Origin: Pedobacter fastidiosus
GTDB lineage: Bacteria > Bacteroidota > Bacteroidia > Sphingobacteriales > Sphingobacteriaceae
DNA length: 64,000 nt
Assembly (NCBI RefSeq): GCF_014306625.1
Contig: NZ_JACRYL010000019.1
Location: forward strand, 2,867-66,866
Direction of reading: 5' to 3'
Notes under the pieces: model-generated
The model's database searches: none
What the model saw: only the letters and a program-made list of their open reading frames with translations
What the model was told of the DNA's origin: nothing
Part shown: in pieces, positions 1-64,000 of the stretch
Layout: each line of letters starts with the position of its first letter
How positions within the stretch are numbered: position 1 is the first letter of the stretch
Position numbers and translations under genes: made by a program

Positions 1-1
1 A

Positions 2-1621
2 AAGGCCGATGAACAAATGAAAAACTTGGAAGATGAAATCAAGGTGGTTAAAAATCACCTAAGACATTTAACAGAATATGCAACGGCATGGTTTCAGCGA
101 TTGAAAGATAAGTACAGCAAAGGTCGCGAGCGCAAAACCGAAATCCGTTTGTTTGATCGTGTTGAAGCTTCTAAAGTAGCATTGGCTAACGTTAAATTGT
201 ACATGAACCGGGAAGATGGTTTTATCGGTTCGGGTTTACGTAAAGATGAGTTTGTTGCAGATTGCTCCGATATTGATGAAATTATTGTTTTCCGTGAAGA
301 TGGAAAATGCATCATTACAAAGGTTGCAGATAAAACTTTTGTTGGCAAAGGAATTATCCATGCCCAAGTTTTTAAGAAAAACGACGAACGTACAATCTAC
401 AATTTGGTGTACAAAGATGGTACTAGCGGTACGTCTTACATCAAGCGTTTTGCGGTTGTAGGCGTTACTCGAGATAAGGAATATGATTTAACTAAAGGAT
501 CAAAAGGGTCGAAGATTTTATATTTTACTGCCAACCCGAATGGTGAGGCTGAAATTGTAAATGTCTCGTTAAAACCTCATTCTAAATTGCGTAAGTTGCA
601 GTTTGATCAGGATTTTGCTGAAGTTGCAATTAAGGGTCGTGGATCTCAGGGGAATATTATTTCCAAATATCCAGTCAAGAAAATCATCCTTAAAAGTAAA
701 GGTGTTTCTACCTTATCAGGATTAAAAATTTGGTACGATGATTTACTTAAACGCCTAAACGTTGATGGAAGAGGGAAGTATTTGGGTGAGTTTGACGGCG
801 ATGATCGGATTTTGCAAGTTCATAAAGATGGATATTACGAACTAAGTTCTTTCGAATTAAGTAATCACTTTGATGATGGCTTGATTTTAATTCAAAAGTT
901 TGATCCAGAAAAGGTTTTTGCAGCGGTTCATTTTGATGGCAAAGCACAGAATTACTTTATTAAACGTTTTGTATTTGAACAACAATCCGTTGGACGGAAA
1001 GTTATCTTTATTAGTGAAGAGCCTAAATCTAGATTATTGTATCTAACGGCAAATCCAAGTGCAAAAGTTATTGTAGATGTTTTAAAAGGGAAAACTCAAA
1101 TTCCAGAAACACTAGATTTAATTTTGACTGAGTTGATTGATGTTAAAGGTTTAAAGGCAAATGGCAATCGTTTGTCTCCTCATGATGTTCAGAAGGTAGT
1201 TTTAGAGGAACCTGTAGAAGAAGTGGAAGAAACTCAGGAAACTGAATTGGAAGAAGAATCAGATCTAACAGAAGAGGGTGGAGATGATACCAACGAAGCA
1301 GATGTAAGTGCAGAAGAAGAACCAAAGGAGATTACAAAATCGGAAGAGGTTGTAAAAGAATCGGTAGTTAAACAACCAGAAGTTAAAGTTGATCAGGTTG
1401 TAATCAAGCCTGTTGCCGAATCCGAAAAAACTATTGAAGCAGTTGCAGAAAAACCTATTGAGGAAAAACAAACTTCTAAACCAATTAAGAAAGAAGAACC
1501 AAAACCGGAAAAAATAGATAAGCCAAAACAGGAAGAAAAACCAATTAAAAAGGTCGATTTTGAAATTACCAATCCCGATGATATTGATATAGACGATAAA
1601 GGGCAATTAGGATTGTTCTAA
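2..1621 (+). CDS. parC: DNA gyrase/topoisomerase IV subunit A, C-terminal part (partial, runs off the left edge)
   Basis: The reading frame is open to the first base, so the gene starts outside the window. What remains is the DNA-wrapping beta-pinwheel C-terminal domain of a type II topoisomerase A subunit: repeated blade-like segments such as the one around 'GFIGSGLRKDEFV' and 'IIHAQVFKKNDERT', with 'SKGRERKTEI' at the linker. The catalytic tyrosine domain is upstream and not visible. The last ~150 residues are a low-complexity acidic/lysine-rich tail (many E, K, P, V), common in Bacteroidota ParC-like proteins. Bacteroidota carry GyrA and a divergent ParC; the blade sequence and charged tail favour ParC, but the distinction is inference. 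A strong hairpin follows the stop codon. Confidence 0.85.
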   Translation, partial: KADEQMKNLEDEIKVVKNHLRHLTEYATAWFQRLKDKYSKGRERKTEIRLFDRVEASKVALANVKLYMNREDGFIGSGLRKDEFVADCSDIDEIIVFREDGKCIITKVADKTFVGKGIIHAQVFKKNDERTIYNLVYKDGTSGTSYIKRFAVVGVTRDKEYDLTKGSKGSKILYFTANPNGEAEIVNVSLKPHSKLRKLQFDQDFAEVAIKGRGSQGNIISKYPVKKIILKSKGVSTLSGLKIWYDDLLKRLNVDGRGKYLGEFDGDDRILQVHKDGYYELSSFELSNHFDDGLILIQKFDPEKVFAAVHFDGKAQNYFIKRFVFEQQSVGRKVIFISEEPKSRLLYLTANPSAKVIVDVLKGKTQIPETLDLILTELIDVKGLKANGNRLSPHDVQKVVLEEPVEEVEETQETELEEESDLTEEGGDDTNEADVSAEEEPKEITKSEEVVKESVVKQPEVKVDQVVIKPVAESEKTIEAVAEKPIEEKQTSKPIKKEEPKPEKIDKPKQEEKPIKKVDFEITNPDDIDIDDKGQLGLF

Positions 1622-1624
1622 AAC

Positions 1625-1661
1625 AAAAATGCTGCTTAAAATTATTTTAAGCAGCATTTTT
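1625..1661. terminator. Bidirectional intrinsic terminator between parC and the convergent collagen-like gene
   Basis: Perfect 17-bp stem (1625-1641 with 1645-1661) with a 3-nt loop; the arms begin with A-run and end with T-run, so it works for both converging genes. Confidence 0.85.
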
Positions 1662-1677
1662 GTTTATAGAGCAAATA

Positions 1678-4674
1678 CTATTTTACGCTAACTAAAACAT
1701 TTATTTTTGCTACGGTTGGTAGATCAAAATCTTGTAATGCTTTTCCCAAAACTTGGCCAACTTTAACTTTATTCAAATCGGCTTTCATGGCTACTCCGCT
1801 TTGCGAAGAAGTAACCAGCATATCACCTCGTTTAATTGCGCCACCTTCCAAACAGACTTTGGTAGGAATAACGCCGATAACACCCATTGGCACTTTGCCC
1901 AAAAGCTCAGAATCTATGTTTTCCTCCGTTAATAAAAGACCTGGCTTAGTTGCATAAACACCTGCCACAAGGTTAGAATAAGCACCTGTAGATTTTTCTA
2001 CTGCTCTATCTTTTTCTGTGGAGATTACTAAAATATCTCCTGGTTCAAAGTCTTTAGCTTCGCCATGTACATCAAATGCCTCGGCAACGTCGGCCCCACT
2101 TGCTTGAGTGCCCCCATTAAAAAATCCTTTTCCAGCAAGATTAATTCTAGCGACACTAGTACCATTATCCTGGCCAACAAATAGATTGCCCGATGCTCCA
2201 GAATGATTAATTAGTAGGGCATTACCAGTACCAACAGTAGTAACATGAACTGTAGGGTTTCCATTGGCTGTATTAAAATTGGCAAAACGTGCGGCTTTAC
2301 CACCACCAAAATTAGGTGTCCAGCCATAAATTGCATTTCCTGTTCCATCACAATTGGCTTCAACGCCATTTCCGTTTTTACCAGCATTGGCTGTGATACC
2401 ATTTCCGTTTCCTTCTGTTAAGGCAATTAATGCTGGTCCTGTTCCTGAGGCATTTGAAGAATAAAATAACCCACCAAAACCACCTGTTCCAGATGAAAGC
2501 CCATAAATTCCAGCAGTGCCAAAATTGGCAAACATTGAATTTACTTCACCTTTTACCGCAGCAGAAGTGCCCGTTGTTCTATCTACCTTAAAATTGCCCG
2601 CAATACCATCTCCAACAGTAGAAACATTTAATGCTTCAGTTTCATTATCTATATTAAAGTTCTCAAAGTGACCTGCACGGCCTGTACCGAATGATGGGAT
2701 CCATCCATAAACTGCATCTCCGGTTCCATCAACATTCGCTTCAACAGCGTTGCCATTTTTCCCCGCATTTGCATTAATCGCATTACCATTTCCATCCGTT
2801 ATGGCAACAAGTGCTGCCCCATTTCCTGAAGGATTGGATGCATAAAATAACCCTGCTCTTCCACCTGTTCCAGATGATACACCAAAAATACCTGCGGTTC
2901 CAAAGTTTCCAAAAATTGAATTTACCTCGCCACGAACAGCCGAGCCAACACCATTTGTGTTATTGATTACAAAAGAAGCAGCATTTCCAATTGTGTTATC
3001 TGGAATATTTCCCTTACCATTAGATTGTACTTCTAATACATTAACATCAGTATTATCTGCATTTGTATTAATGAAGCTACCTGCCTTACCTTTACTATTA
3101 TTGTTGCCCACTTCACCTCTAATACCGGCTCCAGTTCCTGTTGTATTTGTTGCTATAAAACCTCGAACGCCGTATCCACCACCATTATTACGCCCAACTA
3201 CAGCACCAGCAATATCGCTCGTAGCAATACCCACAACCGATTCTCCACCGCCAGTATTGGTTCCCAAAACAGCTGCAGAGGTCTGAGCCGATGCCGTAGC
3301 CCTTACGGCCATACCTGTTCCACTTGATGACGATATCCCGTCTCCAGTACCTGTTGTTGAAACATTAACTACAGTACCATTACCTAAAGTGCTTACAGTT
3401 AAAACATCGTTTGCATTGGAGTTGTTTGATATAGATATATTTGCTGCATTGCCATTTGTAGAAGTTGCACTTAATCCGGTTCCGGTATTGCTATTGGCGT
3501 ACACACCATAGCCCGCACCACTAGAATTTCCATAAACGCCAAGGCCTGTTGGTGTAACTCCATAAACACCCCAACCGCTTCCGCCTTGGCTACCATAAAC
3601 TCCAATACCCAAACCACCTGTACCACTATTTATTCCTCGCACGGCGGATGAAAACCCACCTGGAGCAGTTGAAGTAACTATCCCTCTTAATGCTGCAATA
3701 CTGCTTGAGGTACTATTGCTCACACCTTCTATGGATGTTCCATCGCCATTATTGGTAATAGAAAATAGTGTTCCCGCTAAATTCTCAGTTGCTGAGTAAG
3801 GTAGCGTTAAAGATCCTCCAGCATCTAATCCTGGTGCCCAAGTTGTTCCGTTGTATTTTAAAACCTGACCTGCAGTAGGTGCTGTTGCTGAAATAGCTAC
3901 ATTTTGAATGCCTTTTACATTTGGATTTGGATAGTTTCCGGTTAAATCTCCACCAGCAACCCCTGTTAAAGCTCCCGCTGGGCCAACTGGCCCAATCGGT
4001 CCTGCTGGGCCGGTTGCTCCGACAGGGCCTTGGGTTCCTTGTGCACCACTGGGCCCAATTGGTCCGATGGGTCCTGCAACTCCTGTAGCACCAATTGGCC
4101 CTACGGGTCCTAATGGACCAACGGCTCCAGTAGCGCCAATTGGTCCTGCCGGACCAGTTACGCCTATGGGTCCTTGAATCCCTGCAGGTCCCGTTGCTCC
4201 TGTAGGTCCTTGAACTCCCATTGCGCCAGCTGGTCCCGTAGGGCCGGCAGGACCAATTGGGCCAGGATTTCCATTTGCTGCATAAAGTGCAAATGGAACA
4301 CTCATAAGTTGTGTAGTACCAAGATCAGCAAAGCTTCCACCGCCAATAGCCAATTCAATTTTTAAAAACTGGTTTGCATTTTGCCATGGAACTCCTGCCA
4401 ATATACCTGTAGATGGACTTCCTTTTCCGATTTGTAAAGTAAAAAGGCCTAAGTTATTTGTCGTCAAATCATGGGTTTCTTGATATTGAACAGGGCCATT
4501 AGCTGTACTTCCTAAAATGGAAATTCTAACTTTTACATTTTGCTTAGCCAGCACAGTTCCATCGTTATTACGAGCAACTGCTTGGTAGTTTATTCCTGTT
4601 AGTCCACTTTGTGCATAGGTATTGCCAAAGAACAATGCGAATGCGAGCGTAAGTATGTAAGTAAACTTTTTCAT
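1678..4674 (-). CDS. Secreted collagen-like repeat protein with C-terminal fibre/autoproteolytic-type domain
   Basis: 998 residues. A signal peptide (about 1-21, ending NTYAQ) is followed by a conserved Bacteroidota N-domain ('[13 protein letters not shown]', ~25-130), then a Gly-X-Y collagen-like stretch (~135-237, rich in GPIGPxG and GATGPAG). The middle consists of glycine/asparagine/threonine-rich repeats; two related copies of a ~128-residue unit ('[18 protein letters not shown]') lie near residues 575-700 and 705-830. The C-terminus ('[16 protein letters not shown]', then '[16 protein letters not shown]') resembles the conserved end domain of phage-fibre-like and collagen-like bacterial proteins. 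It is probably a surface-exposed trimeric fibre; no T9SS sorting tail is seen. It lies downstream of the PorV and T9SS cargo genes on the same strand. Function in adhesion is inference. Confidence 0.7.
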
Positions 4675-4714
4675 GTTAAATTATTTTAATTGTTGAGGTA
4701 TTCGTTCAATTATT

Positions 4715-5059
4715 TTATTGCTTACTGCTAGCTTCCTGTTGCATTGGAGGCATTTTAACTTCAGTTTTAGCCTCTTTTTTATCAGTTTTTTGCTCAAGAT
4801 CCGATGCCATTTTATCTGCGCTTTGAGCACTTTTTCTAGCTACGCTAACATTTGATTTTTGAACGGGTGGCGTATAGTTTTGAAACAATCTCTGTTTTGT
4901 AGGCGCACTAACGTCTTTAGAAACAGATTGCGCCTTAGGTTTTTGTACCTTAAGTTCTGTTGCTTTATTAGGGAATAAAGTGCTAATAGTAGATTTCTGA
5001 GCCTTCGCGTTTGCGATGCCAGCTATTGCCAGCATCAGCAAGAAAAATAATTTTTTCAT
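4715..5059 (-). CDS. Small secreted Lys/Gln-rich hypothetical protein
   Basis: An upstream in-frame start exists at 5101 and would overlap porV, but the start at 5059 gives a clean signal peptide (MKKLFFLLMLAIAGIANAKA), so I choose it. The mature part (~95 residues) is charged and low complexity, rich in K, Q, S and E, with no recognised domain. It sits 35 bp after porV and 41 bp before the collagen-like gene on the same strand, so it may belong to a surface-protein operon. No family is recognised. Confidence 0.55.
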   Translation of the reverse strand: MKKLFFLLMLAIAGIANAKAQKSTISTLFPNKATELKVQKPKAQSVSKDVSAPTKQRLFQNYTPPVQKSNVSVARKSAQSADKMASDLEQKTDKKEAKTEVKMPPMQQEASSKQ

Positions 5060-5093
5060 TTTTTTAGATGGTTTATTAGGTTGTATAATATTT

Positions 5094-6236
5094 TTAATCA
5101 ATGGAATAACTTAAGGTGAACTTGATGCCGTTTCTAAGTACATATCTTTTGGAAGTAGGAGCGATGTAACTCATATCAAATTGAAAAGGCTTTAACTTTA
5201 AGCCAATCCCCGCTGCGAAATGTTGTCTGTTGCCTTTTTCTGGATCTTCATAAAAATATCCCGAACGGATAAAAAATTGATTTTGGTAGGAGAACTCTAA
5301 ACCACCGGCAATTGTAAATTCTGATATTTCTTCTCTGAAACCACCTGGTGCATCAAAAAGTGAAGAAAATAATGCGTTTGGAACACTTCTGTTTGGATCT
5401 TTTCCTTTTTCGATTTCTGTTGTGGTAATGCCATTTGGATCCAACTTGTATCTTGGTGGGGTAGGCACCATCAGTTTATTTACATCGAGCAAAAAAGTTA
5501 AGCTGTTTGATTTGTTTTTGAGCAGGGTAAAGCCACCACCAATCCGGAGATTCATGGGTAAAAAAGATTCTCCGCCAGGAGTAGATGAGTATTTAAGTTT
5601 AGTGCCAATATTGGTTAAACTTACTCCCCATGCGTACCTTGAATTGGTTAAAGTTTTTTCAGAATACACACTAATATCTGCGGCATAGCCATTAACCGCA
5701 CTTACTTCCATGCCATTGAACGTGCCCATTCCAAGGTCGCTTCTAATGTATCTACCTGTTAAGGCGATAGCAAGTGCATCACCAAATTTTCTAGAATAAG
5801 TTCCATCTATCGAGAATTCGCTTGCCTGATATTGCTGTAATAAGCCACCACTTTCATCTCTAAAATTAATACTTCCCAAGTCTAGATATTTTAGGGATAA
5901 TCCGATGGTTTCTCGATCTCCAAATTGATGATATGCACTTAAATTCCCTAAGTGTAAATTTTTGTCGATTTCTCTTAACCAAGGAACATAAGAAACACTA
6001 AGGCCTGTTTTATCAGCAAAGGAAAGCTTAGCTCCATTAATAAATCCGGAATTTGCATCACTCATTAATCCCGTTCCAGCTTCTGCAACGCCTGTATTGC
6101 GGGCATCAGGGCTGATGAGTAAAAAGGAGGCTCCTGTGGTTACAGTATTATATTGATTTTGAACTTGAGCCCGACTGTAAAATGTAAAGCAAAGCAATAC
6201 AAACACAGCATATGTGATTTTGATAAGCGTTTTCAT
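5094..6236 (-). CDS. porV: Type IX secretion system outer-membrane protein PorV (LptO family)
   Basis: 380 residues with signal peptide (~1-23, FYSRAQ). The first mature part 'ASFLLISPDARNTGVAEAGTG' is the hallmark of the PorV/PorQ family, followed by FadL-like beta-strand segments and a C-terminal aromatic-ended strand ('GIKFTLSYSID'). PorV is the outer-membrane shuttle that receives T9SS cargo from the SprA translocon and hands it to the PorU sortase (family knowledge). porU, often beside porV, is not present here. The neighbour upstream is a T9SS cargo-like protein, which agrees with the call. PorQ-like paralogues are the main alternative. Confidence 0.8.
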   Translation of the reverse strand: MKTLIKITYAVFVLLCFTFYSRAQVQNQYNTVTTGASFLLISPDARNTGVAEAGTGLMSDANSGFINGAKLSFADKTGLSVSYVPWLREIDKNLHLGNLSAYHQFGDRETIGLSLKYLDLGSINFRDESGGLLQQYQASEFSIDGTYSRKFGDALAIALTGRYIRSDLGMGTFNGMEVSAVNGYAADISVYSEKTLTNSRYAWGVSLTNIGTKLKYSSTPGGESFLPMNLRIGGGFTLLKNKSNSLTFLLDVNKLMVPTPPRYKLDPNGITTTEIEKGKDPNRSVPNALFSSLFDAPGGFREEISEFTIAGGLEFSYQNQFFIRSGYFYEDPEKGNRQHFAAGIGLKLKPFQFDMSYIAPTSKRYVLRNGIKFTLSYSID

Positions 6237-6267
6237 GAAAATATTTTAAGTAGGTAAAATTTAACTT

Positions 6268-6759
6268 TTATTGAATGACCAACTTTTCAGAGAATGTTCG
6301 GAAATTAACATAGAGCACAACGTGATACATGCCTGATGCAAGTCCGTTCAAAGGGATAACATATTCTATTTTGCCTGCAAGGCTTGTAACTGTACTAGAA
6401 TGCACAATTTGCCCCGCATTATTTACCAAGTTGATTAAAACTTTTGCATCTGTAAGCAAATCGAAATCGACCTTGGTTTTGCCAACTGCCGGATTTGGAT
6501 ATACCCGCATATTACCAACTGCTGGTATAGTTAAAGAAGAGATTGTAAATTCTGGTTGCTGAAAACCCTGCGTAAGTAAAACGGCAGAACTCTGTTGTGT
6601 AAGTACAGCAACTTCTCCAACCGTGAATTGAATGAGTGTGTTGCCAGCTTGTGCGCTACCGCCGGTACTGCCTACAACACTTCTGGTTAGTGTAGTTTGA
6701 GCATTAATTTTTGTTGAATAGAGCCAACAAAATAATGAGAGTAAAATTACCTTTTTCAT
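6268..6759 (-). CDS. Secreted protein with C-terminal type IX sorting domain
   Basis: 163 residues. Signal peptide ~1-20 (INAQ). The N-terminal half ('SVVGSTGGSAQAGNTLIQFTVGE') is a short domain seen in many small Bacteroidota T9SS proteins. The C-terminal ~75 residues ('MRVYPNPAVGKTKVDF' to 'YHVVLYVNFRTFSEKLVIQ') form a type A sorting domain: YPNP start, G-x-Y motif, and a final strand ending in KLVIQ. It would be exported through Sec, moved by T9SS and processed at the surface. It lies 31 bp upstream of porV on the same strand, so cargo and machinery may be co-transcribed. Confidence 0.75.
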   Translation of the reverse strand: MKKVILLSLFCWLYSTKINAQTTLTRSVVGSTGGSAQAGNTLIQFTVGEVAVLTQQSSAVLLTQGFQQPEFTISSLTIPAVGNMRVYPNPAVGKTKVDFDLLTDAKVLINLVNNAGQIVHSSTVTSLAGKIEYVIPLNGLASGMYHVVLYVNFRTFSEKLVIQ

Positions 6760-7095
6760 AGAGCGTTGAAATTGATTAGTTAAAAAGGAATTAATGTGCG
6801 ATGTAACAATTAATTCCTAGATCAAGTTCTCTATCCTTATCCGGTAAAAAATAAAGATGTTTTTGATAATTGATCTACACAAATTGACATAAAGCAATTT
6901 GTTATTTCAATACGCTTTTTACGGTATTTTACAGGTTTGTAGCCTTAAATAGATTCTTTTTGGTAAAAGAAATACTTCGTTATTTTACTTAAGGTTATAC
7001 ATTAAGACACTTACTACGGTTGACTTGGTGCTTTGGTTCGTGTCTCTATGAACTAAATCAATTTCATTTTTTGAACTTTACAGTCTCTTAGTTGG
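6760..7095. other. Intergenic region, no gene seen
   Basis: 336 AT-rich bases between the T9SS cargo gene and the response regulator, both on the minus strand. It must hold the promoter of the cargo/porV group and the 3' end of the regulator transcript. I see no clear TAnnTTTG match in the right orientation and no convincing hairpin. Confidence 0.4.
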
Positions 7096-7746
7096 TTAAT
7101 CCAATCCCAAGAAAATTTTATTTTCCAAGGCATATTTAACTAAAGATGCAGCATTGTTTAGGTTTAACTTATGGAAGATATTTTTACGATGCGTATCTAC
7201 CGTTCTAATGCTTAAATAAAGCATATCAGCTATTTGTGCATTGGTGTTGCCGTCTACAATTAACCTAACAATCTCTATTTCTCTAGAAGAAAGCAACTGT
7301 GGTTTATTGCCTTTATCGGGGTTTTTGTTATTCTGCAAAAATTCTTCTAAAATGGATTCTATATCTTCGGTAACATAATATCTGCCATTGCTTACTTCAT
7401 CAATAGCTTTGAAAAGATTCTTATCATCAGTGTTTTTAAAAAGATAACCTTTTGCTCCAGCTTCCAGCATATTCCAAACGCTTCTTTTATCGTTTAACAT
7501 GGATAAAACAATCACATTTATTTCTGGAAAGTCTGATTTTAGCAGTCTAATGGTTTGGTAGCCGTTTAACATCGGCATATTAATATCTAATAAAATAAGA
7601 TCAGGTTTTTCCTTTTTAACCAGTTCGATAACCTCAATTCCATTGTTTGCGGAGGCGATGACATTAAAATCCTTTCGTACGGCTAAAATTAATTTTAGGC
7701 CGTTAATCAGCATATTATGGTCATCCGCAATAAGTATTTTAATCAT
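7096..7746 (-). CDS. NarL/FixJ-family response regulator (receiver + LuxR HTH)
   Basis: 216 residues. Receiver domain 1-120: acidic pair D8-D9, phospho-acceptor D54 in 'LILLDINMP', and lysine in 'GYLFKNTDD'. C-terminal LuxR-type helix-turn-helix ~148-210 ('LSSREIEIVRLIVDGNTNAQ', 'LSIRTVDTHRKNI'). The start codon lies inside the end of the sensor kinase gene (8-bp overlap), so the two are translationally coupled and form a cognate pair. The stop is followed by the 336-bp gap. Target genes are unknown; nearby secreted proteins are possible but not shown. Confidence 0.9.
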   Translation of the reverse strand: MIKILIADDHNMLINGLKLILAVRKDFNVIASANNGIEVIELVKKEKPDLILLDINMPMLNGYQTIRLLKSDFPEINVIVLSMLNDKRSVWNMLEAGAKGYLFKNTDDKNLFKAIDEVSNGRYYVTEDIESILEEFLQNNKNPDKGNKPQLLSSREIEIVRLIVDGNTNAQIADMLYLSIRTVDTHRKNIFHKLNLNNAASLVKYALENKIFLGLD

Positions 7747-10700
7747 CTATTTTAGATTTTGTATTGTGCCGTAAATTGATGGTGACGGTAACCGCTACGC
7801 CTTTTCCAATTTCAGTATCTATTTCAATATCGGCTTTTATAGCCTTAATATGTGCTTCTATATTGGATAGCCCATAACCTCGTTTTATCAGTTCGTAATC
7901 AAATCCCTTTCCGTCATCTTCATAAAGCAATATTAACTTTTCATCGCGATTTATAATCGAAATATAAATATTCTTTGCTTCCGAGTGTTTTATTGTGTTG
8001 TTAATTAGCTCTTGGCAAATTCTGTAAAGCGCATACTGTTGTGTGCTTTTTAAAATGGTTGTAAATCCAGAATGATCAAAATGAATAATTACAATTTCTA
8101 ATCTACTAATGTTTTCTGTTAAATCCTGCAGGGCGATAATTAGGCCATTTTCATCAAGTGTTTTCGGGCTTAAATTAATCAAGGTAGTTCGTAAAACGTT
8201 AACAGCTTCATCAATATATTCTGATGATAACCGTCTTAGCTCGCCACTATCAATCATTTTATTAATATCGCCTGCGAGTAAATAATGTTTTAATGATGAT
8301 AGTTTCAGCCCCAAATCATCATGTAAATCATCTGCAATTCTTTTTCTATCTGCCTTTTGAAAATTAATCATCTGCCTTAACTGTAAAAGTTGTTGATGTT
8401 TAATCCACCTTAAATACAAAAATAAAATCAAGGCCGATAACAAAATAAGGCTAATAACCATTGCAGAAATAAACCACCATTTTTTCCAAAAAGGAGATCC
8501 GATTGTAATGGAGAGCGTTGTTTTTAAATTGCTCTGTACATCTAACAACTCTAGTTTGAAATTTCCCGATGGCATGCTCGGGAACCTAATTCGATTACTG
8601 CCTAAAACGGTAATTTCCTTATTGTCGTAGCCAACCATTCTATAAACAATTTTCCGTTGCTTAGGATTGATGTAATCCATAGAACTGAAAGCAAATGTTA
8701 AGGTATTTTGGTTGTGTTTTAATATTAAGTTATTTACTGTAATTGGATTTCCTATCGCCGTATAAGGTTGATCGTTTATTAAAATTTCGGTAATTTTCGG
8801 TTGAGCAACACTTTTGTAAATATTAGTCTTGCTCGGATTGAAGATGTTTATTCCATTAATTCCACCAATTGCAATCTGGTTTGTATCAATTAACGCAATA
8901 CTATTGGTGTTAAAAACCATGCTTTGTAAACCATCCGATATAGTATAGCGAATTTTGCTTTGCTTTTTGTTGTCATAGAAATACAACCCATTGTTCGTTC
9001 CAACCCATAAGTTTTTATTTCCATCGGCCAAAATACTTGTACAGTTCCCATCAAATATGCTTAGGTTATCTAATCTGTTGGTTGCAATGTTAAACTTTAT
9101 GAGCCCAGAAGTTGTGGCTAGAAAAATCTTGTCTCCAATGGTCACATTCCCATTTGTGGCGTATGGCGATCTTCCAATTTCTTTTTCAAACTTAAATTTT
9201 CCATTATTTAGGCTATACAGATACATACTGGTATAAAAAGTTTGGACCAATATTTTGGTTGCAGAAATTTGAATAAGTCGTTGAATATTTGGCCAACTCA
9301 GCAATTGATTGATTTCATCAATCATATTAAAAACTAATTGGTTGTGATTTCTGATTTCAACTTTTGCAACGCCATATTCTGTAGCTGCATAAAAATCATT
9401 TCCAATTTTTGTGATCTGATTAATCTGAACTTTTCCATCATAATTTTTAGAAAAGATTGTTTTTAATGGAAAGAATTTGTCTTGCGATTGATTGTAAATA
9501 AAGAAAGCACCCGTGGCAAGTTCGATTAAAAGATCACTGTTGTTTAATTCAATCAATTTGCTGATTCCCATTTTTGAGAACTCATGCCTAACTGATTTAT
9601 TTAAGTTTTGATTATAAACTAATAAGCCCGAAGTTTTAGTGCCACACCATATTTTTCCATACTTATCTTTTAAAATGAAACTAATGTCGTTATCAAAGCT
9701 CGAGTTTTTTGCTTCCTCTTTACCCAAATATCTTGGGAAAATTACCTTGTTTAAATTTGTATAATCTAAGCCATATCCATCTATTGCAACAAATAGATTT
9801 TGTTTTTTATCAATATAAATACGCCTAACATAATTTGCCGAAAGACTAAAAGGATTGTTAGGTTGATGGACATATTGATTAATGAATTTCTCAGTTTCTA
9901 AATCAAAAACCATTAATCCGTTATTTCGAGTGCCCACAAAAAGCCAAGGTTTACCCGGATATTTTGCCAAGGCTGTACAAACAATATTTTTAGTTTTGAG
10001 ATAGGTATTAAAGGTTTCATATTTTTTTGATTTGGGATTTAGCTTAATCAATCCCTTCTCGCCGGCCAACCAAAATAAACTATCATTAGCAATATAAACG
10101 TCTTCAATATGGCTTACTAAACTTTGCCCATTCATAAAGAACTCCTTTACATTTTGTTCTTTTACATCATCAGCTTTATTTATGTAAATTCCTTTTACGC
10201 CCCTGCTTACAAACCAATTTAGCTTTTTATAGTAGGGGATGGGTGCAAAAATATAACCGTTAGAATAGGTAGTTACATAATTTAGCTTCTTTTGTTTCTC
10301 AATATACTTATACACATTGCCAGCTAAATAAACCCATAAATTTTCTTCAGCATCAATATAAAATGGAAATGAATAATAATTGGATTTAAAATCTGCCGTT
10401 TTTGGGAAACTGTATAAGCTGAAATTATCTTGAGCTTTATTGTATTTAACGAGATTACTTTGAGAGCCTATAATCAAATCGCCTTTCCTATCTTCAATAA
10501 TTTTAGTAATGTAGCTTCCGGGAAAGCTAGATCTGTTTCTTGCAGATTCTTTATAAATAATACATGAAGTTCCATCAAACCTATTCAAACCATTTTCGGT
10601 ACCAATCCACAAAAAATTATCCTGATCAGTGTGCAAGGCTCTAACCGTTGGATCGCTAAGCCCATCTTCTTGTGTTAAATGATTAAAGAGTAAAGTTTGG

Positions 10701-10795
10701 TTATTCTGAGCGATAGATTTTAAAGTGAAGACGCATAAGAATACGACCAAAAATTTTGTGTAAATAATAAAGGTTAAGGTTTTCTTCTTTATCAT
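7739..10795 (-). CDS. Large sensor histidine kinase with Reg_prop propeller repeats, Y_Y_Y domain and HisKA_3/HATPase
   Basis: 1018 residues. A signal/anchor segment (~1-29) is followed by ~650 residues of two-component propeller repeats ('DNFLWIGTENGLNRFDG', 'GKIWCGTKTSGL', 'KNLWVGTNNGLYFYD'), then a Y_Y_Y immunoglobulin-like domain (~660-755), one membrane helix (~770-793), and a NarX-type dimerization/phosphoacceptor region with His near residue 823 in 'RIADDLHDDLG'. The C-terminal HATPase has 'ELINNTIKHSEA' and 'DDGKGFDYE'. This is the periplasmic-sensing architecture of Bacteroidota polysaccharide-type sensors, but with a separate LuxR regulator rather than the fused AraC output of hybrid systems. 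It overlaps its regulator gene by 8 bp. The signal is unknown; no SusC/D genes lie nearby. Confidence 0.9.
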   Translation of the reverse strand: MIKKKTLTFIIYTKFLVVFLCVFTLKSIAQNNQTLLFNHLTQEDGLSDPTVRALHTDQDNFLWIGTENGLNRFDGTSCIIYKESARNRSSFPGSYITKIIEDRKGDLIIGSQSNLVKYNKAQDNFSLYSFPKTADFKSNYYSFPFYIDAEENLWVYLAGNVYKYIEKQKKLNYVTTYSNGYIFAPIPYYKKLNWFVSRGVKGIYINKADDVKEQNVKEFFMNGQSLVSHIEDVYIANDSLFWLAGEKGLIKLNPKSKKYETFNTYLKTKNIVCTALAKYPGKPWLFVGTRNNGLMVFDLETEKFINQYVHQPNNPFSLSANYVRRIYIDKKQNLFVAIDGYGLDYTNLNKVIFPRYLGKEEAKNSSFDNDISFILKDKYGKIWCGTKTSGLLVYNQNLNKSVRHEFSKMGISKLIELNNSDLLIELATGAFFIYNQSQDKFFPLKTIFSKNYDGKVQINQITKIGNDFYAATEYGVAKVEIRNHNQLVFNMIDEINQLLSWPNIQRLIQISATKILVQTFYTSMYLYSLNNGKFKFEKEIGRSPYATNGNVTIGDKIFLATTSGLIKFNIATNRLDNLSIFDGNCTSILADGNKNLWVGTNNGLYFYDNKKQSKIRYTISDGLQSMVFNTNSIALIDTNQIAIGGINGINIFNPSKTNIYKSVAQPKITEILINDQPYTAIGNPITVNNLILKHNQNTLTFAFSSMDYINPKQRKIVYRMVGYDNKEITVLGSNRIRFPSMPSGNFKLELLDVQSNLKTTLSITIGSPFWKKWWFISAMVISLILLSALILFLYLRWIKHQQLLQLRQMINFQKADRKRIADDLHDDLGLKLSSLKHYLLAGDINKMIDSGELRRLSSEYIDEAVNVLRTTLINLSPKTLDENGLIIALQDLTENISRLEIVIIHFDHSGFTTILKSTQQYALYRICQELINNTIKHSEAKNIYISIINRDEKLILLYEDDGKGFDYELIKRGYGLSNIEAHIKAIKADIEIDTEIGKGVAVTVTINLRHNTKSKIDD

Positions 10796-10970
10796 ATCGA
10801 TAAAATGTAGCGTATGGACTCAAGTTTGTTTGCTTTTCGAATTTAAATATAGAAAATTATACCAATTAACAATTTGCTGTCGACTGATTTACAGGTTTTT
10901 GTAGCGTGTATAAATAACATTGATATTTTAAAAGACGAGCAACATAAAATAGTTCTATATTTGCCTTACT

Positions 10971-11131
10971 CAAAGGGGTGCTTGTTAATTTGCAATTTCT
11001 GTTGCAATAAACTGGCTGAGATTATACCCATTACCTTGAGGAATGACCAATACAGAGTATCAATTTTAAATGCTGGTTGTTGGAATTTCTTAAAGTATGC
11101 ACCTGATTCGGATAATGCCGACGTAGGGAAG
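10971..11131 (+). promoter_or_regulatory. TPP (thiamine pyrophosphate) riboswitch, THI element
   Basis: The conserved THI blocks appear in order: GGGGTGC (10975-10981), CTGGCTGAGA (11012-11021) followed by TACCC, then ACCTGATTCGGATAATGCC (11101-11119) and GACGTAGGGAA (11120-11130). Between the blocks is a variable stem-loop (about 11040-11095). The pnuC-like gene starts 78 bases downstream. An open reading frame can be drawn through 10874-11212 on +, but it lies across the aptamer and is not a gene. Expected role: turn the transporter off when TPP is plentiful. Whether it acts on transcription or translation cannot be told from sequence. Confidence 0.95.
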
Positions 11132-11208
11132 AGGTTGATTTTACAATACTGTTTCGCCCTGAAAGCAGTTTTCAGTTATTTTATTCGCTTTAAGCAAAAC
11201 GATTGTAA

Positions 11209-11865
11209 ATGAATTTTCAAGATTGGTTCAGGCTTTTTCAAGAGCAAATTTTAAACACTTCCATTATAGAATGGCTTGCCGTTGGCTTCGGAGTATCCGA
11301 AGTTTTATTGGCTAAAAAAAACAACATCTGGTTATATCCAACAGGAATTGTATCCATTTTGCTAGGTATGTTTTTGCTTTTTAAGGCAAATTTATATGCA
11401 GAAATTATTCTTAACTTCTATTATCTCATTATGAGTGTATATGGGTGGATGATTTGGAAAAACAAAGAGAATCACCACCATAGAGAGGTGTATTGGTCTA
11501 CAAAAAAAGAATTGATTATAGCGATATTAATCTCTGTTCTTGGATTTGGAGTGTTTTATGTTTCGTTAATTAATCTGCCCGAACATTTTGTGATTAATGG
11601 AACCGATATTTATTTTATAAAATCTGATGTTCCATTTGCAGATGCTTTCGTTTCAGCTTTTGCTTGGGCTGGAATGTGGCTTTTAGCGAAACGAAAAATC
11701 GAAAATTGGATCTTCTTGAACATTTCCAATATTGTTGCCATACCATTGTTGATTCATAAAAAATATATCATGATGAGTTGCCTAACTACCTTTTTGTTTG
11801 TCGTTGCCATTTTTGGATACCTCGATTGGAAAAAAATAATCAATAAGAAAATAGCCATTAGTTAA
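11209..11865 (+). CDS. pnuC: PnuC-family vitamin transporter, probable thiamine transporter (PnuT)
   Basis: 218 residues with 7-8 hydrophobic helices. Family signs include 'NIWLYPTGIVSILLGM', 'LYAEIILNFYYLIMSVYGW' with the following W-K, and late 'FADAFVSAFAWAGMWLLAKR' and 'IENWIFLNISNIVAIPLL'. PnuC proteins move nicotinamide riboside and related vitamins by facilitated diffusion. Members under a TPP riboswitch in Bacteroidota are called PnuT and assigned to thiamine; the riboswitch directly upstream is the reason for that specificity here, which remains an inference. It is followed 26 bp later by a flavoprotein gene on the same strand, likely in the same transcript. Confidence 0.85.
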   Translation: MNFQDWFRLFQEQILNTSIIEWLAVGFGVSEVLLAKKNNIWLYPTGIVSILLGMFLLFKANLYAEIILNFYYLIMSVYGWMIWKNKENHHHREVYWSTKKELIIAILISVLGFGVFYVSLINLPEHFVINGTDIYFIKSDVPFADAFVSAFAWAGMWLLAKRKIENWIFLNISNIVAIPLLIHKKYIMMSCLTTFLFVVAIFGYLDWKKIINKKIAIS

Positions 11866-11891
11866 TTAAAAATCATCCCAAAGCGAAAAGT

Positions 11892-12980
11892 ATGCAAGAG
11901 ACATTAATACAACCTTGGCAAGAAAAGGTAAACGAATTTGCAGGTTCCTCTGAAGAAATGGGACAACTTCATCCCGCAATTTTAGAGCTGGCTTACAAAG
12001 AGCAATGGTTTAAATTGTTCGTTCCGAAGATTTACGGTGGCCCAGGAAAAAAGCTCCCAGAAATTTTAAGACTTGAGGAAGAATTGGCAGAAGCCGATGG
12101 AAGTTTAGGATGGACTGTGACCTTATGTGCCGGGGCAGGGTGGTTTGCCGGATTTTTAGATCCGGAATTGGCTAAAGAAATTTTTGCCGATAGAGCAGTT
12201 TGCTTTGCCGGTAGCGGAGCCGTTGGCGGTACAGCAACTAAAACTGCAAACGGATATTTAATTAATGGCCACTGGAAATACGCAAGTGGCGCTTTACATG
12301 CAACTATTTTTACCGCCAACTGCATTTTAAAAAACGAAGATGGATCGGATATTTTAGATGAGGAAAGAATGCCTGAAGTTAAATCCTTTATCCTAAAAAA
12401 AAGTGAGGTAAATATTTTGCCAGGTTGGTCATACTTCGGTCTAATAGCAACAGGAAGCCATGCTTTTGATGTTATAAATGTTGAAGTTCCGAGCAATAGA
12501 ACATTTAAAATAAACAATACAATTGAAATTGCGGATGAGGGTTTTGATTATCCATTTTTGCAATTGGCAGAAACTACGTTGGCGGTTAATAATCTAGGAA
12601 TGGCGAATCACTTTGTTAAACTCGTTGAAAATTCATTTTATTCTAGATCTGGATTAAAGAGATACACTGATGAACAAATTGCTTTTTTTGATACAGAGTT
12701 AAATTCGAGTAAAAATAATTTAGCATCAATTAAAGCTGAATTTTATAAAGCTTTCGATGAATCGTGGGATGAAGTCATTACTAATAGAATTATCTCTGAA
12801 AGCAAACTAAAAGAGGTGAGTATTTTGAGTAGAAAACTAGCGCATACTTCTAGAAAAATTGCAGATACTTTATTTATTTACTGCGGATTGGAAGCAGCAA
12901 GGAAAGAAACGGAGATTAATAGAGTTTGGAGAGATTTACATACTTCAAGTCAGCATGCTCTACTTACTTTCGAAGATTAG
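11892..12980 (+). CDS. Acyl-CoA dehydrogenase-like flavoprotein
   Basis: 362 residues. N-terminal helical domain ('HPAILELAYKEQWFKLFVPKIYGG', 'LEEELAEADGSLGW'), a central beta domain ('GTATKTANGYLINGHWKYASGA'), and a C-terminal helical bundle ending near 'RVWRDLHTSSQHALLTFED', the last part being typical of flavin-dependent hydroxylase/HsaA-like members of the acyl-CoA dehydrogenase superfamily. FAD or FMN binding is expected. The substrate is unknown. It follows the riboswitch-controlled transporter by 26 bp, so it may fall under TPP control too, though a thiamine-related role is only a guess. Its stop codon abuts the convergent msrA stop with no spacer. Confidence 0.75.
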   Translation: MQETLIQPWQEKVNEFAGSSEEMGQLHPAILELAYKEQWFKLFVPKIYGGPGKKLPEILRLEEELAEADGSLGWTVTLCAGAGWFAGFLDPELAKEIFADRAVCFAGSGAVGGTATKTANGYLINGHWKYASGALHATIFTANCILKNEDGSDILDEERMPEVKSFILKKSEVNILPGWSYFGLIATGSHAFDVINVEVPSNRTFKINNTIEIADEGFDYPFLQLAETTLAVNNLGMANHFVKLVENSFYSRSGLKRYTDEQIAFFDTELNSSKNNLASIKAEFYKAFDESWDEVITNRIISESKLKEVSILSRKLAHTSRKIADTLFIYCGLEAARKETEINRVWRDLHTSSQHALLTFED

Positions 12981-13523
12981 TTATTCTAAGAGTCCGGGTT
13001 TAATTTTGTCTTTAAAATCTGAAGCAAATTTATTCAGCTTAGGTTGGATTACGAATGCACAATATGGCTTTCCTTGGTTTTGATTAAAATAATTTTGGTG
13101 ATAATCTTCTGCTTCGTAAAAATCAGAGATAGGACTAATTTCTGTAATAATTGGTTTGTCGAAAACCTGTTGTTTCGTTAAATCATCAATCATTTGTTCT
13201 GCTTGTTCTTTTTGGTCTAGATTTGCATAAAAAATAACAGAGCGATACTGAGTGCCCGTATCATTGCCCTGGCGATTTAAGGTTGTAGGAGTATGTGTTT
13301 TAAAAAAAATCAGCAACAATTCATCAAATGTAATTACGTTTTCATCGAAATCAATTTGAATAACTTCAGCATGGCCGGTATCGCCATTACAGATTTCCAT
13401 ATAAGTTGGATGTTTTAAAGTACCACCCATATAACCAGAAATAACTTTATTTACCCCTTTAAGTGTTTGGAAAACGGCCTCGGTGCACCAAAAGCACCCA
13501 CCCCCAAATATTGCTTTTTGCAT
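12981..13523 (-). CDS. msrA: Peptide-methionine (S)-S-oxide reductase MsrA
   Basis: 180 residues, the usual MsrA length. The catalytic motif 'GGGCFWCTEAVFQTLKGV' carries Cys10 and Cys13; 'GYMGGTLKHPTYMEICNGDTGHAE' and 'NQNQGKPYC' complete the family pattern. It reduces methionine-S-sulfoxide in proteins and free methionine using thioredoxin; no signal peptide, so it is cytoplasmic. No MsrB domain is fused. It is a stand-alone gene convergent with the flavoprotein. Confidence 0.95.
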   Translation of the reverse strand: MQKAIFGGGCFWCTEAVFQTLKGVNKVISGYMGGTLKHPTYMEICNGDTGHAEVIQIDFDENVITFDELLLIFFKTHTPTTLNRQGNDTGTQYRSVIFYANLDQKEQAEQMIDDLTKQQVFDKPIITEISPISDFYEAEDYHQNYFNQNQGKPYCAFVIQPKLNKFASDFKDKIKPGLLE

Positions 13524-13578
13524 ATACTAAGTTAACGAAAACCATGCCATTTCAGATTTTTTAAAGGGCATAAAAAAA

Positions 13579-13602
13579 CCTCGTAAAATTTAATTTACGA
13601 GG
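13579..13602 (-). terminator. Intrinsic terminator after the 13620-14621 gene
   Basis: 9-bp stem CCTCGTAAA/TTTACGAGG with a 6-nt loop; on the minus strand it is followed by a run of seven T, so it serves the minus-strand gene ending at 13620. Confidence 0.85.
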
Positions 13603-13619
13603 TAATGATAATGATAGGC

Positions 13620-14621
13620 CTAGAGTTTTCTTTCTTTTATTTTTTTTAGTTCTCCGCTTAAATATTCAATGCTGGTATCCTTAGGCTCGTAAGGGCTTTT
13701 TAATGCTGTCTCTTGAGCTTTAATTGCTTCATCAAATTTTCCTAGTTTATAAAGTAGGTGAGCTAAAGTATCATAATAGATTGCAAACGGCTTTAATTCT
13801 ATCGCCCTTTTGCTCCACTCAATAGCTTTTGTTAAATAACTTATATTACTTGTTTTAGTCTCGTAAAAATTCCACGCAGCATTATTTAGATGTAGAGCAT
13901 AAGTATTTGATATCGAGTTTTCTAAATATTTTTTTGTGTTATTGTTAAAATTAGTATTGTTTATAGATTCAATTTTTTTAATGCTATCTACACTAATTTT
14001 CATTAAATATTGGTCATAATAATTGGGTGCATTTCTGAGATAATTACTAGAATCTTGAACGCCACGGTAGTATTTTAACATTTCATACATATAAACACCC
14101 TCAGCATTATAAGAATCGTTGCCGTAAGTTCTTCTTGTAAAATCTGCTGCAGACATCGCTTTATAAATATCTTTGGTATTAATAGCTTCAGTCATTGTAT
14201 TGTTTGTAATAGAAATATTTAATTTTATTCGCCTACTTAATGGCTCTGTTTTATATATGCTATCAACTATCTTGGGATTCGAGTAGGCTAATTTATATGC
14301 ATTTCCATAAGTAAAGGGACCGGCTTCAAGTATAAAAAGCACAGTTTGGTAATTATTAAAATCATCTATGGTGAGCAAACTAACATAATCTTCAATCAAT
14401 TCTGCATTATTATAAATCCCTGCTTTTTGCCTAGCATCAATGTATTTCCTTAATGCTATATTATCAGTTTTGTTTTCAAGGTAATTTTTTTCTATTTCAT
14501 AAATTGGTTTCTCTGTAGAAAGGATGCCAATTTCTTGAGCAAAAGAAGAAAAACTGGAAAAGAGTATTATCAGCAATGAAAAGGAAAACTTCGTTATAGA
14601 AATTTGTGAGCGTTTAGACAT
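13620..14621 (-). CDS. Secreted hypothetical protein with C-terminal TPR-like repeats
   Basis: 333 residues. N-terminal hydrophobic signal segment (~10-29, ending SSFAQE). The body has no recognised family. Near the end, 'YLTKAIEWSKRAIELKPFAIYYDTLAHLLYKLGKFDEAIKAQETAL' (here ~265-315) reads as one to two tetratricopeptide repeats, suggesting a protein-protein interaction role in the periplasm. It has its own terminator and is followed by an independent lipoprotein gene upstream, itself ended by a hairpin, so it is probably monocistronic. Confidence 0.65.
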   Translation of the reverse strand: MSKRSQISITKFSFSLLIILFSSFSSFAQEIGILSTEKPIYEIEKNYLENKTDNIALRKYIDARQKAGIYNNAELIEDYVSLLTIDDFNNYQTVLFILEAGPFTYGNAYKLAYSNPKIVDSIYKTEPLSRRIKLNISITNNTMTEAINTKDIYKAMSAADFTRRTYGNDSYNAEGVYMYEMLKYYRGVQDSSNYLRNAPNYYDQYLMKISVDSIKKIESINNTNFNNNTKKYLENSISNTYALHLNNAAWNFYETKTSNISYLTKAIEWSKRAIELKPFAIYYDTLAHLLYKLGKFDEAIKAQETALKSPYEPKDTSIEYLSGELKKIKERKL

Positions 14622-14635
14622 AAATGAACATAAAA

Positions 14636-14660
14636 AAAGCCCGTATTCATTACGGGCTTT
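14636..14660 (-). terminator. Intrinsic terminator of the lipoprotein gene
   Basis: 10-bp perfect stem AAAGCCCGTA/TACGGGCTTT with a 5-nt loop; read on the minus strand it ends in a T-run. Confidence 0.9.
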
Positions 14661-14664
14661 GATA

Positions 14665-15708
14665 TTATTGGTATTGAATATAAATCGGTTTTGGAGTCAG
14701 TTTTAACAATTCCTCTGGAGTCATTAAACGCTTTGGCTCTTTCTTTAAATCGTTTTTGTAAAATAATTTAAATCCTGTAAACTGAACGGGTTCGCCGTAT
14801 ATAAAATGACGATAAGTTCCTTTTTTCAGTTCAGGTTCACCCCAACCATCCATATGCATCACAATCTGAACTTCAGGACGTAACTTAATATTTTGATAAT
14901 TGGTAACCATTTTCTTGGTAAATCGGTGAAGAGTGAAAACTTTTGGAGGGATGTTATATTTTTTAACAAGATCTGCTAAGTAACCAGTTACATAGTTAAT
15001 ATCGGCAGCATCATAAGTTCCAATTTTTTTTCCAGGAAGAGATCCATCTTTCATAGAAAATTCAGGATCGATCCCTAAATGTACATAAGGCAACTGTAAA
15101 TATTTTTCAATGTGCGGTAATTCTGCTTTTATCGTACTTAAGGCAACTTGTAAATCTAAAAATACGATTGTTCCAGGTTGCATTTTGGCGATCGTTAAAA
15201 CAGAGTCGATTTGTTTATTACCCATTCTGTTGATGTATTTACCATCCTTTCCGGGAGTTCCACTAGCTACAGCAGCGATATAGTGTAAACCAGGTTGAAC
15301 AGGCGTAGAAGGATCTGCCTTTTCCCACCGTTTAACTTCAGCATTTAAACGTTGCCACATTTCTTTTGGCGCATATTCGCCAAGTGCACCCATTTTTTTT
15401 GAGTGAAGGTTTCCATAATAAACTACAATACGTTTAAAGGGTAAAATAGCTCCAGCAAGTGGATAAGGCTGTTTTTTTACTGGCCATTTTCCAGTAGTAT
15501 CTCCGTTAGCCAATTTGCGCACTAAAGAATCGTAAAGTTTCGGATCAACAGGTTTCATCACATTTACTGTAGAATCTGTTTTCTTTTTTGTTGTATCCGA
15601 AGAGAAGATTTTGCTTACGCCACCTTTGCCATCTGAATTGCAGTTGGCAAATAAGCTGATCGCGGCAAAACCAAGCATTAGTGTGCCCGCTAATTGAGGT
15701 AATTTCAT
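14665..15708 (-). CDS. Conserved hypothetical lipoprotein
   Basis: 347 residues. Lipoprotein signal with lipobox LFANC (Cys ~23) followed by a K/D/T-rich linker. The globular part ('PFKRIVVYYGNLHSKKMGALG', 'YVHLGIDPEFSM', 'FTLHRFTKKMV', 'IVMHMDGWG') has repeating beta-strand/loop patterns with carboxylates after strands, like a TIM-barrel glycoside-hydrolase or polysaccharide-deacetylase-like fold. I do not recognise a named family and assign no reaction. It is a single gene with its own terminator. Confidence 0.6.
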   Translation of the reverse strand: MKLPQLAGTLMLGFAAISLFANCNSDGKGGVSKIFSSDTTKKKTDSTVNVMKPVDPKLYDSLVRKLANGDTTGKWPVKKQPYPLAGAILPFKRIVVYYGNLHSKKMGALGEYAPKEMWQRLNAEVKRWEKADPSTPVQPGLHYIAAVASGTPGKDGKYINRMGNKQIDSVLTIAKMQPGTIVFLDLQVALSTIKAELPHIEKYLQLPYVHLGIDPEFSMKDGSLPGKKIGTYDAADINYVTGYLADLVKKYNIPPKVFTLHRFTKKMVTNYQNIKLRPEVQIVMHMDGWGEPELKKGTYRHFIYGEPVQFTGFKLFYKNDLKKEPKRLMTPEELLKLTPKPIYIQYQ

Positions 15709-15808
15709 AGATTTATTATAGATTTTTAATGTTTAATCAGTTTTTCCGAATCTGTATTTCATGAAAGTAGGATGGAAAACCGGGAGTGCAAAATAAAGTA
15801 TTCAACAT

Positions 15809-16690
15809 TTAAACATTGCAGAACTTGCCAAAAACTCCTAAAGGAAGTTTTATGCCTGCAGTTGCCTGTAAATACAATTCACCAGTTTCTAAATTTTTAA
15901 CGCTAGGGAAGGATGTGCGAATTAAATTCTCTACAATAACGGAAGAAAATCCCAAAGAATAAGTATTAAGAATTAAAAAATGTTCTTTTTCATCTAAAAG
16001 CTGAACTACATCATGCATCATTTCCTGAATGTGATCTTCAAGCTTCCATTTTTCGCCATTTGGACCATGACCATAAGCGGGAGGATCCAAAATAATTCCG
16101 TTGTATTTTTTGCCTCTTTTTAATTCCTTTTTAACAAACTTCAAGGCATCTTCAACCATCCAACGGGTATTTTTCAATCCAGAAAGTTCTTGGTTTTCGT
16201 TTGCCCAGGTAACTACCTGCTTAATAGAATCTACGTGAGTAGTTTCTGCGCCAGCTGCATTAGCAATTAAGGAAGCTGCGCCTGTGTAAGCAAAAAGGTT
16301 TAATACTTTTGGCTGAGGCGTTTTAAATTTTTTGATAGAGGATGAAATAAAATCCCAGTTAACAGCTTGCTCTGGAAAAACACCCACGTGTTTAAATGAG
16401 GTTAAACCCAAGCGAAGTTTGATGGCAACCTCATCATTTTTATATTCTACATGCCAACGATCTGGCAACGCAGGGTTTTTTTTAACCCATTCGCCAGATG
16501 TTGCCGAACGACCTCTAAAGGTTATCGTAGCTGTTTTTTTCCATTCTTGTTCTGATAATGTTTTTTTCCATACCGCCTGTGGTTCAGGTCTAATTAGGAT
16601 AACATTTCCAAAACGTTCTAATTTTTCAAAGTCCCCGCAATCAATCAGTTCGTAATCTTTCCAGTGTGTTGGGGCAAGTAATTGTATCAT
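15809..16690 (-). CDS. Class I SAM-dependent methyltransferase (RlmI/RlmK-like)
   Basis: 293 residues. SAM-binding motif I 'VLNLFAYTGAASLIANAAGAE', acidic residue of motif II 'THVDSIKQVVTWANEN', and catalytic-type motif 'GIILDPPAYGHGPNGEKW' (DPPAY). The arrangement is that of COG1092-type 23S rRNA cytosine methyltransferases but without the N-terminal PUA domain. The DPPAY motif fits RNA or protein N/C5 methylation; the target is unproven. The start is 3 bases after the end of the vapC-like gene on the same strand. Confidence 0.75.
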   Translation of the reverse strand: MIQLLAPTHWKDYELIDCGDFEKLERFGNVILIRPEPQAVWKKTLSEQEWKKTATITFRGRSATSGEWVKKNPALPDRWHVEYKNDEVAIKLRLGLTSFKHVGVFPEQAVNWDFISSSIKKFKTPQPKVLNLFAYTGAASLIANAAGAETTHVDSIKQVVTWANENQELSGLKNTRWMVEDALKFVKKELKRGKKYNGIILDPPAYGHGPNGEKWKLEDHIQEMMHDVVQLLDEKEHFLILNTYSLGFSSVIVENLIRTSFPSVKNLETGELYLQATAGIKLPLGVFGKFCNV

Positions 16691-16693
16691 TTA

Positions 16694-17077
16694 TTAAAGT
16701 AACTTTAAATTTGGATAATTTCTGATGTGTTGGTCATCAGTTATTAGTGTTAAATCATCTGCAATTGCTTGCGAAATGATTATCCTATCAAAAGGATCCC
16801 TGTGAATAATAGGCAGAGTTAAATAGGTGTCAAGATGTAGTTTTTGTATGTTTAATACTGATATATTTAAATTTTCAATTAAATTATACATTTCTTGAAG
16901 ATTTCTGGTTAAGGTTAATTTTCCGATATTAATTTTAATAACTATTTCCCAGATACTGGCAATGCTTAGAAATATATCATTATTTACATCCTCGATAGAT
17001 TTTATTGACTTATTGATAAAAGTATCATCTTTATTTATTAAGGAAATAAATATATGCGTATCAATTAAATATCGCAT
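16694..17077 (-). CDS. PIN-domain toxin, VapC-like
   Basis: 127 residues. PIN-domain acidic residues are visible: D6 in 'YLIDTHIF', E in 'ASIWEIVIK', D in 'HRDPFDRIIISQA' and D in 'ITDDQHI'. PIN toxins are Mg-dependent RNases that cleave tRNA or mRNA. It overlaps the upstream small gene by one base (stop/start junction), the usual antitoxin-toxin order. The AT-rich sequence differs little from the neighbours. Complete and apparently functional. Confidence 0.85.
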   Translation of the reverse strand: MRYLIDTHIFISLINKDDTFINKSIKSIEDVNNDIFLSIASIWEIVIKINIGKLTLTRNLQEMYNLIENLNISVLNIQKLHLDTYLTLPIIHRDPFDRIIISQAIADDLTLITDDQHIRNYPNLKLL

Positions 17078-17325
17078 TACATGTAGTCTTTCAAATCGTC
17101 TAATGGCTCGTTAAAATCTTTAGGAATAATAAATAATCCCTTTGCAGCACCATATAAACTCTTTGGTTCTTCGACTAAGTCCTTTTTCTCATCTGTTGAT
17201 TTGAAGAAACTTTTAGAATGCTTTGCTTTCAAAAAATCAATAAAATCTTCAACCTCGTTTACCATGCTTTCTGGTAAGGTCTCTAACTTGTGAATGATAT
17301 TTTTAGTTGCAGTAGTCATATTCAA
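17077..17325 (-). CDS. DUF2281-type antitoxin partner of the PIN toxin
   Basis: 82 residues. The N-terminus 'IIHKLETLPESMVNEVEDFIDFLKAKH' matches the DUF2281/VapB-like pattern, in which this helix pair is followed by a charged flexible tail that wraps the toxin ('AAKGLFIIPKDFNEPLDDL'). It overlaps the toxin start by one base. It lies 14 bases after the ABC ATPase stop, so the pair may also be read from that transcript. Confidence 0.8.
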   Translation of the reverse strand: MNMTTATKNIIHKLETLPESMVNEVEDFIDFLKAKHSKSFFKSTDEKKDLVEEPKSLYGAAKGLFIIPKDFNEPLDDLKDYM

Positions 17326-17339
17326 ATATAATAAATTTC

Positions 17340-18092
17340 TTAAAACTTATCTTTTGCGGCTTTCATAAAACGGCTGGCAAATACAAAGTCGTTAAGCTCT
17401 TGAATATCGGTATGAGCGATTTCCTTATTACTGCCTTCCCAGAATTTTTTTCCTTCATGCAAAAATAAAATATAATCGCCAATTCCCATTACAGAGTTCA
17501 TATCGTGAGTTACCACGATGGTAGTTGTTTTATATTCTTCAGTAAGTTCCTTAATTAATTCATCAATAACGATGGATGTTTTCGGGTCTAATCCAGAGTT
17601 GGGTTCATCGCAAAACAAATATTTAGGATTCATCGCAATTGCACGAGCAATACCAACTCTCTTTTTCATTCCTCCTGATAATTCAGATGGAAATAATTTG
17701 TTTTTTCCTTCCAGGTTAACCCGCTCCAAACAGAAGTTTACACGATCAAGTTTTTCACTTCTAGATTGGGTTGTAAACATATTTAAAGGAAACATAATGT
17801 TTTCTTCAACCGTCATACTATCAAAAAGTGCTGATCCCTGAAAAAGCATCCCAATTTCCTTACGTACATCAATCCGCTGTTCGTAGCTCATCGGTGTAAA
17901 ATCTCTTCCATCGTAAAGTACAGAGCCAGAATCTGGCTGATGCAAACCAACCATACATTTCAATAAAGTGGTTTTTCCTGATCCAGAACCTCCAATAATT
18001 AAATTGGTTACACCTTCTTGAAATACTCCTGAAATGCCTTTTAAAACATCATTTCCAGAAAACGATTTATAAATATCTTTTATTTCAATCAT
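17340..18092 (-). CDS. ABC transporter ATP-binding protein, MlaF-like
   Basis: 250 residues from the start at 18092 (MIEIKDIYKS); an upstream start at 18125 would run into the permease gene and is not needed. Walker A 'GGSGSGKTT', signature 'LSGGMKKR', Walker B/D-loop 'LFCDEPNSGLDP', H-loop 'VVTHDM'. This is the MlaF/Ttg2A class that powers phospholipid movement between inner and outer membrane with MlaE and an MCE protein. It overlaps the permease stop by one base (TAATG), so the two are coupled. No MCE-domain gene is in view. Confidence 0.9.
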   Translation of the reverse strand: MIEIKDIYKSFSGNDVLKGISGVFQEGVTNLIIGGSGSGKTTLLKCMVGLHQPDSGSVLYDGRDFTPMSYEQRIDVRKEIGMLFQGSALFDSMTVEENIMFPLNMFTTQSRSEKLDRVNFCLERVNLEGKNKLFPSELSGGMKKRVGIARAIAMNPKYLFCDEPNSGLDPKTSIVIDELIKELTEEYKTTTIVVTHDMNSVMGIGDYILFLHEGKKFWEGSNKEIAHTDIQELNDFVFASRFMKAAKDKF

Positions 18093-18826
18093 TACAATAA
18101 TAGTTGAGTAACCAAATAATCGCAAACAAGAATAGAAATACAGCTTATTACAACTGCTCTTGTACTTGCAAGTGAAACTTCTAATGCACCACCTTTAACG
18201 TAGAAACCTTCGTAAGCTGGTACAGATGTGATAATGAAACCAAAAACAAAAGCTTTAACCAAAGCAACCGTAATGGTATATGGGTTAAAATCAGTTGTAA
18301 TCCCTTGAATGTATTCTGCTGGAGTAACTGCGCCAGAGATAGAACCACCAATGTAACCACCAGTAATGCTTAAGAACATAGAAATGATAACCAACATTGG
18401 TACCATAGTTATGCCCGAAATAATTTTAGGTAGGATTAAATATCCGGGAGCATTTATCCCCATAATTTCCAAAGCATCAATTTGCTCAGTAACCCGCATA
18501 GAGCCGATTTCCGAAGAAATTGCCGAACCGATTTTACCAGCCAGTACAATTGCGCTAATGGTTGGACTAAGTTCTAAAATACTCGAATCTCGGTTTACTG
18601 AACCGATAATTGTTTTTGGGATAAAATCACTAACCAGCTGGAAAGCAATTTGTAGCGTCATTACCGCACCAATAAAGGTGGAGATAATTGCAATAAGACC
18701 TAAAGAGCCTACACCTACATAATCCATCTGTTTGGCTATTTCCTTAAGATATATCTTTAGTTTTTCCGGCCTTCTAAATACAGATTTGAGTAGCAGGATG
18801 TATCTGCCGAAATTGGTAAAATTCAT
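18092..18826 (-). CDS. ABC transporter permease, MlaE/YrbE family
   Basis: 244 residues with five to six hydrophobic segments. Family motifs: 'GSLGLIAIISTFIGAVMTLQ', 'LAGKIGSAISSEIGSMRVTEQIDALEIMG' (the conserved EQIDAL helix) and 'KAFVFGFIITSVPAYEGF'. It is the inner-membrane half of an Mla-type lipid transporter, working with the coupled ATPase. An in-membrane EQ-DAL motif is the hallmark of the family. Divergent from the SDR gene. Confidence 0.9.
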   Translation of the reverse strand: MNFTNFGRYILLLKSVFRRPEKLKIYLKEIAKQMDYVGVGSLGLIAIISTFIGAVMTLQIAFQLVSDFIPKTIIGSVNRDSSILELSPTISAIVLAGKIGSAISSEIGSMRVTEQIDALEIMGINAPGYLILPKIISGITMVPMLVIISMFLSITGGYIGGSISGAVTPAEYIQGITTDFNPYTITVALVKAFVFGFIITSVPAYEGFYVKGGALEVSLASTRAVVISCISILVCDYLVTQLLL

Positions 18827-18973
18827 TCCGTATGTTTTTGCTTAATTTAAATGATCATTCTATAATACTACAAAGAAACGATAAAAAAGTTGTAGGCTTT
18901 GGTTAATTACAGAAATATTCGTGGTTTTAAATATAAATATGGTTTTTTGCTTACAAAAATTAAACCACAAAAC

Positions 18974-19663
18974 ATGAAAGCGGTAATAACAGGAGCAACA
19001 AAAGGAATTGGCAGAGCTATAGCAATTAAACTTTGGAATGAGGGTTATCACCTAGCGCTTGTTGCCAGAAGTTTACCTGAACTTGAGAAATTTCGGGATG
19101 AATTATTTTTAACTGGAAGAACAGTTTTAATTTATTCGGTTGATTGTTCCATAAAAGAAGAAGTGTACAAATTTTTAAATACAGCTGATAAGGAGTTCGG
19201 CAATATAGATGTATTGGTGAATAATGTTGGTGCTTTCTTGCCAGGATCTATGCTTGATGAAGAAGATGAGACCTTTGAAAAGCAGCAAAATATAAATGTT
19301 AACGCGGGGTATTACATCAGTAAGTTTTATGGTAAAAAAATGCGTTCGGAAAAGCATGGGCACATCTTCAACATCTGTTCTGTTGCCAGTAAAGCACCTG
19401 TAAAAAATGGTGGCAGTTATAGTGTAACAAAAGCAGCGATGCTAAGTCTTAATCATGTATTGCGGCAAGAGTTAGCTCCACACAACGTTAAAGTAACTGC
19501 TTTTTTGCCGGGTTCAACCAAAACTTCATCCTGGGAAGGAACAACAATTCCCGATGAAAAATTTGTACAGCCCGAAGATATTGCAGAAACTTTGTTTACC
19601 ATTTTAAACTTAAGTAAAGGGGTAAATATTGATGAGGTTTTAATCACTCCGCTAGATTTTTAA
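18974..19663 (+). CDS. Short-chain dehydrogenase/reductase
   Basis: 229 residues from the start at 18974 (MKAVITGATKGIGRAIAIKL), which places the Rossmann GxxxGxG motif at residues 7-13; an in-frame start at 18899 adds 25 unneeded residues. NNVG motif in 'DVLVNNVGAFL', catalytic Ser in 'NICSVASKAP' and Y-x-x-x-K in 'YSVTKAAML'. NADPH-dependent oxidoreductase of the FabG-like classical SDR class, substrate unknown. It is 28 bp upstream of the PspC gene on the same strand. Confidence 0.8.
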   Translation: MKAVITGATKGIGRAIAIKLWNEGYHLALVARSLPELEKFRDELFLTGRTVLIYSVDCSIKEEVYKFLNTADKEFGNIDVLVNNVGAFLPGSMLDEEDETFEKQQNINVNAGYYISKFYGKKMRSEKHGHIFNICSVASKAPVKNGGSYSVTKAAMLSLNHVLRQELAPHNVKVTAFLPGSTKTSSWEGTTIPDEKFVQPEDIAETLFTILNLSKGVNIDEVLITPLDF

Positions 19664-19691
19664 ACAAACCAAAGCATCCCTTTGGTACAAA

Positions 19692-20396
19692 ATGAATAAG
19701 ATTATGGAAAGGAAGCTTTTTAGAAACGAACACGATAAGATGATTGCCGGTGTAGCTTCAGGCCTTGCAGATTATATGCAAGTAGAGGTTACCATAATTA
19801 GATTATTGTTTGCATTATCGGCTATTTTTATGGCTGGAGGTGGCTTATTGGCCTATATAATTATGTGGATTATTGTTCCAGTAAATAATGATCCGGCATC
19901 AAGATTCTCAAAATTTAACGATTACTTTAACAAAAACAACCCAAACACCCCACCGTTTGGAACCGCTGATCCATTTGCCTCTGCAAATGCAAACTGGAAT
20001 CAGCCAATTAATGAAGGTGCAACAAAAAAACCTTTCGAAACGCAACCCGATTTTAGCAAGTTTAACAAACCAAACGATACTGGCCGTACAGTTGGAGGTT
20101 TATTGCTTTTAGTAATAGGATGTTTCTTTTTAATGCGTGAAATGGATTTTATTCCAGATTGGTTCAGCTTTAGAAACTTATTTAAGTTTATGTGGCCATT
20201 GGTGTTTATCGCTTTGGGTGTAAGCATAATTGCTAAATCGAAGAGAAAAAACGAATGGAACGCTTTTCAAAATCAACAGGCAACAGCTGAAGAAGATCCG
20301 AAAAAACCGGCAGATTTCTCTGAAGCAATTGTTGTAGAAGAAAAAGAAGCACCTAGAGGCGAAAACAATTCAACACCTACAAACCCTCAAGTATAA
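19692..20396 (+). CDS. PspC-domain membrane protein
   Basis: 234 residues. The N-terminal PspC domain ('RKLFRNEHDKMIAGVASGLADYMQVEVTIIRLLFALSAIF', residues ~6-45, here quoted in parts: 'MIAGVASGLADYMQ') spans about 60 residues with one or two helices ending 'MWIIVPV'. A Pro/Asn-rich linker is followed by two more hydrophobic helices ('GGLLLLVIGCFFLM', 'FMWPLVFIALGVSII') like those of LiaI/LiaF. A start at 19704 is also possible. PspC proteins sense envelope stress. It is followed after 5 bp by a LiaF-like gene, so the two probably form an envelope-stress unit. Confidence 0.75.
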   Translation: MNKIMERKLFRNEHDKMIAGVASGLADYMQVEVTIIRLLFALSAIFMAGGGLLAYIIMWIIVPVNNDPASRFSKFNDYFNKNNPNTPPFGTADPFASANANWNQPINEGATKKPFETQPDFSKFNKPNDTGRTVGGLLLLVIGCFFLMREMDFIPDWFSFRNLFKFMWPLVFIALGVSIIAKSKRKNEWNAFQNQQATAEEDPKKPADFSEAIVVEEKEAPRGENNSTPTNPQV

Positions 20397-20401
20397 ATAT
20401 T

Positions 20402-21385
20402 ATGAAATTAGATAGATTAATTTGGGGTATCATCCTGCTCTTTATTGGCGGTGTACTCTTACTAGAAAACTTTGGCGTTATAGATTTTTATTGGCGCAAT
20501 GTATGGAGCTTTTGGCCTCTTTTGCTCATCATTTTTGGTTTAAATATCCTGTTCAACAGAAACAATTCTCAAACTGGAAGCATGATCTCCATTGCTGTTT
20601 TGGTAGTTGGTTTATCATTCCTTTTTTATCGAGGCCAACAACCTCCTGAACATTCTTCATGGTGGGGAAATCATTTTAAAAAAGGTGCTGACATAAATAT
20701 TAGTGATGATGACGATGACAACGATAACGACGACAATGATCGCGATACCGCTTACAGCAGTTTAAATCTTACCCAACCATTTGTCGCGACAGAAAATGCC
20801 AAAAAAACTGTTTTGAATATATCTGGAGGTGGGATTTCTTTCAACTTAGATGGTGAAACAAATGAGCTAATTAATGCGGATGTTAAAAAAAGACATGGAA
20901 ATTTTTCACTGAACAAAGTTGTTTCTGATAGTGCTACCGTTTTAACTTTTAAAATGGATGACAAGAAAAACAAATGGAATTTTGGTGATGGTGGCAATGA
21001 TGTTAATTTTAAACTGAACAAAGCCCCAAACTGGGATGTTCTAATGAAATTGGGTGCAGGCGAGGCTGATTTTGATTTTGCAGAGTACAAGGTTCGTACT
21101 TTCCGTTTCGAGGGCGGTGCAGCATCTTTAGATATTAAATTTGGAGATTTATTGCCGATTACCGATGTAATTGTAAAATCTGGCGTAGCCGATGTTAAAA
21201 TAAAAGTACCAACAAATTCGGGTTGCAGAATCAATACAAAAACAGGTTTATCAGCAAAAGATTTCGAAGGTTTTGAAAAAATAAGCGATGGCGTTTACGA
21301 AACTTCAAATTATAAAACATCAGCCAAAAAAATCTTTATTAATTTGGATGGTGGATTGAGTAACTTTGAGGTGAGCAGATACTAG
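20402..21385 (+). CDS. LiaF-like membrane protein with C-terminal toast-rack-type domain
   Basis: 327 residues. The N-terminus has two pairs of helices ('GIILLFIGGVLLLENFGVI', 'FWPLLLIIFGLNILF') of the LiaI-LiaF-like transmembrane region. A very acidic linker (~100-117, Asp/Asn only plus one Ser and Arg) leads to an all-beta C-terminal half ('VLNISGGGISFNL', 'LGAGEADFDFAEY', 'GGAASLDIKFGDL', 'GVADVKIKVP') with the right-handed repeat pattern of the cell-wall-active antibiotic response domain. It starts 5 bp after the PspC gene. Membrane-stress sensing is inference from family. Confidence 0.75.
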   Translation: MKLDRLIWGIILLFIGGVLLLENFGVIDFYWRNVWSFWPLLLIIFGLNILFNRNNSQTGSMISIAVLVVGLSFLFYRGQQPPEHSSWWGNHFKKGADINISDDDDDNDNDDNDRDTAYSSLNLTQPFVATENAKKTVLNISGGGISFNLDGETNELINADVKKRHGNFSLNKVVSDSATVLTFKMDDKKNKWNFGDGGNDVNFKLNKAPNWDVLMKLGAGEADFDFAEYKVRTFRFEGGAASLDIKFGDLLPITDVIVKSGVADVKIKVPTNSGCRINTKTGLSAKDFEGFEKISDGVYETSNYKTSAKKIFINLDGGLSNFEVSRY

Positions 21386-21446
21386 TAAGTTCAAAGGTGA
21401 AAGCTTAAAGACTAAAGCTTAACGTTCGGACTTTAATCTTAAAACC
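21386..21446 (+). repeat. Copy of an intergenic 'AAAG(A)CTxAAAGCTT' repeat
   Basis: AAAGCTTAAAGACTAAAGC is the core; related copies occur at 32013-32045, 33274-33362 and 39424-39460. The purine-rich repeat fills nearly all of the 63-base spacer before the RDD gene. Confidence 0.5.
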
Positions 21447-21448
21447 CA

Positions 21449-22057
21449 ATGAATTCTGAGTATACAGTAGTTATTAATGGTAAGCCACAAGGGCCCTATA
21501 ATTTATCCGAGCTTGGTGATTTAAACATCACGCTGAATACATTTATACGCAAGCCTGGAATGGACGATTATAAAGAAGCTCATGCAATTCCCGAATTGCG
21601 TGAGCTTTTGGGTTTTAGCTTTCAGAAAACGGCGCCACAATATTTTGCTGCTTTCGATCAGCGATTACTGGCTTCAGTAATCGATCATTTTTTGATCTTC
21701 GGAATTTATATCTTACTAATTTTAATCAGTTTTGTTTTTATCGAAGGGAAAGACCAAAGAATTATGGCCTTCCTAATTCCGTTCCCCTCAATTTTTATAA
21801 TTAAATTAATTTACGGAACATTTGCTGAGGCTTCTATAAAACAGGCGACTATAGGCAAACGTTTAATCAATATAAAAGTAAGCGATTTGGAAGGCAGTAG
21901 GATTTCTTTTGGAACTTCTGCCATTAGGAATTTTTCTAAAATTTTATCGGTTATTCCAGTTTTCTTTGGATATCTATATAGCTTCTTAAATAAAAAACAT
22001 CAGTGTTGGCATGATATAGCCGCAAATACTTTAGTGATAAAAGATAGGTTGATATAG
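21449..22057 (+). CDS. RDD-family membrane protein with N-terminal GYF_2 (DUF4339) domain
   Basis: 202 residues. Residues 3-55 ('YTVVINGKPQGPYNLSELGDL', with a W-less tail to 'HAIPELRELL') match the GYF_2 domain found in front of membrane proteins. From ~65, 'FDQRLLASVIDHFLIFGIYILL' is the RDD signature (R..., D...), followed by two further hydrophobic segments and 'QCWHDIAANTLVI', the conserved RDD end (HDxxAxTxVV). Function unknown; some RDD proteins are Na+/H+ antiporters. Confidence 0.8.
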   Translation: MNSEYTVVINGKPQGPYNLSELGDLNITLNTFIRKPGMDDYKEAHAIPELRELLGFSFQKTAPQYFAAFDQRLLASVIDHFLIFGIYILLILISFVFIEGKDQRIMAFLIPFPSIFIIKLIYGTFAEASIKQATIGKRLINIKVSDLEGSRISFGTSAIRNFSKILSVIPVFFGYLYSFLNKKHQCWHDIAANTLVIKDRLI

Positions 22058-22155
22058 GTTTTATTAAGCGAAAACTTTAAAATAGAGATTCAAAGGTTTT
22101 CTTACATCAATTGTATTTGAACGCTTGATAGCTTAACTAATAATCATCTTTAAAA

Positions 22156-23352
22156 TCAATAAAGCAACCCAAACATCCACAACGGAATTTTATTGCCCAC
22201 ACCAGCTTCCATGTCATCGACTGCTGTAAAAGAGTTTTCTATACCTGTTAATTGCTTGGCAGATTTCCCTTTTCCCCCAATTTCGAAAGTAAATTTATCA
22301 TCAACTAAAAAATCCCCTTTTAATGGCAAGCTAACTTCATGCCCAGTATTTTTAAGCTGATTCATAAAAAAAGCCTCTCGTAACGAACCTTTATCGGTAT
22401 TGTTTGGACTTAACGCAAAAGATAGATTGGTATTTTCTAAAAATATTTTATCTGGCTTTTGTAAGGTGCTGATGCTCTTGCCGGCTGCTGAAAGCGAATT
22501 TATTAACTTGGCATTGTTAAGGTAGTATAGATACTCTACAATCATATTTCGGCTAATACCAGTTTTTTCACTCAAGTTACTGATATTGGGTTTAAATGGC
22601 ACATTGGTTGATAGGATATAAAGTAACTGATAAATTTTGCGAGAATGATGTGGGTTAAAACCTGCTATAAACTGTAAATCTTCTTCAATTATTAGCCGAA
22701 CCACTTTTTCTAATTTTAAATGATAGGTGTTAATGTTTTCTAGAAAAAAGGGGTAGTAACCATTTTTTAAATAATCATTAAAGTATTGTAGAGGTTTAAA
22801 TTTTGAAATTAAATCATGAGCAATTTCAACATGATGCTTAAGCAAATCTTCCAAAACAATTGCTTGCAAATTGGCAATGCCAGTAAAGCTTAAAAATTCT
22901 CTATAAGATAAGCCTGTTAATTCATATTGTACTGCCCTACGGCTTAAATCTGTATTTTGCCTTGAAATATTTATAATCGATGAGCCAGTGAACACTATTT
23001 TTAAGTCTTTATAAAAATCGTATATGTTTTTTATTTCTTTTGCCCAGCTGGGGTATTTATGCACTTCATCTATAAATAATGCTTTACCGCCATTTTGCCT
23101 AAATTCTTGTGCAAAGTCCGAAAGCAAATTATCTGTAAAATAAATATCATCCATTGTAATGTATAAAGCTTCTGAATTTAAGCCATAATTAGCCTTAATA
23201 TGCTGCAAAATTAAAGTTGTTTTGCCTGTTCCCCTTGCTCCCAAAATGCTAATTAACCTATCATTCCAGTCTATGGCTTTTGCCAAAGGCCTAATAATAT
23301 CCATAGCTTGTTGTTGTACAATTAAGTTCGATTTCAGCTTTAAATTTTCCAT
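22156..23352 (-). CDS. AAA-family ATPase with C-terminal DUF4143-type region
   Basis: 398 residues. Walker A 'GARGTGKTTLI' (~37-47), Walker B 'KALFIDEVHKYPSWAKEI', then sensor 'KIVFTGSSIINISR' and 'LSGLSYREFLSF'-type segment (here 'LTGLSYREFL'). The C-terminal half has a winged-helix segment ('NISNLSEKTGISRNMIVEYL') and 'KIFLENTNLSFAL' with a nuclease-fold-like end. This large bacterial/archaeal group of ATP-binding proteins has no settled function. Monocistronic and divergent from ispG. Confidence 0.75.
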   Translation of the reverse strand: MENLKLKSNLIVQQQAMDIIRPLAKAIDWNDRLISILGARGTGKTTLILQHIKANYGLNSEALYITMDDIYFTDNLLSDFAQEFRQNGGKALFIDEVHKYPSWAKEIKNIYDFYKDLKIVFTGSSIINISRQNTDLSRRAVQYELTGLSYREFLSFTGIANLQAIVLEDLLKHHVEIAHDLISKFKPLQYFNDYLKNGYYPFFLENINTYHLKLEKVVRLIIEEDLQFIAGFNPHHSRKIYQLLYILSTNVPFKPNISNLSEKTGISRNMIVEYLYYLNNAKLINSLSAAGKSISTLQKPDKIFLENTNLSFALSPNNTDKGSLREAFFMNQLKNTGHEVSLPLKGDFLVDDKFTFEIGGKGKSAKQLTGIENSFTAVDDMEAGVGNKIPLWMFGLLY

Positions 23353-23521
23353 TTTGCTCTATATTATGAGCAAATATAACGTAAATTGATATAAATTTAT
23401 AGCAAAATTACATATATTTGCTACTATAAAAAGCATAATTATATTCAAGACTCTATTTGTGTAAGCAATAAACTTACAACGTTCAAACATTTCGACTTTA
23501 CAACATTTCAACTATAAAATC

Positions 23522-23529
23522 TATCTTTG
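23522..23529 (+). promoter_or_regulatory. -7 promoter element of ispG (TATCTTTG)
   Basis: Exact match to the Bacteroidota -7 consensus TAnnTTTG. The ATG is only 8 bases further on, so the transcript would be leaderless or nearly so if this site is used. No exact TTTG is seen at the -33 position. Confidence 0.5.
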
Positions 23530-23536
23530 TAGGGTA

Positions 23537-25516
23537 ATGCAAGAACTTATTAAACCTAAGCCATTAGAAGGTGGTTACTGTAATAGTTTAACCACTTATT
23601 CGAGGTATTTAACCCGCGAAGTAAATATTGGAGATATCGCTTTGGGCGGTCACAATCCTATTCGTATCCAATCGATGACGACCACCGATACCATGAATAC
23701 GTTGGCAACCGTAGAGCAAACTATCCGCATGGTAGAATCTGGTAGTGAATACGTTCGTATTACTGCGCCAAGCATTAAAGAAGCTGAAAATCTGGCCAAT
23801 ATCAAAAAAGAATTACGCTACCGAGGATACAATGTTCCTTTGATCGCCGATATCCATTTTACACCAAATGCAGCTGAAATGGCCGCAAGAATTGTAGAAA
23901 AGGTTCGTGTAAATCCGGGTAACTATGCCGATAAAAAGAAATTTGAAAACATAGAATATACTCAAGATACATATGATGCAGAACTATCAAGAATTTACAA
24001 AAAATTTATTCCGCTGGTAAAAATCTGTAAAGAATATGGCACAGCCATGCGGATTGGAACCAATCACGGCTCTCTTTCTGACAGGATTATGAGCCATTAC
24101 GGCGATACACCACGAGGAATGGTAGAATCGGCGATGGAATTTATCCGCATGTGCGAAGATCAAAATTACTATAATTTGGTTATCTCCATGAAAGCCAGCA
24201 ATACGCAGGTTATGGTTCAAGCTTACCGTTTATTAGTCGAAACCATGGCTAAAGAGGGGATGAATTATCCGCTACATTTGGGTGTTACAGAAGCAGGTGA
24301 TGGCGAAGATGGACGAATAAAATCTGCCGTTGGTATTGGAACTTTATTGGAAGATGGGTTAGGCGACACTATTCGTGTTTCCTTAACCGAAGACCCGGAA
24401 TTTGAAGCGCCTGTGGCAAAAGCTTTGGCTGATAGATACCTCCCCCGCATCATAAAGGAGGAGCTTCATACCAGTTCCCCCTTTAGGGGGTTAGGGGGTT
24501 ATTCTCCTTATTCCTATTCCCGTAGAATTACAGAAACCGTTCAGCATATTGGCGGACATCACCACCCAGTTGTGATGATTGATGTTTCCAAAGAAAATCT
24601 CAAAGACCCATATTTTTTAAGTTCTGTAGGATACAATTACAGCGCCGGATTAGATAAATATAACCTTGCCGACCAAGCTTGTGATTTAGTTTATTTGGGT
24701 GATAATCTGCCATCTTTTTCTTTCCCCGGGAATTTAAAGCAGATTTATAATGCTAAAACTTGGCTAGGGTTAAAGGATAAAAATAATTGTCACCCGTTAT
24801 TTACTTTTGAAGAATACAGCAATGCTGAGGTTAAAGATGAATTTCTAAACTTCGTTCAAATTGACGCCAAACAATTGAACAATTTAACAATAGAACAATC
24901 GAACCATAAAACAATTGAGCAATTGAACAATGTTGTCTTATTTTTAGAAACCACCGCTCTACATGGAATGGCTGAACAAAGAGCGTTTTTTGTGGCCTTG
25001 CAGGAAAAAAACATTCAAATTCCAGTGATTATCAAAAGGACTTATAAGGATTTAGATGCTGATAATTTGATGCTTTACGCTGCAACAGATATTGGTGCTT
25101 TATTTACCGATGGTTTTGGAGATGGGATTTGGATTGATGCTCCTGGTCAGAATTTGTCTTTATTAAATTCGACCAGCTTTGGTATTTTACAGGCAACCAG
25201 AACCAGAATTAGTAAAACAGAATATATTTCTTGTCCGAGTTGTGGCAGAACACTTTTCGATTTACAAGAAACTACCCAGCTTATTCGCTCCCGTACCGAT
25301 CATTTAAAAGGACTTAAAATCGGGATTATGGGGTGCATTGTAAATGGCCCAGGCGAAATGGCCGATGCTGATTATGGTTATGTAGGCACTGGCCCAGATA
25401 AGATAACTTTATATCGCGGTCAGGAAGTGGTGAAAAAGAATGTAAATACTGCTTTTGCTTTAGATGAGTTAATTGATATTATAAAAGGTGATGGAAATTG
25501 GGTAGAGAAAGCTTAA
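23537..25516 (+). CDS. ispG: 4-hydroxy-3-methylbut-2-enyl diphosphate synthase (long Bacteroidota/plant type)
   Basis: 659 residues, against ~370 for the E. coli enzyme; the extra ~260 residues are the insert domain of the long form. N-terminal TIM barrel: 'NPIRIQSMTTTDTMNT', 'PLIADIHFTPN', 'KVRVNPGNY', 'RIGTNHGSLSDRIM'. C-terminal [4Fe-4S] domain: 'SCPSCGRTLFDLQ' and 'GIMGCIVNGPGEMADADYGYVG', giving three Cys ligands plus the Glu. It reduces MEcPP to HMBPP in the MEP isoprenoid pathway. Two stretches in the insert look like intergenic repeat DNA carried in frame (see 24439-24508 and 24870-24936). The frame is intact throughout, so the enzyme should be functional. Confidence 0.95.
   Translation: MQELIKPKPLEGGYCNSLTTYSRYLTREVNIGDIALGGHNPIRIQSMTTTDTMNTLATVEQTIRMVESGSEYVRITAPSIKEAENLANIKKELRYRGYNVPLIADIHFTPNAAEMAARIVEKVRVNPGNYADKKKFENIEYTQDTYDAELSRIYKKFIPLVKICKEYGTAMRIGTNHGSLSDRIMSHYGDTPRGMVESAMEFIRMCEDQNYYNLVISMKASNTQVMVQAYRLLVETMAKEGMNYPLHLGVTEAGDGEDGRIKSAVGIGTLLEDGLGDTIRVSLTEDPEFEAPVAKALADRYLPRIIKEELHTSSPFRGLGGYSPYSYSRRITETVQHIGGHHHPVVMIDVSKENLKDPYFLSSVGYNYSAGLDKYNLADQACDLVYLGDNLPSFSFPGNLKQIYNAKTWLGLKDKNNCHPLFTFEEYSNAEVKDEFLNFVQIDAKQLNNLTIEQSNHKTIEQLNNVVLFLETTALHGMAEQRAFFVALQEKNIQIPVIIKRTYKDLDADNLMLYAATDIGALFTDGFGDGIWIDAPGQNLSLLNSTSFGILQATRTRISKTEYISCPSCGRTLFDLQETTQLIRSRTDHLKGLKIGIMGCIVNGPGEMADADYGYVGTGPDKITLYRGQEVVKKNVNTAFALDELIDIIKGDGNWVEKA
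24439..24508 (+). repeat. In-frame CCCCTTTAGGGGGTTAGGGGG-type repeat inside ispG
   Basis: CCCCCTTTAGGGGGTTAGGG is the core (24477-24496), preceded by a second inverted pair (CCTCCCCCGCATC... AAAGGAGGAG). The same core is found between genes at 32260-32292, 35148-35168, 38497-38524 and in the three composite repeats. Here it encodes about residues 301-324 of IspG, in the variable linker of the insert domain. Confidence 0.65.
24870..24936 (+). repeat. In-frame CAATTGAACAATTTAACAAT-type repeat inside ispG
   Basis: ACAATTGAACAATTTAACAA is followed by three further imperfect copies of an ~11-base AACAATtgA unit. It encodes Asn/Gln/Glu/Leu-rich residues ~445-466. This kind of low-complexity array is usually intergenic. 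Confidence 0.55.
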
Positions 25517-25522
25517 AAAAAT

Positions 25523-25550
25523 CGTCATTGCGAGGTACGAGGCAATCTAT
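25523..25550 (+). repeat. Half copy of the CGTCATTGCGAGG repeat family
   Basis: CGTCATTGCGAGGTACGAGG followed by CAATCT, immediately after ispG; same unit as the left arms at 32059 and 39533. No matching right arm is nearby. Confidence 0.7.
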
Positions 25551-25643
25551 CTAATAATCCACATTTTTTTCTTAGTCTGTGTCCTCACAAATCATTACTT
25601 TAATAAGCCATAGTAGCTAACCAATAAACCCTAAATTACCTCA

Positions 25644-26918
25644 ATGAAAATCCCAGAGTTCCAATCCATATTTAATGAGCTTAGAAACTGGCTTGTCGCT
25701 AAAGGCCTGGCGGGTAACGAACTTATTTATTCTTATTTCTTTATTGGATTAATTGGCGTAACGTTATTCCTCTTCATTACCATATTCTTAACCAGACAAG
25801 TTTTTATAGGTGCAGTAAAAGGAGCAAAAACGAAATCCAATTGGCAAAGGGCATTGTTCGAATTCAGGGTTTTTAGAGCATTTGCATTAATTTTTGGCGC
25901 CTATATAATTTACAATGCGGTTCCGTTTGTTTTTATAGATTTTAAAAACTGGCTTTTTTACGCATTAATTTTTGCTAAAATCTACATTGTCTTGGCTGTA
26001 ATGTTTGCAATAAATGCATTCCTTAATGCATTGGTTTCCATCATGGAAGCCTCCAGAAAATATGCTGATAAGCCCATAAGAAGCTATAAACAAGTTGCTA
26101 AAATAGTTTTTTATATTGTTGGTTTTGTACTGATCCTTTCTATCATTCTGAATGAATCTCCTGTGTATATTTTCGGTGGATTTGGAGCCGTAACCGCGGT
26201 ATTTATTTTGGTTTTTCGCGACCCGATTTTGGGTTTTGTAGCGTCTGTTCAAATGAGTGCCATTGATTTGGTGCGGGTTGGCGATTGGATTACCGTAGAA
26301 AAATATGGTGCCGATGGCGAAGTAACTGAAATTAATTTAACAACAATTAAAGTTCGAAATTGGGATAAAACCGTAACCATTGTTCCGAGTTATGCCATTG
26401 TGAGCGAGTCGTTTAAAAATTGGCGGGCGATGGAAGAAAGTGAAGGTAGAAGAATTAAACGTCACATTAATATTAAAATTTCGAGTATCAAATTTTGTGA
26501 TGAAGAATTGATAAATCGACTGAAAAGCATCGATTTTTTAAAGGATTATCTGAAAGAAACTCAACTGCAAATCGAAACGTTCAACGCAGAAAACACGGTA
26601 AATCCTAACAATTTGGTTAACGGCCGCCACATGACTAACATTGGAACTTTTAGGGTTTATGCAGAAAAATATCTGGAAAGCAATCCTTACATTAATACCG
26701 ATTTAACGTTTATGGTCCGCCAGTTGCAGGCCACAGAAAACGGACTTCCGATAGAAATTTATGTTTTCTCAAAGGAGAAAGGTTTAAAGAAATTCGAAGA
26801 AGTCGCTGCAGATATTTTCGACCACCTGTTGGCTGCGGTTCCGTATTTTGACTTGGAAATTTTCCAAAGCCCGAGTGGAAGCGATATGCGTGGTTTTGTT
26901 AGGCGAGGAAATGATTAA
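25644..26918 (+). CDS. Mechanosensitive ion channel, MscS family (YbdG-like)
   Basis: 424 residues. Five hydrophobic segments in the first ~210 residues; the last ('VYIFGGFGAVTAVFILVFRDPILGFVASVQ') is the pore-lining helix with small residues. It is followed by the beta domain 'DLVRVGDWITVEKYGADGEV' and 'TIVPSYAIVSESFKNWRAMEESEGRR', typical of the YbdG subgroup rather than E. coli MscS. Acts in hypo-osmotic stress at the inner membrane. No operon partner. Confidence 0.9.
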   Translation: MKIPEFQSIFNELRNWLVAKGLAGNELIYSYFFIGLIGVTLFLFITIFLTRQVFIGAVKGAKTKSNWQRALFEFRVFRAFALIFGAYIIYNAVPFVFIDFKNWLFYALIFAKIYIVLAVMFAINAFLNALVSIMEASRKYADKPIRSYKQVAKIVFYIVGFVLILSIILNESPVYIFGGFGAVTAVFILVFRDPILGFVASVQMSAIDLVRVGDWITVEKYGADGEVTEINLTTIKVRNWDKTVTIVPSYAIVSESFKNWRAMEESEGRRIKRHINIKISSIKFCDEELINRLKSIDFLKDYLKETQLQIETFNAENTVNPNNLVNGRHMTNIGTFRVYAEKYLESNPYINTDLTFMVRQLQATENGLPIEIYVFSKEKGLKKFEEVAADIFDHLLAAVPYFDLEIFQSPSGSDMRGFVRRGND

Positions 26919-26926
26919 CTTTGTTG

Positions 26927-27065
26927 CTGTCATTCTGAACGCAGTGAAGAATCCCTAACCTATTGGCTCTGCACTAAAACACAGCACTTCCATTTTTGTG
27001 GGCTGTGGGTTAATTTATGATTGTGTTTCATAGCCTGCAGATTCTTCGGAACTCAGAATGACAGC
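26927..27065. repeat. Long inverted repeat, CTGTCATTCTGAACGCAGTG family
   Basis: The left arm CTGTCATTCTGA...GAAGAATC (26928-26954) is answered by GATTCTTCGG...TCAGAATGACAG (27040-27064). It lies between the convergent MscS and hydrolase genes. The same family recurs at 63593 and 63886. Confidence 0.75.
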
Positions 27066-27070
27066 AGGTC

Positions 27071-27898
27071 TTATTCTCCCCCCAAAAATACCAAACACTT
27101 TTCGCAAACTTTAAATAAAAGTGGCGGTAAAGTTTCATTTTCATAAGGTTGCGTTGCGCCATAAACATGGTTTGCCCCCTCAATTTTAACCAATCTGCTA
27201 TTTGGATTTGCATCAGCAAGTTTCTGTGCATGTTCAAAAGGAACATTTACATCATCATCGCCCTGAACAATTAACCATGGAATGTTAATCCGTTTTGAAG
27301 CATTGAGGATATTAAATGTTTCATCGTTTTCTTCGAAATCTTCTAATAAAGTAACATTCAAGGGCATTTGCTCTTTCGTTCTGGCATTAACTACGAAGAT
27401 TTTGCCAGTCTTTTTCCACTCGCTTTCTTGTTCCTTTTTCCATAGACTATTGAAACTCGAAATGGCACTCCAAGTAATTAATTTATTGATACGCAAATCA
27501 TTTGATGCCTCGATTATCGCCAAACCACCACCGCGACTATGGCCAATTAGATTTATTTCAGTTCCTTTTCCGTAGGCTTTTTCTATGAAATCGAGCACTG
27601 CATTGATGTCGAAAAGTTCTTTTGAAACGGTATTGTTTGCGAAAGTTTCCATGTCGGTAACATCTATCGGGTTATCCGCAGGAACACCGCTATGTGATAA
27701 ATTAAACTTGATATAGCGATAGCCATTGCTTGCAAAATACCTTGCAACTAAATTATGAGCGCCCCAATCTTTAAAACCTTTAAAGCCATGAACGAAAAGT
27801 ACAATTGGTGTATTTGGGTTTTTATCATCGAAAGTAATGTCGCCAATGATTAATTTTCCATCTGCACCGCTGAGGCTGAAATCGCTTTGTGTAATCAT
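27071..27898 (-). CDS. Alpha/beta hydrolase (dienelactone-hydrolase-like)
   Basis: 275 residues from the start at 27898 (MITQSDFSLSG). A longer open frame to 28051 exists, but its extra N-terminus is translated from dispersed repeat DNA and is rejected. 'VLFVHGFKGFKDWGAHN' gives the oxyanion-hole region, 'INLIGHSRGGGLAIIEA' the GxSxG nucleophile elbow, 'LIVQGDDDVNVPFEHA' the acid and 'IEGANHVYGA' the histidine. Serine hydrolase, substrate unknown, no signal peptide. A repeat-rich gap precedes it. Confidence 0.8.
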   Translation of the reverse strand: MITQSDFSLSGADGKLIIGDITFDDKNPNTPIVLFVHGFKGFKDWGAHNLVARYFASNGYRYIKFNLSHSGVPADNPIDVTDMETFANNTVSKELFDINAVLDFIEKAYGKGTEINLIGHSRGGGLAIIEASNDLRINKLITWSAISSFNSLWKKEQESEWKKTGKIFVVNARTKEQMPLNVTLLEDFEENDETFNILNASKRINIPWLIVQGDDDVNVPFEHAQKLADANPNSRLVKIEGANHVYGATQPYENETLPPLLFKVCEKCLVFLGGE

Positions 27899-27971
27899 AT
27901 TTAAGGAATTGATATAATTTATAAACCTACGAAAACGAAATTTGTTGTAAATACCTGAGTAGATTTTTGAA

Positions 27972-28186
27972 CAACTTTGAGGGATATTCCCCTCTTTTAG
28001 AGGGGTGCCCGCAGGGTGGGGTGTTTCTAAATTCCTAGCACTTACCCACATTCTTTAAACCCGATAGAAGTGGAAATACTTTTTGTTGCAGGTCTTCGAC
28101 GGGCTCAGACTGACAATCGTAAAAAGATTGGAACGAATAGCGGGGCTAACCTACAAATGAAAAACAGAACCTTGCTTTTCTAATCA
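27972..28186 (+). repeat. Composite ~216-bp repeat, copy A
   Basis: Order of modules: ACTTTGAGGGATATTCCCCT hairpin, GCCCGCAGGGTGGGGTG, TTTAAACCCGATAGAAGTGG with AAATACTTTT, a central cassette, AAAAAGATTGGAACGAATAG, and a CTTGCTTTTCTAATC end. The central cassette here is the CTTCGACGGGCTCAGACTGA element. Copies B (30095, inverted) and C (34861) share the flanks. The remaining bases of the 378-bp gap (27899-28276) hold no gene. Confidence 0.75.
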
Positions 28187-28276
28187 TTTCAATTGAATTA
28201 ATATTTCACCAAGTAAGGAATGTAAGAAAATATAAGCTAATGCCTCATAACCTGGTTTTAGAACTTACTGTATTTA

Positions 28277-28657
28277 CTATTTGCCGGGATTTCTAAAATA
28301 ATACCAAGCCCAGCCAATAAATAGCAATTGAAAAGGCAATCTTATCCAGGCGATAAATGGTGTAACCAAAATTTTCCCGAGCATAAATGGCGCAATTTGA
28401 ATCATGTAAATATGAGCAGGCATAAAGGCAAGAAGCATCAAAATAATTAATAAAGAAGCTAGTTTTCGGGTTCTTGAAAAGAGCAATAATACGCCGAGAA
28501 TAATTTCGATTACACCCGAGAGGTAAATTAAAAATCCATGGGCGGGCAACCATTTCGGCATTATTGCGTAATAACCGTCAGTGGAGATAAAGTGATTACA
28601 GCCCGCAAGGATATAGGAAACGGCATAAATCCACAGGAAAATTTTATATCGAATCAT
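28277..28657 (-). CDS. DoxX-like small membrane protein
   Basis: 126 residues, four hydrophobic helices: 'IFLWIYAVSYILAGCNHFI', 'FLIYLSGVIEIILGVLLLF', 'LASLLIILMLLAFMPAHIYMI' and 'LPFQLLFIGWAWYYF'. The 'AGxxHF...P.WLP' start and the 'SGVIEIILGVLLL' second helix match DoxX-family oxidoreductase-associated proteins. Role unknown. Divergent from hemA with a 124-bp gap. Confidence 0.75.
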   Translation of the reverse strand: MIRYKIFLWIYAVSYILAGCNHFISTDGYYAIMPKWLPAHGFLIYLSGVIEIILGVLLLFSRTRKLASLLIILMLLAFMPAHIYMIQIAPFMLGKILVTPFIAWIRLPFQLLFIGWAWYYFRNPGK

Positions 28658-28743
28658 AATTTGTAATCTTTTTCTGTTTATTTAAAACCGTTCTAAATTG
28701 ATGTAAATTACAGATTAATGACGGTCGCATACATTAACCGTGT

Positions 28744-28751
28744 TACTTTTG
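28744..28751 (+). promoter_or_regulatory. -7 promoter element of hemA (TACTTTTG)
   Basis: Exact TAnnTTTG match 31 bases before the hemA start. A GGTCGCAT word lies ~20 bases upstream; GTCGCAT also occurs upstream of hemC (30364-30370). Confidence 0.55.
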
Positions 28752-28781
28752 TATCCCGATAATAGTTAATAACGGAAGCAC

Positions 28782-30008
28782 TTGGAATATTTAAAAGTAA
28801 TCGCTTTTACGCATCACCACATTGACCTAAAATCTTTAGGAAAGTTAGTTATTTGTGATGAAAGTCTGGATAACAGGTTGAAGAATATTCAAACGGAACT
28901 TCCCGTTAGCGAGATTTTTTACATCGGTACTTGTAATCGTGTAGAATTCGTTTTCCTTACTAAAGAAAAAACCGATAAAGAATTTGTAACCAAATTTCTT
29001 ACCGTTTTGGATATGGGTTTGCCTCCAGAATTTATGGAGCGTTTTTTGGATAATGTTACCGTTTTCGAAAACGAAGAAGCTTTTAATCATCTTTTAAGAA
29101 CATCGTGCTCTTTAGAAAGTTTGGTTGTTGGCGAAAAGGAAATTCTTGCACAAATCCGTAAAGCTTACGAAAGTTGCAGAGATGCTGGTTTTACTGGCGA
29201 TTATATGCGCATGATTATGGAGCGGGTTGTTAAAACGGCGAAAGAAGTTTATACGCACACCAATATTTCAAAAAATCCGGTTTCTGTTGTTTCTCTGGCT
29301 TATCGCAAACTGAAAGAATTAAACATGTGTGGCAATTCACGCGTTTTAATTATCGGCGCTGGAGATACCAATCAGAATATTGCAAAATACCTTAATAAGC
29401 ATAAATACTCAAATTTTTCTGTTTTCAACCGCACACTTTCCAAAGCCGAAACTTTGGCCGAAGAGTTAAACGGTAAGGCTTATCAATTAGACGCTTTAGA
29501 AAATTTTACGGATGGTTTCGATGTAATTATCACTTGTACAGGCTCTACTGAGCCGATTATTACCGAAGAACTTTATGCCAAATTACTCAATGGAGATACT
29601 GGCAAAAAAGTAATTGTTGATTTAGCAATTCCGAACGATGTTGCGCCGGCAGTTGTTCACAACCACCCAATTCACTACATCGAGGTAGAATCTTTAAAAG
29701 AAGTTGCCCGCAAAAATATTCAGGAACGTTACAACGAACTGGTTCACGCCGAAGATATCATCAGTGCAAATATTACCGAATTTTTTACTGTATTAAAGCA
29801 ACGCCGAATCGAATTGGCTATGCAAGATGTGCCTAGAAAGATTAAGGAAATCAAGAATACAGCGATGAATGGTATTTTTGCAGAAGAAATTAGTCAGATG
29901 GATGAAACTTCTCGCGAGGTTTTGGAACGCGTAATGAACTACATGGAAAAGAAATGTATTTCTGTTCCGATGATTATGGCTAAGGAAATTTTGGTAAATC
30001 AATCGTAG
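28782..30008 (+). CDS. hemA: Glutamyl-tRNA reductase
   Basis: 408 residues from a TTG start at 28782; no ATG gives the conserved N-terminus. Catalytic Cys51 lies in 'YIGTCNRVEFVFLT'; the glutamyl-tRNA-binding 'SLESLVVGEKEILAQIRKAY', NADPH-binding 'NSRVLIIGAGDTNQNIAKYL' and 'VIITCTGSTEPII' are present, and the C-terminal dimerization helices follow ('AEDIISANITEFF'). It makes glutamate-1-semialdehyde from Glu-tRNA, the first committed step of the C5 heme pathway. First gene of the heme run on +. Confidence 0.95.
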   Translation: MEYLKVIAFTHHHIDLKSLGKLVICDESLDNRLKNIQTELPVSEIFYIGTCNRVEFVFLTKEKTDKEFVTKFLTVLDMGLPPEFMERFLDNVTVFENEEAFNHLLRTSCSLESLVVGEKEILAQIRKAYESCRDAGFTGDYMRMIMERVVKTAKEVYTHTNISKNPVSVVSLAYRKLKELNMCGNSRVLIIGAGDTNQNIAKYLNKHKYSNFSVFNRTLSKAETLAEELNGKAYQLDALENFTDGFDVIITCTGSTEPIITEELYAKLLNGDTGKKVIVDLAIPNDVAPAVVHNHPIHYIEVESLKEVARKNIQERYNELVHAEDIISANITEFFTVLKQRRIELAMQDVPRKIKEIKNTAMNGIFAEEISQMDETSREVLERVMNYMEKKCISVPMIMAKEILVNQS

Positions 30009-30014
30009 CATTTA

Positions 30015-30060
30015 ACCGCAAAGTTCACAAAGTTAAGGCGTAAAGAACGCCAAGATAAAC
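30015..30060 (+). repeat. Short dispersed repeat, CGCAAAGTTCACAAAGTTAAG type
   Basis: Tandem AAAGTT units (CAAAGTTCACAAAGTTAAGG) downstream of hemA. With the composite copy B it fills the 424-base gap 30009-30432, which holds no gene. Confidence 0.45.
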
Positions 30061-30094
30061 CTTATATTTTCTTACATTTCTTAAGTTATAAACA

Positions 30095-30310
30095 TAATTA
30101 GAAAAGCGGGTTTCTGTGCTTTTCGGCTATTTCAGTCCCGCTTTTCGTTACAATCTTTTTCAAACCTATAAGGTTTTCAAAACCTTATAGGTTTAATCAA
30201 AAGTATTTTCACTTCAATCGGGTTTAAAGAATTTAAGACTGTGCAAGAAAGAAATAACCACCCCGCCCGGTGGGCACCCCTCCAAAGGAGGGGAATTATC
30301 CCTCAAAGTG
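30095..30310 (-). repeat. Composite ~216-bp repeat, copy B (inverted relative to A and C)
   Basis: Read on the minus strand it gives the same order as copies A and C: ACTTTGAGGGATAATTCCCC hairpin, GGGCGGGGTG, TTTAAACCCGATTGAAGTG, central cassette, AAAAAGATTGTAACGAAAAG, CTTTTCTAATTATG. The central cassette is a perfect hairpin, AAACCTATAAGGTTTT and its complement (30162-30194). Confidence 0.75.
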
Positions 30311-30405
30311 CGAATACAATATGTCAACAAAAACCCAAAAACATATAATTCTGTAACCTCACTGTCGCATTTTTAAACATTTTACAAGATAAAGCCGTAT
30401 TTAGT

Positions 30406-30413
30406 TAGATTTG
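30406..30413 (+). promoter_or_regulatory. -7 promoter element of hemC (TAGATTTG)
   Basis: Exact TAnnTTTG match 20 bases before the GTG start at 30433. Confidence 0.5.
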
Positions 30414-30432
30414 CAAATCATTTAACAAAACA

Positions 30433-32013
30433 GTGAAGAAATTAACCATCGGAACACGCGGTAGCGACCTTGCTTTATGGCAGGCTAATCATATTAAAGA
30501 TGAATTGGCTGCAATCGGAATAGAAGCTGAAATTAAAATCATTAAAACGCAGGGCGATAAAATCCTGAATTTAAGATTAGATAAATTAGAAGGAAAAGGT
30601 TTTTTTACCAAAGAATTGGAAGAAGAGCTTTTGGGTGGAACAATCGATTTGGCAGTTCATTGCCTTAAAGATTTGCCAACCAATCATCCTGCGGGTTTAA
30701 CTATTGCCGCAATTCCGCCTCGTGAAGAAGCAACCGAATATCTTTTGATTTTAAAAGATTGCGTAGATGTTTCGCAAAAACTCTCTCTGAAAAAAGGAGC
30801 GATGGTGGGTACTTCATCAAACAGAAGAAAAGCCCAACTTTTGGGTTTACGCTCGGATTTGGAAATTGAAGATTTACGCGGAAACGTTCCAACTCGTATT
30901 CAAAAACTTCGTGATGAAGATTACGATGCCATTATGTTGGCCAAGGCAGGTATAAAACGTTTAGGTTTAGATGTTAGTGAATTTCATGTGGAAGAATTAG
31001 AACCGACCGAATTTGTTCCTGCACCAGCTCAAGGTGCTTTAGCAATTCAAATAAGGGAAAATGATACTGAACTTTTTGAGGCACTTCAAACATTACACGA
31101 CCCAGCAACAGCTGAAGAGGTTGGTGTAGAACGTAAAGTTTTAAATATATTTGAGGGCGGTTGTCACATGCCTTTAGGTTGTTATTGCAAAAAAGAAGAT
31201 GGCGCTTTCGAAGTGTGGACATCTAAAGCCGAAACTGCTGATGATTTCCCAGAACGTTTATTCCTGCGTTCTGAAACTACAGCCGGTTTGGCAGAAAAAA
31301 TCGTTGCAAAATTTGATAAGGCACGAAAGAAACCTGCTAAAGTTTTCATCTCTCGTGAGATTGGCGAACACAGCTATTTCCGCAAAGCTTTAGAAAATAA
31401 TAATATAGAAATTGAGGGTCGCTCGTTAATTCGGACGTTCCCGATTGTTACTGTTCTAGACCAGTTTATTCTAAAAAATATCGATTGGATTTTCTTCAGC
31501 AGTAGAAATAGTGTGGAGTATTTCTTCAACCTAAAACCGCAATTACCGAAGAAAACACAGTTTGGTGTAGTTGGAAGAGGTTCGGAAGATGCTTTGAGAA
31601 AGTTTAACCACTTTGCAGATTTCGTAGGTACGAGTGGCGATATTACAGAAGTAGCTGAAGATTTTGCGAAATTGGTTTCAGGTAAGCATGTGTTGTTTCC
31701 ACGGGCACAGGATTCTTTACAATCCATTCAGAAATCTTTACCCGTTGATGCGAAAATTATCGATTTGCCTATTTACGAAACAGTAATCGAAGAAGATATC
31801 GACCAGAGTTATGCCGATGTTTTGATTTTCACTAGTCCATCAAACGTTGATGCTTACTTTGCTGATAATTTATTGGAACCTGGTCAGCAAGTAATTGCAA
31901 TAGGAAATTCTACCGGAAAGAAATTTGATGAAATGGGTGTGACTTATGCATTGCCGTATTCTCCAGATGAAATTGGTTTAGCCGAAGCTGTTTTTGGGAT
32001 AGAGATAAAATAA
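30433..32013 (+). CDS. hemC: Fused porphobilinogen deaminase (HemC) - uroporphyrinogen-III synthase (HemD)
   Basis: 526 residues from a GTG start. Residues 1-~300 are HemC: 'LTIGTRGSDLALWQANHI', 'FFTKELEEELLGGTIDLAVHCLKDLPT', 'GTSSNRRKAQL' and the dipyrromethane cofactor Cys244 in 'FEGGCHMPLGCYC'. Residues ~305-526 are HemD ('KPAKVFISREIG', 'WIFFSSRNSVEYFF', 'LIFTSPSNVDAYF', 'AIGNSTGKKFDEMG'). The fusion channels hydroxymethylbilane straight to uroporphyrinogen III before it cyclises spontaneously to the I isomer. Such fusions are known in Bacteroidota. Complete and in frame. Confidence 0.93.
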   Translation: MKKLTIGTRGSDLALWQANHIKDELAAIGIEAEIKIIKTQGDKILNLRLDKLEGKGFFTKELEEELLGGTIDLAVHCLKDLPTNHPAGLTIAAIPPREEATEYLLILKDCVDVSQKLSLKKGAMVGTSSNRRKAQLLGLRSDLEIEDLRGNVPTRIQKLRDEDYDAIMLAKAGIKRLGLDVSEFHVEELEPTEFVPAPAQGALAIQIRENDTELFEALQTLHDPATAEEVGVERKVLNIFEGGCHMPLGCYCKKEDGAFEVWTSKAETADDFPERLFLRSETTAGLAEKIVAKFDKARKKPAKVFISREIGEHSYFRKALENNNIEIEGRSLIRTFPIVTVLDQFILKNIDWIFFSSRNSVEYFFNLKPQLPKKTQFGVVGRGSEDALRKFNHFADFVGTSGDITEVAEDFAKLVSGKHVLFPRAQDSLQSIQKSLPVDAKIIDLPIYETVIEEDIDQSYADVLIFTSPSNVDAYFADNLLEPGQQVIAIGNSTGKKFDEMGVTYALPYSPDEIGLAEAVFGIEIK

Positions 32014-32058
32014 GGAAGTCGGGAAGTCCGAAGACTAAAGCGAAAAGAATAGCCACTT

Positions 32059-32143
32059 CGTCATTGCGAGGTACGAAGCAATCTTAATGCGATGGGCTTA
32101 GAGTAGCGATTGTTGTAAGATTGCTTCGTGCCTCGCAATGACG
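32059..32143. repeat. CGTCATTGCGAGG inverted repeat element
   Basis: 28-base arms (32059-32086 and 32116-32143), 27 of 28 pairing, around a 29-base centre. The left arm begins CGTCATTGCGAGGTACGAAG. It looks like a non-coding palindromic element of REP/MITE type and also could form a strong RNA hairpin after hemCD. Confidence 0.8.
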
Positions 32144-32259
32144 ACCGCAAATAAAAAATACGAATCGGTGAAATCACTTTAATTCGTGTAATCATCCCGA
32201 AGGAAAAATAATACTCAAGTCTCGATACTTGATACTAATTACTAATACACTCGCTAAGT

Positions 32260-32292
32260 CCTCCCCTTTGGGGAGGGTTGGGTGGGGCTTTA
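32260..32292 (+). repeat. CCTCCCCTTTGGGGAGGGTTGGG repeat just before hemB
   Basis: CTCCCCTTTGGGGAGG hairpin followed by GTTGGGTGGGG. It creates a false upstream extension of hemB if read as protein. Together with the inverted element it fills the 290-base gap 32014-32303. Confidence 0.65.
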
Positions 32293-32303
32293 ATACTAAT
32301 AAT

Positions 32304-33272
32304 ATGTTACATCGTCCGCGAAGATTGAGGAAAAACCCGTTGGTTAGAGAGATGGTAGCCGAAACCCGACTATCGAAAGATATGTTTGTGTACCCTTATT
32401 TTGTGGTGCCAGGAACGAATGTTACCCATGCGATTGATGCCATGCCAGGTGTAAACCATTATTCGGTTGATACTTTGGTTAAGGATGTTGAGGCTGGAAT
32501 GAAGAAAGGTTTGAATAAAATCATGCTTTTTGGTGTAGGCGATGAAAAATCTGCCGATGCAAAATCTGCTTACCACGACCATTCGTTAGTACCAACGGCG
32601 GTGCGTGAATTGAAGAAACAATTTGGCGAAGATTTATATGTGATCACCGATGTTTGCGTTTGTTCTTATACCACTCACGGTCATTGCGGTATTTTAGAAA
32701 ATGATTACGTTCAAAATGATAAAACAGTTGAAGTGATTGCCAAAATGGCTTTGACCCATGCTGAAGCAGGTGCTGATATGTTCGCCCCATCGGATATGAT
32801 GGATGGCAGAATTGAAGCGATGCGGAATTTGTTAGATGAAAACGGTTTTGTAAATGCGGCTATAATGAGTCATGCAACAAAATTTGCATCTGCTTATTAC
32901 GGTCCATTTAGGGAGGCCGCCGATTGTGCGCCAAGCAAAGGCGATAGAAAAGCTTATCAAATGGATTTTAGAAACCCTTTAGAGGCACTTCGTGAAGCAC
33001 AATTAGATGAACAAGAGGGCGCTGATGTTTTGATGGTTAAACCTGGATTGGCTTATTTAGATATTATCCAAAGGCTGAAACAGGATACCAATTTGCCTAT
33101 CGCAGTTTATAATGTTTCTGGAGAATATTCGATGGTTAAAGCAGCGGCAGAACGTGGCTGGGTTGATGAACAAAAAATTGTAATGGAAACCATGCATGCT
33201 TTCGCAAGAGCTGGAGCAAGTATTATTACCACTTACCACATTAAAGATATTTTAAATAACGATTGGATGTAG
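32304..33272 (+). CDS. hemB: Delta-aminolevulinic acid dehydratase (porphobilinogen synthase)
   Basis: 322 residues from the start at 32304 (MLHRPRRLRKNP), which matches the family N-terminus; the open frame back to 32229 is repeat DNA. Metal-binding cysteine region 'DVCVCSYTTHGHCG', Schiff-base lysines in 'MSHATKFASAYYGPFREAA' and 'MVKPGLAYLDII', and 'YNVSGEYSMVKAA'. It condenses two 5-aminolevulinate to porphobilinogen. The Cys-rich metal site suggests a zinc-dependent enzyme. Confidence 0.95.
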   Translation: MLHRPRRLRKNPLVREMVAETRLSKDMFVYPYFVVPGTNVTHAIDAMPGVNHYSVDTLVKDVEAGMKKGLNKIMLFGVGDEKSADAKSAYHDHSLVPTAVRELKKQFGEDLYVITDVCVCSYTTHGHCGILENDYVQNDKTVEVIAKMALTHAEAGADMFAPSDMMDGRIEAMRNLLDENGFVNAAIMSHATKFASAYYGPFREAADCAPSKGDRKAYQMDFRNPLEALREAQLDEQEGADVLMVKPGLAYLDIIQRLKQDTNLPIAVYNVSGEYSMVKAAAERGWVDEQKIVMETMHAFARAGASIITTYHIKDILNNDWM

Positions 33273-33273
33273 A

Positions 33274-33362
33274 TAAGCTGAAAGCTTAAAGCCGAAAGAC
33301 CAAAGCCATTTTATAACGCTTTACTTTTCGCTTTAAGTTTTAGTCTTTCAGCTTTTAGCTTA
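33274..33362. repeat. Imperfect inverted repeat of the AAAGCTGAAAGACTAAAG family
   Basis: TAAGCTGAAAGCTTAAAGCC (33274-33293) is answered by GCTTTAAGTTTTAGTCTTTC with AGCTTTTAGCTTA ending at 33362. It fills the whole hemB-hemL spacer. Confidence 0.6.
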
Positions 33363-33368
33363 ATAAAA

Positions 33369-34742
33369 ATGTTAGATTCATTAAAGAAAATGTTTTCAGG
33401 CAACGAGGCCGATGTTCCATTAAACACAGGGAGTAAACCTGATATTTCGAGGGTAAAATCTGCAGAGTTGTACGAGAAATCAAAAACTTATTTTCCCGGT
33501 GGTGTAAATTCGCCTGTTAGAGCGTTTAAATCTGTTTACGGAACACCACTTTTTATCGAAAAGGGCGATGGTTGCTACATCTGGGATGCTGATGGAAACC
33601 AATTCATTGATTTCTGTGGAAGTTGGGGTCCGTTAATTTTGGGACATAACAATCCTAAAATCCGTGAGAAAGTGACCGAAGTAATGCAAAACGGAATGAG
33701 TTTTGGTGCACCAACAGCTTTGGAAAATGAATTGGCAGAACTGATTATTAAGAACAATCGTTATGTTGAGAAAATTCGTTTTACAAGCTCGGGAACGGAG
33801 GCAGTAATGTCGGCTATTCGACTGGCTAGAGGTTTTACAGGTAGAGATAAAATTTTGAAGTTTGAGGGTTGTTACCACGGGCATAGCGATTCGCTTTTGG
33901 TTAAAGCTGGTTCTGGCTTGGTTACTTTCGGCGAAACTTCATCTGCTGGCGTTCCAAAATCTTTTGCTGAAGAAACCATTGTAATTCCTTTGAACGATAC
34001 AACCGCTATTGAGCAAGCTTTTGCGCAGTTTAAAGATCAAATTGCCGCCGTAATTATTGAGGGTATTCCTGCCAATAATGGTTTAATTATCCAGGATGAA
34101 GAGTATATTCATTTCTTGCGCAAGATCTGTACAGAGAACAATTCGCTTTTAATTTTCGATGAAGTAATTACTGGTTTCAGAGTTGGTTTTGAGGGAGCAG
34201 CTGCGCATTACGGTGTCAAACCTGATATTGTTACCTACGGAAAAATAATCGGTGGCGGTTTGCCTGTTGGCATGTATGGGGCATCGAATGCAATTATGGC
34301 GCACATTTCACCTGATGGTGGCGTTTACCAAGCAGGTACCTTATCAGGTAATCCGGTGGCAATGGCGGCTGGTATTGCGACTTTAACCGAGTTGAATAAA
34401 TCGGGTTTCTATAAAGATTTGAATAATAAAACGCAGGATTTCGTAGCGAGTATTCAGCGTTTTGCCACCGCTAGAAACTATAAATTTAAAGTGTTTACGG
34501 TGGGTTCTATTTTTTGGTTTGCATTTACCGAAAAAGAAAAAATTCAATCTGCTGATGATATCGATGCAAGTAGCATGGAGAAATTCAAAATCATGCACCG
34601 TGAGTTGTTGAACCGTGGAATTTATTTAGGTCCATCGGGATATGAAGTTGGTTTCGTATCTTCAGCGCATACGAAGATAGAGTTAGAGAAAGCGAAGAGA
34701 GCGATTTTTGAGGCGTTGGATTTGGTTTTTAGGTCGTCGTAA
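33369..34742 (+). CDS. hemL: Glutamate-1-semialdehyde 2,1-aminomutase
   Basis: 457 residues, some 25 longer than usual because of an N-terminal tail (MLDSLKKMFSGNEADVPLN) before the conserved 'SAELYEKSKTYFPGGVNSPVRAF'. PLP site: 'FTSSGTEAVMSAIRLARG', 'GCYHGHSDSLL', 'FDEVITGFRVG' and the Schiff-base lysine in 'VTYGKIIGGGLPVGMYG'. It converts glutamate-1-semialdehyde to 5-aminolevulinate, joining the HemA and HemB steps. The C-terminal 'GFVSSAHTKIELEKA' is typical. Complete. Confidence 0.95.
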   Translation: MLDSLKKMFSGNEADVPLNTGSKPDISRVKSAELYEKSKTYFPGGVNSPVRAFKSVYGTPLFIEKGDGCYIWDADGNQFIDFCGSWGPLILGHNNPKIREKVTEVMQNGMSFGAPTALENELAELIIKNNRYVEKIRFTSSGTEAVMSAIRLARGFTGRDKILKFEGCYHGHSDSLLVKAGSGLVTFGETSSAGVPKSFAEETIVIPLNDTTAIEQAFAQFKDQIAAVIIEGIPANNGLIIQDEEYIHFLRKICTENNSLLIFDEVITGFRVGFEGAAAHYGVKPDIVTYGKIIGGGLPVGMYGASNAIMAHISPDGGVYQAGTLSGNPVAMAAGIATLTELNKSGFYKDLNNKTQDFVASIQRFATARNYKFKVFTVGSIFWFAFTEKEKIQSADDIDASSMEKFKIMHRELLNRGIYLGPSGYEVGFVSSAHTKIELEKAKRAIFEALDLVFRSS

Positions 34743-34766
34743 TATCGGCCCTTGCGGCTAATAGGT

Positions 34767-34850
34767 TTTAACCACCGAGGAAACGGAGGTTTTCACAGAG
34801 AGCAAAGAGGTTTTTTAACCATGTAAGACACATAAGAAAATATAAGCTCA
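34767..34850 (+). repeat. Dispersed repeat: ACCGAGGAAACGGAGG and AAGAAAATATAAGC modules
   Basis: The AAGAAAATATAAGC module also flanks composite copies A (28222-28237) and B (30058-30075, inverted), so it behaves as an outer module of the composite repeat. With copy C it fills the 427-base gap 34743-35169, which contains no gene. Confidence 0.45.
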
Positions 34851-34860
34851 TGGTGGTTAT

Positions 34861-35078
34861 AAAACTTTGAGGGGCAACTCCCCTCCTTATTTTCAAGGAG
34901 GGGTAGGGGGTGGCTTTAAGTTTGATGCACAAACCCAAAGTTATCTAAACCCGATTGAAGTGGAAATACTTTTGATGAAACCTCGTAGGTTTTTAAAACC
35001 TACGAGGTTTGAAAAAGATTGCAACGAAAAGCGGGACTGAAATAACCAAAGAAAACAGGAATTTGCTTTTCATAATCG
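34861..35078 (+). repeat. Composite ~216-bp repeat, copy C
   Basis: AAACTTTGAGGGGCAACTCC hairpin, GGTAGGGGGTGG, TCTAAACCCGATTGAAGTGG with AAATACTTTTGAT, central cassette, AAAAAGATTGCAACGAAAAG with CGGGACTGAAATAAC, and TTTGCTTTTCATAATC. The central cassette (34977-35009) is a perfect hairpin AAACCTCGTAGGTTTT/complement, different in sequence from that of copy B. Confidence 0.75.
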
Positions 35079-35169
35079 ACTAAGCTCAGTATTACATAAA
35101 ATTAATGTTTCGTGAGGACACGAACCATGGTCATAATTAATAAATTAAAGCCCTTTTAGGGGTTGGGGT

Positions 35170-36036
35170 ATGAAGAAATCCATTATCATATTTTACGCAT
35201 TACTGCTTTACGCACTAATCCAGCTCATTTCTTGGGGAACTTTGGTAGTGCGTTTGCAACCGAGTCGAATGACGATGATTATGGGCGAGGGTTCAGTTTT
35301 TCTGTTCTTACTTTGCATCGGCGGTTATTTTCTGCATCAATCTTTAAAGCGTGAAGATAAATTAAGAGAACAACAGCAGAATTTCCTGATGTCGATTACG
35401 CATGAATTGAAATCGCCTTTGGCAGCAATAAAACTTTCCATACAGACTATTGTTAAAAGAGATTTAGATAAAGCTAGGCAGACATCTTTACTCAATAATT
35501 CGTTAAAGGATATTGAACGTTTGGATGATTTGGTCGAGAATATGTTGTTGGCAACTAAAATTGAAAACCGTTCTTATACCTTTCCGAAAGAAGAATTTAA
35601 CTTCTCAGAACTGGTTTATAAAATTACTGATAGATTGCAGGTTCACTCTTGTGGGAACGAACAGCTGATAAATGCTCAAATTCAGCCAAATTTGCAGTTA
35701 ATGGGTGACAAGTTTGCCTTATCGTCAGTTGTTACCAATTTAATAGAAAATGCAGTGAAATATTCGAGTCCTTGTGATGAGATAAATGTGGCTTTAGATA
35801 AGATAGACGGTCATTTAAGATTAAGTGTAACGGATAAAGGTCCAGGTATTTCAGATGCCGAAAAAATGTTGATATTTGATAAGTTTTACCGCGTTGGTAA
35901 TGAGAATGTCAGGAAAGCGAAAGGAACAGGTTTAGGCTTGTTTATTGTGAAAGAGGTTTTACAATACCATGATGCAGATATTACAGTAAAAGACAATTTG
36001 CCTCAAGGAAGTATTTTTGAAGTAACATTTAGTTAA
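35170..36036 (+). CDS. Sensor histidine kinase (two TM, HisKA + HATPase)
   Basis: 288 residues. Two membrane helices ('IIIFYALLLYALIQLISWGTL' ~5-25 and 'SVFLFLLCIGGYFLHQSL' ~42-59) with almost no extracellular loop, so any signal is probably sensed in the membrane. HisKA with His78 in 'SITHELKSPLAAIK', then N box 'VVTNLIENAVKYSS', G1 'VTDKGPGIS' and G2 'KGTGLGLFIVKEV'. It is followed 8 bp later by its OmpR-type regulator and lies between hemL and hemE. The position suggests, but does not prove, a link to heme or envelope state. The start follows a GGGGTTGGGGT repeat. Confidence 0.9.
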   Translation: MKKSIIIFYALLLYALIQLISWGTLVVRLQPSRMTMIMGEGSVFLFLLCIGGYFLHQSLKREDKLREQQQNFLMSITHELKSPLAAIKLSIQTIVKRDLDKARQTSLLNNSLKDIERLDDLVENMLLATKIENRSYTFPKEEFNFSELVYKITDRLQVHSCGNEQLINAQIQPNLQLMGDKFALSSVVTNLIENAVKYSSPCDEINVALDKIDGHLRLSVTDKGPGISDAEKMLIFDKFYRVGNENVRKAKGTGLGLFIVKEVLQYHDADITVKDNLPQGSIFEVTFS

Positions 36037-36044
36037 TCTCAATT

Positions 36045-36749
36045 ATGTCACAAAAATTAAGAATTCTATTGGTAGAAGACGAGGATCACTTGTTAGATGC
36101 TATCAAATTAAACCTCGAACTTGAGGGTTATAAAGTTCACGCCGTTAAAGATGGCAAAACCGCTCTTAAAATATTCAAAGAAGAACGCTTCAATCTAATT
36201 ATTTTAGATGTTATGTTGCCTGAAATGGATGGTTTCCAAGTTTGCGAAACAATTCGTTTAGAGAATGCAGAAGTTCCGATTATGTTTTTAACTGCTAAAA
36301 ACACTTCGGAAGACCGTGTTTTAGGTTTGAAAAAAGGAGCTGACGATTATTTAGTTAAGCCTTTCAACTTGGAAGAATTGATTCTTCGCGTTGGTATTTT
36401 GGTTAAACGCAGTTTAAAATCTGATGATTTAAAAGAATTAAATTCTTACAAAATCGGTGATAAAACAATCTACTTTAACTCTTTCGAATTGAAACACGAT
36501 GATGGAACAATAACACCGTTAACCAAAAAAGAAACGATGTTGTTGAAACTATTAATCGAGCGTAAAAACGATGCGGTTTCTCGCGAGCAGATTTTAGAAA
36601 CGGTTTGGAATTACGATGTTTATCCATCTACAAGAACGATTGATAACTTTATTCTAACGTTCCGTAAGTATTTCGAGCCAGACCAGAAAAACCCTGTTTA
36701 TTTCCACTCTATTCGTGGCGTAGGCTATAAATTCACTGATATTCATTAA
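36045..36749 (+). CDS. OmpR/PhoB-family response regulator
   Basis: 234 residues. Receiver with D12-D14 cluster ('LLVEDEDHLLD'), phospho-acceptor D55 in 'LIILDVMLPEMDG', and 'FLTAKNTSED', K in 'DDYLVKPFNLEELI'. C-terminal winged helix ('PLTKKETMLLKLLIERKND', 'VYPSTRTIDNFILTFRKYF', 'IRGVGYKF'). Coupled to the kinase upstream (8-bp gap) and to the next gene (1-base stop/start overlap). Confidence 0.92.
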   Translation: MSQKLRILLVEDEDHLLDAIKLNLELEGYKVHAVKDGKTALKIFKEERFNLIILDVMLPEMDGFQVCETIRLENAEVPIMFLTAKNTSEDRVLGLKKGADDYLVKPFNLEELILRVGILVKRSLKSDDLKELNSYKIGDKTIYFNSFELKHDDGTITPLTKKETMLLKLLIERKNDAVSREQILETVWNYDVYPSTRTIDNFILTFRKYFEPDQKNPVYFHSIRGVGYKFTDIH

Positions 36750-37264
36750 TGTACAATAATAAAGGCAGGTATGCTTTAATGGCAGTATTCGTACTGGCTG
36801 GGTTGGTTTGTGTTTTTTACAATCAATATCAGTTAGCAGCTGTTTCATTAATTCTATTTGCTTTTGTTGTTTGGAGCCATTTTAAGCACAGTTCTGTGTT
36901 AATGGCTTCGAAACATTTTAAGAATAACGAATTCGGAAAAACTAAAGTTCTATTGGCTGAAGTAGGAAATCCTGAGCGATTGGCAAAAAGTCGCAGAGGT
37001 TACTACGAATTTATGCAAGGAAATATGGCCTTGAAAGAGGAAGATTACGACAAAGCTGAATATCATTTTCAGTTGGCGAGTCGTTTTCCTGTTGGCGGTA
37101 AGAATCAAAAATCTTATGTATTGATTCATTTAACAACCATCGCTTTGCGCAAAAAAGATAAAAATAGGGCTGAGGCTTATTTAAAATTGGCAACAGAACT
37201 TGCAGAATCATCAAGATCGAAGGATATTATTATCAAGTTAGAAAAAGAAATAGACAAATTATAA
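36749..37264 (+). CDS. Membrane-anchored TPR-like hypothetical protein
   Basis: 171 residues. Two hydrophobic helices at the N-terminus (~8-45: 'LMAVFVLAGLVCVFYN', 'LAAVSLILFAFVVWSHF') followed by helix pairs resembling tetratricopeptide repeats ('YYEFMQGNMALKEEDYDKAEYHFQLASRF', read in two pieces, and 'IALRKKDKNRAEAYLKLATELA'). Its start overlaps the response regulator stop by one base, so it is the third gene of the kinase operon. Role unknown; an accessory in signalling or envelope assembly is possible. Confidence 0.7.
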   Translation: MYNNKGRYALMAVFVLAGLVCVFYNQYQLAAVSLILFAFVVWSHFKHSSVLMASKHFKNNEFGKTKVLLAEVGNPERLAKSRRGYYEFMQGNMALKEEDYDKAEYHFQLASRFPVGGKNQKSYVLIHLTTIALRKKDKNRAEAYLKLATELAESSRSKDIIIKLEKEIDKL

Positions 37265-37367
37265 TACTAATATTGTCATTTTGAAGAACGAGGAACCGCT
37301 TTAGGAATAAAATGGTACTTCGTTTTTTTTTTATTTATACATTTGCGGAATTAAAATTTTGCTCAAT

Positions 37368-37449
37368 CGTCATGCTGCCCCGATAATTATCGGAGTTATT
37401 TCAGCATCTTTCTTGCTATTAAGACCTGAAATAAATTTAGGGTGACGAC
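37368..37449 (+). repeat. Dispersed repeat: CATGCTG...TTTCAGCATCTT with a CCGATAATTATCGG palindrome
   Basis: CCGATAATTATCGG is a perfect 14-base palindrome (37380-37393) within an element of the form TCATGCTG...TTATTTCAGCATC. A partner CTGAAATAAATTTAGG follows at ~37426. It ends just before hemE. Confidence 0.5.
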
Positions 37450-37470
37450 AAGGCGACACAACTACAAATC

Positions 37471-38496
37471 ATGAAGAATAATTTATTTTTAGACGCTGCA
37501 TTTTCAAAACAAACCGAACGCCCACCAGTATGGATGATGCGCCAAGCTGGTCGTTTTATGCCACAATATTGGGAGATAAAAAACAAATACTCTTTTTTAG
37601 AGATGTGCAAAACCCCAGAAATTGCAGCTGATGTGACCATGTTGCCTGTTGATTTATTGGGAATTGATGCAGCGATTTTATTCTGTGATATTTTAGTAAC
37701 TGGCGAGGCGATGGGTGGCGATTTGAGCTTTACTCAAGGCATTGGTCCGAAGTTTGCAAATCCTGTTCGCACCGCACAAGATGTAGAAAACCTGAATGTT
37801 GATTGTTTAGATGAGTTGCAATATGTAGCCGATGCGATTAAAGTAATTCAACAACGTTTGGACGGCAACATTCCTTTAATTGGCTTTGCTGGTGCACCTT
37901 TTACGGTAATGAGTTATTTAGTTGAGGGTGGTTCCTCTAAAGATTTCAAGTTAACGAAGTTGATGTTACACAATCATCCTGAATTGGCGCATAAGCTTTT
38001 GGCTAAAATTGCAAAGGTAACTGCTGATTATTTAAATCTTCAGATTGCCGCTGGTGTAAATGCTGTTCAGATTTTTGATAGCTGGGCACTTGCTTTATCT
38101 TGGAGCGATTATCAAGAATTTTCTCATCGTTACATTCAAGAAATCATCGCTAACTTAAATAGAAAAGATATTCCTGTAATTTCTTTCTGTAAAGGAAGTT
38201 CGGTTTTTGCGCCAATTATGGCAGAGGCAAAGCCTGATGTGATTTCTGTAGACTGGAATGCTGATTTACTGAACATTAAAAATGCATTGCCAGCAGGGAT
38301 TGCTGTTCAGGGTAATTTAGATCCACATATTTTATACGCAGATAAACCTGTAATTAAAGCACAAATTCATAAGTTGTTCGAACGTATGCGTGGAACAGAA
38401 GGATTTATCTTCAATTTGGGTCATGGTATTATGCCAGATATTCCTTTTGATAATGTAAAATATGCAATTGAAGTGGTTAAGGAGTTTAGGTATTAA
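37471..38496 (+). CDS. hemE: Uroporphyrinogen decarboxylase
   Basis: 341 residues. 'RPPVWMMRQAGRFMPQYWEI' (the substrate-binding PVWxMRQAGR motif), 'ILFCDILVTGEAMG', 'LIGFAGAPFTVMSYLVEGG', 'VQIFDSWALALSWSDY' and 'FNLGHGIMPDIPFDNV'. It decarboxylates uroporphyrinogen III to coproporphyrinogen III in the cytoplasm. It lies downstream of the kinase group with a repeat-filled spacer. Confidence 0.95.
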   Translation: MKNNLFLDAAFSKQTERPPVWMMRQAGRFMPQYWEIKNKYSFLEMCKTPEIAADVTMLPVDLLGIDAAILFCDILVTGEAMGGDLSFTQGIGPKFANPVRTAQDVENLNVDCLDELQYVADAIKVIQQRLDGNIPLIGFAGAPFTVMSYLVEGGSSKDFKLTKLMLHNHPELAHKLLAKIAKVTADYLNLQIAAGVNAVQIFDSWALALSWSDYQEFSHRYIQEIIANLNRKDIPVISFCKGSSVFAPIMAEAKPDVISVDWNADLLNIKNALPAGIAVQGNLDPHILYADKPVIKAQIHKLFERMRGTEGFIFNLGHGIMPDIPFDNVKYAIEVVKEFRY

Positions 38497-38524
38497 ACCC
38501 CTAAATCCCCTAAAGGGGACTTTT
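38497..38524 (+). repeat. CCCCTAAAGGGG-type hairpin repeat after hemE
   Basis: AAATCCCCTAAAGGGGACTTTT directly follows the hemE stop and can act as a hairpin; the same CCCCTTTAGGGG core occurs elsewhere in the window, including inside ispG. Confidence 0.55.
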
Positions 38525-38577
38525 AATAGCGAGCGTAAATCGTTAGATTAGTAACATTTTCTACTATTTAAAACTAT

Positions 38578-38847
38578 ATGAAAAAATCCGAAGTCATTTA
38601 TATCCTAAAAGATATGCCTGATGAATCTTCTGCAGAAGAAATAATCGAGAAAATTTTATTAGTTCAAAAGATAGAAATAGGATTAAATCAGATTAAAAAG
38701 AGTGATATTTATTCAGAGAGTGAGGCTAGAAAAAAGATTTTTAATGCCACAACAATTAAGACCATGGATGATGCACAAAAGGGTGTGGGTTTAGGGAAAC
38801 CTATTAAAGATATAAGTCACTTTCTAGGAATTTATAAACTCGATTAA
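38578..38847 (+). CDS. Small hypothetical protein (antitoxin-like)
   Basis: 89 residues, highly charged and helical ('SSAEEIIEKILLVQKIEIGLNQI', 'SESEARKKIFN'). The second segment looks like the 'S..EA.K.I' motif of some type II antitoxins, but no toxin gene follows. It lies between hemE and hemJ with 81 and 27 bp gaps. No family is recognised with certainty. Confidence 0.5.
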   Translation: MKKSEVIYILKDMPDESSAEEIIEKILLVQKIEIGLNQIKKSDIYSESEARKKIFNATTIKTMDDAQKGVGLGKPIKDISHFLGIYKLD

Positions 38848-38874
38848 TTTGTAGCTCGACCTAAAACAACATTA

Positions 38875-39441
38875 ATGATAGAAACCCTACAGCCATATTA
38901 TTACTATTTTCTTGCGGTACACATCGTGTTTGTAATTAGCTGGATGGCTGGACTGTTCTATATTTTAAGTCTTTTTATTTATCATACAGAGGCAAACGAA
39001 AAGCCTGAGCCGGAAAAAAGTATTCTAATTAACCAGTTTGTTAAAATGGAGGCAACGCTATGGAAAATCATAGCAATGCCTGCAATGGTAATTACAGTAT
39101 TGGCAGGTGTTTCCATGCTTACTTTACATCCTGTGCTTTTGCAAATGCCTTGGATGCATGTTAAATTAGGCTTTGTAATTGGTTTACTCATCTACCATTT
39201 CATTTGCCAAAACATTGTAAAACAGCTTAAAAACAATCAATTTAAATTAAGTAGTTTTCAGCTTCGTTTGTGGCGAGAATTGGCGACAATTTTTATGATT
39301 GCAATTGTTTTTGTGGTGATTCTAAAAAATGCAATTAATTGGGTTTATGGTTTAATCGGTATCATGGGCGTTGCACTGGTGATTATGATTGCAGTTAAGT
39401 TGTATAAGAATTATCGTCTTAAGAATAAGCTCAAAGACTAA
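38875..39441 (+). CDS. hemJ: Protoporphyrinogen IX oxidase HemJ (CopD-like membrane protein)
   Basis: 188 residues, four main membrane helices. The HemJ pattern is visible: 'YYFLAVHIVFVISWMAGLFYILSLFIYHTE' (quoted in part: 'HIVFVISWMAGLFYIL'), with the conserved His in the first helix, and 'MHVKLGFVIGLLIYH' carrying the conserved Lys. HemJ oxidises protoporphyrinogen IX to protoporphyrin IX at the membrane in bacteria lacking HemG/HemY. Position at the end of the heme run supports this over a copper-resistance CopD role. Confidence 0.85.
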   Translation: MIETLQPYYYYFLAVHIVFVISWMAGLFYILSLFIYHTEANEKPEPEKSILINQFVKMEATLWKIIAMPAMVITVLAGVSMLTLHPVLLQMPWMHVKLGFVIGLLIYHFICQNIVKQLKNNQFKLSSFQLRLWRELATIFMIAIVFVVILKNAINWVYGLIGIMGVALVIMIAVKLYKNYRLKNKLKD

Positions 39442-39798
39442 AGGAGAAAGACCAAAGATTAATGAGCATATTGCATAACCGTTTTGTATTCCCTACTTTT
39501 TGGGCATCATTAAGTCAAGCTTTTAAGGCGGTCGTCATTGCGAGGCACGAAGCAATCTGCCTAAGTGGGCAGGGTAAAAAATAACGAATACCGACCTAAA
39601 AAGTAGATTGCTTTGGCTTTGAAATAAAGCCTCGCAATGACGAATTCCCTTAACCATTAATACATTGTCCTTTTAGGTAAAGTTGGGGCTTCATTGTTTC
39701 CTTTGCGTAAACTTGTATTAATTTCTTGATACTTGATACTCGCTACTTTATACTTTACGAAAAAACTATCCTAAATTTGGGCAATAAAAACCAAGCAC
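39442..39798. repeat. Repeat-filled spacer with a CGTCATTGCGAGG inverted element
   Basis: The element runs 39533-39642: left arm CGTCATTGCGAGGCACGAAG with CAATCTGCC, right arm AGATTGC...GCCTCGCAATGACG. The arms are less perfect than at 32059. Fragments of the AAAGACTAAAGG family (39428-39460) and of the TTGATACTTGATACT type (39725-39740) surround it. No gene is seen here. Confidence 0.7.
39772..39779 (+). promoter_or_regulatory. -7 promoter element (TAAATTTG) of the 39799 gene
   Basis: Exact TAnnTTTG match 19 bases before the ATG at 39799. Confidence 0.5.
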
Positions 39799-40956
39799 AT
39801 GTTTATAACCACGGGTCTGAAAAAGACTTTACTCTTAATAACTTTTATTTTAACTTCTTACGTATCCTCTGCTCAATTCAACCAATCGGCTTTTGAAAAT
39901 AGAATTCGCCCAGATAGTAGTTTAACCAACGAAGTTCACTTCAATTTTTACAACTTAAATTACGTACGTAACTACGAATACACCAACGATTTTCACGATG
40001 GTTATACTTTATACGGAACGCAACTGCAACCGCAAATTGTTTTCTATGCGCATCCAAATTTAGCCATAACTGCAGGTGCTTTTATTAGGAAAGACTTTGG
40101 TAGAAACGGAATTTCTGATGCAAAACCTTTGTTCAGCTTAAAATACCACAAAAGAAACTTAACCTTAATCTTTGGAAGTTTAGAAGGCGGAATTCAACAT
40201 AAATATATCGAGCCACTTTACGATTTCGAAAGAACAATTACTACGCCAATTGAATATGGAACGCAGTTATTGGTAGAGCGCAAAAAATTTACTTTAGATG
40301 CCTGGATTGCATGGCAAAAAATGATCTATAAAGGCGATCCTGCTAAAGAAGAAATAATCGGTGGATTATCTACAGAAACTACAATAGCCGAAAACAACGG
40401 TTGGAAATTTAGTTTTCCTGCCCAGTTTTTGGCTTTCCACCAAGGTGGACAAATTGATGTGTTAAAGGAAATCCCAATTACGACTATGCTAAATGGTGCA
40501 ACCGGATTGAAATTGCATAAGGAGATGGGCACAAAAATTAAACAGGTTTATACCGATAATTACATCGCAGTTTACAAAGATTTATCTCCTGATAAAAGAA
40601 GAGCTTTTCAAGGTGGTTTTGGACTTTGGTTAAACGCCGGTGTAGAAAGTAAATGGGGAAGTTTAGTTGCCTCTTACTGGAAAGGAAATAACTTTATTTC
40701 TATAAAAGGGATGCCTTTATATGAATCTGTTTCAGATAATTTATATAGTCCGGGTTTAAAGCAGAGCAATAGAAATATTGTTTCATTACGCTATGCTTAT
40801 CAAAAAGAATTAATTCCGCATTTGTATCTTGATGTTCGTTTCGAACCACATATCGATTTAGATAATACGGATAAACAACTTCAGTTTAACCATTCATTTT
40901 TCTTGACTTACAAACAGGACTTCAAGTCATTCAAGGTTAAAAAACAAGCAGAATAA
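39799..40956 (+). CDS. Outer-membrane beta-barrel-like hypothetical protein
   Basis: 385 residues with signal peptide (~1-25, YVSSAQF). The mature part alternates amphipathic strands with many aromatic residues ('GYTLYGTQLQPQIVFYAHPNLAITAGAFI', in part) and ends 'SFFLTYKQDFKSF', suggesting an outer-membrane barrel or beta-sandwich. It appears to be a conserved Bacteroidota protein without a named function. Single gene with its own promoter, convergent with the Crp-family regulator. Confidence 0.6.
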   Translation: MFITTGLKKTLLLITFILTSYVSSAQFNQSAFENRIRPDSSLTNEVHFNFYNLNYVRNYEYTNDFHDGYTLYGTQLQPQIVFYAHPNLAITAGAFIRKDFGRNGISDAKPLFSLKYHKRNLTLIFGSLEGGIQHKYIEPLYDFERTITTPIEYGTQLLVERKKFTLDAWIAWQKMIYKGDPAKEEIIGGLSTETTIAENNGWKFSFPAQFLAFHQGGQIDVLKEIPITTMLNGATGLKLHKEMGTKIKQVYTDNYIAVYKDLSPDKRRAFQGGFGLWLNAGVESKWGSLVASYWKGNNFISIKGMPLYESVSDNLYSPGLKQSNRNIVSLRYAYQKELIPHLYLDVRFEPHIDLDNTDKQLQFNHSFFLTYKQDFKSFKVKKQAE

Positions 40957-40974
40957 ATTCTTTTGAATTTAATA

Positions 40975-41595
40975 TTATGATAATCTCGCGAGCAAATTCT
41001 CGAGATTATCATCCTCACCAAATGAATTTTTTACTTTGAGTTGTTGCAAGGTTCTATTAAAGCTTCTTACGGAAATACCTAAATAAGCGGCCATATCTTC
41101 TTTTGAAATAGAGATCTGTTCTTCCGTTTGCAGTTTCAATAATTTAATTAAGCCATATTCCAAAGTATAAAGTTGTTGAAACGATGCCCTTCTGCTGGTT
41201 TGTATAATTCTAGTCGATAATTCTTGAAGTAAAATTTTGGTAAATTCTTGATTTTCTTCAATCAGTTTAAAGAAAAAATGATCTGGTATTGCATAGGCCG
41301 TAACTTCGCTAATGGCCTCGACATTACAAAGGCAATTTATCTTTTTTAAGGCTTCCAATTCGCCAACAACTTCTCCCTTACCCAAAAATTCTATAATAAA
41401 ATCTTTTCCGTTCTCTTCAGAAATAAAGCATTTTGTAATTCCATCTTTAACAATGTAGATGTTTCTAATTTTTTCTCCCTGCTCTATAAATCTAAATCCT
41501 GCCGGAAAAGACTTTAGGGTAATGTTTTTAGCGAAATCTTTTTCTTGATAAAATCCTTCTATAAAAGATAAAAAAGCAAGGTTTGTTCTTAACAT
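40975..41595 (-). CDS. Crp/Fnr-family transcriptional regulator
   Basis: 206 residues. Cyclic-nucleotide-binding-type beta barrel (~30-125: 'FIEQGEKIRNIYIVKDGITKCF', in part, 'IIEFLGKGEVVGELEAL') and a C-terminal winged helix ('SKEDMAAYLGISVRSFNRTLQQLK'). The Arg/Ser needed for cAMP binding are not evident, as in other Bacteroidota members, so the ligand is unknown. A hairpin GATAATCTCG/CGAGATTATC (40979-40988/41001-41010) overlaps the stop codon. Divergent from the HAD gene, which it may control. Confidence 0.85.
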   Translation of the reverse strand: MLRTNLAFLSFIEGFYQEKDFAKNITLKSFPAGFRFIEQGEKIRNIYIVKDGITKCFISEENGKDFIIEFLGKGEVVGELEALKKINCLCNVEAISEVTAYAIPDHFFFKLIEENQEFTKILLQELSTRIIQTSRRASFQQLYTLEYGLIKLLKLQTEEQISISKEDMAAYLGISVRSFNRTLQQLKVKNSFGEDDNLENLLARLS

Positions 41596-41641
41596 ATTTT
41601 TTTGCTAGACAATTGTCCTTTCGTATTCAATCGGGTTGATT

Positions 41642-41649
41642 TACTTTTG
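41642..41649 (+). promoter_or_regulatory. -7 promoter element (TACTTTTG) of the HAD-CAT operon
   Basis: Exact TAnnTTTG match 24 bases before the HAD start. An A/T-rich TTTCG lies about 19 bases upstream in place of TTTG. Confidence 0.5.
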
Positions 41650-41672
41650 TCGCATTAAAAGTAAGCATAACA

Positions 41673-42368
41673 ATGAGAAATCAAATTACCGTAATCGCTT
41701 TTGATGCTGATGACACACTCTGGGTAAACGAACCTTATTTCCGTGAAACTGAAAAACAATTTGCTGGTTTATTAGAAGATTTTCTTCCACACCATAGCAT
41801 CGTTGCAGAACTTTATAAAACTGAAATTTCCAATTTACCACTTTATGGTTATGGAATTAAGGGCTTTATGTTGAGCATGATTGAAACCGTTTTAAGAATT
41901 ACCGAAGGCAAAGCAAATCCAGAAATTATAAATCGAGCCATCCAATTGGGACAGGAAATGCTGAACAAACCAATTGAACTTTTAGATGAAGTAGAAGATG
42001 TTTTAAAAGCACTCCACGGAAAATATAAGTTGGTTGTAGCTACCAAAGGTGATTTGTTAGATCAACAAAGAAAACTTACTAAATCTGGTTTAGACCATTA
42101 TTTTCATCACATTGAAATTATGAGCGACAAGCAAGAGCAAGATTATAAAAAGCTTTTAAAGCATCTCGATTGCCCAGCAGATCAATTTTTGATGCTTGGT
42201 AATTCCTTGAAATCAGATATTTTGCCAGTACTTGCCATTGGCGGGCACGCAGTTCACATTCCTTATCATACCACTTGGGTACACGAACATATTGATCATA
42301 CCATTGAACATGAAAATTTTTATCAGATGGAAAGCCTGTCTGAAATTTTACCAAAATTACTTGAATGA
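41673..42368 (+). CDS. HAD-superfamily hydrolase
   Basis: 231 residues. Motif I 'IAFDADDTLWVNEPYF' (DxDxT with nucleophile Asp), motif II 'LVVATKGDLLDQ', motif III lysine in 'HIEIMSDKQEQDY' and motif IV 'FLMLGNSLKSDILPV'. The large helical cap between motifs I and II fits the phosphoglycolate-phosphatase/YjjG-like C1 class. Substrate unknown. Its stop overlaps the next start by 4 bp (ATGA). Confidence 0.85.
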   Translation: MRNQITVIAFDADDTLWVNEPYFRETEKQFAGLLEDFLPHHSIVAELYKTEISNLPLYGYGIKGFMLSMIETVLRITEGKANPEIINRAIQLGQEMLNKPIELLDEVEDVLKALHGKYKLVVATKGDLLDQQRKLTKSGLDHYFHHIEIMSDKQEQDYKKLLKHLDCPADQFLMLGNSLKSDILPVLAIGGHAVHIPYHTTWVHEHIDHTIEHENFYQMESLSEILPKLLE

Positions 42369-43012
42369 AAGAAAAAATAGATATAAACACTTGGATCAGA
42401 AAAGATCATTTTGAATTTTTTAGCGCATTTGAAGAACCTTTCTTCGGCGTAACAGTAGATGTAGATTGTACGGCAAGCTACAAACAAGCAAAAGAAATGG
42501 GCGTCTCGTTCTTTTTGCTCTACCTACACAAATCACTTTTGGCTGCAAATAAAGTAGAGCCTTTTAGATATCGAATTATTGATGGAGCGGTTTGGAAGTT
42601 TGATGAAGTTCATGCTTCAGCAACAATAAATAGGGGTAATGGTACTTTTGGATTCAGCTACATGGATTTTTACGAAGATTTTAGCAAGTTCAAAGCTCAT
42701 GCTCAAGTAGAAATAGAAAATGTCGAAAACAGTATGGGCTTAATTCCAGCCTCTTCAGGCGAAAACGTAATCCATTATTCGGCCTTGCCCTGGCTAAATT
42801 TCAAATCATTATCTCACGCACGAAACTATTCCTTTAATGATAGTTGCCCGAAAATTTCTTTCGGTCAGCTTCGGGATAAAGGCAGAAGAAAAATTATGTC
42901 ATTGTCTGTTCATGTAAATCACGCCTTAATGGATGGCTTTCATGTTGCTCAATTTGTAGATGCCTATCAAGAATTGTTAAATAACGGCACGGTGCAATTA
43001 ATACCACATTAA
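42365..43012 (+). CDS. Chloramphenicol O-acetyltransferase-like protein (CatA fold)
   Basis: 215 residues, the length of classical CatA subunits. The C-terminal active-site signature 'HVNHALMDGFHVAQFVDAYQ' contains the H-x-x-x-D-G motif with catalytic His. 'RYRIIDGAVWKFDEVHAS' and 'LIPASSGENVIHYSALPWLNF' follow the family pattern. True CatA enzymes acetylate chloramphenicol as trimers; many chromosomal homologues in Bacteroidota have unknown acceptors. Coupled to a HAD hydrolase, so a metabolic role is equally possible. Confidence 0.8.
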   Translation: MKEKIDINTWIRKDHFEFFSAFEEPFFGVTVDVDCTASYKQAKEMGVSFFLLYLHKSLLAANKVEPFRYRIIDGAVWKFDEVHASATINRGNGTFGFSYMDFYEDFSKFKAHAQVEIENVENSMGLIPASSGENVIHYSALPWLNFKSLSHARNYSFNDSCPKISFGQLRDKGRRKIMSLSVHVNHALMDGFHVAQFVDAYQELLNNGTVQLIPH

Positions 43013-43050
43013 TTTAACGATGTTTTAATAGGCGCATTTTAACTTGGGTT

Positions 43051-43257
43051 ATGTTTATAGCCTTCGTTATAATTCCGATTTACATTTTAGGCATCATTGC
43101 GATGATCTACATGAAGTCGTTATTTAAAGCTTCCATGCTATTGTTAACGATGCTTATTGCAACATTTGTGCTTTTTTTGTTCATCACTTACCCTTTTCAA
43201 TCGGCAATAGTAATGAGTTGTTTAATAGCAATGCTTGCTTTTGGACATAAAGATTAA
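43051..43257 (+). CDS. Small two-helix membrane protein
   Basis: 68 residues, almost entirely hydrophobic: 'FIAFVIIPIYILGIIAMIYM' and 'MLLLTMLIATFVLFLFITYP' then 'MSCLIAMLAFGHKD'. No family recognised. It is 38 bp after the CAT-like gene on the same strand. Confidence 0.5.
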   Translation: MFIAFVIIPIYILGIIAMIYMKSLFKASMLLLTMLIATFVLFLFITYPFQSAIVMSCLIAMLAFGHKD

Positions 43258-43263
43258 TTATCA

Positions 43264-43294
43264 TTTGCTTTAGAAAAACAAATTGCTATTTTTG
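43264..43294 (+). promoter_or_regulatory. Full Bacteroidota promoter (TTTG-N19-TATTTTTG) of the tRNA region
   Basis: TTTG at 43264-43267, exactly 19 bases, then TATTTTTG at 43287-43294: a perfect primary-sigma promoter of the phylum. It should transcribe the decayed tRNA copy and the intact tRNA-Ala. Confidence 0.75.
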
Positions 43295-43349
43295 CTCCTC
43301 AAGTTTTTAAAAGATCATCATTTATTTATTGATCATTTTTTAAAATTTT

Positions 43350-43421
43350 GGGGATTAGCTATCGGAATAGCTAGAGCGCTTCGCTCGGCTTGAAAGGGAT
43401 GGTCGCTTTGAATAGCATTGG
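43350..43421 (+). pseudogene. Decayed tRNA-Ala copy
   Basis: GGGGATTAGCT...AGCTAGAGCGCTTCGCT mirrors the 5' half of the intact tRNA ~112 bases downstream; the flanking TTATTGATCATTTTTT/TAAAATT is duplicated too. The 3' half (AAAGGGATGGTCGCTTTGAA) no longer forms a proper T-arm or acceptor stem and the anticodon loop is disrupted. Confidence 0.65.
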
Positions 43422-43462
43422 TGATTTATAATTTTGGTTATTGATCATTTTTTTTTAAAATT

Positions 43463-43536
43463 GGGGGATTAGCTCATTTGGCTAGAGCGCTTCGCTGGCA
43501 GTGAAGAGGTGATCGGTTCGAATCCGATATTCTCCA
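43463..43536 (+). tRNA. tRNA-Ala (anticodon GGC)
   Basis: Acceptor GGGGGAT (43463-43469) pairs with ATTCTCC (43529-43535) using two G-U pairs; D arm GCTC/GAGC; anticodon stem CTTCG/TGAAG with loop CTGGCAG (GGC at 43497-43499); variable AGGTG; T arm ATCGG-TTCGAAT-CCGAT. Discriminator A43536; CCA is not encoded. The 3' end is the attachment site of the adjacent island. Confidence 0.93.
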
Positions 43537-43538
43537 CA
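43521..43538 (+). repeat. attL: 18-bp direct repeat at the tRNA 3' end
   Basis: AATCCGATATTCTCCACA, identical to 57520-57537; overlaps the T arm and acceptor stem of tRNA-Ala. Confidence 0.9.
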
Positions 43539-43552
43539 GACAACCCTAAGTC

Positions 43553-43584
43553 ACTGAAAAGCAGTATTTTAACTGCTTTTCAGT
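43553..43584 (+). terminator. Element-borne terminator just inside attL
   Basis: Perfect 13-bp stem ACTGAAAAGCAGT/ACTGCTTTTCAGT with a 6-nt loop, 16 bases after the tRNA. It probably replaces the chromosomal tRNA terminator displaced to the right end. Confidence 0.75.
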
Positions 43585-43590
43585 TTGATA

Positions 43591-43610
43591 ACTCTGCCAT
43601 AAGTCTGCCA
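43591..43610 (+). other. Putative integrase arm-type sites, left end
   Basis: CTCTGCCA and AGTCTGCCA in tandem (43592-43599, 43602-43610), about 55-70 bases inside attL; AGTCTGCCA is repeated near the right end at 57420-57428. Confidence 0.4.
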
Positions 43611-43766
43611 GTAGAAAAATCTGACGGCAAAAATTTTCGAAAAGCAAATCGAGTAAAAACGGATTCTGTTTTTGAAAAAAAATCAACACAGAGTGTAAAA
43701 TCTGAAAAATATTCCTACAAAAATGGATCTAAAATCGATGGGGATCCCCAGCATGAAGCCCAAAAA

Positions 43767-44993
43767 ATGCGTCATTCGCGGTCTACTTTTGGTTTTATGG
43801 ATATTCCTGAATTGCCATACACAATACCGCGATTAATTAAAGGGAGGGTTATAACCAAAATACCTGCGGGTACAACGTTGGAAAAAGAGATTGCCAAGCA
43901 GCGCTGGTATATAGAATTTTTCTTCCATAATGCTCTCAAGGAGAGAATGGAACGGATTAGGGTAACCAGAAACCTGAACCGCATCAAGGATCCCAGAGAA
44001 AAACTTCGGAACTTCAATCATCTGTGCGAGGCTTACCACATTGCACTTCAGGGAGGATGGAATCCATTAGATGAAAATGCCAATGCCCGCCTTAAAAAAG
44101 AAATTATCGGGATCAACCTGGATGAATCGCTGGTTCTTTTTGAATCTTACCATAAAGCCAAAGGTACACGCCCAAAATCTATGAGTACCTACCTTTCCAC
44201 TTTGAATGCCTTTGTTAAATTCTATGGCGGGGAACGAAAAGTATCCACGATAAGCGATTATGAGATTACGGATTTTCTCAATACCAAGGAAAGGGAAGAG
44301 AAATGGGCTGGGGTAACCTACAATAACTGCCGGATCGCGCTCAACAATCTCTTCCGCTATCTGAAGGTAAACAAGTATGTTCCAGAAAACCCGGTTACAG
44401 ATGCTGAAACCCGTAAGAAAATGCGCACAGAATCGCATCAGGTATTTTCAGAGCGTGATTTTAAGATAATTATGGAATGGCTGGATAAACATGATAAATA
44501 TTGCCAACTCTTCGTGAAGATGATTTACTATACCTGTATCAGGCCAAAGGAATTGCGGTTTTTGAAATTAAAATATATTGATCTGGAGGAAAACCTAATT
44601 ACAATTCCTGGAACTGTGTCAAAAAACAGGAAACCAATTCCGGTTAATATCGATGTCAGCTTGAAGGTTGAACTTGAGAAGCTAAACCTCAGTAATTTTC
44701 CAGAGGAAAGTTTTCTATTGGGATCTCCAATTACCTTTGTGTCAGATAAAATGTGCGCTGAAAATTTTGCTTACAACCGATTTCAGAAATGTCTGGAGGC
44801 AAACAATTTAACAGAAAAAAAATACACATTGTACTCGTTCAAGCATCTTTCAAATGTTAGAAAGTTCAAGGCTGGATGGACCATTGCAGAAATCTGCTCG
44901 GCCAATCGTCACAGTAGTATTTCTGAGACCGATACTTATTTGAAGGAGTTGTTGAAAGTTGTTTTTTCCGACAAGGCAGTACCAGCAATATAG
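43767..44993 (+). CDS. Tyrosine recombinase/integrase of the island
   Basis: 408 residues from the ATG at 43767. The open frame extends back into the tRNA (to 43509), but that part is att and terminator DNA; the ATG at 43767 gives the normal length of Bacteroidota integrases. SAM-like N-terminal domain ('KGTRPKSMSTYLSTLNAFVKFYGG') and catalytic domain: Arg in 'YTCIRPKELRFLKLKYID', 'PGTVSKNRKPIPV', 'YSFKHLSNVRKFKAG', 'CSANRHSSISETDTYLKE' with the nucleophile Tyr. It should integrate and excise the element at the tRNA. No excisionase gene is recognised. Confidence 0.9.
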   Translation: MRHSRSTFGFMDIPELPYTIPRLIKGRVITKIPAGTTLEKEIAKQRWYIEFFFHNALKERMERIRVTRNLNRIKDPREKLRNFNHLCEAYHIALQGGWNPLDENANARLKKEIIGINLDESLVLFESYHKAKGTRPKSMSTYLSTLNAFVKFYGGERKVSTISDYEITDFLNTKEREEKWAGVTYNNCRIALNNLFRYLKVNKYVPENPVTDAETRKKMRTESHQVFSERDFKIIMEWLDKHDKYCQLFVKMIYYTCIRPKELRFLKLKYIDLEENLITIPGTVSKNRKPIPVNIDVSLKVELEKLNLSNFPEESFLLGSPITFVSDKMCAENFAYNRFQKCLEANNLTEKKYTLYSFKHLSNVRKFKAGWTIAEICSANRHSSISETDTYLKELLKVVFSDKAVPAI

Positions 44994-44996
44994 GTT

Positions 44997-45221
44997 TCAT
45001 TTTTTATTTCTTTCAGGAGTTACAAATATTTCTGCAAGAAATTTTTCTTTTAGGTTCTTTTGTTTCTTGAGATATGGGGCCGGAAAATGTAACCTATGTA
45101 TGTCATTCACTTTCCGGCTTAGTTCCCGAATTTCATGCAATAGTTCTTGATAACTTACATTCTCGATTTCCTGTTTTTTAGCTGGCGTTTCGAACGCTTG
45201 ATTTTCGGTTTGATTTTTCAT
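44997..45221 (-). CDS. Small hypothetical coiled-coil-like protein
   Basis: 74 residues, converging on the integrase 3 bases from its stop. Charged and helical ('YQELLHEIRELSRKVNDIHRLHF'), with a basic C-terminus. A role in recombination directionality is conceivable from the position but nothing in the sequence shows it. The 256 bases between it and the beta-lactamase gene hold no gene. Confidence 0.4.
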   Translation of the reverse strand: MKNQTENQAFETPAKKQEIENVSYQELLHEIRELSRKVNDIHRLHFPAPYLKKQKNLKEKFLAEIFVTPERNKK

Positions 45222-45477
45222 AACAATTTTTTGATATCCAAAATAGGTGATATGAAAGAATAAGCTTAAGCCTCCCTAACGGCATTCCGAATGTTTTTGA
45301 TATAGGCGCGGCCCTTAAATATGCTAATACTTTAAAAAATTTTAGTTGTCCTCTTGTAGCAAAGCTAAACAATTAATTTGCCAGCAATTATTCAATTTCT
45401 GATTAGGAATTCGGATCCGCTAATGACGGTATGGTCATCTTCTTAACATGTTTTATCAAAACTTGTAAGCTATTAAA

Positions 45478-46368
45478 CTATTTACTTTTAATTTTTTTAT
45501 CGAACTGTACCTGAAGCTCGGCAATAGTTTTTTGAAATCCCTCCAGATCTATAAATGCCGCTGGGTTATATCCGTCGCCAGGTTGATGCTTCTGGTGAAG
45601 TTTAAATTGGCTAGCATGAGAAGCTAACCAGATGTCGAATTTAAGCGATTTCATCTTCTTTAAGGTATAGCCAAAATCTTTTTCAATATTTGGATAGTTG
45701 CTAACCCCGGAGAATTTTTTTTCAGTTACGATGGTAGGCATGTTGGCAATGAGGACTTTGTAGATCTTTTTTCCATCTTTTACATCCATTATGAAGCTGC
45801 AGGATCCTTTAGTGTGTCCCGGATGGTCTAGCATGGTTATATTGGTTCCTCCAAGGCTAATTAGGTCATGGTCTTTAATTATCACATCCGGGATTAAAGA
45901 CTGGTAGGTGCTTTTTCCATTTCCAATCGCATAATCAGAGGCGCCACCATCCCTTAATACCTGCTCATCATTTTTATTAATTAATACGCTTGCCTTTGTC
46001 TTATTCTTCAAAGCAGCCATCGCACCCATATGGTCATAGTGGGCCTGGGTAGTGAGTATAATTTTGGTGTCAGCCAATCTAAATCCTAGAGCTTTTATGC
46101 TATTTTCTATTAAAACTCCTGAATTTGCAAGTCCCGTATTTATTAAAATATTGCCTTTAGGTGTTACAATTAGATAACAGGCAAGATCGTAAGTTCCAAC
46201 ATAATAAAGATTTCCCACTATGCGAAATGGGGGATAAGGCTTCGACCATTCCTCAGGGGTATCTTTAGGTTCTTGAACTGCCTGTGCCTTACTGTAATAG
46301 CTAAAAAAGACTAGTGAGATAACTAACATCAAATTTTTAGCGGCACTTTTATTTAGAAAAGGGATCAT
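45478..46368 (-). CDS. Subclass B3 metallo-beta-lactamase, GOB-like
   Basis: 296 residues with signal peptide (~1-29, YYSKAQA). Zinc ligands: Q108, H110, D112, H113 in 'LTTQAHYDHMGAM', H185 in 'DHPGHTKGSCSF' and H251 in 'LASHASQFKLHQKH'. A Gln in place of the first His is the hallmark of GOB enzymes of Elizabethkingia, and long segments ('PFRIVGNLYYVGTYDLACYL', 'VLIANMP', 'SHASQF') read like GOB. B3 enzymes hydrolyse penicillins, cephalosporins and carbapenems in the periplasm; activity here is inferred. Complete, no frameshift. Pedobacter carries related B3 enzymes, so intra-family origin is possible, but this copy is inside the island. Confidence 0.9.
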   Translation of the reverse strand: MIPFLNKSAAKNLMLVISLVFFSYYSKAQAVQEPKDTPEEWSKPYPPFRIVGNLYYVGTYDLACYLIVTPKGNILINTGLANSGVLIENSIKALGFRLADTKIILTTQAHYDHMGAMAALKNKTKASVLINKNDEQVLRDGGASDYAIGNGKSTYQSLIPDVIIKDHDLISLGGTNITMLDHPGHTKGSCSFIMDVKDGKKIYKVLIANMPTIVTEKKFSGVSNYPNIEKDFGYTLKKMKSLKFDIWLASHASQFKLHQKHQPGDGYNPAAFIDLEGFQKTIAELQVQFDKKIKSK

Positions 46369-46902
46369 TTGCGAATATAGGCATTTGCACTAGTTCTAGC
46401 TACATCTACCAGACTTCTACTGTGTTTCTTTCAGGAAAGGAGAACTGCAATAAATCTATGAGAAAAAATTATAAAATTTTGATAATCAGGTGTATCAATA
46501 ATAACTTTTTATCAGGTCCTGCCAAAATTTACAGTTGGATAGGATTGAGTAAGAATGCTGTAAATATTACCGGATAGGATTAATATTTGTTTTGCTACGC
46601 TCGTAATTGTGTTATTTATCCTTTATATCTTTAGGTAGCAAAATTTAAAATCAAATGCTTTTTATTTTTAAATGTATATCAGCCTAAATTTAGATTTCTG
46701 CTAAGGATCATTTTCAAATGAGGCCATCAAAAGCATGTATGTATTCTAGGCTTGCCTTGCTATCAAATTTGATTTTAATTACTGATTGTCTATTTTATAA
46801 TGTTTAGCATATTGACAGTAATATCAATATTTGGAAATCAACAAACTGCGTCAAAATAATAGACTTAAACTTCTATGAGCGTGAAATTCGTGCATCATAA
46901 TT
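46369..46902. other. Intergenic region in the island, nothing recognised
   Basis: 534 AT-rich bases between two minus-strand genes. Must hold the beta-lactamase promoter; I see no clear consensus promoter, hairpin or gene remnant. Two GGATAGGATT words occur 40 bases apart (46538-46547 and 46572-46581). Confidence 0.3.
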
Positions 46903-47079
46903 TTATCGCTTCACATAAAACTTCTTATGGCATCCATAACATTTGAAACGCTTGATCGGAATCATTGGCAAAAGTCTTTTGAAAAGGAAGCTTCTGGGAC
47001 ATCTAACTGTCTCCCTATTTTTGCATTTCGGGCATTCTGGTCCAGCTGCATTGGAAACGCCTTCAATTGTTGAATTCAT
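46903..47079 (-). CDS. Small zinc-ribbon protein
   Basis: 58 residues from the start at 47079 (MNSTIEGVSN); a longer start at 47136 adds only a hydrophobic leader-like tail. Two CxxC pairs, 'ECPKCKNRE' and 'CYGCHKKF', separated by a basic Phe/Arg/Pro-rich stretch, form a treble-clef or zinc-ribbon. Nucleic-acid binding is plausible. No partner gene; function unknown. Confidence 0.55.
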   Translation of the reverse strand: MNSTIEGVSNAAGPECPKCKNRETVRCPRSFLFKRLLPMIPIKRFKCYGCHKKFYVKR

Positions 47080-47259
47080 AATCTTATTATTAAACAATAA
47101 ATACTGATTGGTTATGATGAGAATAGAACAGCTCAAACGTACAAAAACTTTTTGTGTATAGCTAAAAGGTGTAATGAAAGAAAGTTTCTCATTGGGAAAG
47201 CAAGGCGCTGTTATTAAGATTGTACACCAAGTAAAGACTTGTTTTAATAATAGAAGATC

Positions 47260-47595
47260 CTATTTGCCAGGATATTCATATAAATTATCAACTCCCCAAT
47301 TATAAAAGTCATTTATTATCGGCTCTAGCTTTTTACCTTTTTCTGTTAGACTATATTCTACAGTTGGTGGAACAGTAGCAAATACTTTTCTACTAATAAT
47401 TTTGTATTCTGCGAGATTCTTCAACTCTTTAACCAACATCCTTGTATTAATATGTGGAACTGTCCGTTGCAATTCATTAAAACGTTTCTTTCCAGAAAAC
47501 AGGATATAAATGATCGACATTGACCATTTTCCACCTATTATTTTCAGAATTTCCTGAAAAGCACACTGCTCTTCATAATTATTTATTTTATTCAT
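47260..47595 (-). CDS. HxlR-family transcriptional regulator
   Basis: 111 residues. Winged-helix HxlR signature: 'CAFQEILKIIGGKWSMSIIYIL', 'GKKRFNELQRTVPHINTRMLVKELKNL' (in two pieces) and 'VEYSLTEKGKKLEPII'. A Cys near the N-terminus (residue 11) is typical of redox/electrophile-sensing members such as YodB and HypR. Divergent from an SDR gene 121 bp away with a palindromic operator between, so it most likely represses that gene. Confidence 0.85.
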   Translation of the reverse strand: MNKINNYEEQCAFQEILKIIGGKWSMSIIYILFSGKKRFNELQRTVPHINTRMLVKELKNLAEYKIISRKVFATVPPTVEYSLTEKGKKLEPIINDFYNWGVDNLYEYPGK

Positions 47596-47658
47596 CTTTA
47601 TAACTGACTATCATTCAGCAAAGCTTTACTTTCTGGTATTACTTCACATTTGTGTAGC

Positions 47659-47672
47659 TACTTTCAAAAGTA
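47659..47672. promoter_or_regulatory. Putative HxlR operator (TACTTTCAAAAGTA)
   Basis: 14-base palindrome of TACT-N6-AGTA type, like HxlR/YodB-family operators. Its AAAGTAAAG half (47667-47675) is matched by an inverted CTTTACTTT at 47624-47632. It overlaps the expected -33 region of the SDR promoter. Confidence 0.55.
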
Positions 47673-47684
47673 AAGTATTAAGAC

Positions 47685-47692
47685 TAATTTTG
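47685..47692 (+). promoter_or_regulatory. -7 promoter element (TAATTTTG) of the SDR gene
   Basis: Exact TAnnTTTG match 24 bases before the ATG at 47717; TTTC (47662-47665) lies exactly 19 bases upstream, inside the operator palindrome. Confidence 0.55.
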
Positions 47693-47716
47693 AAAATAAT
47701 TCTTAAATCAATTTTT

Positions 47717-48493
47717 ATGATCAACTCATTAGATGGAAAGATCGCACTGATTACAGGCGGTACAAAAGGCATAGGCAAAGCTATTGCAGATAAATTAAGT
47801 AATGCTGGCGCAACAGTTATCATCACCGCTCGTAAAAAGCCTGAAGAAAACCCGAACGGGCATTACTTCATTGGGGCCGACCTTGCAAAAGCAGAGAGTG
47901 CGAAAATAATATCAGAAAAAATTATTGAAAAATATGGAAAAGTAGATATTATAGTGAATAATGCAGGAGCCAATCTAACTCCAAGCGGTGGGTATGGATC
48001 GCTTACAGATGAGGATTGGGATAATGAATTGCAATTGAATTTAATGTCGGCTGTACGTATAAATAAAGCACTACTTCCTTTGATGATTGAAAAGAAAACT
48101 GGAGTAATTATAAATGTATCAATGAATCCTGCGATACAACCTATATGGGAAATGACTATGGCGTATTCTGCGGCAAAAGCAGCATTAAATGCATATAGTA
48201 AAGCCTTGGCATCAGAATTGGCAAGTAAAGGGATTCGGGTAAATACAGTGTCCCCTGGACTAGTTAAAACTCCGCAAATGCATCAGGCTATGCAAAATAT
48301 GTCGAGATCATTAAATATTACACTGGAGCAAGCGACACAATCAGTAATGGATAAACTGGGTGGAGTTCCACTAGGAAGGCCTGCCGAGCCTGAAGAGATT
48401 GGCGACTTGGTGAGATTTCTTGTTTCCAATGAGGCAAGTTATATTACAGGAGCTATCTATCAAATTGATGGAGGTTCTATGGCTGTGGTTTAG
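47717..48493 (+). CDS. Short-chain dehydrogenase/reductase (HxlR-controlled)
   Basis: 258 residues from the start at 47717 (MINSLDGKIALITGG); a start at 47690 adds nine residues upstream of the promoter-proximal region and would overlap the -7 element. Rossmann motif 'GGTKGIGKAIA', 'DIIVNNAGANL', catalytic Y-x-x-x-K in 'YSAAKAALNAY' and C-terminal 'YITGAIYQIDGGSMAV'. Classical FabG-like SDR using NADP(H). HxlR-SDR pairs often respond to electrophiles or quinones; the substrate is not known. Confidence 0.85.
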   Translation: MINSLDGKIALITGGTKGIGKAIADKLSNAGATVIITARKKPEENPNGHYFIGADLAKAESAKIISEKIIEKYGKVDIIVNNAGANLTPSGGYGSLTDEDWDNELQLNLMSAVRINKALLPLMIEKKTGVIINVSMNPAIQPIWEMTMAYSAAKAALNAYSKALASELASKGIRVNTVSPGLVKTPQMHQAMQNMSRSLNITLEQATQSVMDKLGGVPLGRPAEPEEIGDLVRFLVSNEASYITGAIYQIDGGSMAVV

Positions 48494-48649
48494 GTATTCT
48501 ATTAATCTTTCGCTTAAAATAAAGATTTGCTGTCATTTTGTATTTTCTACCAAGAAAAGAAGAAATGTCTTTTATATAAAAATAGTCAAGTGGAATATGC
48601 CCCTTGCAGCATTCAATATCGATGGCAAACAAAAACCTTAAATAAAACA

Positions 48650-48960
48650 ATAGACAAAGCCGCTGGCACTAGTAGGATGTTCAATAGATAAGATATAGGA
48701 AGTGAGTGGTATTATGGTGATGATATTACCTCGATGGTATAGGAAATGTAGGAATCAGAATGCTCAATCTAGCTGAAAGGCTTGCCGTAAATGACAATAT
48801 CCGTGCAGAGGAGATCAAGGTAGAAGTAGTGGATTGGCCAGACTACGTATTCAAAAAGGACTATTAACTTCTTACCCTAGATAACCTAAGGTTAATTATT
48901 GCTGCAAATATCCACTTACATGGGCCTCTTTCAGCAGAAATTTACAATTGGATGGCTTAA
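48650..48960 (+). pseudogene. Remnant of a tail-fibre/GNVGIG-type Bacteroidota surface protein
   Basis: Reading from 48736, 'GIGNVGIRMLNLAERLAVND', 'NIRAEEIKVEVVDWPDYVFKKDY', a TAA stop, then in the same frame 'LLTLDNLRLIIAANIHLHGP' and 'LSAEI' recall the common pattern GNVGIGT...GxIRAxEIKVE...DYVFxxDYxLLTLxEVExFIxxNxHLPxxPSA. Just upstream, 'WYYGDDITSM' continues it in another frame (frameshift near 48735). So the piece has one frameshift and one stop and lacks both ends. Confidence 0.65.
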
Positions 48961-49830
48961 TTAAGGTGAAATGAATCAAAATCAGCAGGGAACAATCAAG
49001 GCTAAGCAATCGAACTCTAGAGAAAACGGAGGTGTGCAGTTGATATATTGATTAACACGAGATAAGTAAAATAAAAAATGAGACAAACAGTGGGAAAACT
49101 GATTAATCTCATGAGGTGCTCCTAACAAGACGGGGTACGAACTTTTTTATCGAAGATTTGATGCGAATTGCTGATTTGAAAATTGGTAAAAATAGCGCGA
49201 AAAAATAATCTCAGATTTTAAAATTTGATATATTATTAAATCGTCATTAACTTACCTCTGAAAGAAAAATAAAATGAAGTAGTTAATCCCTTCGTTTTTT
49301 GAGACAGTTAAATTTTTACACATCTAAGGATTGAAAAACTAATTATTTGATTACAGCTTTAATCTTGTAGAATAACACTAACCGTAACAAATAGGTAACG
49401 GTGGAAACTTTAGGGTCATGAAATATTGTACCGTGCTTAACTCGGGATGCATTTCATGTATTACAATGCGATGAGGCTAGAAGACTTAGAATCTTTTAGT
49501 CACCGTTCGATTCCGGTGTAGTGTACGTATCTGATTTTTGTCCGATTTTCGAAAGGATGGTTCTAAAAAGAGCAACCATTTCTCATTAAGAATCAGCGAC
49601 CAGGCTGATGGAAGGGCTTTTTTGCGCGCGGCTCTTGCGGCGCCAAATTGGAAGATTCGCTAATAGCAGCAGTTTAATTTGTTGAAAATAGCTATGCGAT
49701 AGTCGTAAGCCTGGAAGATACCCTTGCACCGCTTACCTTACATGCAGCACTCCTCCGCAGAGCTGCTGATGTGGAAAGTTTTTTGAGATGAGGTTGAAGG
49801 GATGTTTTATCTTTAGCTAAAAATCTGAGC
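48961..49830. other. Gene-poor stretch in the island
   Basis: 870 bases without a convincing gene. A tRNA-like T-arm (CACCG-TTCGATTC-CGGTG near 49502-49519) does not belong to a complete tRNA. A 34-codon open stretch just before the KAP gene (49688-49788) has no recognisable homologue. The sequence becomes more GC-rich from about 49.6 kb, which probably marks the junction to the KAP module. Confidence 0.35.
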
Positions 49831-52350
49831 TTGAAATTAAACCGCTATACTTTACCTGTCATTGTTGCTTCACTCTTTGCAGCTTTGTTGTTCTTTTTCC
49901 GATTACCGGTGAGCCGTCTGCTAGATATAATACTGGTGAGGCCGTTGTTCGCTGATGTTAAAGACGGTGTATGGACTGACCTGGTCCTGTATGCCGTTTT
50001 ACTGGTGTTGGCATATTGGACGGCGAAAAGCCAGACACGTACTTTTCTGTACCGGTTGGTTTTGTATGGCCTGATCTTTTATGGGTTCCAACGCGTTAAT
50101 AGTTATTGGGTGTTTTACAGGCTGTCCACTTTTGATGAACTTGTTTATTGGGATTTGTTCGCTGTTACATTGTTGCTGTTAGTACCGTTGAGTTATGTTT
50201 TAAGAGAAAAAAGCAACGATAGTGCTACAGGAAACAATGAAGGTTTTATAGAGGATAATGCAGTTACCGATGTGGAGGATGATCATTTCAGGCGAAGTAT
50301 TGCAGCTAAGGAAATTGCACGACTGATTTTGTTGACCCGTAACAATAAGTCCTTTGCAATAGGTATTCTTGGGGAATACGGCAGTGGCAAGACTTCTTTT
50401 TTAAACCTCATACACAGTGAATTGAGCGGGAATGATGTGCTGAAGATTGCTTTTGACCCCTGGAGTGCCGGCAGTCCTGAAACCATACGGCGCGAGTTTT
50501 TCGATTTGTTGGCCAGCAAGGTTGCCGAAGTTGATTTGAGCGTGTCGTCGCTTATTTATAGCTATGGGCGCAGGTTGGCGGGCTTTGATGCACGTTCGCT
50601 TTCCTGGCTGAACTGGCTGGGCTTTTTGGGCAACAAGGGTTCTGTCCAGAGTTCCGGGGAGTACCAGCGGATCAACGAAATACTCAGGGCGACCGGACGC
50701 AAGATCGTGATCACGATCGATGATCTTGACCGTCTGCACCCAGTTGAAATTATGGAGGTACTGAAGCTCATCCGTAATACCGCGAATTTTTCAAACGTGT
50801 TCTATCTGGTCGGGTACGATAAGGGCTATGTGCAGGGGGCGATCAAAGCCTTGAATGAGGCCGGTAGTTTGGATTACCTCGACAAGATTTTTCAATTAGA
50901 AATACCTTTGCCAAAGCGCGAGGAAGACGACCTGCTGGTCACCCTACAGGCACGGCTGAAAGAAATGGTAACGCCCGAACACTATGCGGTTTTTGAAAAT
51001 ATCATGATCCCTAATGGTTTCCGCAGTCGTTACGAAAAAGCCTACAGCGGTGTGTTGCGCCAGGGGCGCGATGTAGTGCGTTTTATCAATGGGTTCAAGA
51101 TTATTTACAAACTGATCGGCGAAGAAGTGGATTTTGAATGTCTGGTGCTATTGGAACTGATCAAGTTCCGTTTTCCAGCTATTTACGAACTGATATATGC
51201 GCAGCATGATGTCTTTCTCTACGAACAGCCTTTGCGTTCAAGCCACCAGCAATATTATTCCCCGGTGATGGTAAAGGATGAAGGATCAACGAAGCGTTCC
51301 GATGAGATTTCCTTGTTTAAAACGCATATTGAAAAACTAGGCTGGCTATCTCCTGAAGAGGTGTCGCTTTTGGATGGGCTGTTCATGGCGTTGTTCAAGG
51401 GCAGCCTTTATCATCATCCCGATTCCAAGAACTCGATATCGTATCCGTTATATTTCGAGATCTATTTCCGGTACAGGCTGTCCCAGCGTGACCTTTCCGA
51501 TAAGGATTTTAAAGCCGCATTGGCTTCTGGACACATGCGGGAATATATGGACTATTGCGCTAGTCACGGTCTGCACAAGGAATTAATGGTTAGGTTGATG
51601 CAGGAAGACATTAATAAAGACAGGCGGCATTTCGAGCAGATCATCCGCTGGATATTTGCTTTCGGAAGGACATACGTGCAAAAGGAAAGCAAGTTTAGTT
51701 TTGATTATGAAGCACTGGTCGATAAGATCTATAATTACCACAACCACACTACCGATAAATTGTACAAAAAAGATATTGATGCATATAAACGGTTCATCGA
51801 TCATCTATTCGGGGCGGCAATTGCGCCGTTCCTTTTCGAAAATGAGCTTCTCTACCACGTTAAGAAAAAGGGCGAGGGTTTTGTACTTTCCCTTAGCGAA
51901 ATGACGGCTCACCAATATTCTTATTTTACGCAAATGGCCGGTAGCGGGCACGGCCTTAGCGAAGACACACTGTGGCTGTTTTATGGTGCCAGGGAGCATT
52001 ATCGTGTTCCTGCTGATGAAAGAGGCGCCTATTATGAAAAATGGCGTTTCGAGCCTTCATTGGCTGTAAAGATGAAACAGTATCTTGCTGATAAAGACCC
52101 GAAGGAGTTTTTGAAGTTCAGCATACAACAGGACATGCGTGATCGTTCGCAGGCTTTTATACACAGGGAGGTGATGGAGATGTTTGATGCGCCATCCGAA
52201 TACCGCAGTTTGGTGGCGGAGAATCCGGCGCTGGATGATGAAATACAAAAGGAATACTTAGAACTGTTCGACAAACTGTCGGAAACAAATTTCCAGCAGT
52301 ATACGGAAATAGACCTGAAAACCGAATTGCATAAACCAGAACGTGGGTGA
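49831..52350 (+). CDS. Membrane-anchored KAP-family P-loop NTPase
   Basis: 839 residues from a TTG start (the first in-frame possibility after a stop at 49795 that also leaves the first helix whole). Four hydrophobic helices in residues ~8-125, then the KAP NTPase: Walker A 'GEYGSGKTSFL' at 181-191, 'FDPWSAGS', Walker B 'IVITIDDLDRLHP' at 291-303, and the 'EIMEVLKLIRNTANFSNVFYLVGYDKGYV' segment (in part) typical of KAP. The long C-terminal ~450 residues are helical and unknown. KAP NTPases are named after Kidins220/ARMS and PifA; PifA of the F plasmid excludes phage T7, and QatA of the Qat defence system belongs to this class. GC-rich codons (GGC, CTG, GCC) contrast with neighbours, suggesting separate acquisition. 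Confidence 0.88.
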   Translation: MKLNRYTLPVIVASLFAALLFFFRLPVSRLLDIILVRPLFADVKDGVWTDLVLYAVLLVLAYWTAKSQTRTFLYRLVLYGLIFYGFQRVNSYWVFYRLSTFDELVYWDLFAVTLLLLVPLSYVLREKSNDSATGNNEGFIEDNAVTDVEDDHFRRSIAAKEIARLILLTRNNKSFAIGILGEYGSGKTSFLNLIHSELSGNDVLKIAFDPWSAGSPETIRREFFDLLASKVAEVDLSVSSLIYSYGRRLAGFDARSLSWLNWLGFLGNKGSVQSSGEYQRINEILRATGRKIVITIDDLDRLHPVEIMEVLKLIRNTANFSNVFYLVGYDKGYVQGAIKALNEAGSLDYLDKIFQLEIPLPKREEDDLLVTLQARLKEMVTPEHYAVFENIMIPNGFRSRYEKAYSGVLRQGRDVVRFINGFKIIYKLIGEEVDFECLVLLELIKFRFPAIYELIYAQHDVFLYEQPLRSSHQQYYSPVMVKDEGSTKRSDEISLFKTHIEKLGWLSPEEVSLLDGLFMALFKGSLYHHPDSKNSISYPLYFEIYFRYRLSQRDLSDKDFKAALASGHMREYMDYCASHGLHKELMVRLMQEDINKDRRHFEQIIRWIFAFGRTYVQKESKFSFDYEALVDKIYNYHNHTTDKLYKKDIDAYKRFIDHLFGAAIAPFLFENELLYHVKKKGEGFVLSLSEMTAHQYSYFTQMAGSGHGLSEDTLWLFYGAREHYRVPADERGAYYEKWRFEPSLAVKMKQYLADKDPKEFLKFSIQQDMRDRSQAFIHREVMEMFDAPSEYRSLVAENPALDDEIQKEYLELFDKLSETNFQQYTEIDLKTELHKPERG

Positions 52351-52561
52351 CCCCATTGAAATTTTTGCCTGCTCCGGAAAATATGCGACTGGACGTTGGT
52401 GCACCTGTATTTCGTGCACGGCTAAATATGAACGCTGTTTAGCCAGCAACTAGAAATATTGTATAATATCGAACATGCAGATAAAACATCAGGGTCAAGT
52501 GCCAAATTGCAGACACTGTTTAAAGTGAATTGTGAATAATAATAATAATCTCTTTTAATAT

Positions 52562-53980
52562 ATGACAGATTTTTACGAGGATTTCAAACCGGTTCGTAAC
52601 AGAATAAGACGATTGAATATATTTTCATCGCTGAATATCCTGTTTTCGACGATGAGGTCAAAAAAGCTGGCTATCATACCTGAAGCTGCTGAATTTCTGT
52701 ACATTCATATCCTGATGTACGCGGAGGCTCCGATAACGCCTAAAAACGAAATAGAGATTTGGAATAAGATTTTACCAGAATTATACCAATTTAAAGACCG
52801 AATAACAGCTGCACAGATCGACAAAGACGTTTGGAGGTGGATGCACACCATGGGCTTAAATCAGCTTAAAGCAAGTCATAACTATTATTTCAATCTGGTC
52901 TTCAGATACTACACCATATTCGCAGACCCCAAAATTGCAGAGCACATCGAAGAGCGACTGGGATTGAGTTATAAATCATACTTCGTGTGCGGATTATGGT
53001 TACACTCGGTCTTTCTCGAAAAATTAACCTACCCAAAAACGCATTTTACGCGCAAAGACCACGGCGGCGAAATGGCGCTTGTGCATATGCACAGAACACT
53101 GGAATTGCTGACTATTCCGTTAGAAAAACTGAAATCGGATTTGAAAGCAAGTGTAACTTATGACGACGATATTTTTATCACACAAGGATATCCGCATGTT
53201 ACCCATCCCGTGTTTGAAAATGGCGGTTTGTTATATTGTATGTATCCGGACTATCTCATATTTCAGCTGACTGCCGGCACGTATTATCTTGCTGACATCG
53301 GTAACAATGAGCATCAGCTGGCCAAAGCTTTTGGAGATGGTTTTGAACGATACGTCGGCATCATATTAGATAAAGTCAACGCCCAATACCATTTTTCTGT
53401 CAAGCCCGAAACTGTTTATCAACTGAATAGAAAGCAAGGGCAGTTAAGATCATCGGATTGGATCATCGAAACAGATGAAGCCATAGTTTTTATAGAGTGC
53501 AAGACCAAGAAGCTCAGGCTAAGCTCTAAAAACTTTACGAAGTACCAGGAGACTTTAAATGAGGATTTGCAGCACATGGTGAACGCGGCAGTGCAACTAT
53601 ACAAGGTATACCAGCATTACTCAGACGACCGCATACCCGGCTTGCCCTATGTACCCGATAAGAAGTTTGTGCCACTAGTAGTAACCCTTGAGGATTGGTT
53701 TGCGGGAGGTCCAGATACCGACAAAGTAATCCAAGAAAGGATTGAAGCTGCTTTTATTGAGAAAGGTTTAGATACTTCTCTTTTGAAAAAATATCCTTTT
53801 AAATCATATTCTGTTAATCAACTTGAATTAGACATTCAGCTAATGTTCAGTTGCGGCTTTGTCGAATATTTCAGACGATTGCACAAGGGGGAAATCAGCA
53901 CGGAAGACCGTAAAAGTTTTCCCTACATTGACTACTTTGAGGAGGAATATGAGCGTGAGTTTATAGCGCCATTAAGATGA
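52562..53980 (+). CDS. PD-(D/E)XK-nuclease-like protein beside the KAP NTPase
   Basis: 472 residues. The N-terminal ~250 residues are mostly helical and unrecognised. In the C-terminal part, E262 ('DGFERYVG'), D299 ('RSSDWIIET') and E312-x-K314 ('AIVFIECKTKKL') form the core of a restriction-endonuclease-like fold: acidic residue in helix 1, D before the strand, and E-x-K on the next strand. Following helices ('DLQHMVNAAVQLYKVYQHY') fit. No membrane or signal segment, so it should act in the cytoplasm. It lies 211 bp after the KAP gene on the same strand. Cleavage of foreign DNA is inference; the catalytic triad is by eye. Confidence 0.6.
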   Translation: MTDFYEDFKPVRNRIRRLNIFSSLNILFSTMRSKKLAIIPEAAEFLYIHILMYAEAPITPKNEIEIWNKILPELYQFKDRITAAQIDKDVWRWMHTMGLNQLKASHNYYFNLVFRYYTIFADPKIAEHIEERLGLSYKSYFVCGLWLHSVFLEKLTYPKTHFTRKDHGGEMALVHMHRTLELLTIPLEKLKSDLKASVTYDDDIFITQGYPHVTHPVFENGGLLYCMYPDYLIFQLTAGTYYLADIGNNEHQLAKAFGDGFERYVGIILDKVNAQYHFSVKPETVYQLNRKQGQLRSSDWIIETDEAIVFIECKTKKLRLSSKNFTKYQETLNEDLQHMVNAAVQLYKVYQHYSDDRIPGLPYVPDKKFVPLVVTLEDWFAGGPDTDKVIQERIEAAFIEKGLDTSLLKKYPFKSYSVNQLELDIQLMFSCGFVEYFRRLHKGEISTEDRKSFPYIDYFEEEYEREFIAPLR

Positions 53981-54999
53981 AATAGTCTTATACTTTGAAA
54001 TTTAGAGACAACTATTAGTCATTTCATTGATTCTTAATATTAATCTGTTAGTCCAGATCGCATATTGCTTCAACTTCCTTCTGTAAAAGTGCTTATCCGA
54101 TGAGGAAGTGCCATCGACTGGATAAACCAGAATAGATTGACCCCGTCTCGCCGGAAATAAATTTGTTGTAAGTTTTTGATTGTCTGAGTATTAGTATAAT
54201 GGCGAGAAGGTGTCAAATTGATTGGTTTTTCCACTTAATACATTCTACGAGAGCTGTATATTGATTCAGGTTGCCACGGATAAGTATAATCCTGCATCCA
54301 CTATGTAATGCCTTTAATAAACTGTTTATCTTTACAGGTTAAAATGGCTTCCGTTTCTAATAAACTCAAAAAACTCCAGAATCCTTAATCAGCCAGCAAA
54401 CAATCTTTCGTCAAATTAGAGTAGAAACCTATTATATAGGTCATATAATTTAAAATATAACCACTTAGTGGTCGTTTGATAAATTGTGAAGATTAAATTA
54501 AATTCTACAATACTCGAGTTGGATTCTTTCGAGATTGGAGATTTTGTGGAGGATGAGTACGGGATGCACGGTGTAATTGAGAAAATTGATATATAAGCGT
54601 TTGAAACTGGTTAGGTATCATTTTTTACTTGCTGAGGGGAACGGTATGATACTGATTTTGAAGTGCTGCATTTTGGGGCTGTCCTGTTTACTCGCTTATC
54701 CCAACTTATAAAAGAAAGCAGCGCTTGAAAGAATTATAGAGTGGATACCAATAACTGATCACATGTCGGAAAATTGAGGTTCGAAAGCACTGTTGGAAAA
54801 AGCTCCAACTTTTTCGGTTTTGCCACTAGTATTTATAATATTCTTGTCCAAACCTGTTAACGGATGATACTTTAACGGGGCCGTTAAAAACCGTTGTTCA
54901 TTCTCCGAACTTTCAAAGCCGGCTCTGAAAAGCCAAAGTCCATATATTCAATCTGTTGGCCAGAGTACCGGGAAATAGGCAAGGCCTGTTTTCGGTAAT
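53981..54999. other. Gene-poor stretch in the island
   Basis: About 1 kb with no convincing gene and many stops in all frames. It contains a ~36-codon fragment (see 54486-54596). A TATAGGT...ACCTATATA-like region (54432-54455) is weakly palindromic. No insertion-sequence ends are recognised. Confidence 0.35.
54486..54596 (+). pseudogene. Possible 36-codon protein fragment
   Basis: From a GTG, 'KIKLNSTILELDSFEIGDFV' then 'EDEYGMHGVIEKIDI' and a stop. 'IGDFVEDEYGMHGVIEKI' reads like the start of a folded domain (a small beta-barrel/KOW-like opening), so this may be a truncated gene. Low confidence. Confidence 0.25.
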
Positions 55000-55473
55000 T
55001 TACTGTCCGTGCTTACTGACCTCTTTGGGGTATTTGTCGCCAATCAAATTCAAGTTGATGTTATGTTCCAGATACGCTTTTAGGCCGTCCAACACTGTTG
55101 TAAAGCCTCCTGTACTGTCTTTGATTACCTCGATCAATCTGTCTCCCGTTTCTTTAAAACCGTAGTTCTTGATTACAACATAGGTGGTGTCCTCCGTCAC
55201 TGCGTCAAACTCATAGTCGACTGAGGTTGCAGGGTCGCCCCACGCAGTTGATATTTTTTTATTCTGAATAATATCTTTCACCAGCACGTTGGTCGTAGCG
55301 CCGTACATCTTCCATTCCCAGGTAACTGTTTTACCGGCCTCCAATTGCCCGCTAGATTTTGTAAACCAAAAATTGATCGTGGTTTCGGGATCGGTGAATG
55401 CGTGAAATACTATTGAGACAGGTTGTCTGATTAGCATTTGTACTTCTACGGTTACTATTTTATTCTGTGGCAT
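55000..55473 (-). CDS. SRPBCC/AHSA1-family protein
   Basis: 157 residues. 'VEVQMLIRQPVSIVFHAFTDPETTINFWF' (in part: 'IRQPVSIVFHAFTDPE') is the opening strand-helix of activator-of-Hsp90 homologue 1-like (AHSA1/START-like) proteins, followed by 'GKTVTWEWKMYG', 'WGDPATSVDYEF' and a long C-terminal helix 'TTVLDGLKAYLEHNINLNL'. These small proteins bind hydrophobic ligands in a deep pocket; function unknown. Complete. Confidence 0.8.
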   Translation of the reverse strand: MPQNKIVTVEVQMLIRQPVSIVFHAFTDPETTINFWFTKSSGQLEAGKTVTWEWKMYGATTNVLVKDIIQNKKISTAWGDPATSVDYEFDAVTEDTTYVVIKNYGFKETGDRLIEVIKDSTGGFTTVLDGLKAYLEHNINLNLIGDKYPKEVSKHGQ

Positions 55474-55533
55474 ATAACTGTTTTTAATCTTGTAGTGTGT
55501 TGCTGCCGAATGGAACTCGGTATTTGATCTAAG

Positions 55534-55989
55534 TTAAAAAACCGGCTGGTCATTTAAAGAATTGATCCCCTGTTCTTTGAGTCTTTGTAGACCATCTTTC
55601 ATTGACTTAACCTGTTCGGGTGCGTGTCCCTGCCATATTGTAACTTCTCCAACAGCTTTAAAAGGATATACCGATCGATAGGATTTTGTTGGATTGCCGG
55701 GAAATTTCCTGTCTGTTAAATCCGGGTCGTCTTCAATTTCTCCGGTTGGCTCTGCCAGGTAGATTCTTTCGCGTCCTTCACCCAGAGCAAGTTCTGCCCC
55801 TCAGATGGCCGCATCCAATGTCGGTGTCAGAAAAATATATTTTGCGTTTTTCCTCTGACCAAAGTTCGAGCTGTTGCTAGCCTGGATAAATTCTCCAATT
55901 TTCAGGTCTGCCTTTGTCCCGTGGAAATAGGTCTGGGCAAAGGGGCTCTGATTGGCAGTACCCTTGGTTTCGCTTTTGTTTAATTCCAT
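55534..55989 (-). pseudogene. arr: Rifampin ADP-ribosyltransferase (arr) with an internal stop codon
   Basis: The full 151-codon frame reads as Arr: 'FAQTYFHGTKADLKIGEFIQ' (catalytic His23 in FHGTKA), 'AKYIFLTPTLDAAI', a TGA at codon 63 (55801-55803), then 'GAELALGEGRERIYLAEPTG', 'EIEDDPDLTDRKFPGNPTKS', 'YRSVYPFKAVGEV' and 'GHAPEQVKSMKDGL'. In intact Arr proteins this position is Trp (AAIWGAELA), so a single TGG-to-TGA change explains the stop. No other damage is seen, implying a recent inactivation. Starts 4 bases after the VOC gene stop, in one operon. Intact Arr inactivates rifamycins. Confidence 0.88.
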
Positions 55990-55993
55990 CTGT

Positions 55994-56446
55994 CTATTTC
56001 CCGCCAATTTCTTCTGCCAGTCCCACAAGAAGACCCTCGGTTCCCCTGATATAGCATAACCGATAGGAGTTCTGATACTGAACGATTTCTCCAACGAGCT
56101 GTGAACCCTGTTCGATAAGCCTGGATACCATTTCGTCGATGTCTTCCACCGTGAACATTGCACGGAGGTAACCAAGGGCGTTGACAGGCGCATTCCGATG
56201 ATCCGAAACAGTTGGGGGTGTGATGAACTTCGAAAGTTCGATTCGGCTGTGGCCATCCGGGGTGATCATCATTGCAATCTCCACGTTCTGGGAATTCAGT
56301 CCGGTAACTCGACACGCCCATTCGCCTTCGACTTTCCCTCTGCCTTCGAGCTTTAGCCCTATTACAGAGAAAAATGCAATGGCGTCATCTAGTGATTCTA
56401 CAACGATGCCGACATTGTCCATTCTTAACAGTTTGTTTTTTGACAT
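55994..56446 (-). CDS. VOC-family (glyoxalase/bleomycin-resistance-like) protein
   Basis: 150 residues from the start at 56446 (MSKNKLLRMDNVGIVV); an in-frame start at 56521 adds a polar tail. 'VGIVVESLDDAIAFFSVIGLKLEGRG', 'GHSRIELSKF', 'AMFTVEDIDEMVSRLIEQG' and 'LCYIRGTEGLLVGLAE' give the paired beta-alpha-beta-beta-beta units with His/Glu metal positions. Members include glyoxalase I, dioxygenases and fosfomycin or bleomycin resistance proteins; the ligand is not known. Forms an operon with arr. Confidence 0.82.
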   Translation of the reverse strand: MSKNKLLRMDNVGIVVESLDDAIAFFSVIGLKLEGRGKVEGEWACRVTGLNSQNVEIAMMITPDGHSRIELSKFITPPTVSDHRNAPVNALGYLRAMFTVEDIDEMVSRLIEQGSQLVGEIVQYQNSYRLCYIRGTEGLLVGLAEEIGGK

Positions 56447-56890
56447 TATCTTATTTTTATTGAATTTTTCGATTGGTTTTTTTTTAGTCTCTGAAGTAAA
56501 TAAGTAATTAATTCTTTCCATCTATTACTGATAGCTCCTAAGAGGTTACATTGAAAACCCCATTACCATTTAAATTTCTTTAAGTTCCTTATCAACTTGA
56601 AACGCTAACGTTCTCTAAAGTAACCTTTTCAAATTAAAGTTCAAACTTTGCTCCTTTATGTGCCTATAACCAAGGTATATTGACCCAACTGTTTCAGTGT
56701 TCTCTTAATGACAAATGTTATTGGGCTAAGTCTGTCTATTTTGCCCCTCATTGAGAAATGGCTAATCAAAGGGCAAAGTGGTTCATGTTACTGTTTCCTT
56801 AGTTAAGGGAGATTGTTGTAGCAGAATTGAGATAAAGACGCTAAAGGGAACAAGGATTCAACAGGTCAAGGCAACTCCTGAGGGCTGTTT

Positions 56891-57155
56891 TTACTCATTT
56901 GAACCATTTCTGGGCATTTGTCTCCTACGCGGGCAACCGGGCCAGCAGCAGGGCCTTTCCTTGCCTTCGCTGATTTGCTCGCTCAGCCGCTTGATATGTC
57001 TGTTCCGGGTTCTTTCCTGTTACGATGGTAGTCCAACAGATCCACTCATTGCTGGATAGCGGGGTGAGTTTATTCCATTTCTCCAATAGCGCCTGGTCGG
57101 AAACCAAAACTAATTTTAAATCTTCGGTTATCTCATGTACCACCCCCTTCTCCAA
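56891..57155 (-). pseudogene. Frameshifted YdeI/OmpD-associated (OmdA-like) C-terminal fragment
   Basis: In one frame 'LLEKWNKLTPLSSNEWICW' runs to TVTGK, then the match continues in the next frame as 'ERTRNRHIKRLSEQISEG' and 'KERPCCWPGCPRRR'. Together they give the known ending LTPLxxNEWICWx...ETRxxRI...GKRRPCCWPGC. One frameshift (near 57005-57015) is needed. The start is TTG. About 440 bases on the left (56447-56890) and 295 on the right (57156-57450) hold nothing convincing. Confidence 0.6.
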
Positions 57156-57407
57156 GAATTATTTGTGTCATTTTCCTGTAGGTTAAATTTGCTCGGTCGA
57201 ATTTTTTAAGATTACTGTCCTGTAGCCTAAAATACCATAACAGAACAAAGAAGGTGAGCAGGATCAGGGAGGGAATGAGTTCAGCGAGTGGTTCCTTCAG
57301 TCTGACAGTCGAATTCTCTGGTATCAAAAAGTTATGATAAATTAATAGCTTTCCACTTGCAAAAAAGCTTATTTTTTCTTAATTTTAAAGTAGAAATCAA
57401 GGGTAAA

Positions 57408-57429
57408 AAGTCTGACAAAAGTCTGCCAA
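57408..57429 (+). other. Putative integrase arm-type sites, right end
   Basis: AAGTCTGACA and AAAGTCTGCCAAA in tandem, ~92 bases inside attR; AGTCTGCCA matches the left-end site exactly and in the same orientation. Confidence 0.4.
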
Positions 57430-57519
57430 ATACCCCCTAAAATTAGCAAAATGAGAAAAGTAAAACCCTTCTCAGAGTATCAAAAAGGCATCTACGGTGA
57501 AATATTAGGCGAATTTTTT

Positions 57520-57537
57520 AATCCGATATTCTCCACA
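57520..57537 (+). repeat. attR: 18-bp direct repeat
   Basis: AATCCGATATTCTCCACA, identical to attL. To the right begins chromosomal sequence. Confidence 0.9.
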
Positions 57538-57568
57538 AAGCCTTATCAGATTATCCTGATAAGGCTTT
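57537..57568 (+). terminator. Ancestral terminator of the tRNA-Ala, displaced by the island
   Basis: Perfect 13-bp stem AAAGCCTTATCAG/CTGATAAGGCTTT with a 6-nt loop, followed by T residues. It starts directly at the last att base, so before insertion it followed the tRNA immediately. Confidence 0.8.
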
Positions 57569-57579
57569 TTTTATGCATT

Positions 57580-57882
57580 ATGTTCCCAACTGATAATGAG
57601 TACTTAACCTTATATGTTTTTTATGCTATTGCTTTTTTAGCGTTATTAGCAGGAATTTGTTTCACAAGTTCTAGGAAATTGTACATCATAAACCTAATTA
57701 TTTATTTCTGTTACACTTTTTATTCAATTTGGATTTTTTCAGATCCGGAAAATTTTAAATATGGAGGATCGCTTGGCGTACTTTTTTATACTTGGGCTTT
57801 CTTAATTATACATATCTTTCTTTTTGTTTTAATTAAGGTAGTCTTTATGTTTTATTTATACTTGAAAAATTTAAAGCGATAA
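57580..57882 (+). CDS. Small membrane protein
   Basis: 100 residues from the ATG at 57580. A longer frame begins at 57451 inside the island, but it runs through attR and the terminator hairpin, so I reject that start. Three hydrophobic helices ('LYVFYAIAFLALLAGICFT', 'YIINLIIYFCYTFYSIWIF', 'FLIIHIFLFVLIKVVFMFYL'). No family recognised. First chromosomal gene right of the island. Confidence 0.5.
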   Translation: MFPTDNEYLTLYVFYAIAFLALLAGICFTSSRKLYIINLIIYFCYTFYSIWIFSDPENFKYGGSLGVLFYTWAFLIIHIFLFVLIKVVFMFYLYLKNLKR

Positions 57883-57974
57883 TTTGATTTTTATAATTAG
57901 ATGTATTCAAGTCACTTTAATCTAAATTCAGGAAAAATAAAATCCCTAAAAGAACTTTTTTAATTTATAAGGCT

Positions 57975-57982
57975 TATTTTTG
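57975..57982 (+). promoter_or_regulatory. -7 promoter element (TATTTTTG) upstream of the cupin gene
   Basis: Exact TAnnTTTG match 87 bases before the ATG at 58070, leaving a leader of about 80 bases. Confidence 0.5.
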
Positions 57983-58069
57983 CACAAATTATAAAAACAT
58001 CAATAAGCAAACGAAAACGAACCATTGTACTTTTTGATGAACCAATATTATAAAAAATACTATTAACCG

Positions 58070-58567
58070 ATGACAAACGACAAAACAGAAATATTTGATA
58101 GCGTTGCACAACGTTTAAAAATCGAAGGATTTAATGTAGTAAACCGCGATGAAACTCGCCCATGGGGTGGTTTCTTTGTAATTGATGAAGCCCAGGCACA
58201 ACAATTTGCGGATACTTATTTCGATGGTTTAGATGTTGAAAGCCTAAAAATTGGTGGTAAATTAAGTCCAAAAATTTTAATTGTTGCACCAAATACGCGT
58301 CTATCTTGGCAGTACCATCACCGTAGAGCCGAAATTTGGCAAGTGGTAACGGGAACTGTTGGCATTAAAACCAGCGAAACAGATGAAGAAGGTGAAGTGA
58401 AAAAATATGCACCAAAAGATCAAATCAAACTGCAACAAGGTGAGCGTCACCGTTTAATTGGATTAGAAGATTGGGGTGTAGTTGCAGAGATTTGGCAACA
58501 TACCGATGCTTCAAACCCATCAGATGAAAGTGACATCGTTAGAGTTCAAGACGATTTCGGTAGATAA
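58070..58567 (+). CDS. Mannose-6-phosphate isomerase type II-like cupin
   Basis: 165 residues. 'RDETRPWGGFFVIDE' resembles the RPWG opening of type II phosphomannose isomerase C-terminal domains; 'TRLSWQYHHRRAEIWQVVTG' carries the cupin metal-ligand pattern (HHRxxE), and 'LQQGERHRLIGLEDWGVVAEIW' the second cupin motif. It is a stand-alone cupin without the guanylyltransferase half, as is common in Bacteroidota. Sugar-phosphate isomerisation is likely but not certain. Confidence 0.75.
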   Translation: MTNDKTEIFDSVAQRLKIEGFNVVNRDETRPWGGFFVIDEAQAQQFADTYFDGLDVESLKIGGKLSPKILIVAPNTRLSWQYHHRRAEIWQVVTGTVGIKTSETDEEGEVKKYAPKDQIKLQQGERHRLIGLEDWGVVAEIWQHTDASNPSDESDIVRVQDDFGR

Positions 58568-58578
58568 TATAGTTTACG

Positions 58579-58700
58579 GAAGAGGCTGAATCAAATTTAG
58601 ATTGTTGTCCTGAGCTCGTCGAATGTTAAATAAAAAATGCATTTAAATAGGCTTATTATGACAAAAGCTAAAGAAAAGTTGATTATGATCCAGCCTCTTC
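58579..58700. repeat. Inverted repeat GAAGAGGCTGAATCA element with an inner CTCGTCGAATG module
   Basis: GAAGAGGCTGAATCA (58579-58593) pairs with TGATCCAGCCTCTTC (58686-58700), 14 of 15. Inside, TGTCCTGAGCTCGTCGAATG (58606-58625) is the reverse of the TTCGACGGGCTCAG type cassette in composite copy A. Confidence 0.65.
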
Positions 58701-58790
58701 TCTTTATTCCAATAACACATTCCTTCTAGTTTAAAAGCTTGTAAAAACTAAACGCCCTCAAATTACGTTTATAAAGCATACACACAATAC

Positions 58791-59522
58791 ATGATTATCC
58801 TCCTTTTTTTTCTTTGCCATTGGTTTTTATCTCTATTTAGCCAAACCTTTTTCCTTCACCGTTATTCATCGCACAAGATGTTTAAAATGGAGCCTTTTTG
58901 GGAAAAGTTTTTCTATTTGATTTTGCTGATTTCCCAAGGTTCGTCATTTTTAAATCCAAGAGCTTACGCAATTTTACACCGTATGCATCATGCTTACAGC
59001 GATACGGAGAAAGATCCGCACTCACCTCATTTTTTTAAGGATGTTTTCGGGATGATGATTGCAACAAAGAATATGTACATGAATTATTTGCAGTTTAAAA
59101 TACAACCTGAGCCAGCTTTTCAAGGCAATTACCCTGAGTGGCCTGTGGTTGATAAAATTGGAAATTCATGTTTGTGGAGAATTACCTGTGGATTATTCTA
59201 CATTGGCTTTTACCTAGTGTTTGCTAACCATTGGTGGTTGTTTATTTTATTGCCAATCCACTTTTTAATGGGTCCATTGCATGGTGCTATTGTAAATTGG
59301 TGTGGCCATAAATATGGTTACTCAAATCACGATAACGAAGATCATAGCAAAAACTCTTTACCTTGGGATTTCTTATTGATGGGAGAATTGTTTCAAAACA
59401 ATCACCACAAAAAACCCAATAGTCCAAATTTTGCGAGTAAATGGTGGGAGTTTGACCCTACTTATCCAGTGATGAAAGTTTTGCATTGGATGAAAATTAT
59501 TAAAATTAGAAAAGTACAATAG
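58791..59522 (+). CDS. Acyl-CoA/fatty-acid desaturase (delta-9 type)
   Basis: 243 residues with four hydrophobic stretches. Three histidine boxes bind the di-iron centre: HRYSSH (23-28), HRMHH (~64-68, followed by AYSD) and NNHHKKP in '[16 protein letters not shown]'. It introduces a double bond into fatty acyl chains at the membrane using O2. It leads a run of lipid genes on + ending in a cyclopropane-fatty-acyl synthase family protein, whose substrate is an unsaturated chain. Confidence 0.88.
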
Positions 59523-59857
59523 GATATTATTTGTAGAATTTGATTTCTGCAATATGCATTGTACCGAATTATCGGGAGGTATCACGAATGAGATTGCTTC
59601 AATCGATGAAAATCGATTTCGAAATGACGGAAGATAATGGTGTCGATAACTGCTTATAGAAGGATAATTGTATTAAGTTTTTGCTGATTCCTTGCAATGT
59701 GTTTCGTTAGTTAAACCTGACAGGAACGAGCACGAATCGCGATTTTTTTCTATCGAGGTGAGTAAATTGGATGGCTCCAATTAAGTGCCTTTGGTACAGG
59801 GCTGTCGGAATCGATAAAAAACTGAAAGTGCTTTTCTGAAAATTTAAATCTCCTGTT
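59523..59857. repeat. Repeat-containing spacer, no gene
   Basis: A single-orientation copy of the GAGATTGCTTCAATCGATGA element with AAATCGATTTCG and AATGACGG (59588-59634), same family as 63747-63790. The rest (59640-59857) holds nothing recognised. Confidence 0.6.
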
Positions 59858-60190
59858 ATGATAAATTTCCTTAAGATTATCTTCTCTGCACTACTTGTTT
59901 TCATGTGCTATAAAGTAATTTCTACTTCGCTAGAAAGTAACCTTTTTCAGCAATGGGATTTTCTTGGCAGTATCCCTTGGATGCGTGCCACACTTTGGGA
60001 TTTCTACGCCAACATCTTTATCATTACCCTGTGGATGTTCTATAAAGAAAAAAGTATTATTCTTAAAATCTCTATTACAATTTTGTTCGTATGTTTAGGT
60101 AGCATAGCAACTCTGGCTTATGTTTTAGTTTACTTATTCAAACTAAAACCCGGCGAAGGTGTTAAAGAATTGCTGGTAAAAAAAGGTTAA
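59858..60190 (+). CDS. DUF1475-like small membrane protein of the lipid cluster
   Basis: 110 residues, three hydrophobic helices. 'MCYKVISTSLESNLFQQWDF' and 'SIPWMRATLWDFYANIFIITLWMFYKE' (in part: 'PWMRATLWDFYAN') are the conserved features of bacterial DUF1475 proteins, which are often found near cyclopropane-lipid genes. Role unknown. 67 bp before the DUF1295 gene. Confidence 0.65.
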   Translation: MINFLKIIFSALLVFMCYKVISTSLESNLFQQWDFLGSIPWMRATLWDFYANIFIITLWMFYKEKSIILKISITILFVCLGSIATLAYVLVYLFKLKPGEGVKELLVKKG

Positions 60191-60257
60191 TAGTTAGCGA
60201 ACAATGGTTTGATCGCTTTATTGCCATTAACCATCAGCAAAAAAACTATAAACCAAA

Positions 60258-61067
60258 ATGGACTATAAACATCTACTATTTATTGCTCTCATCTCGTTAA
60301 TTGCTTGTTGCACCATCATGGCGTTGATTTGGCTTTGGGCGAAGAAAATTAAAAACGCAGGTGTTGTTGATGTTTTTTGGGCTTTAAATTTCCCCGTAAT
60401 TACACTCATAACTTTTTTTTTATCCAACGGATTTGAACCTCGAAAACTTATAATCTGCTCTATTTTTCTACTTGCAGAATTACGGTTGGGTATTCATTTA
60501 TGGCAACGCGTTATATGTCATCTAAGTGAGGAAGAAGGACGATACCAACAACTCCGCAAAGAATGGGGAGATAAAGCTAATCGAAATTTCTTTGTTTTCT
60601 TTCAGTTTCAAGCCATTTCCAATGTATTATTAGCGGTTCCGCTTTTCATTATAACAGCAAATCCATCAACCCAAATTTCTATTTTAGAATATATTGGTAT
60701 AGCCATTTGGGCAATTTCTTTCTTTGGCGAAATGATTGCGGATCGTCAGCTCGCAACATTTAAAAAAGACCCCAAAAACAAAGGTAAAGTTTGCGATACA
60801 GGTTTGTGGTATTACAGCCGTCACCCAAACTATTTCTTTGAATGGTTAACATGGATGGCTTATTTCATTTTCGCACTGGCATCACCTTGTGGAATTTTAG
60901 CCATCATTAGTCCTGCAATTATTTTATATTTATTAACCAAAGTAACCGGTGTTCCAAACAATGAAGAACAAAATTTAAGGAGCAAACCTGAAGCTTATAA
61001 AAAATATCAACAAACAACAAGCGCCTTTTTTCCGTGGGGAAAAAAGGATGGAAAAGGGAAGAGGTAA
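60258..61067 (+). CDS. DUF1295 (steroid 5-alpha-reductase-like) membrane protein
   Basis: 269 residues with five to six helices. The C-terminal signature 'DTGLWYYSRHPNYFFEWLTWMAYFIFALASP' (in part) with 'RHPNYFFEW' is that of DUF1295/ICMT-like membrane reductases and methyltransferases; 'FKKDPKNKGKVC' precedes it. DUF1295 proteins occur next to Cfa-type enzymes in many bacteria and probably modify the fatty-acyl chain; the exact reaction is not settled. Confidence 0.82.
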   Translation: MDYKHLLFIALISLIACCTIMALIWLWAKKIKNAGVVDVFWALNFPVITLITFFLSNGFEPRKLIICSIFLLAELRLGIHLWQRVICHLSEEEGRYQQLRKEWGDKANRNFFVFFQFQAISNVLLAVPLFIITANPSTQISILEYIGIAIWAISFFGEMIADRQLATFKKDPKNKGKVCDTGLWYYSRHPNYFFEWLTWMAYFIFALASPCGILAIISPAIILYLLTKVTGVPNNEEQNLRSKPEAYKKYQQTTSAFFPWGKKDGKGKR

Positions 61068-61099
61068 GATGGATGATGAGTTGTTCAGTTTGCAAATCC

Positions 61100-61163
61100 A
61101 GGATTCATTTTACATCGTACATCAACCATTTTCCATTATACATTAACCATCTTACATTTTCCA
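61100..61163 (+). repeat. CATTTTACATC-type repeat array before the Cfa-like gene
   Basis: Imperfect units such as CATTTTACATCGTACATC and CATTATACATTAACCATC. A related array lies at 62259-62337 before the FAD gene. Confidence 0.45.
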
Positions 61164-61167
61164 TAAT

Positions 61168-62199
61168 ATGTGGTACGATAAACTTTTAGAAAACGATAAA
61201 CTTCCCGATTCAGCATTGCGATTGGGCATTAGAAAACTTTGCAAACAGCGATTGGAGGATGAAACCTTAGGTGATGAAGAATTGCAACAGGAAAAATTTA
61301 TGGATCTGGTTGATGAATTAAAACAATCGCCAATTGCTGTAAATACTGCCGAAGCTAATGAACAGCACTATGAATTACCTACTCAGTTTTTTCAGTATTG
61401 TTTAGGGAAAAACTTGAAATACAGCAGTGGTTATTGGAAGCCAGGTGTTAAAGACATCGATACATCAGAAGATGATATGTTGGCTTTAACTTGCAAAAGA
61501 GCAGATTTACAAAGCGGACAAAACGTTTTGGAACTGGGTTGCGGTTGGGGTTCGCTGTCGTTGTATATGTCTGCAAAGTTTCCCAATAGCACTTTTACCG
61601 TGGTGTCTAATTCGGCTACACAAAAGATTTTTATTGATGAAACGGCTAAACAAAGAGGCATTCAAAACTTAACGGTTTTAACGGCAGATATGAACACGTT
61701 TACCATCGCCGATACTTTCGATAGAATTGTTTCTGTAGAAATGTTCGAGCACATGCGGAATTATAAATTCTTGTTGAATAAGGTTGCGGGTTTCTTAAAG
61801 CCAGATGGAAAATTGTTCGTTCATATTTTTACGCATAAAAGCTTGGCTTATAAGTTTGAGGTAATTGATGAAACCGATTGGATGAGTAAATACTTTTTTA
61901 CCGGTGGAATTATGCCGTCGAACCATTTGTTTTTCTACTTTAATGATGATTTAAAAATCGATAAACATTGGGTAGTAAATGGAACCAATTATGGCAAAAC
62001 ATCCGAGGCTTGGTTAAGCAATATGGATAAGCACAAAAAAGAAATCATGCCGATTTTAGAAAATACTTATGGTAAAGATCAAGCTGTGAAATGGTGGGTT
62101 TATTGGCGGTTGTTCTACATGAGTTGTGCTGAATTGTTTAATTATAATAAGGGTAACGAATGGATGGTTTGTCATTATTTGTTCGAAAAGAACAAATAA
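61168..62199 (+). CDS. Cyclopropane-fatty-acyl-phospholipid synthase family methyltransferase
   Basis: 343 residues. The N-terminal lipid-binding part ('NEQHYELPTQFFQYCLGKNLKYSSGYW') matches CFA synthases (HYDxxNxFF-like). SAM motif I 'VLELGCGWGSLSLYMS', then 'FDRIVSVEMFEHMRNY' (the EMFEH motif of CFA synthase) and 'IFTHKSLAYKFE'. CFA synthases add a methylene bridge or methyl group to double bonds of membrane phospholipids. Here the partner desaturase and oxidoreductase suggest a multi-step chain modification. Complete. Confidence 0.88.
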   Translation: MWYDKLLENDKLPDSALRLGIRKLCKQRLEDETLGDEELQQEKFMDLVDELKQSPIAVNTAEANEQHYELPTQFFQYCLGKNLKYSSGYWKPGVKDIDTSEDDMLALTCKRADLQSGQNVLELGCGWGSLSLYMSAKFPNSTFTVVSNSATQKIFIDETAKQRGIQNLTVLTADMNTFTIADTFDRIVSVEMFEHMRNYKFLLNKVAGFLKPDGKLFVHIFTHKSLAYKFEVIDETDWMSKYFFTGGIMPSNHLFFYFNDDLKIDKHWVVNGTNYGKTSEAWLSNMDKHKKEIMPILENTYGKDQAVKWWVYWRLFYMSCAELFNYNKGNEWMVCHYLFEKNK

Positions 62200-62258
62200 T
62201 GGTTTACGAGGTAAATAATGTAAAATGGATGATGGGGAAGAGCGTGTAGCTTACCAAT

Positions 62259-62337
62259 AATTCATTATATGGCTTACATTATGCTGTCATCATGCGTCTT
62301 ACATCATCCATTTTACATCTAACATCTTTACATTTAT
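62259..62337 (+). repeat. CATTTTACATC-type repeat array before the FAD gene
   Basis: Units CTTACATCATCCATTTTACA and ACATCTTTACATTTATT; same family as 61100-61163. A plus-strand promoter could be hidden here but I see no TAnnTTTG match. Confidence 0.45.
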
Positions 62338-62338
62338 T

Positions 62339-63583
62339 ATGCAAAAGCTCGCCATTATTGGCTCTGGAATAGCAGGGATGGGTTGCGCCCATAAACTGCA
62401 ACATACATACGATATTACTGTTTTTGAGGAAGCAGATTATATTGGAGGCCATACCAATACAATTACGCTTGAGGAAGATGGAAAACCCATTTATTTGGAT
62501 AGTGGCTTTATGGTTTTTAATTATCAAACCTACCCGAACCTTTGCGAACTTTTTAAAGAGATTGATGCGCCTGTGGTTAAAACGGATATGTCTTTTAGTG
62601 TTCAGTTTTTGCCTAAAAAGTTAGAATATAGCGGTTCTAGCTTGAATCATTTATTTGCACAGCGGAAAAATTTGTTTAACATTTCTTATTTGAAAATGTT
62701 GATGCAAATTAACCGATTTAATAAGCAAAGCGTCGAAATTTTAGATAAACCAGAATATCAGAATCATTCAATCGGCCAGTTTTTTAAAGAGTTTGGTTAT
62801 AGTGACGAGATGCTTTGGCAATATCTAATTCCGATGAGTGCTGCGGTTTGGAGCGCACCAATGGAACAGATTTTAGATTTCCCTGCAGTTTCTTTGATTC
62901 GCTTTTTTAAGAATCATGGTTTCTTGGGCTTAGATACCCAACACCAATGGTACACCTTACAGAATGGAAGCCAGGCTTACCGCGAAAAATTGATTGCTCC
63001 TTTTCGTGATCGGATTAAAATAAACAATAAAATTGTCTCCGTTAGAAGGTTGGAAAATGGAAAAGTTGAGGTTGAAAACTCAAAAGGGGAGAAGTTCGAA
63101 TTTGATAAAGTGATTATGGCTAGCCATGCAGATCAAACTTTCGAAATTGTAAAAGATAAAACACCTTTAGAAACTGAACTGCTTTCGAAGTTTAAATATC
63201 AATTGAATAAGGCCGTTGTTCATACCGATGAAAAGCAAATGCCAAAAGCTAAATTGGCTTGGAGCAGTTGGAATTATCGAGTAGAAATGCAAGGCGATAA
63301 ACTTTTACCAAGTACCATATATTGGATGAACAGTTTACAAGGGGTTTCAAAAAAAACGAATTACTTTGTCTCGATCAATCCAACGGAAAGTTTAAATGCC
63401 GATAAAATAGTAAAGGAAATCGATTATCATCATCCGCTGTTTGATGTTCCGGCAATGCAGGCACAAGAACAATTACATCAGCTGAATGAAAGTGGCCCTA
63501 TTTATTATTGTGGCAGTTATTTTAAATATGGTTTCCATGAGGATGCTTATAAAAGTGCAGTTGATTTGTGTAGGGAATTATAG
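62339..63583 (+). CDS. NAD(P)/FAD-dependent oxidoreductase (amine-oxidase-like) of the lipid cluster
   Basis: 414 residues. FAD-binding 'IIGSGIAGMGCAHKL' (GxGxxG), 'FEEADYIGGHTNTI', and the typical 'MVFNYQTYPNL' segment; C-terminal 'GPIYYCGSYFKYGFHEDAYKS' (FAD-binding end). This family sits beside DUF1365 and Cfa-type genes in many bacteria and is thought to desaturate or oxidise modified fatty chains. DUF1365, the usual neighbour, would lie beyond the right edge if present. Confidence 0.85.
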   Translation: MQKLAIIGSGIAGMGCAHKLQHTYDITVFEEADYIGGHTNTITLEEDGKPIYLDSGFMVFNYQTYPNLCELFKEIDAPVVKTDMSFSVQFLPKKLEYSGSSLNHLFAQRKNLFNISYLKMLMQINRFNKQSVEILDKPEYQNHSIGQFFKEFGYSDEMLWQYLIPMSAAVWSAPMEQILDFPAVSLIRFFKNHGFLGLDTQHQWYTLQNGSQAYREKLIAPFRDRIKINNKIVSVRRLENGKVEVENSKGEKFEFDKVIMASHADQTFEIVKDKTPLETELLSKFKYQLNKAVVHTDEKQMPKAKLAWSSWNYRVEMQGDKLLPSTIYWMNSLQGVSKKTNYFVSINPTESLNADKIVKEIDYHHPLFDVPAMQAQEQLHQLNESGPIYYCGSYFKYGFHEDAYKSAVDLCREL

Positions 63584-63592
63584 CTAAATGAG

Positions 63593-63918
63593 CTGTCATT
63601 CTGAGGCACGAAGAATCCGCAGGCGATGAAAAACAGGCTTAATTTTTATTTTGACCCGGCTGGACAAGCTTTTCTAATGCGGCCGTCATTGCGAGTTCCG
63701 ATTTTTCATCGGGACGTGGCAAACTCATTTGCTAAATAATATCACAAGTGAGATTGCTTCAATCGATGAAAAATCGATTTCGCAATGACGGGAAATAGGC
63801 ACGGATAATCTGCAAGCGATGAAAAACAGTTCTTTTAAAATAATGCTTTGGCAAGTGTTTAAATTAAATTATGTACTAATAGGTTGGGGATTCTTCGCTG
63901 CGCTCAGAATGACAGAGG
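63593..63918. repeat. Nested inverted repeats (CTGTCATTCTGAGG outer, CCGTCATTGCGAG inner)
   Basis: Outer arms TGTCATTCTGAGGCACGAAG (63593-63612) and GATTCTTCG...CAGAATGACA (63888-63913). Inner arms CCGTCATTGCGAG (63683-63695) and CGCAATGACGG (63781-63791), with a GAGATTGCTTCAATCGATGA core. Non-coding; after it, 63919-64000 has only a short CCGTCG...CGACGG hairpin. Confidence 0.7.
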
Positions 63919-64000
63919 GTTAATTCATTGCCGTCGTGCTTCAGCCGACGGAAACAATATTTTTTTGTAAATTGTAATAATAATGCCGATAAACTCCTCA

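Follow-up and report, generated by a model that had tools for sequence, protein, structure and literature searches.

ORF1 and ORF2 are adjacent genes in the window, which is the whole 64,000-nucleotide stretch of DNA that was analysed. They are probably two independent single-gene defence modules that lie side by side in one island. Judged by sequence, ORF1 looks like a PifA-like membrane KAP ATPase and ORF2 looks like a distant GapS1 relative, which are known types and not a new two-gene system. The claimed new system thus becomes two testable single-gene claims.

The tRNA-Ala island

Both genes lie inside a 14-kb tRNA-Ala island, at the positions that the initial annotation had given. The features are as follows.

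43463-43537, + strand: tRNA-Ala(GGC), the island integration target (ARAGORN; Rfam tRNA 56.8 bits)
43509-44993, + strand: tyrosine recombinase (NCBIfam XerA/XerD-type matches, all under cut-offs)
43521-43538, + strand: left attachment repeat, the tRNA 3′ end (18-bp exact repeat with 57520-57537)
49831-52350, + strand: ORF1, 839 aa, TTG start, membrane KAP NTPase, PifA-like
52562-53980, + strand: ORF2, 472 aa, ATG start, PD-(D/E)XK-type residues, remote GapS1 relative
57520-57537, + strand: right attachment repeat, 18-bp copy of the tRNA-Ala 3′ end

Integration at a tRNA gene, as proposed earlier, is borne out by the 18-bp repeat, a 17-mer of which has exactly two copies in the 5.27-Mb assembly. 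In the relative G251, the matching tRNA is 51 bp from right-flank sequence and the island flanks are nearly contiguous. The tyrosine recombinase is presumably the island integrase, and its true start may be further downstream because the GTG at 43509 falls inside the tRNA gene.

ORF1 and ORF2 are on the same strand with 211 bp between them and could thus be co-transcribed. Neither the promoter scan nor the terminator scan was informative. The sigma-70-like match between the genes, at 52440-52467, is no better than chance, since the scan gave 15 such matches against 11.2 expected.

Composition of the two proteins

ORF1: The protein matches Pfam KAP_NTPase (PF07693) at 4.7e-34, with 118.4 bits against a cut-off of 20, and the PADLOC PifA model at 2e-55, with ORF1 residues 138-661 aligned to 4-564 of 720. 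Its suggested KAP/PifA kinship therefore stands. Walker A is G181-S189 (GEYGSGKTS) and Walker B lies within KIVITIDDLDRL, residues 291-302, close to where both had been read before. The residues G184, G186, K187, D297, and D298 are invariant across 24 aligned relatives, and the KAP P-loop domain has the intact Walker A and B of a PifA-type KAP defence ATPase. The predicted four-helix membrane anchor is also recovered: the mean hydropathy of the 24 relatives gives four hydrophobic N-terminal regions (9-27, 47-65, 71-89, and 98-124) at a threshold of 1.3, of which three pass a stricter threshold of 1.6 when the window ORF1 is taken alone. The predicted ORF1 model (mean pLDDT 82.2) has helices at all four. 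Purifying selection acts on ORF1, as its dN/dS is 0.11-0.14 (0.114 and 0.135 against the copies of Mucilaginibacter JRF and SG564). The ORF1 family has a conserved N-terminal membrane module, is seen in 38 distinct loci, and has members of three bacterial families intermingled in its tree, a pattern that horizontal transfer would give.

ORF2: The NCBIfam model antiphage_GapS1 (NF047931) matches ORF2 at 4.2e-16 over residues 11-382, which correspond to profile positions 1-378 of 455. The score of 58.9 bits is under the curated cut-off of 320 bits. The N-terminal 250 residues had been thought to match nothing, and this no longer holds, because the alignment to GapS1 begins at residue 11. The nuclease-like core that was read from the sequence is present, with E262, D299, E312, and K314, plus Q345. 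E262, D299, K314, and Q345 do not vary in an alignment of 13 sequences, the other 12 of which are 14-22% identical to ORF2; at position 312, every one of the 13 has E or D. These aligned residues fit the PD-(D/E)XK nuclease pattern. The predicted model of ORF2, built from a two-row alignment, has a mean pLDDT of 36.5, too low to show a restriction-like alpha/beta core. With homology along the protein and conserved nuclease-type residues, ORF2 is best described as a distant relative of anti-phage GapS1 and not as an unknown protein.

The genome-contig scan gave no close relatives of ORF2, and 301 genomes of the family contain only the window copy and one fragment of 50 residues that includes a stop. 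Relatives of ORF2 are found on 12 plasmid records and on one viral contig.

Proposed mode of action

An anti-phage role is plausible for ORF1 and for ORF2, each by its family. ORF1 would be anchored in the inner membrane by its four N-terminal helices, and its P-loop domain probably forms an ATP-dependent ring like that of RdrA. A phage cue would trigger ORF1 and lead through membrane damage to abortive infection, as reported for PifA, which PMC8594841 describes as sensing T7 proteins and killing via membrane depolarization. ORF2 has a predicted PD-(D/E)XK-type active site and probably cuts nucleic acid in infection, acting alone. We infer that the two proteins are without functional coupling.

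It is rather unlikely that either gene, or both, has a role other than phage defence, even though KAP and PD-(D/E)XK proteins can serve other roles. PMC8594841 also relates that PifA protected against very few phages and suggests that it possibly has other primary functions. Against this, matches to known defence families recur among the genes beside ORF1 relatives.

Neighbours of ORF1-family genes

The adjacent upstream gene varies among related ORF1-family members. It is Shedu-like in L078, a reverse transcriptase in L079, and ApeA/HEPN in L081, and the upstream defence-type gene is separated from the ORF1-family gene by -11 bp in L078 (an 11-bp overlap), 61 bp in L079, 50 bp in L080, and 113 bp in L081. 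Elsewhere, the ORF1-family gene overlaps an MmeI-type enzyme gene by 4 bp (L050), has a 3-bp gap to a YhcG nuclease (L051), or has a 4-bp gap to a protein similar to the MmeI-type enzyme, named by eye (L084). Because some members sit this tightly against defence genes, the ORF1 family may sometimes work with a neighbouring gene.

A general form of this idea is that ORF1-type KAP ATPases work with whichever effector gene adjoins them: Shedu-like, MmeI-type, YhcG, TIR/SEFIR, reverse transcriptase, ApeA, Schlafen-AlbA_2, PRTase-CE, or GapS1-like. The membrane-anchored KAP ring of a PifA-like subfamily would then be an infection sensor combinable with many neighbouring effectors, the GapS1-like ORF2 included. 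The different upstream genes of L078 to L081 and the close MmeI-type spacings of L050 and L084 agree with such a scheme, yet it is very unlikely. The neighbour is not on a consistent side, since it precedes the ORF1-family gene in some loci and follows it in others. The ORF1-family gene adjoins YceD in L048, is flanked on both sides by opposite-strand genes in L097, and has no same-strand gene next downstream in L070, L077, and L087. Moreover, defence islands yield defence-type neighbours anyway.

A set of interchangeable PD-(D/E)XK partners was also considered, prompted by the neighbours in G061, G759, G689, and G800. It was weakened by the wider set, which has TIR, HEPN, reverse transcriptase, PRTase-CE, and housekeeping neighbours. 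The nuclease labels of the 445-aa (L047) and 217-aa (L049) neighbours were assigned by eye, and neither Pfam nor PADLOC supplies such a label.

Co-occurrence and shared DNA

The independence of the two genes is argued from how seldom they occur together and from where the shared DNA ends. A GapS1-family ORF is present in only one of the 38 distinct ORF1-family loci, and that one is the window. Conversely, an ORF1-type KAP is present in two of the 24 distinct GapS1-family loci, namely the window and L056/G348, where a KAP at 284 bits is convergent with the GapS1-family gene and 3 kb from it. The survey, a check of the kind that the initial annotation itself proposed, thus goes against the undescribed defence pair put forward there.

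For the counts, ORFs were chosen mechanically by length and not by gene prediction. The genome-contig scan gave at least 589 stretches, and the best 80 of 86 relatives were kept. An ORF1-family locus is defined by a KAP score of at least 300 bits, which drops L056/G348 from the 38. Duplicate loci (L072, L074, L082, and L083), short duplicate stretches, and GapS1 matches under 50 bits are left out. Because L001, L050, L073, L084, L089, L060, and L010 have little or no flank on at least one side, the absence of a partner is only partly tested there. In G369, a KAP match of 28.9 bits and a GapS1 match of 24 bits lie 9 kb apart; both are weak and uncounted.

Two Mucilaginibacter genomes have copies of ORF1 that are 93% and 92% identical. 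The DNA in common is as follows.

49481-52382, + strand: DNA common with Mucilaginibacter sp. JRF (L067), blastn 91.6% identity, comprising ORF1 with an upstream flank of about 350 bp and a downstream flank of 32 bp

With SG564, the common DNA is 49767-52382 (blastn). Similarity to both genomes ends at 52382, short of ORF2, and in both the place of ORF2 downstream of ORF1 is taken by an SLFN_AlbA_2 (Schlafen-AlbA_2) protein. Relatives of ORF2 likewise occur away from ORF1: none of the eight plasmid stretches examined (8 of the 12 plasmid records) has an ORF1-type KAP, nor does the examined stretch of the viral contig.

Also very unlikely is a functional pair in which membrane-bound ORF1 senses infection and licenses nucleic-acid cleavage by ORF2; the same-strand adjacency, the anti-phage links of both families, and the presence of both gene kinds in G348 speak for it, and it is rejected because co-occurrence is rare in the loci examined and the DNA in common stops short of ORF2, with a 93% identical ORF1 lacking an adjoining ORF2 and the ORF2 relatives lacking the KAP in the examined stretches of plasmids and of the viral contig. 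Since the searches gave no close relatives of ORF2, a recent pairing within its own lineage is conceivable.

Comparison with known systems

RdrA (RADAR): RdrA is the best solved-structure match for ORF1 residues 139-539, with Z 16.4, rmsd 5.0, 341 residues, and 15% identity. In contrast, the N-terminal membrane module and the C-terminal third of ORF1 are outside the structural match. Sequence searches against solved structures gave nothing useful. An RdrB-like deaminase partner of RADAR is not named among the NCBIfam matches listed for ORF2 and eight island ORFs.

QatA (qatABCD): ORF1 has the KAP ATPase core of QatA (PADLOC 3.9e-16). However, membership of Qat is rejected because ORF1 reaches 40.1 bits where the cut-off is 600. 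The same listed NCBIfam matches name none of QatB, QatC, and QatD.

PifA (F plasmid, T7 exclusion; PADLOC PDLC02361): PifA is the top-scoring defence model for ORF1 and for eight of eight scanned relatives. The KAP P-loop core and the following helical region align with ORF1 138-661, and the 37 other ORF1-family loci are without a GapS1-family gene, which would be a further likeness. In contrast, the N-terminal module of ORF1, which has four predicted membrane helices in about 135 residues, is outside the PADLOC PifA model. KAP relatives occur on 1047 plasmid records, and none covers 80% of ORF1. Phage records contain no relative of ORF1 or ORF2, and the 22 viral-contig loci with ORF1 relatives mostly have the P-loop part only. 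The mechanism of PifA appears to be poorly understood to date, and relatives that are full-length and have an obvious membrane module could therefore aid its study.

GapS1: The name reportedly goes back to the Gamma-Mobile-Trio paper of Mahata et al. 2024 (cited in PMC12715929), and the anti-phage role is assumed from the NCBIfam family name. GapS1 shares the conserved E...D...(E/D)xK...Q residues of ORF2 and is homologous over ORF2 11-382, whereas ORF2 is only 14-17% identical to three Bacteroidota members that score 414, 354, and 212 bits. ORF2 would thus represent a very diverged branch among GapS1 relatives, with an active-site set that is common to Bacteroidota, plasmid, and phage-borne members.

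The island and its attachment site

The initial annotation read two adjacent ORFs as a candidate undescribed phage-defence pair within a tRNA-integrated island. Both ORFs are found at its coordinates, and the island is borne out, as the 3′ end of the tRNA-Ala gene (43463-43537) recurs at 57520-57537. The 17-mer of the attachment repeat has exactly two occurrences in the assembly. In the related genome G251, 51 bp separate a matching tRNA from what lies beyond the right repeat in the window. The distance from tRNA to right flank is ~1.5 kb in G094, ~8 kb in G135, and ~87 kb in G1091; this wide spacing in G135 and G1091 indicates that other insertions probably occupy the site there. The island comprises the following:

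Tyrosine recombinase (NCBIfam, below cut-offs)
45478-46368, minus strand: subclass B3 metallo-β-lactamase (NCBIfam 321 bits, cut-off 240)
Small MarR-type regulator (NCBIfam, below cut-off)
SDR oxidoreductase (NCBIfam 329 bits, cut-off 231)
49831-52350, plus strand: ORF1, KAP NTPase of 839 residues
52562-53980, plus strand: ORF2, GapS1 relative of 472 residues
Small ORFs

The best family match of the metallo-β-lactamase is PEDO-1, below cut-off. Small overlapping ORFs occupy 55801-56521 (minus strand); one, apparently truncated, ends in a match to positions 1-46 of the model for rifampin ADP-ribosyltransferase, and another is VOC-like by eye. Immediately before the tRNA-Ala gene, 43326-43385 contains short segments that partly match it, perhaps traces of earlier integrations.

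ORF1

Residues 158-428 of ORF1 are a KAP NTPase domain (Pfam PF07693, 4.7e-34). Walker A is located at 181-189, Walker B ends in D297-D298, and the N-terminal hydrophobic regions number four (average over 24 aligned sequences, threshold 1.3). In the same average, no hydrophobic region exceeds 1.3 between the Walker motifs. The AlphaFold model, built from 24 sequences, has a mean pLDDT of 82.2. PifA is the top defence model for ORF1 and likewise for all eight relatives scanned. ORF1 is a new member of the PifA-like KAP ATPases carrying an extra module with four predicted helices.

Among 395 genomes from the class, 34 contain a match to ORF1 (E ≤0.001), and many of these matches cover the P-loop part only. 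The genome-contig scan found at least 86 relatives encoded among 589 pattern-matched stretches, with a tail of partial matches, and the best 80 of the 86 were retained. Distinct loci at ≥300 bits number 38. KAP relatives occur on 1047 plasmid records, but in none does the match cover 80% of ORF1. Sphingobacteriaceae, Chitinophagaceae, and Cyclobacteriaceae are intermingled in the ORF1 tree, as horizontal transfer would give. The dN/dS values against two Mucilaginibacter copies are 0.114 and 0.135.

The DNA common to the window and Mucilaginibacter sp. JRF (L067) spans 49481-52382, stopping ~180 bp before ORF2, and that shared with a second locus (L075) stops at the same base. Because the shared DNA starts at 49481 and ends before ORF2, ORF1 looks like a cassette moving together with its own upstream region. 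Near its left edge, 49484-49530 resembles a tRNA 3′ half (T arm, by eye). This remnant is conserved in L067 at ~7650-7690, its T-arm pattern has no match elsewhere in the window's own genome at ≤1 mismatch, and it is possibly an old attachment scar.

In three related KAP loci (L078, L079, and L081), the gene directly upstream on the same strand is of a defence type that differs each time: Shedu-like, a reverse transcriptase, and ApeA/HEPN, respectively. At L066:411-4986, a KAP NTPase gene overlaps an IetS-like subtilase gene (PADLOC IetS 6e-249) in a KAP-protease arrangement.

ORF2

The nuclease-like residues initially proposed (E262, D299, E312, and K314) are all present. In a 13-sequence alignment, whose other 12 members are 14-22% identical to ORF2, every sequence has the residues G258, E262, D299, K314, and Q345, with either E or D at position 312. 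We take this pattern to be what a PD-(D/E)XK active site would show. The structure model was unusable, at a mean pLDDT of 36.5, so the fold is a putative one, suggested by residues and homology. Residues 11-382 match the NCBIfam GapS1 model (4.2e-16), which all nine GapS1-like relatives scanned also match, one above the curated cut-off. By sequence, ORF2 is a remote GapS1 relative.

Among 395 genomes from the phylum, 12 match the GapS1 model, two of them above cut-off; among 400 from the order, alignment finds relatives in 9. Both counts include the window's genome. Relatives at 22-29% identity occur on 12 plasmid records, which come from Pseudomonadota, Actinomycetota, and Cyanobacteriota. 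The family-level search of 301 genomes matched only the window and a 50-residue stop-bearing fragment. Relatives were found neither in phage records nor in the first genome-contig scan. One viral contig with phage-like genes, its terminase named by eye, carries a relative; the GapS1-like gene lies amid these genes at L169:3017-4561.

Relationship between ORF1 and ORF2

The two nearest ORF1 copies (93% and 92% identical) have an SLFN_AlbA_2 protein downstream. After copies of 63-50% identity come an integrase (L068), PRTase-CE (L069 and L071), YceD (L048), an unnamed 445-residue protein (L047), or an opposite-strand gene (L070). As the neighbours of this family vary and sometimes overlap, the ORF1-type KAP could be read as a hub with interchangeable effectors, which is quite improbable.

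A single two-gene defence system is highly improbable. In its favour, ORF1 and ORF2 share orientation across a 211-bp gap, genome G348 holds both gene kinds, and ORF2's own branch is poorly sampled, but the closest ORF1 copies are followed by SLFN_AlbA_2 rather than ORF2, and the DNA shared with L067 and L075 ends short of ORF2. Conserved co-occurrence fails as well. A GapS1-family ORF is present in 1 of the 38 ORF1-family loci, the window alone, and an ORF1-type KAP in 2 of 24 distinct GapS1-family loci, the window and L056 of G348, where the KAP gene (284 bits) is convergent with and 3 kb from the GapS1-family gene. On balance, these results speak against ORF1 and ORF2 being a pair.

Proposed action and comparison with known systems

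PifA is described in PMC8594841 as a protein of narrow phage range that senses the T7 proteins Gp1.2 and Gp10 and kills by depolarizing the membrane. By analogy, ORF1 would form an ATP-dependent ring at the inner membrane, and on infection the ring would breach that membrane. ORF2 would cleave nucleic acid. We infer both the breach and the cleavage.

ORF2 is homologous to GapS1 over residues 11-382, yet its 58.9 bits fall far under the curated 320. QatA gives ORF1 a weaker model match (3.9e-16) than PifA (2e-55). The closest structure to ORF1 139-539 is RdrA (8hr8_A; Z 16.4, rmsd 5.0, 341 residues, 15% identity), with other ATPases below it at Z ~11-12. The comparison bears on this region and says little about the membrane module or about the C-terminal third.
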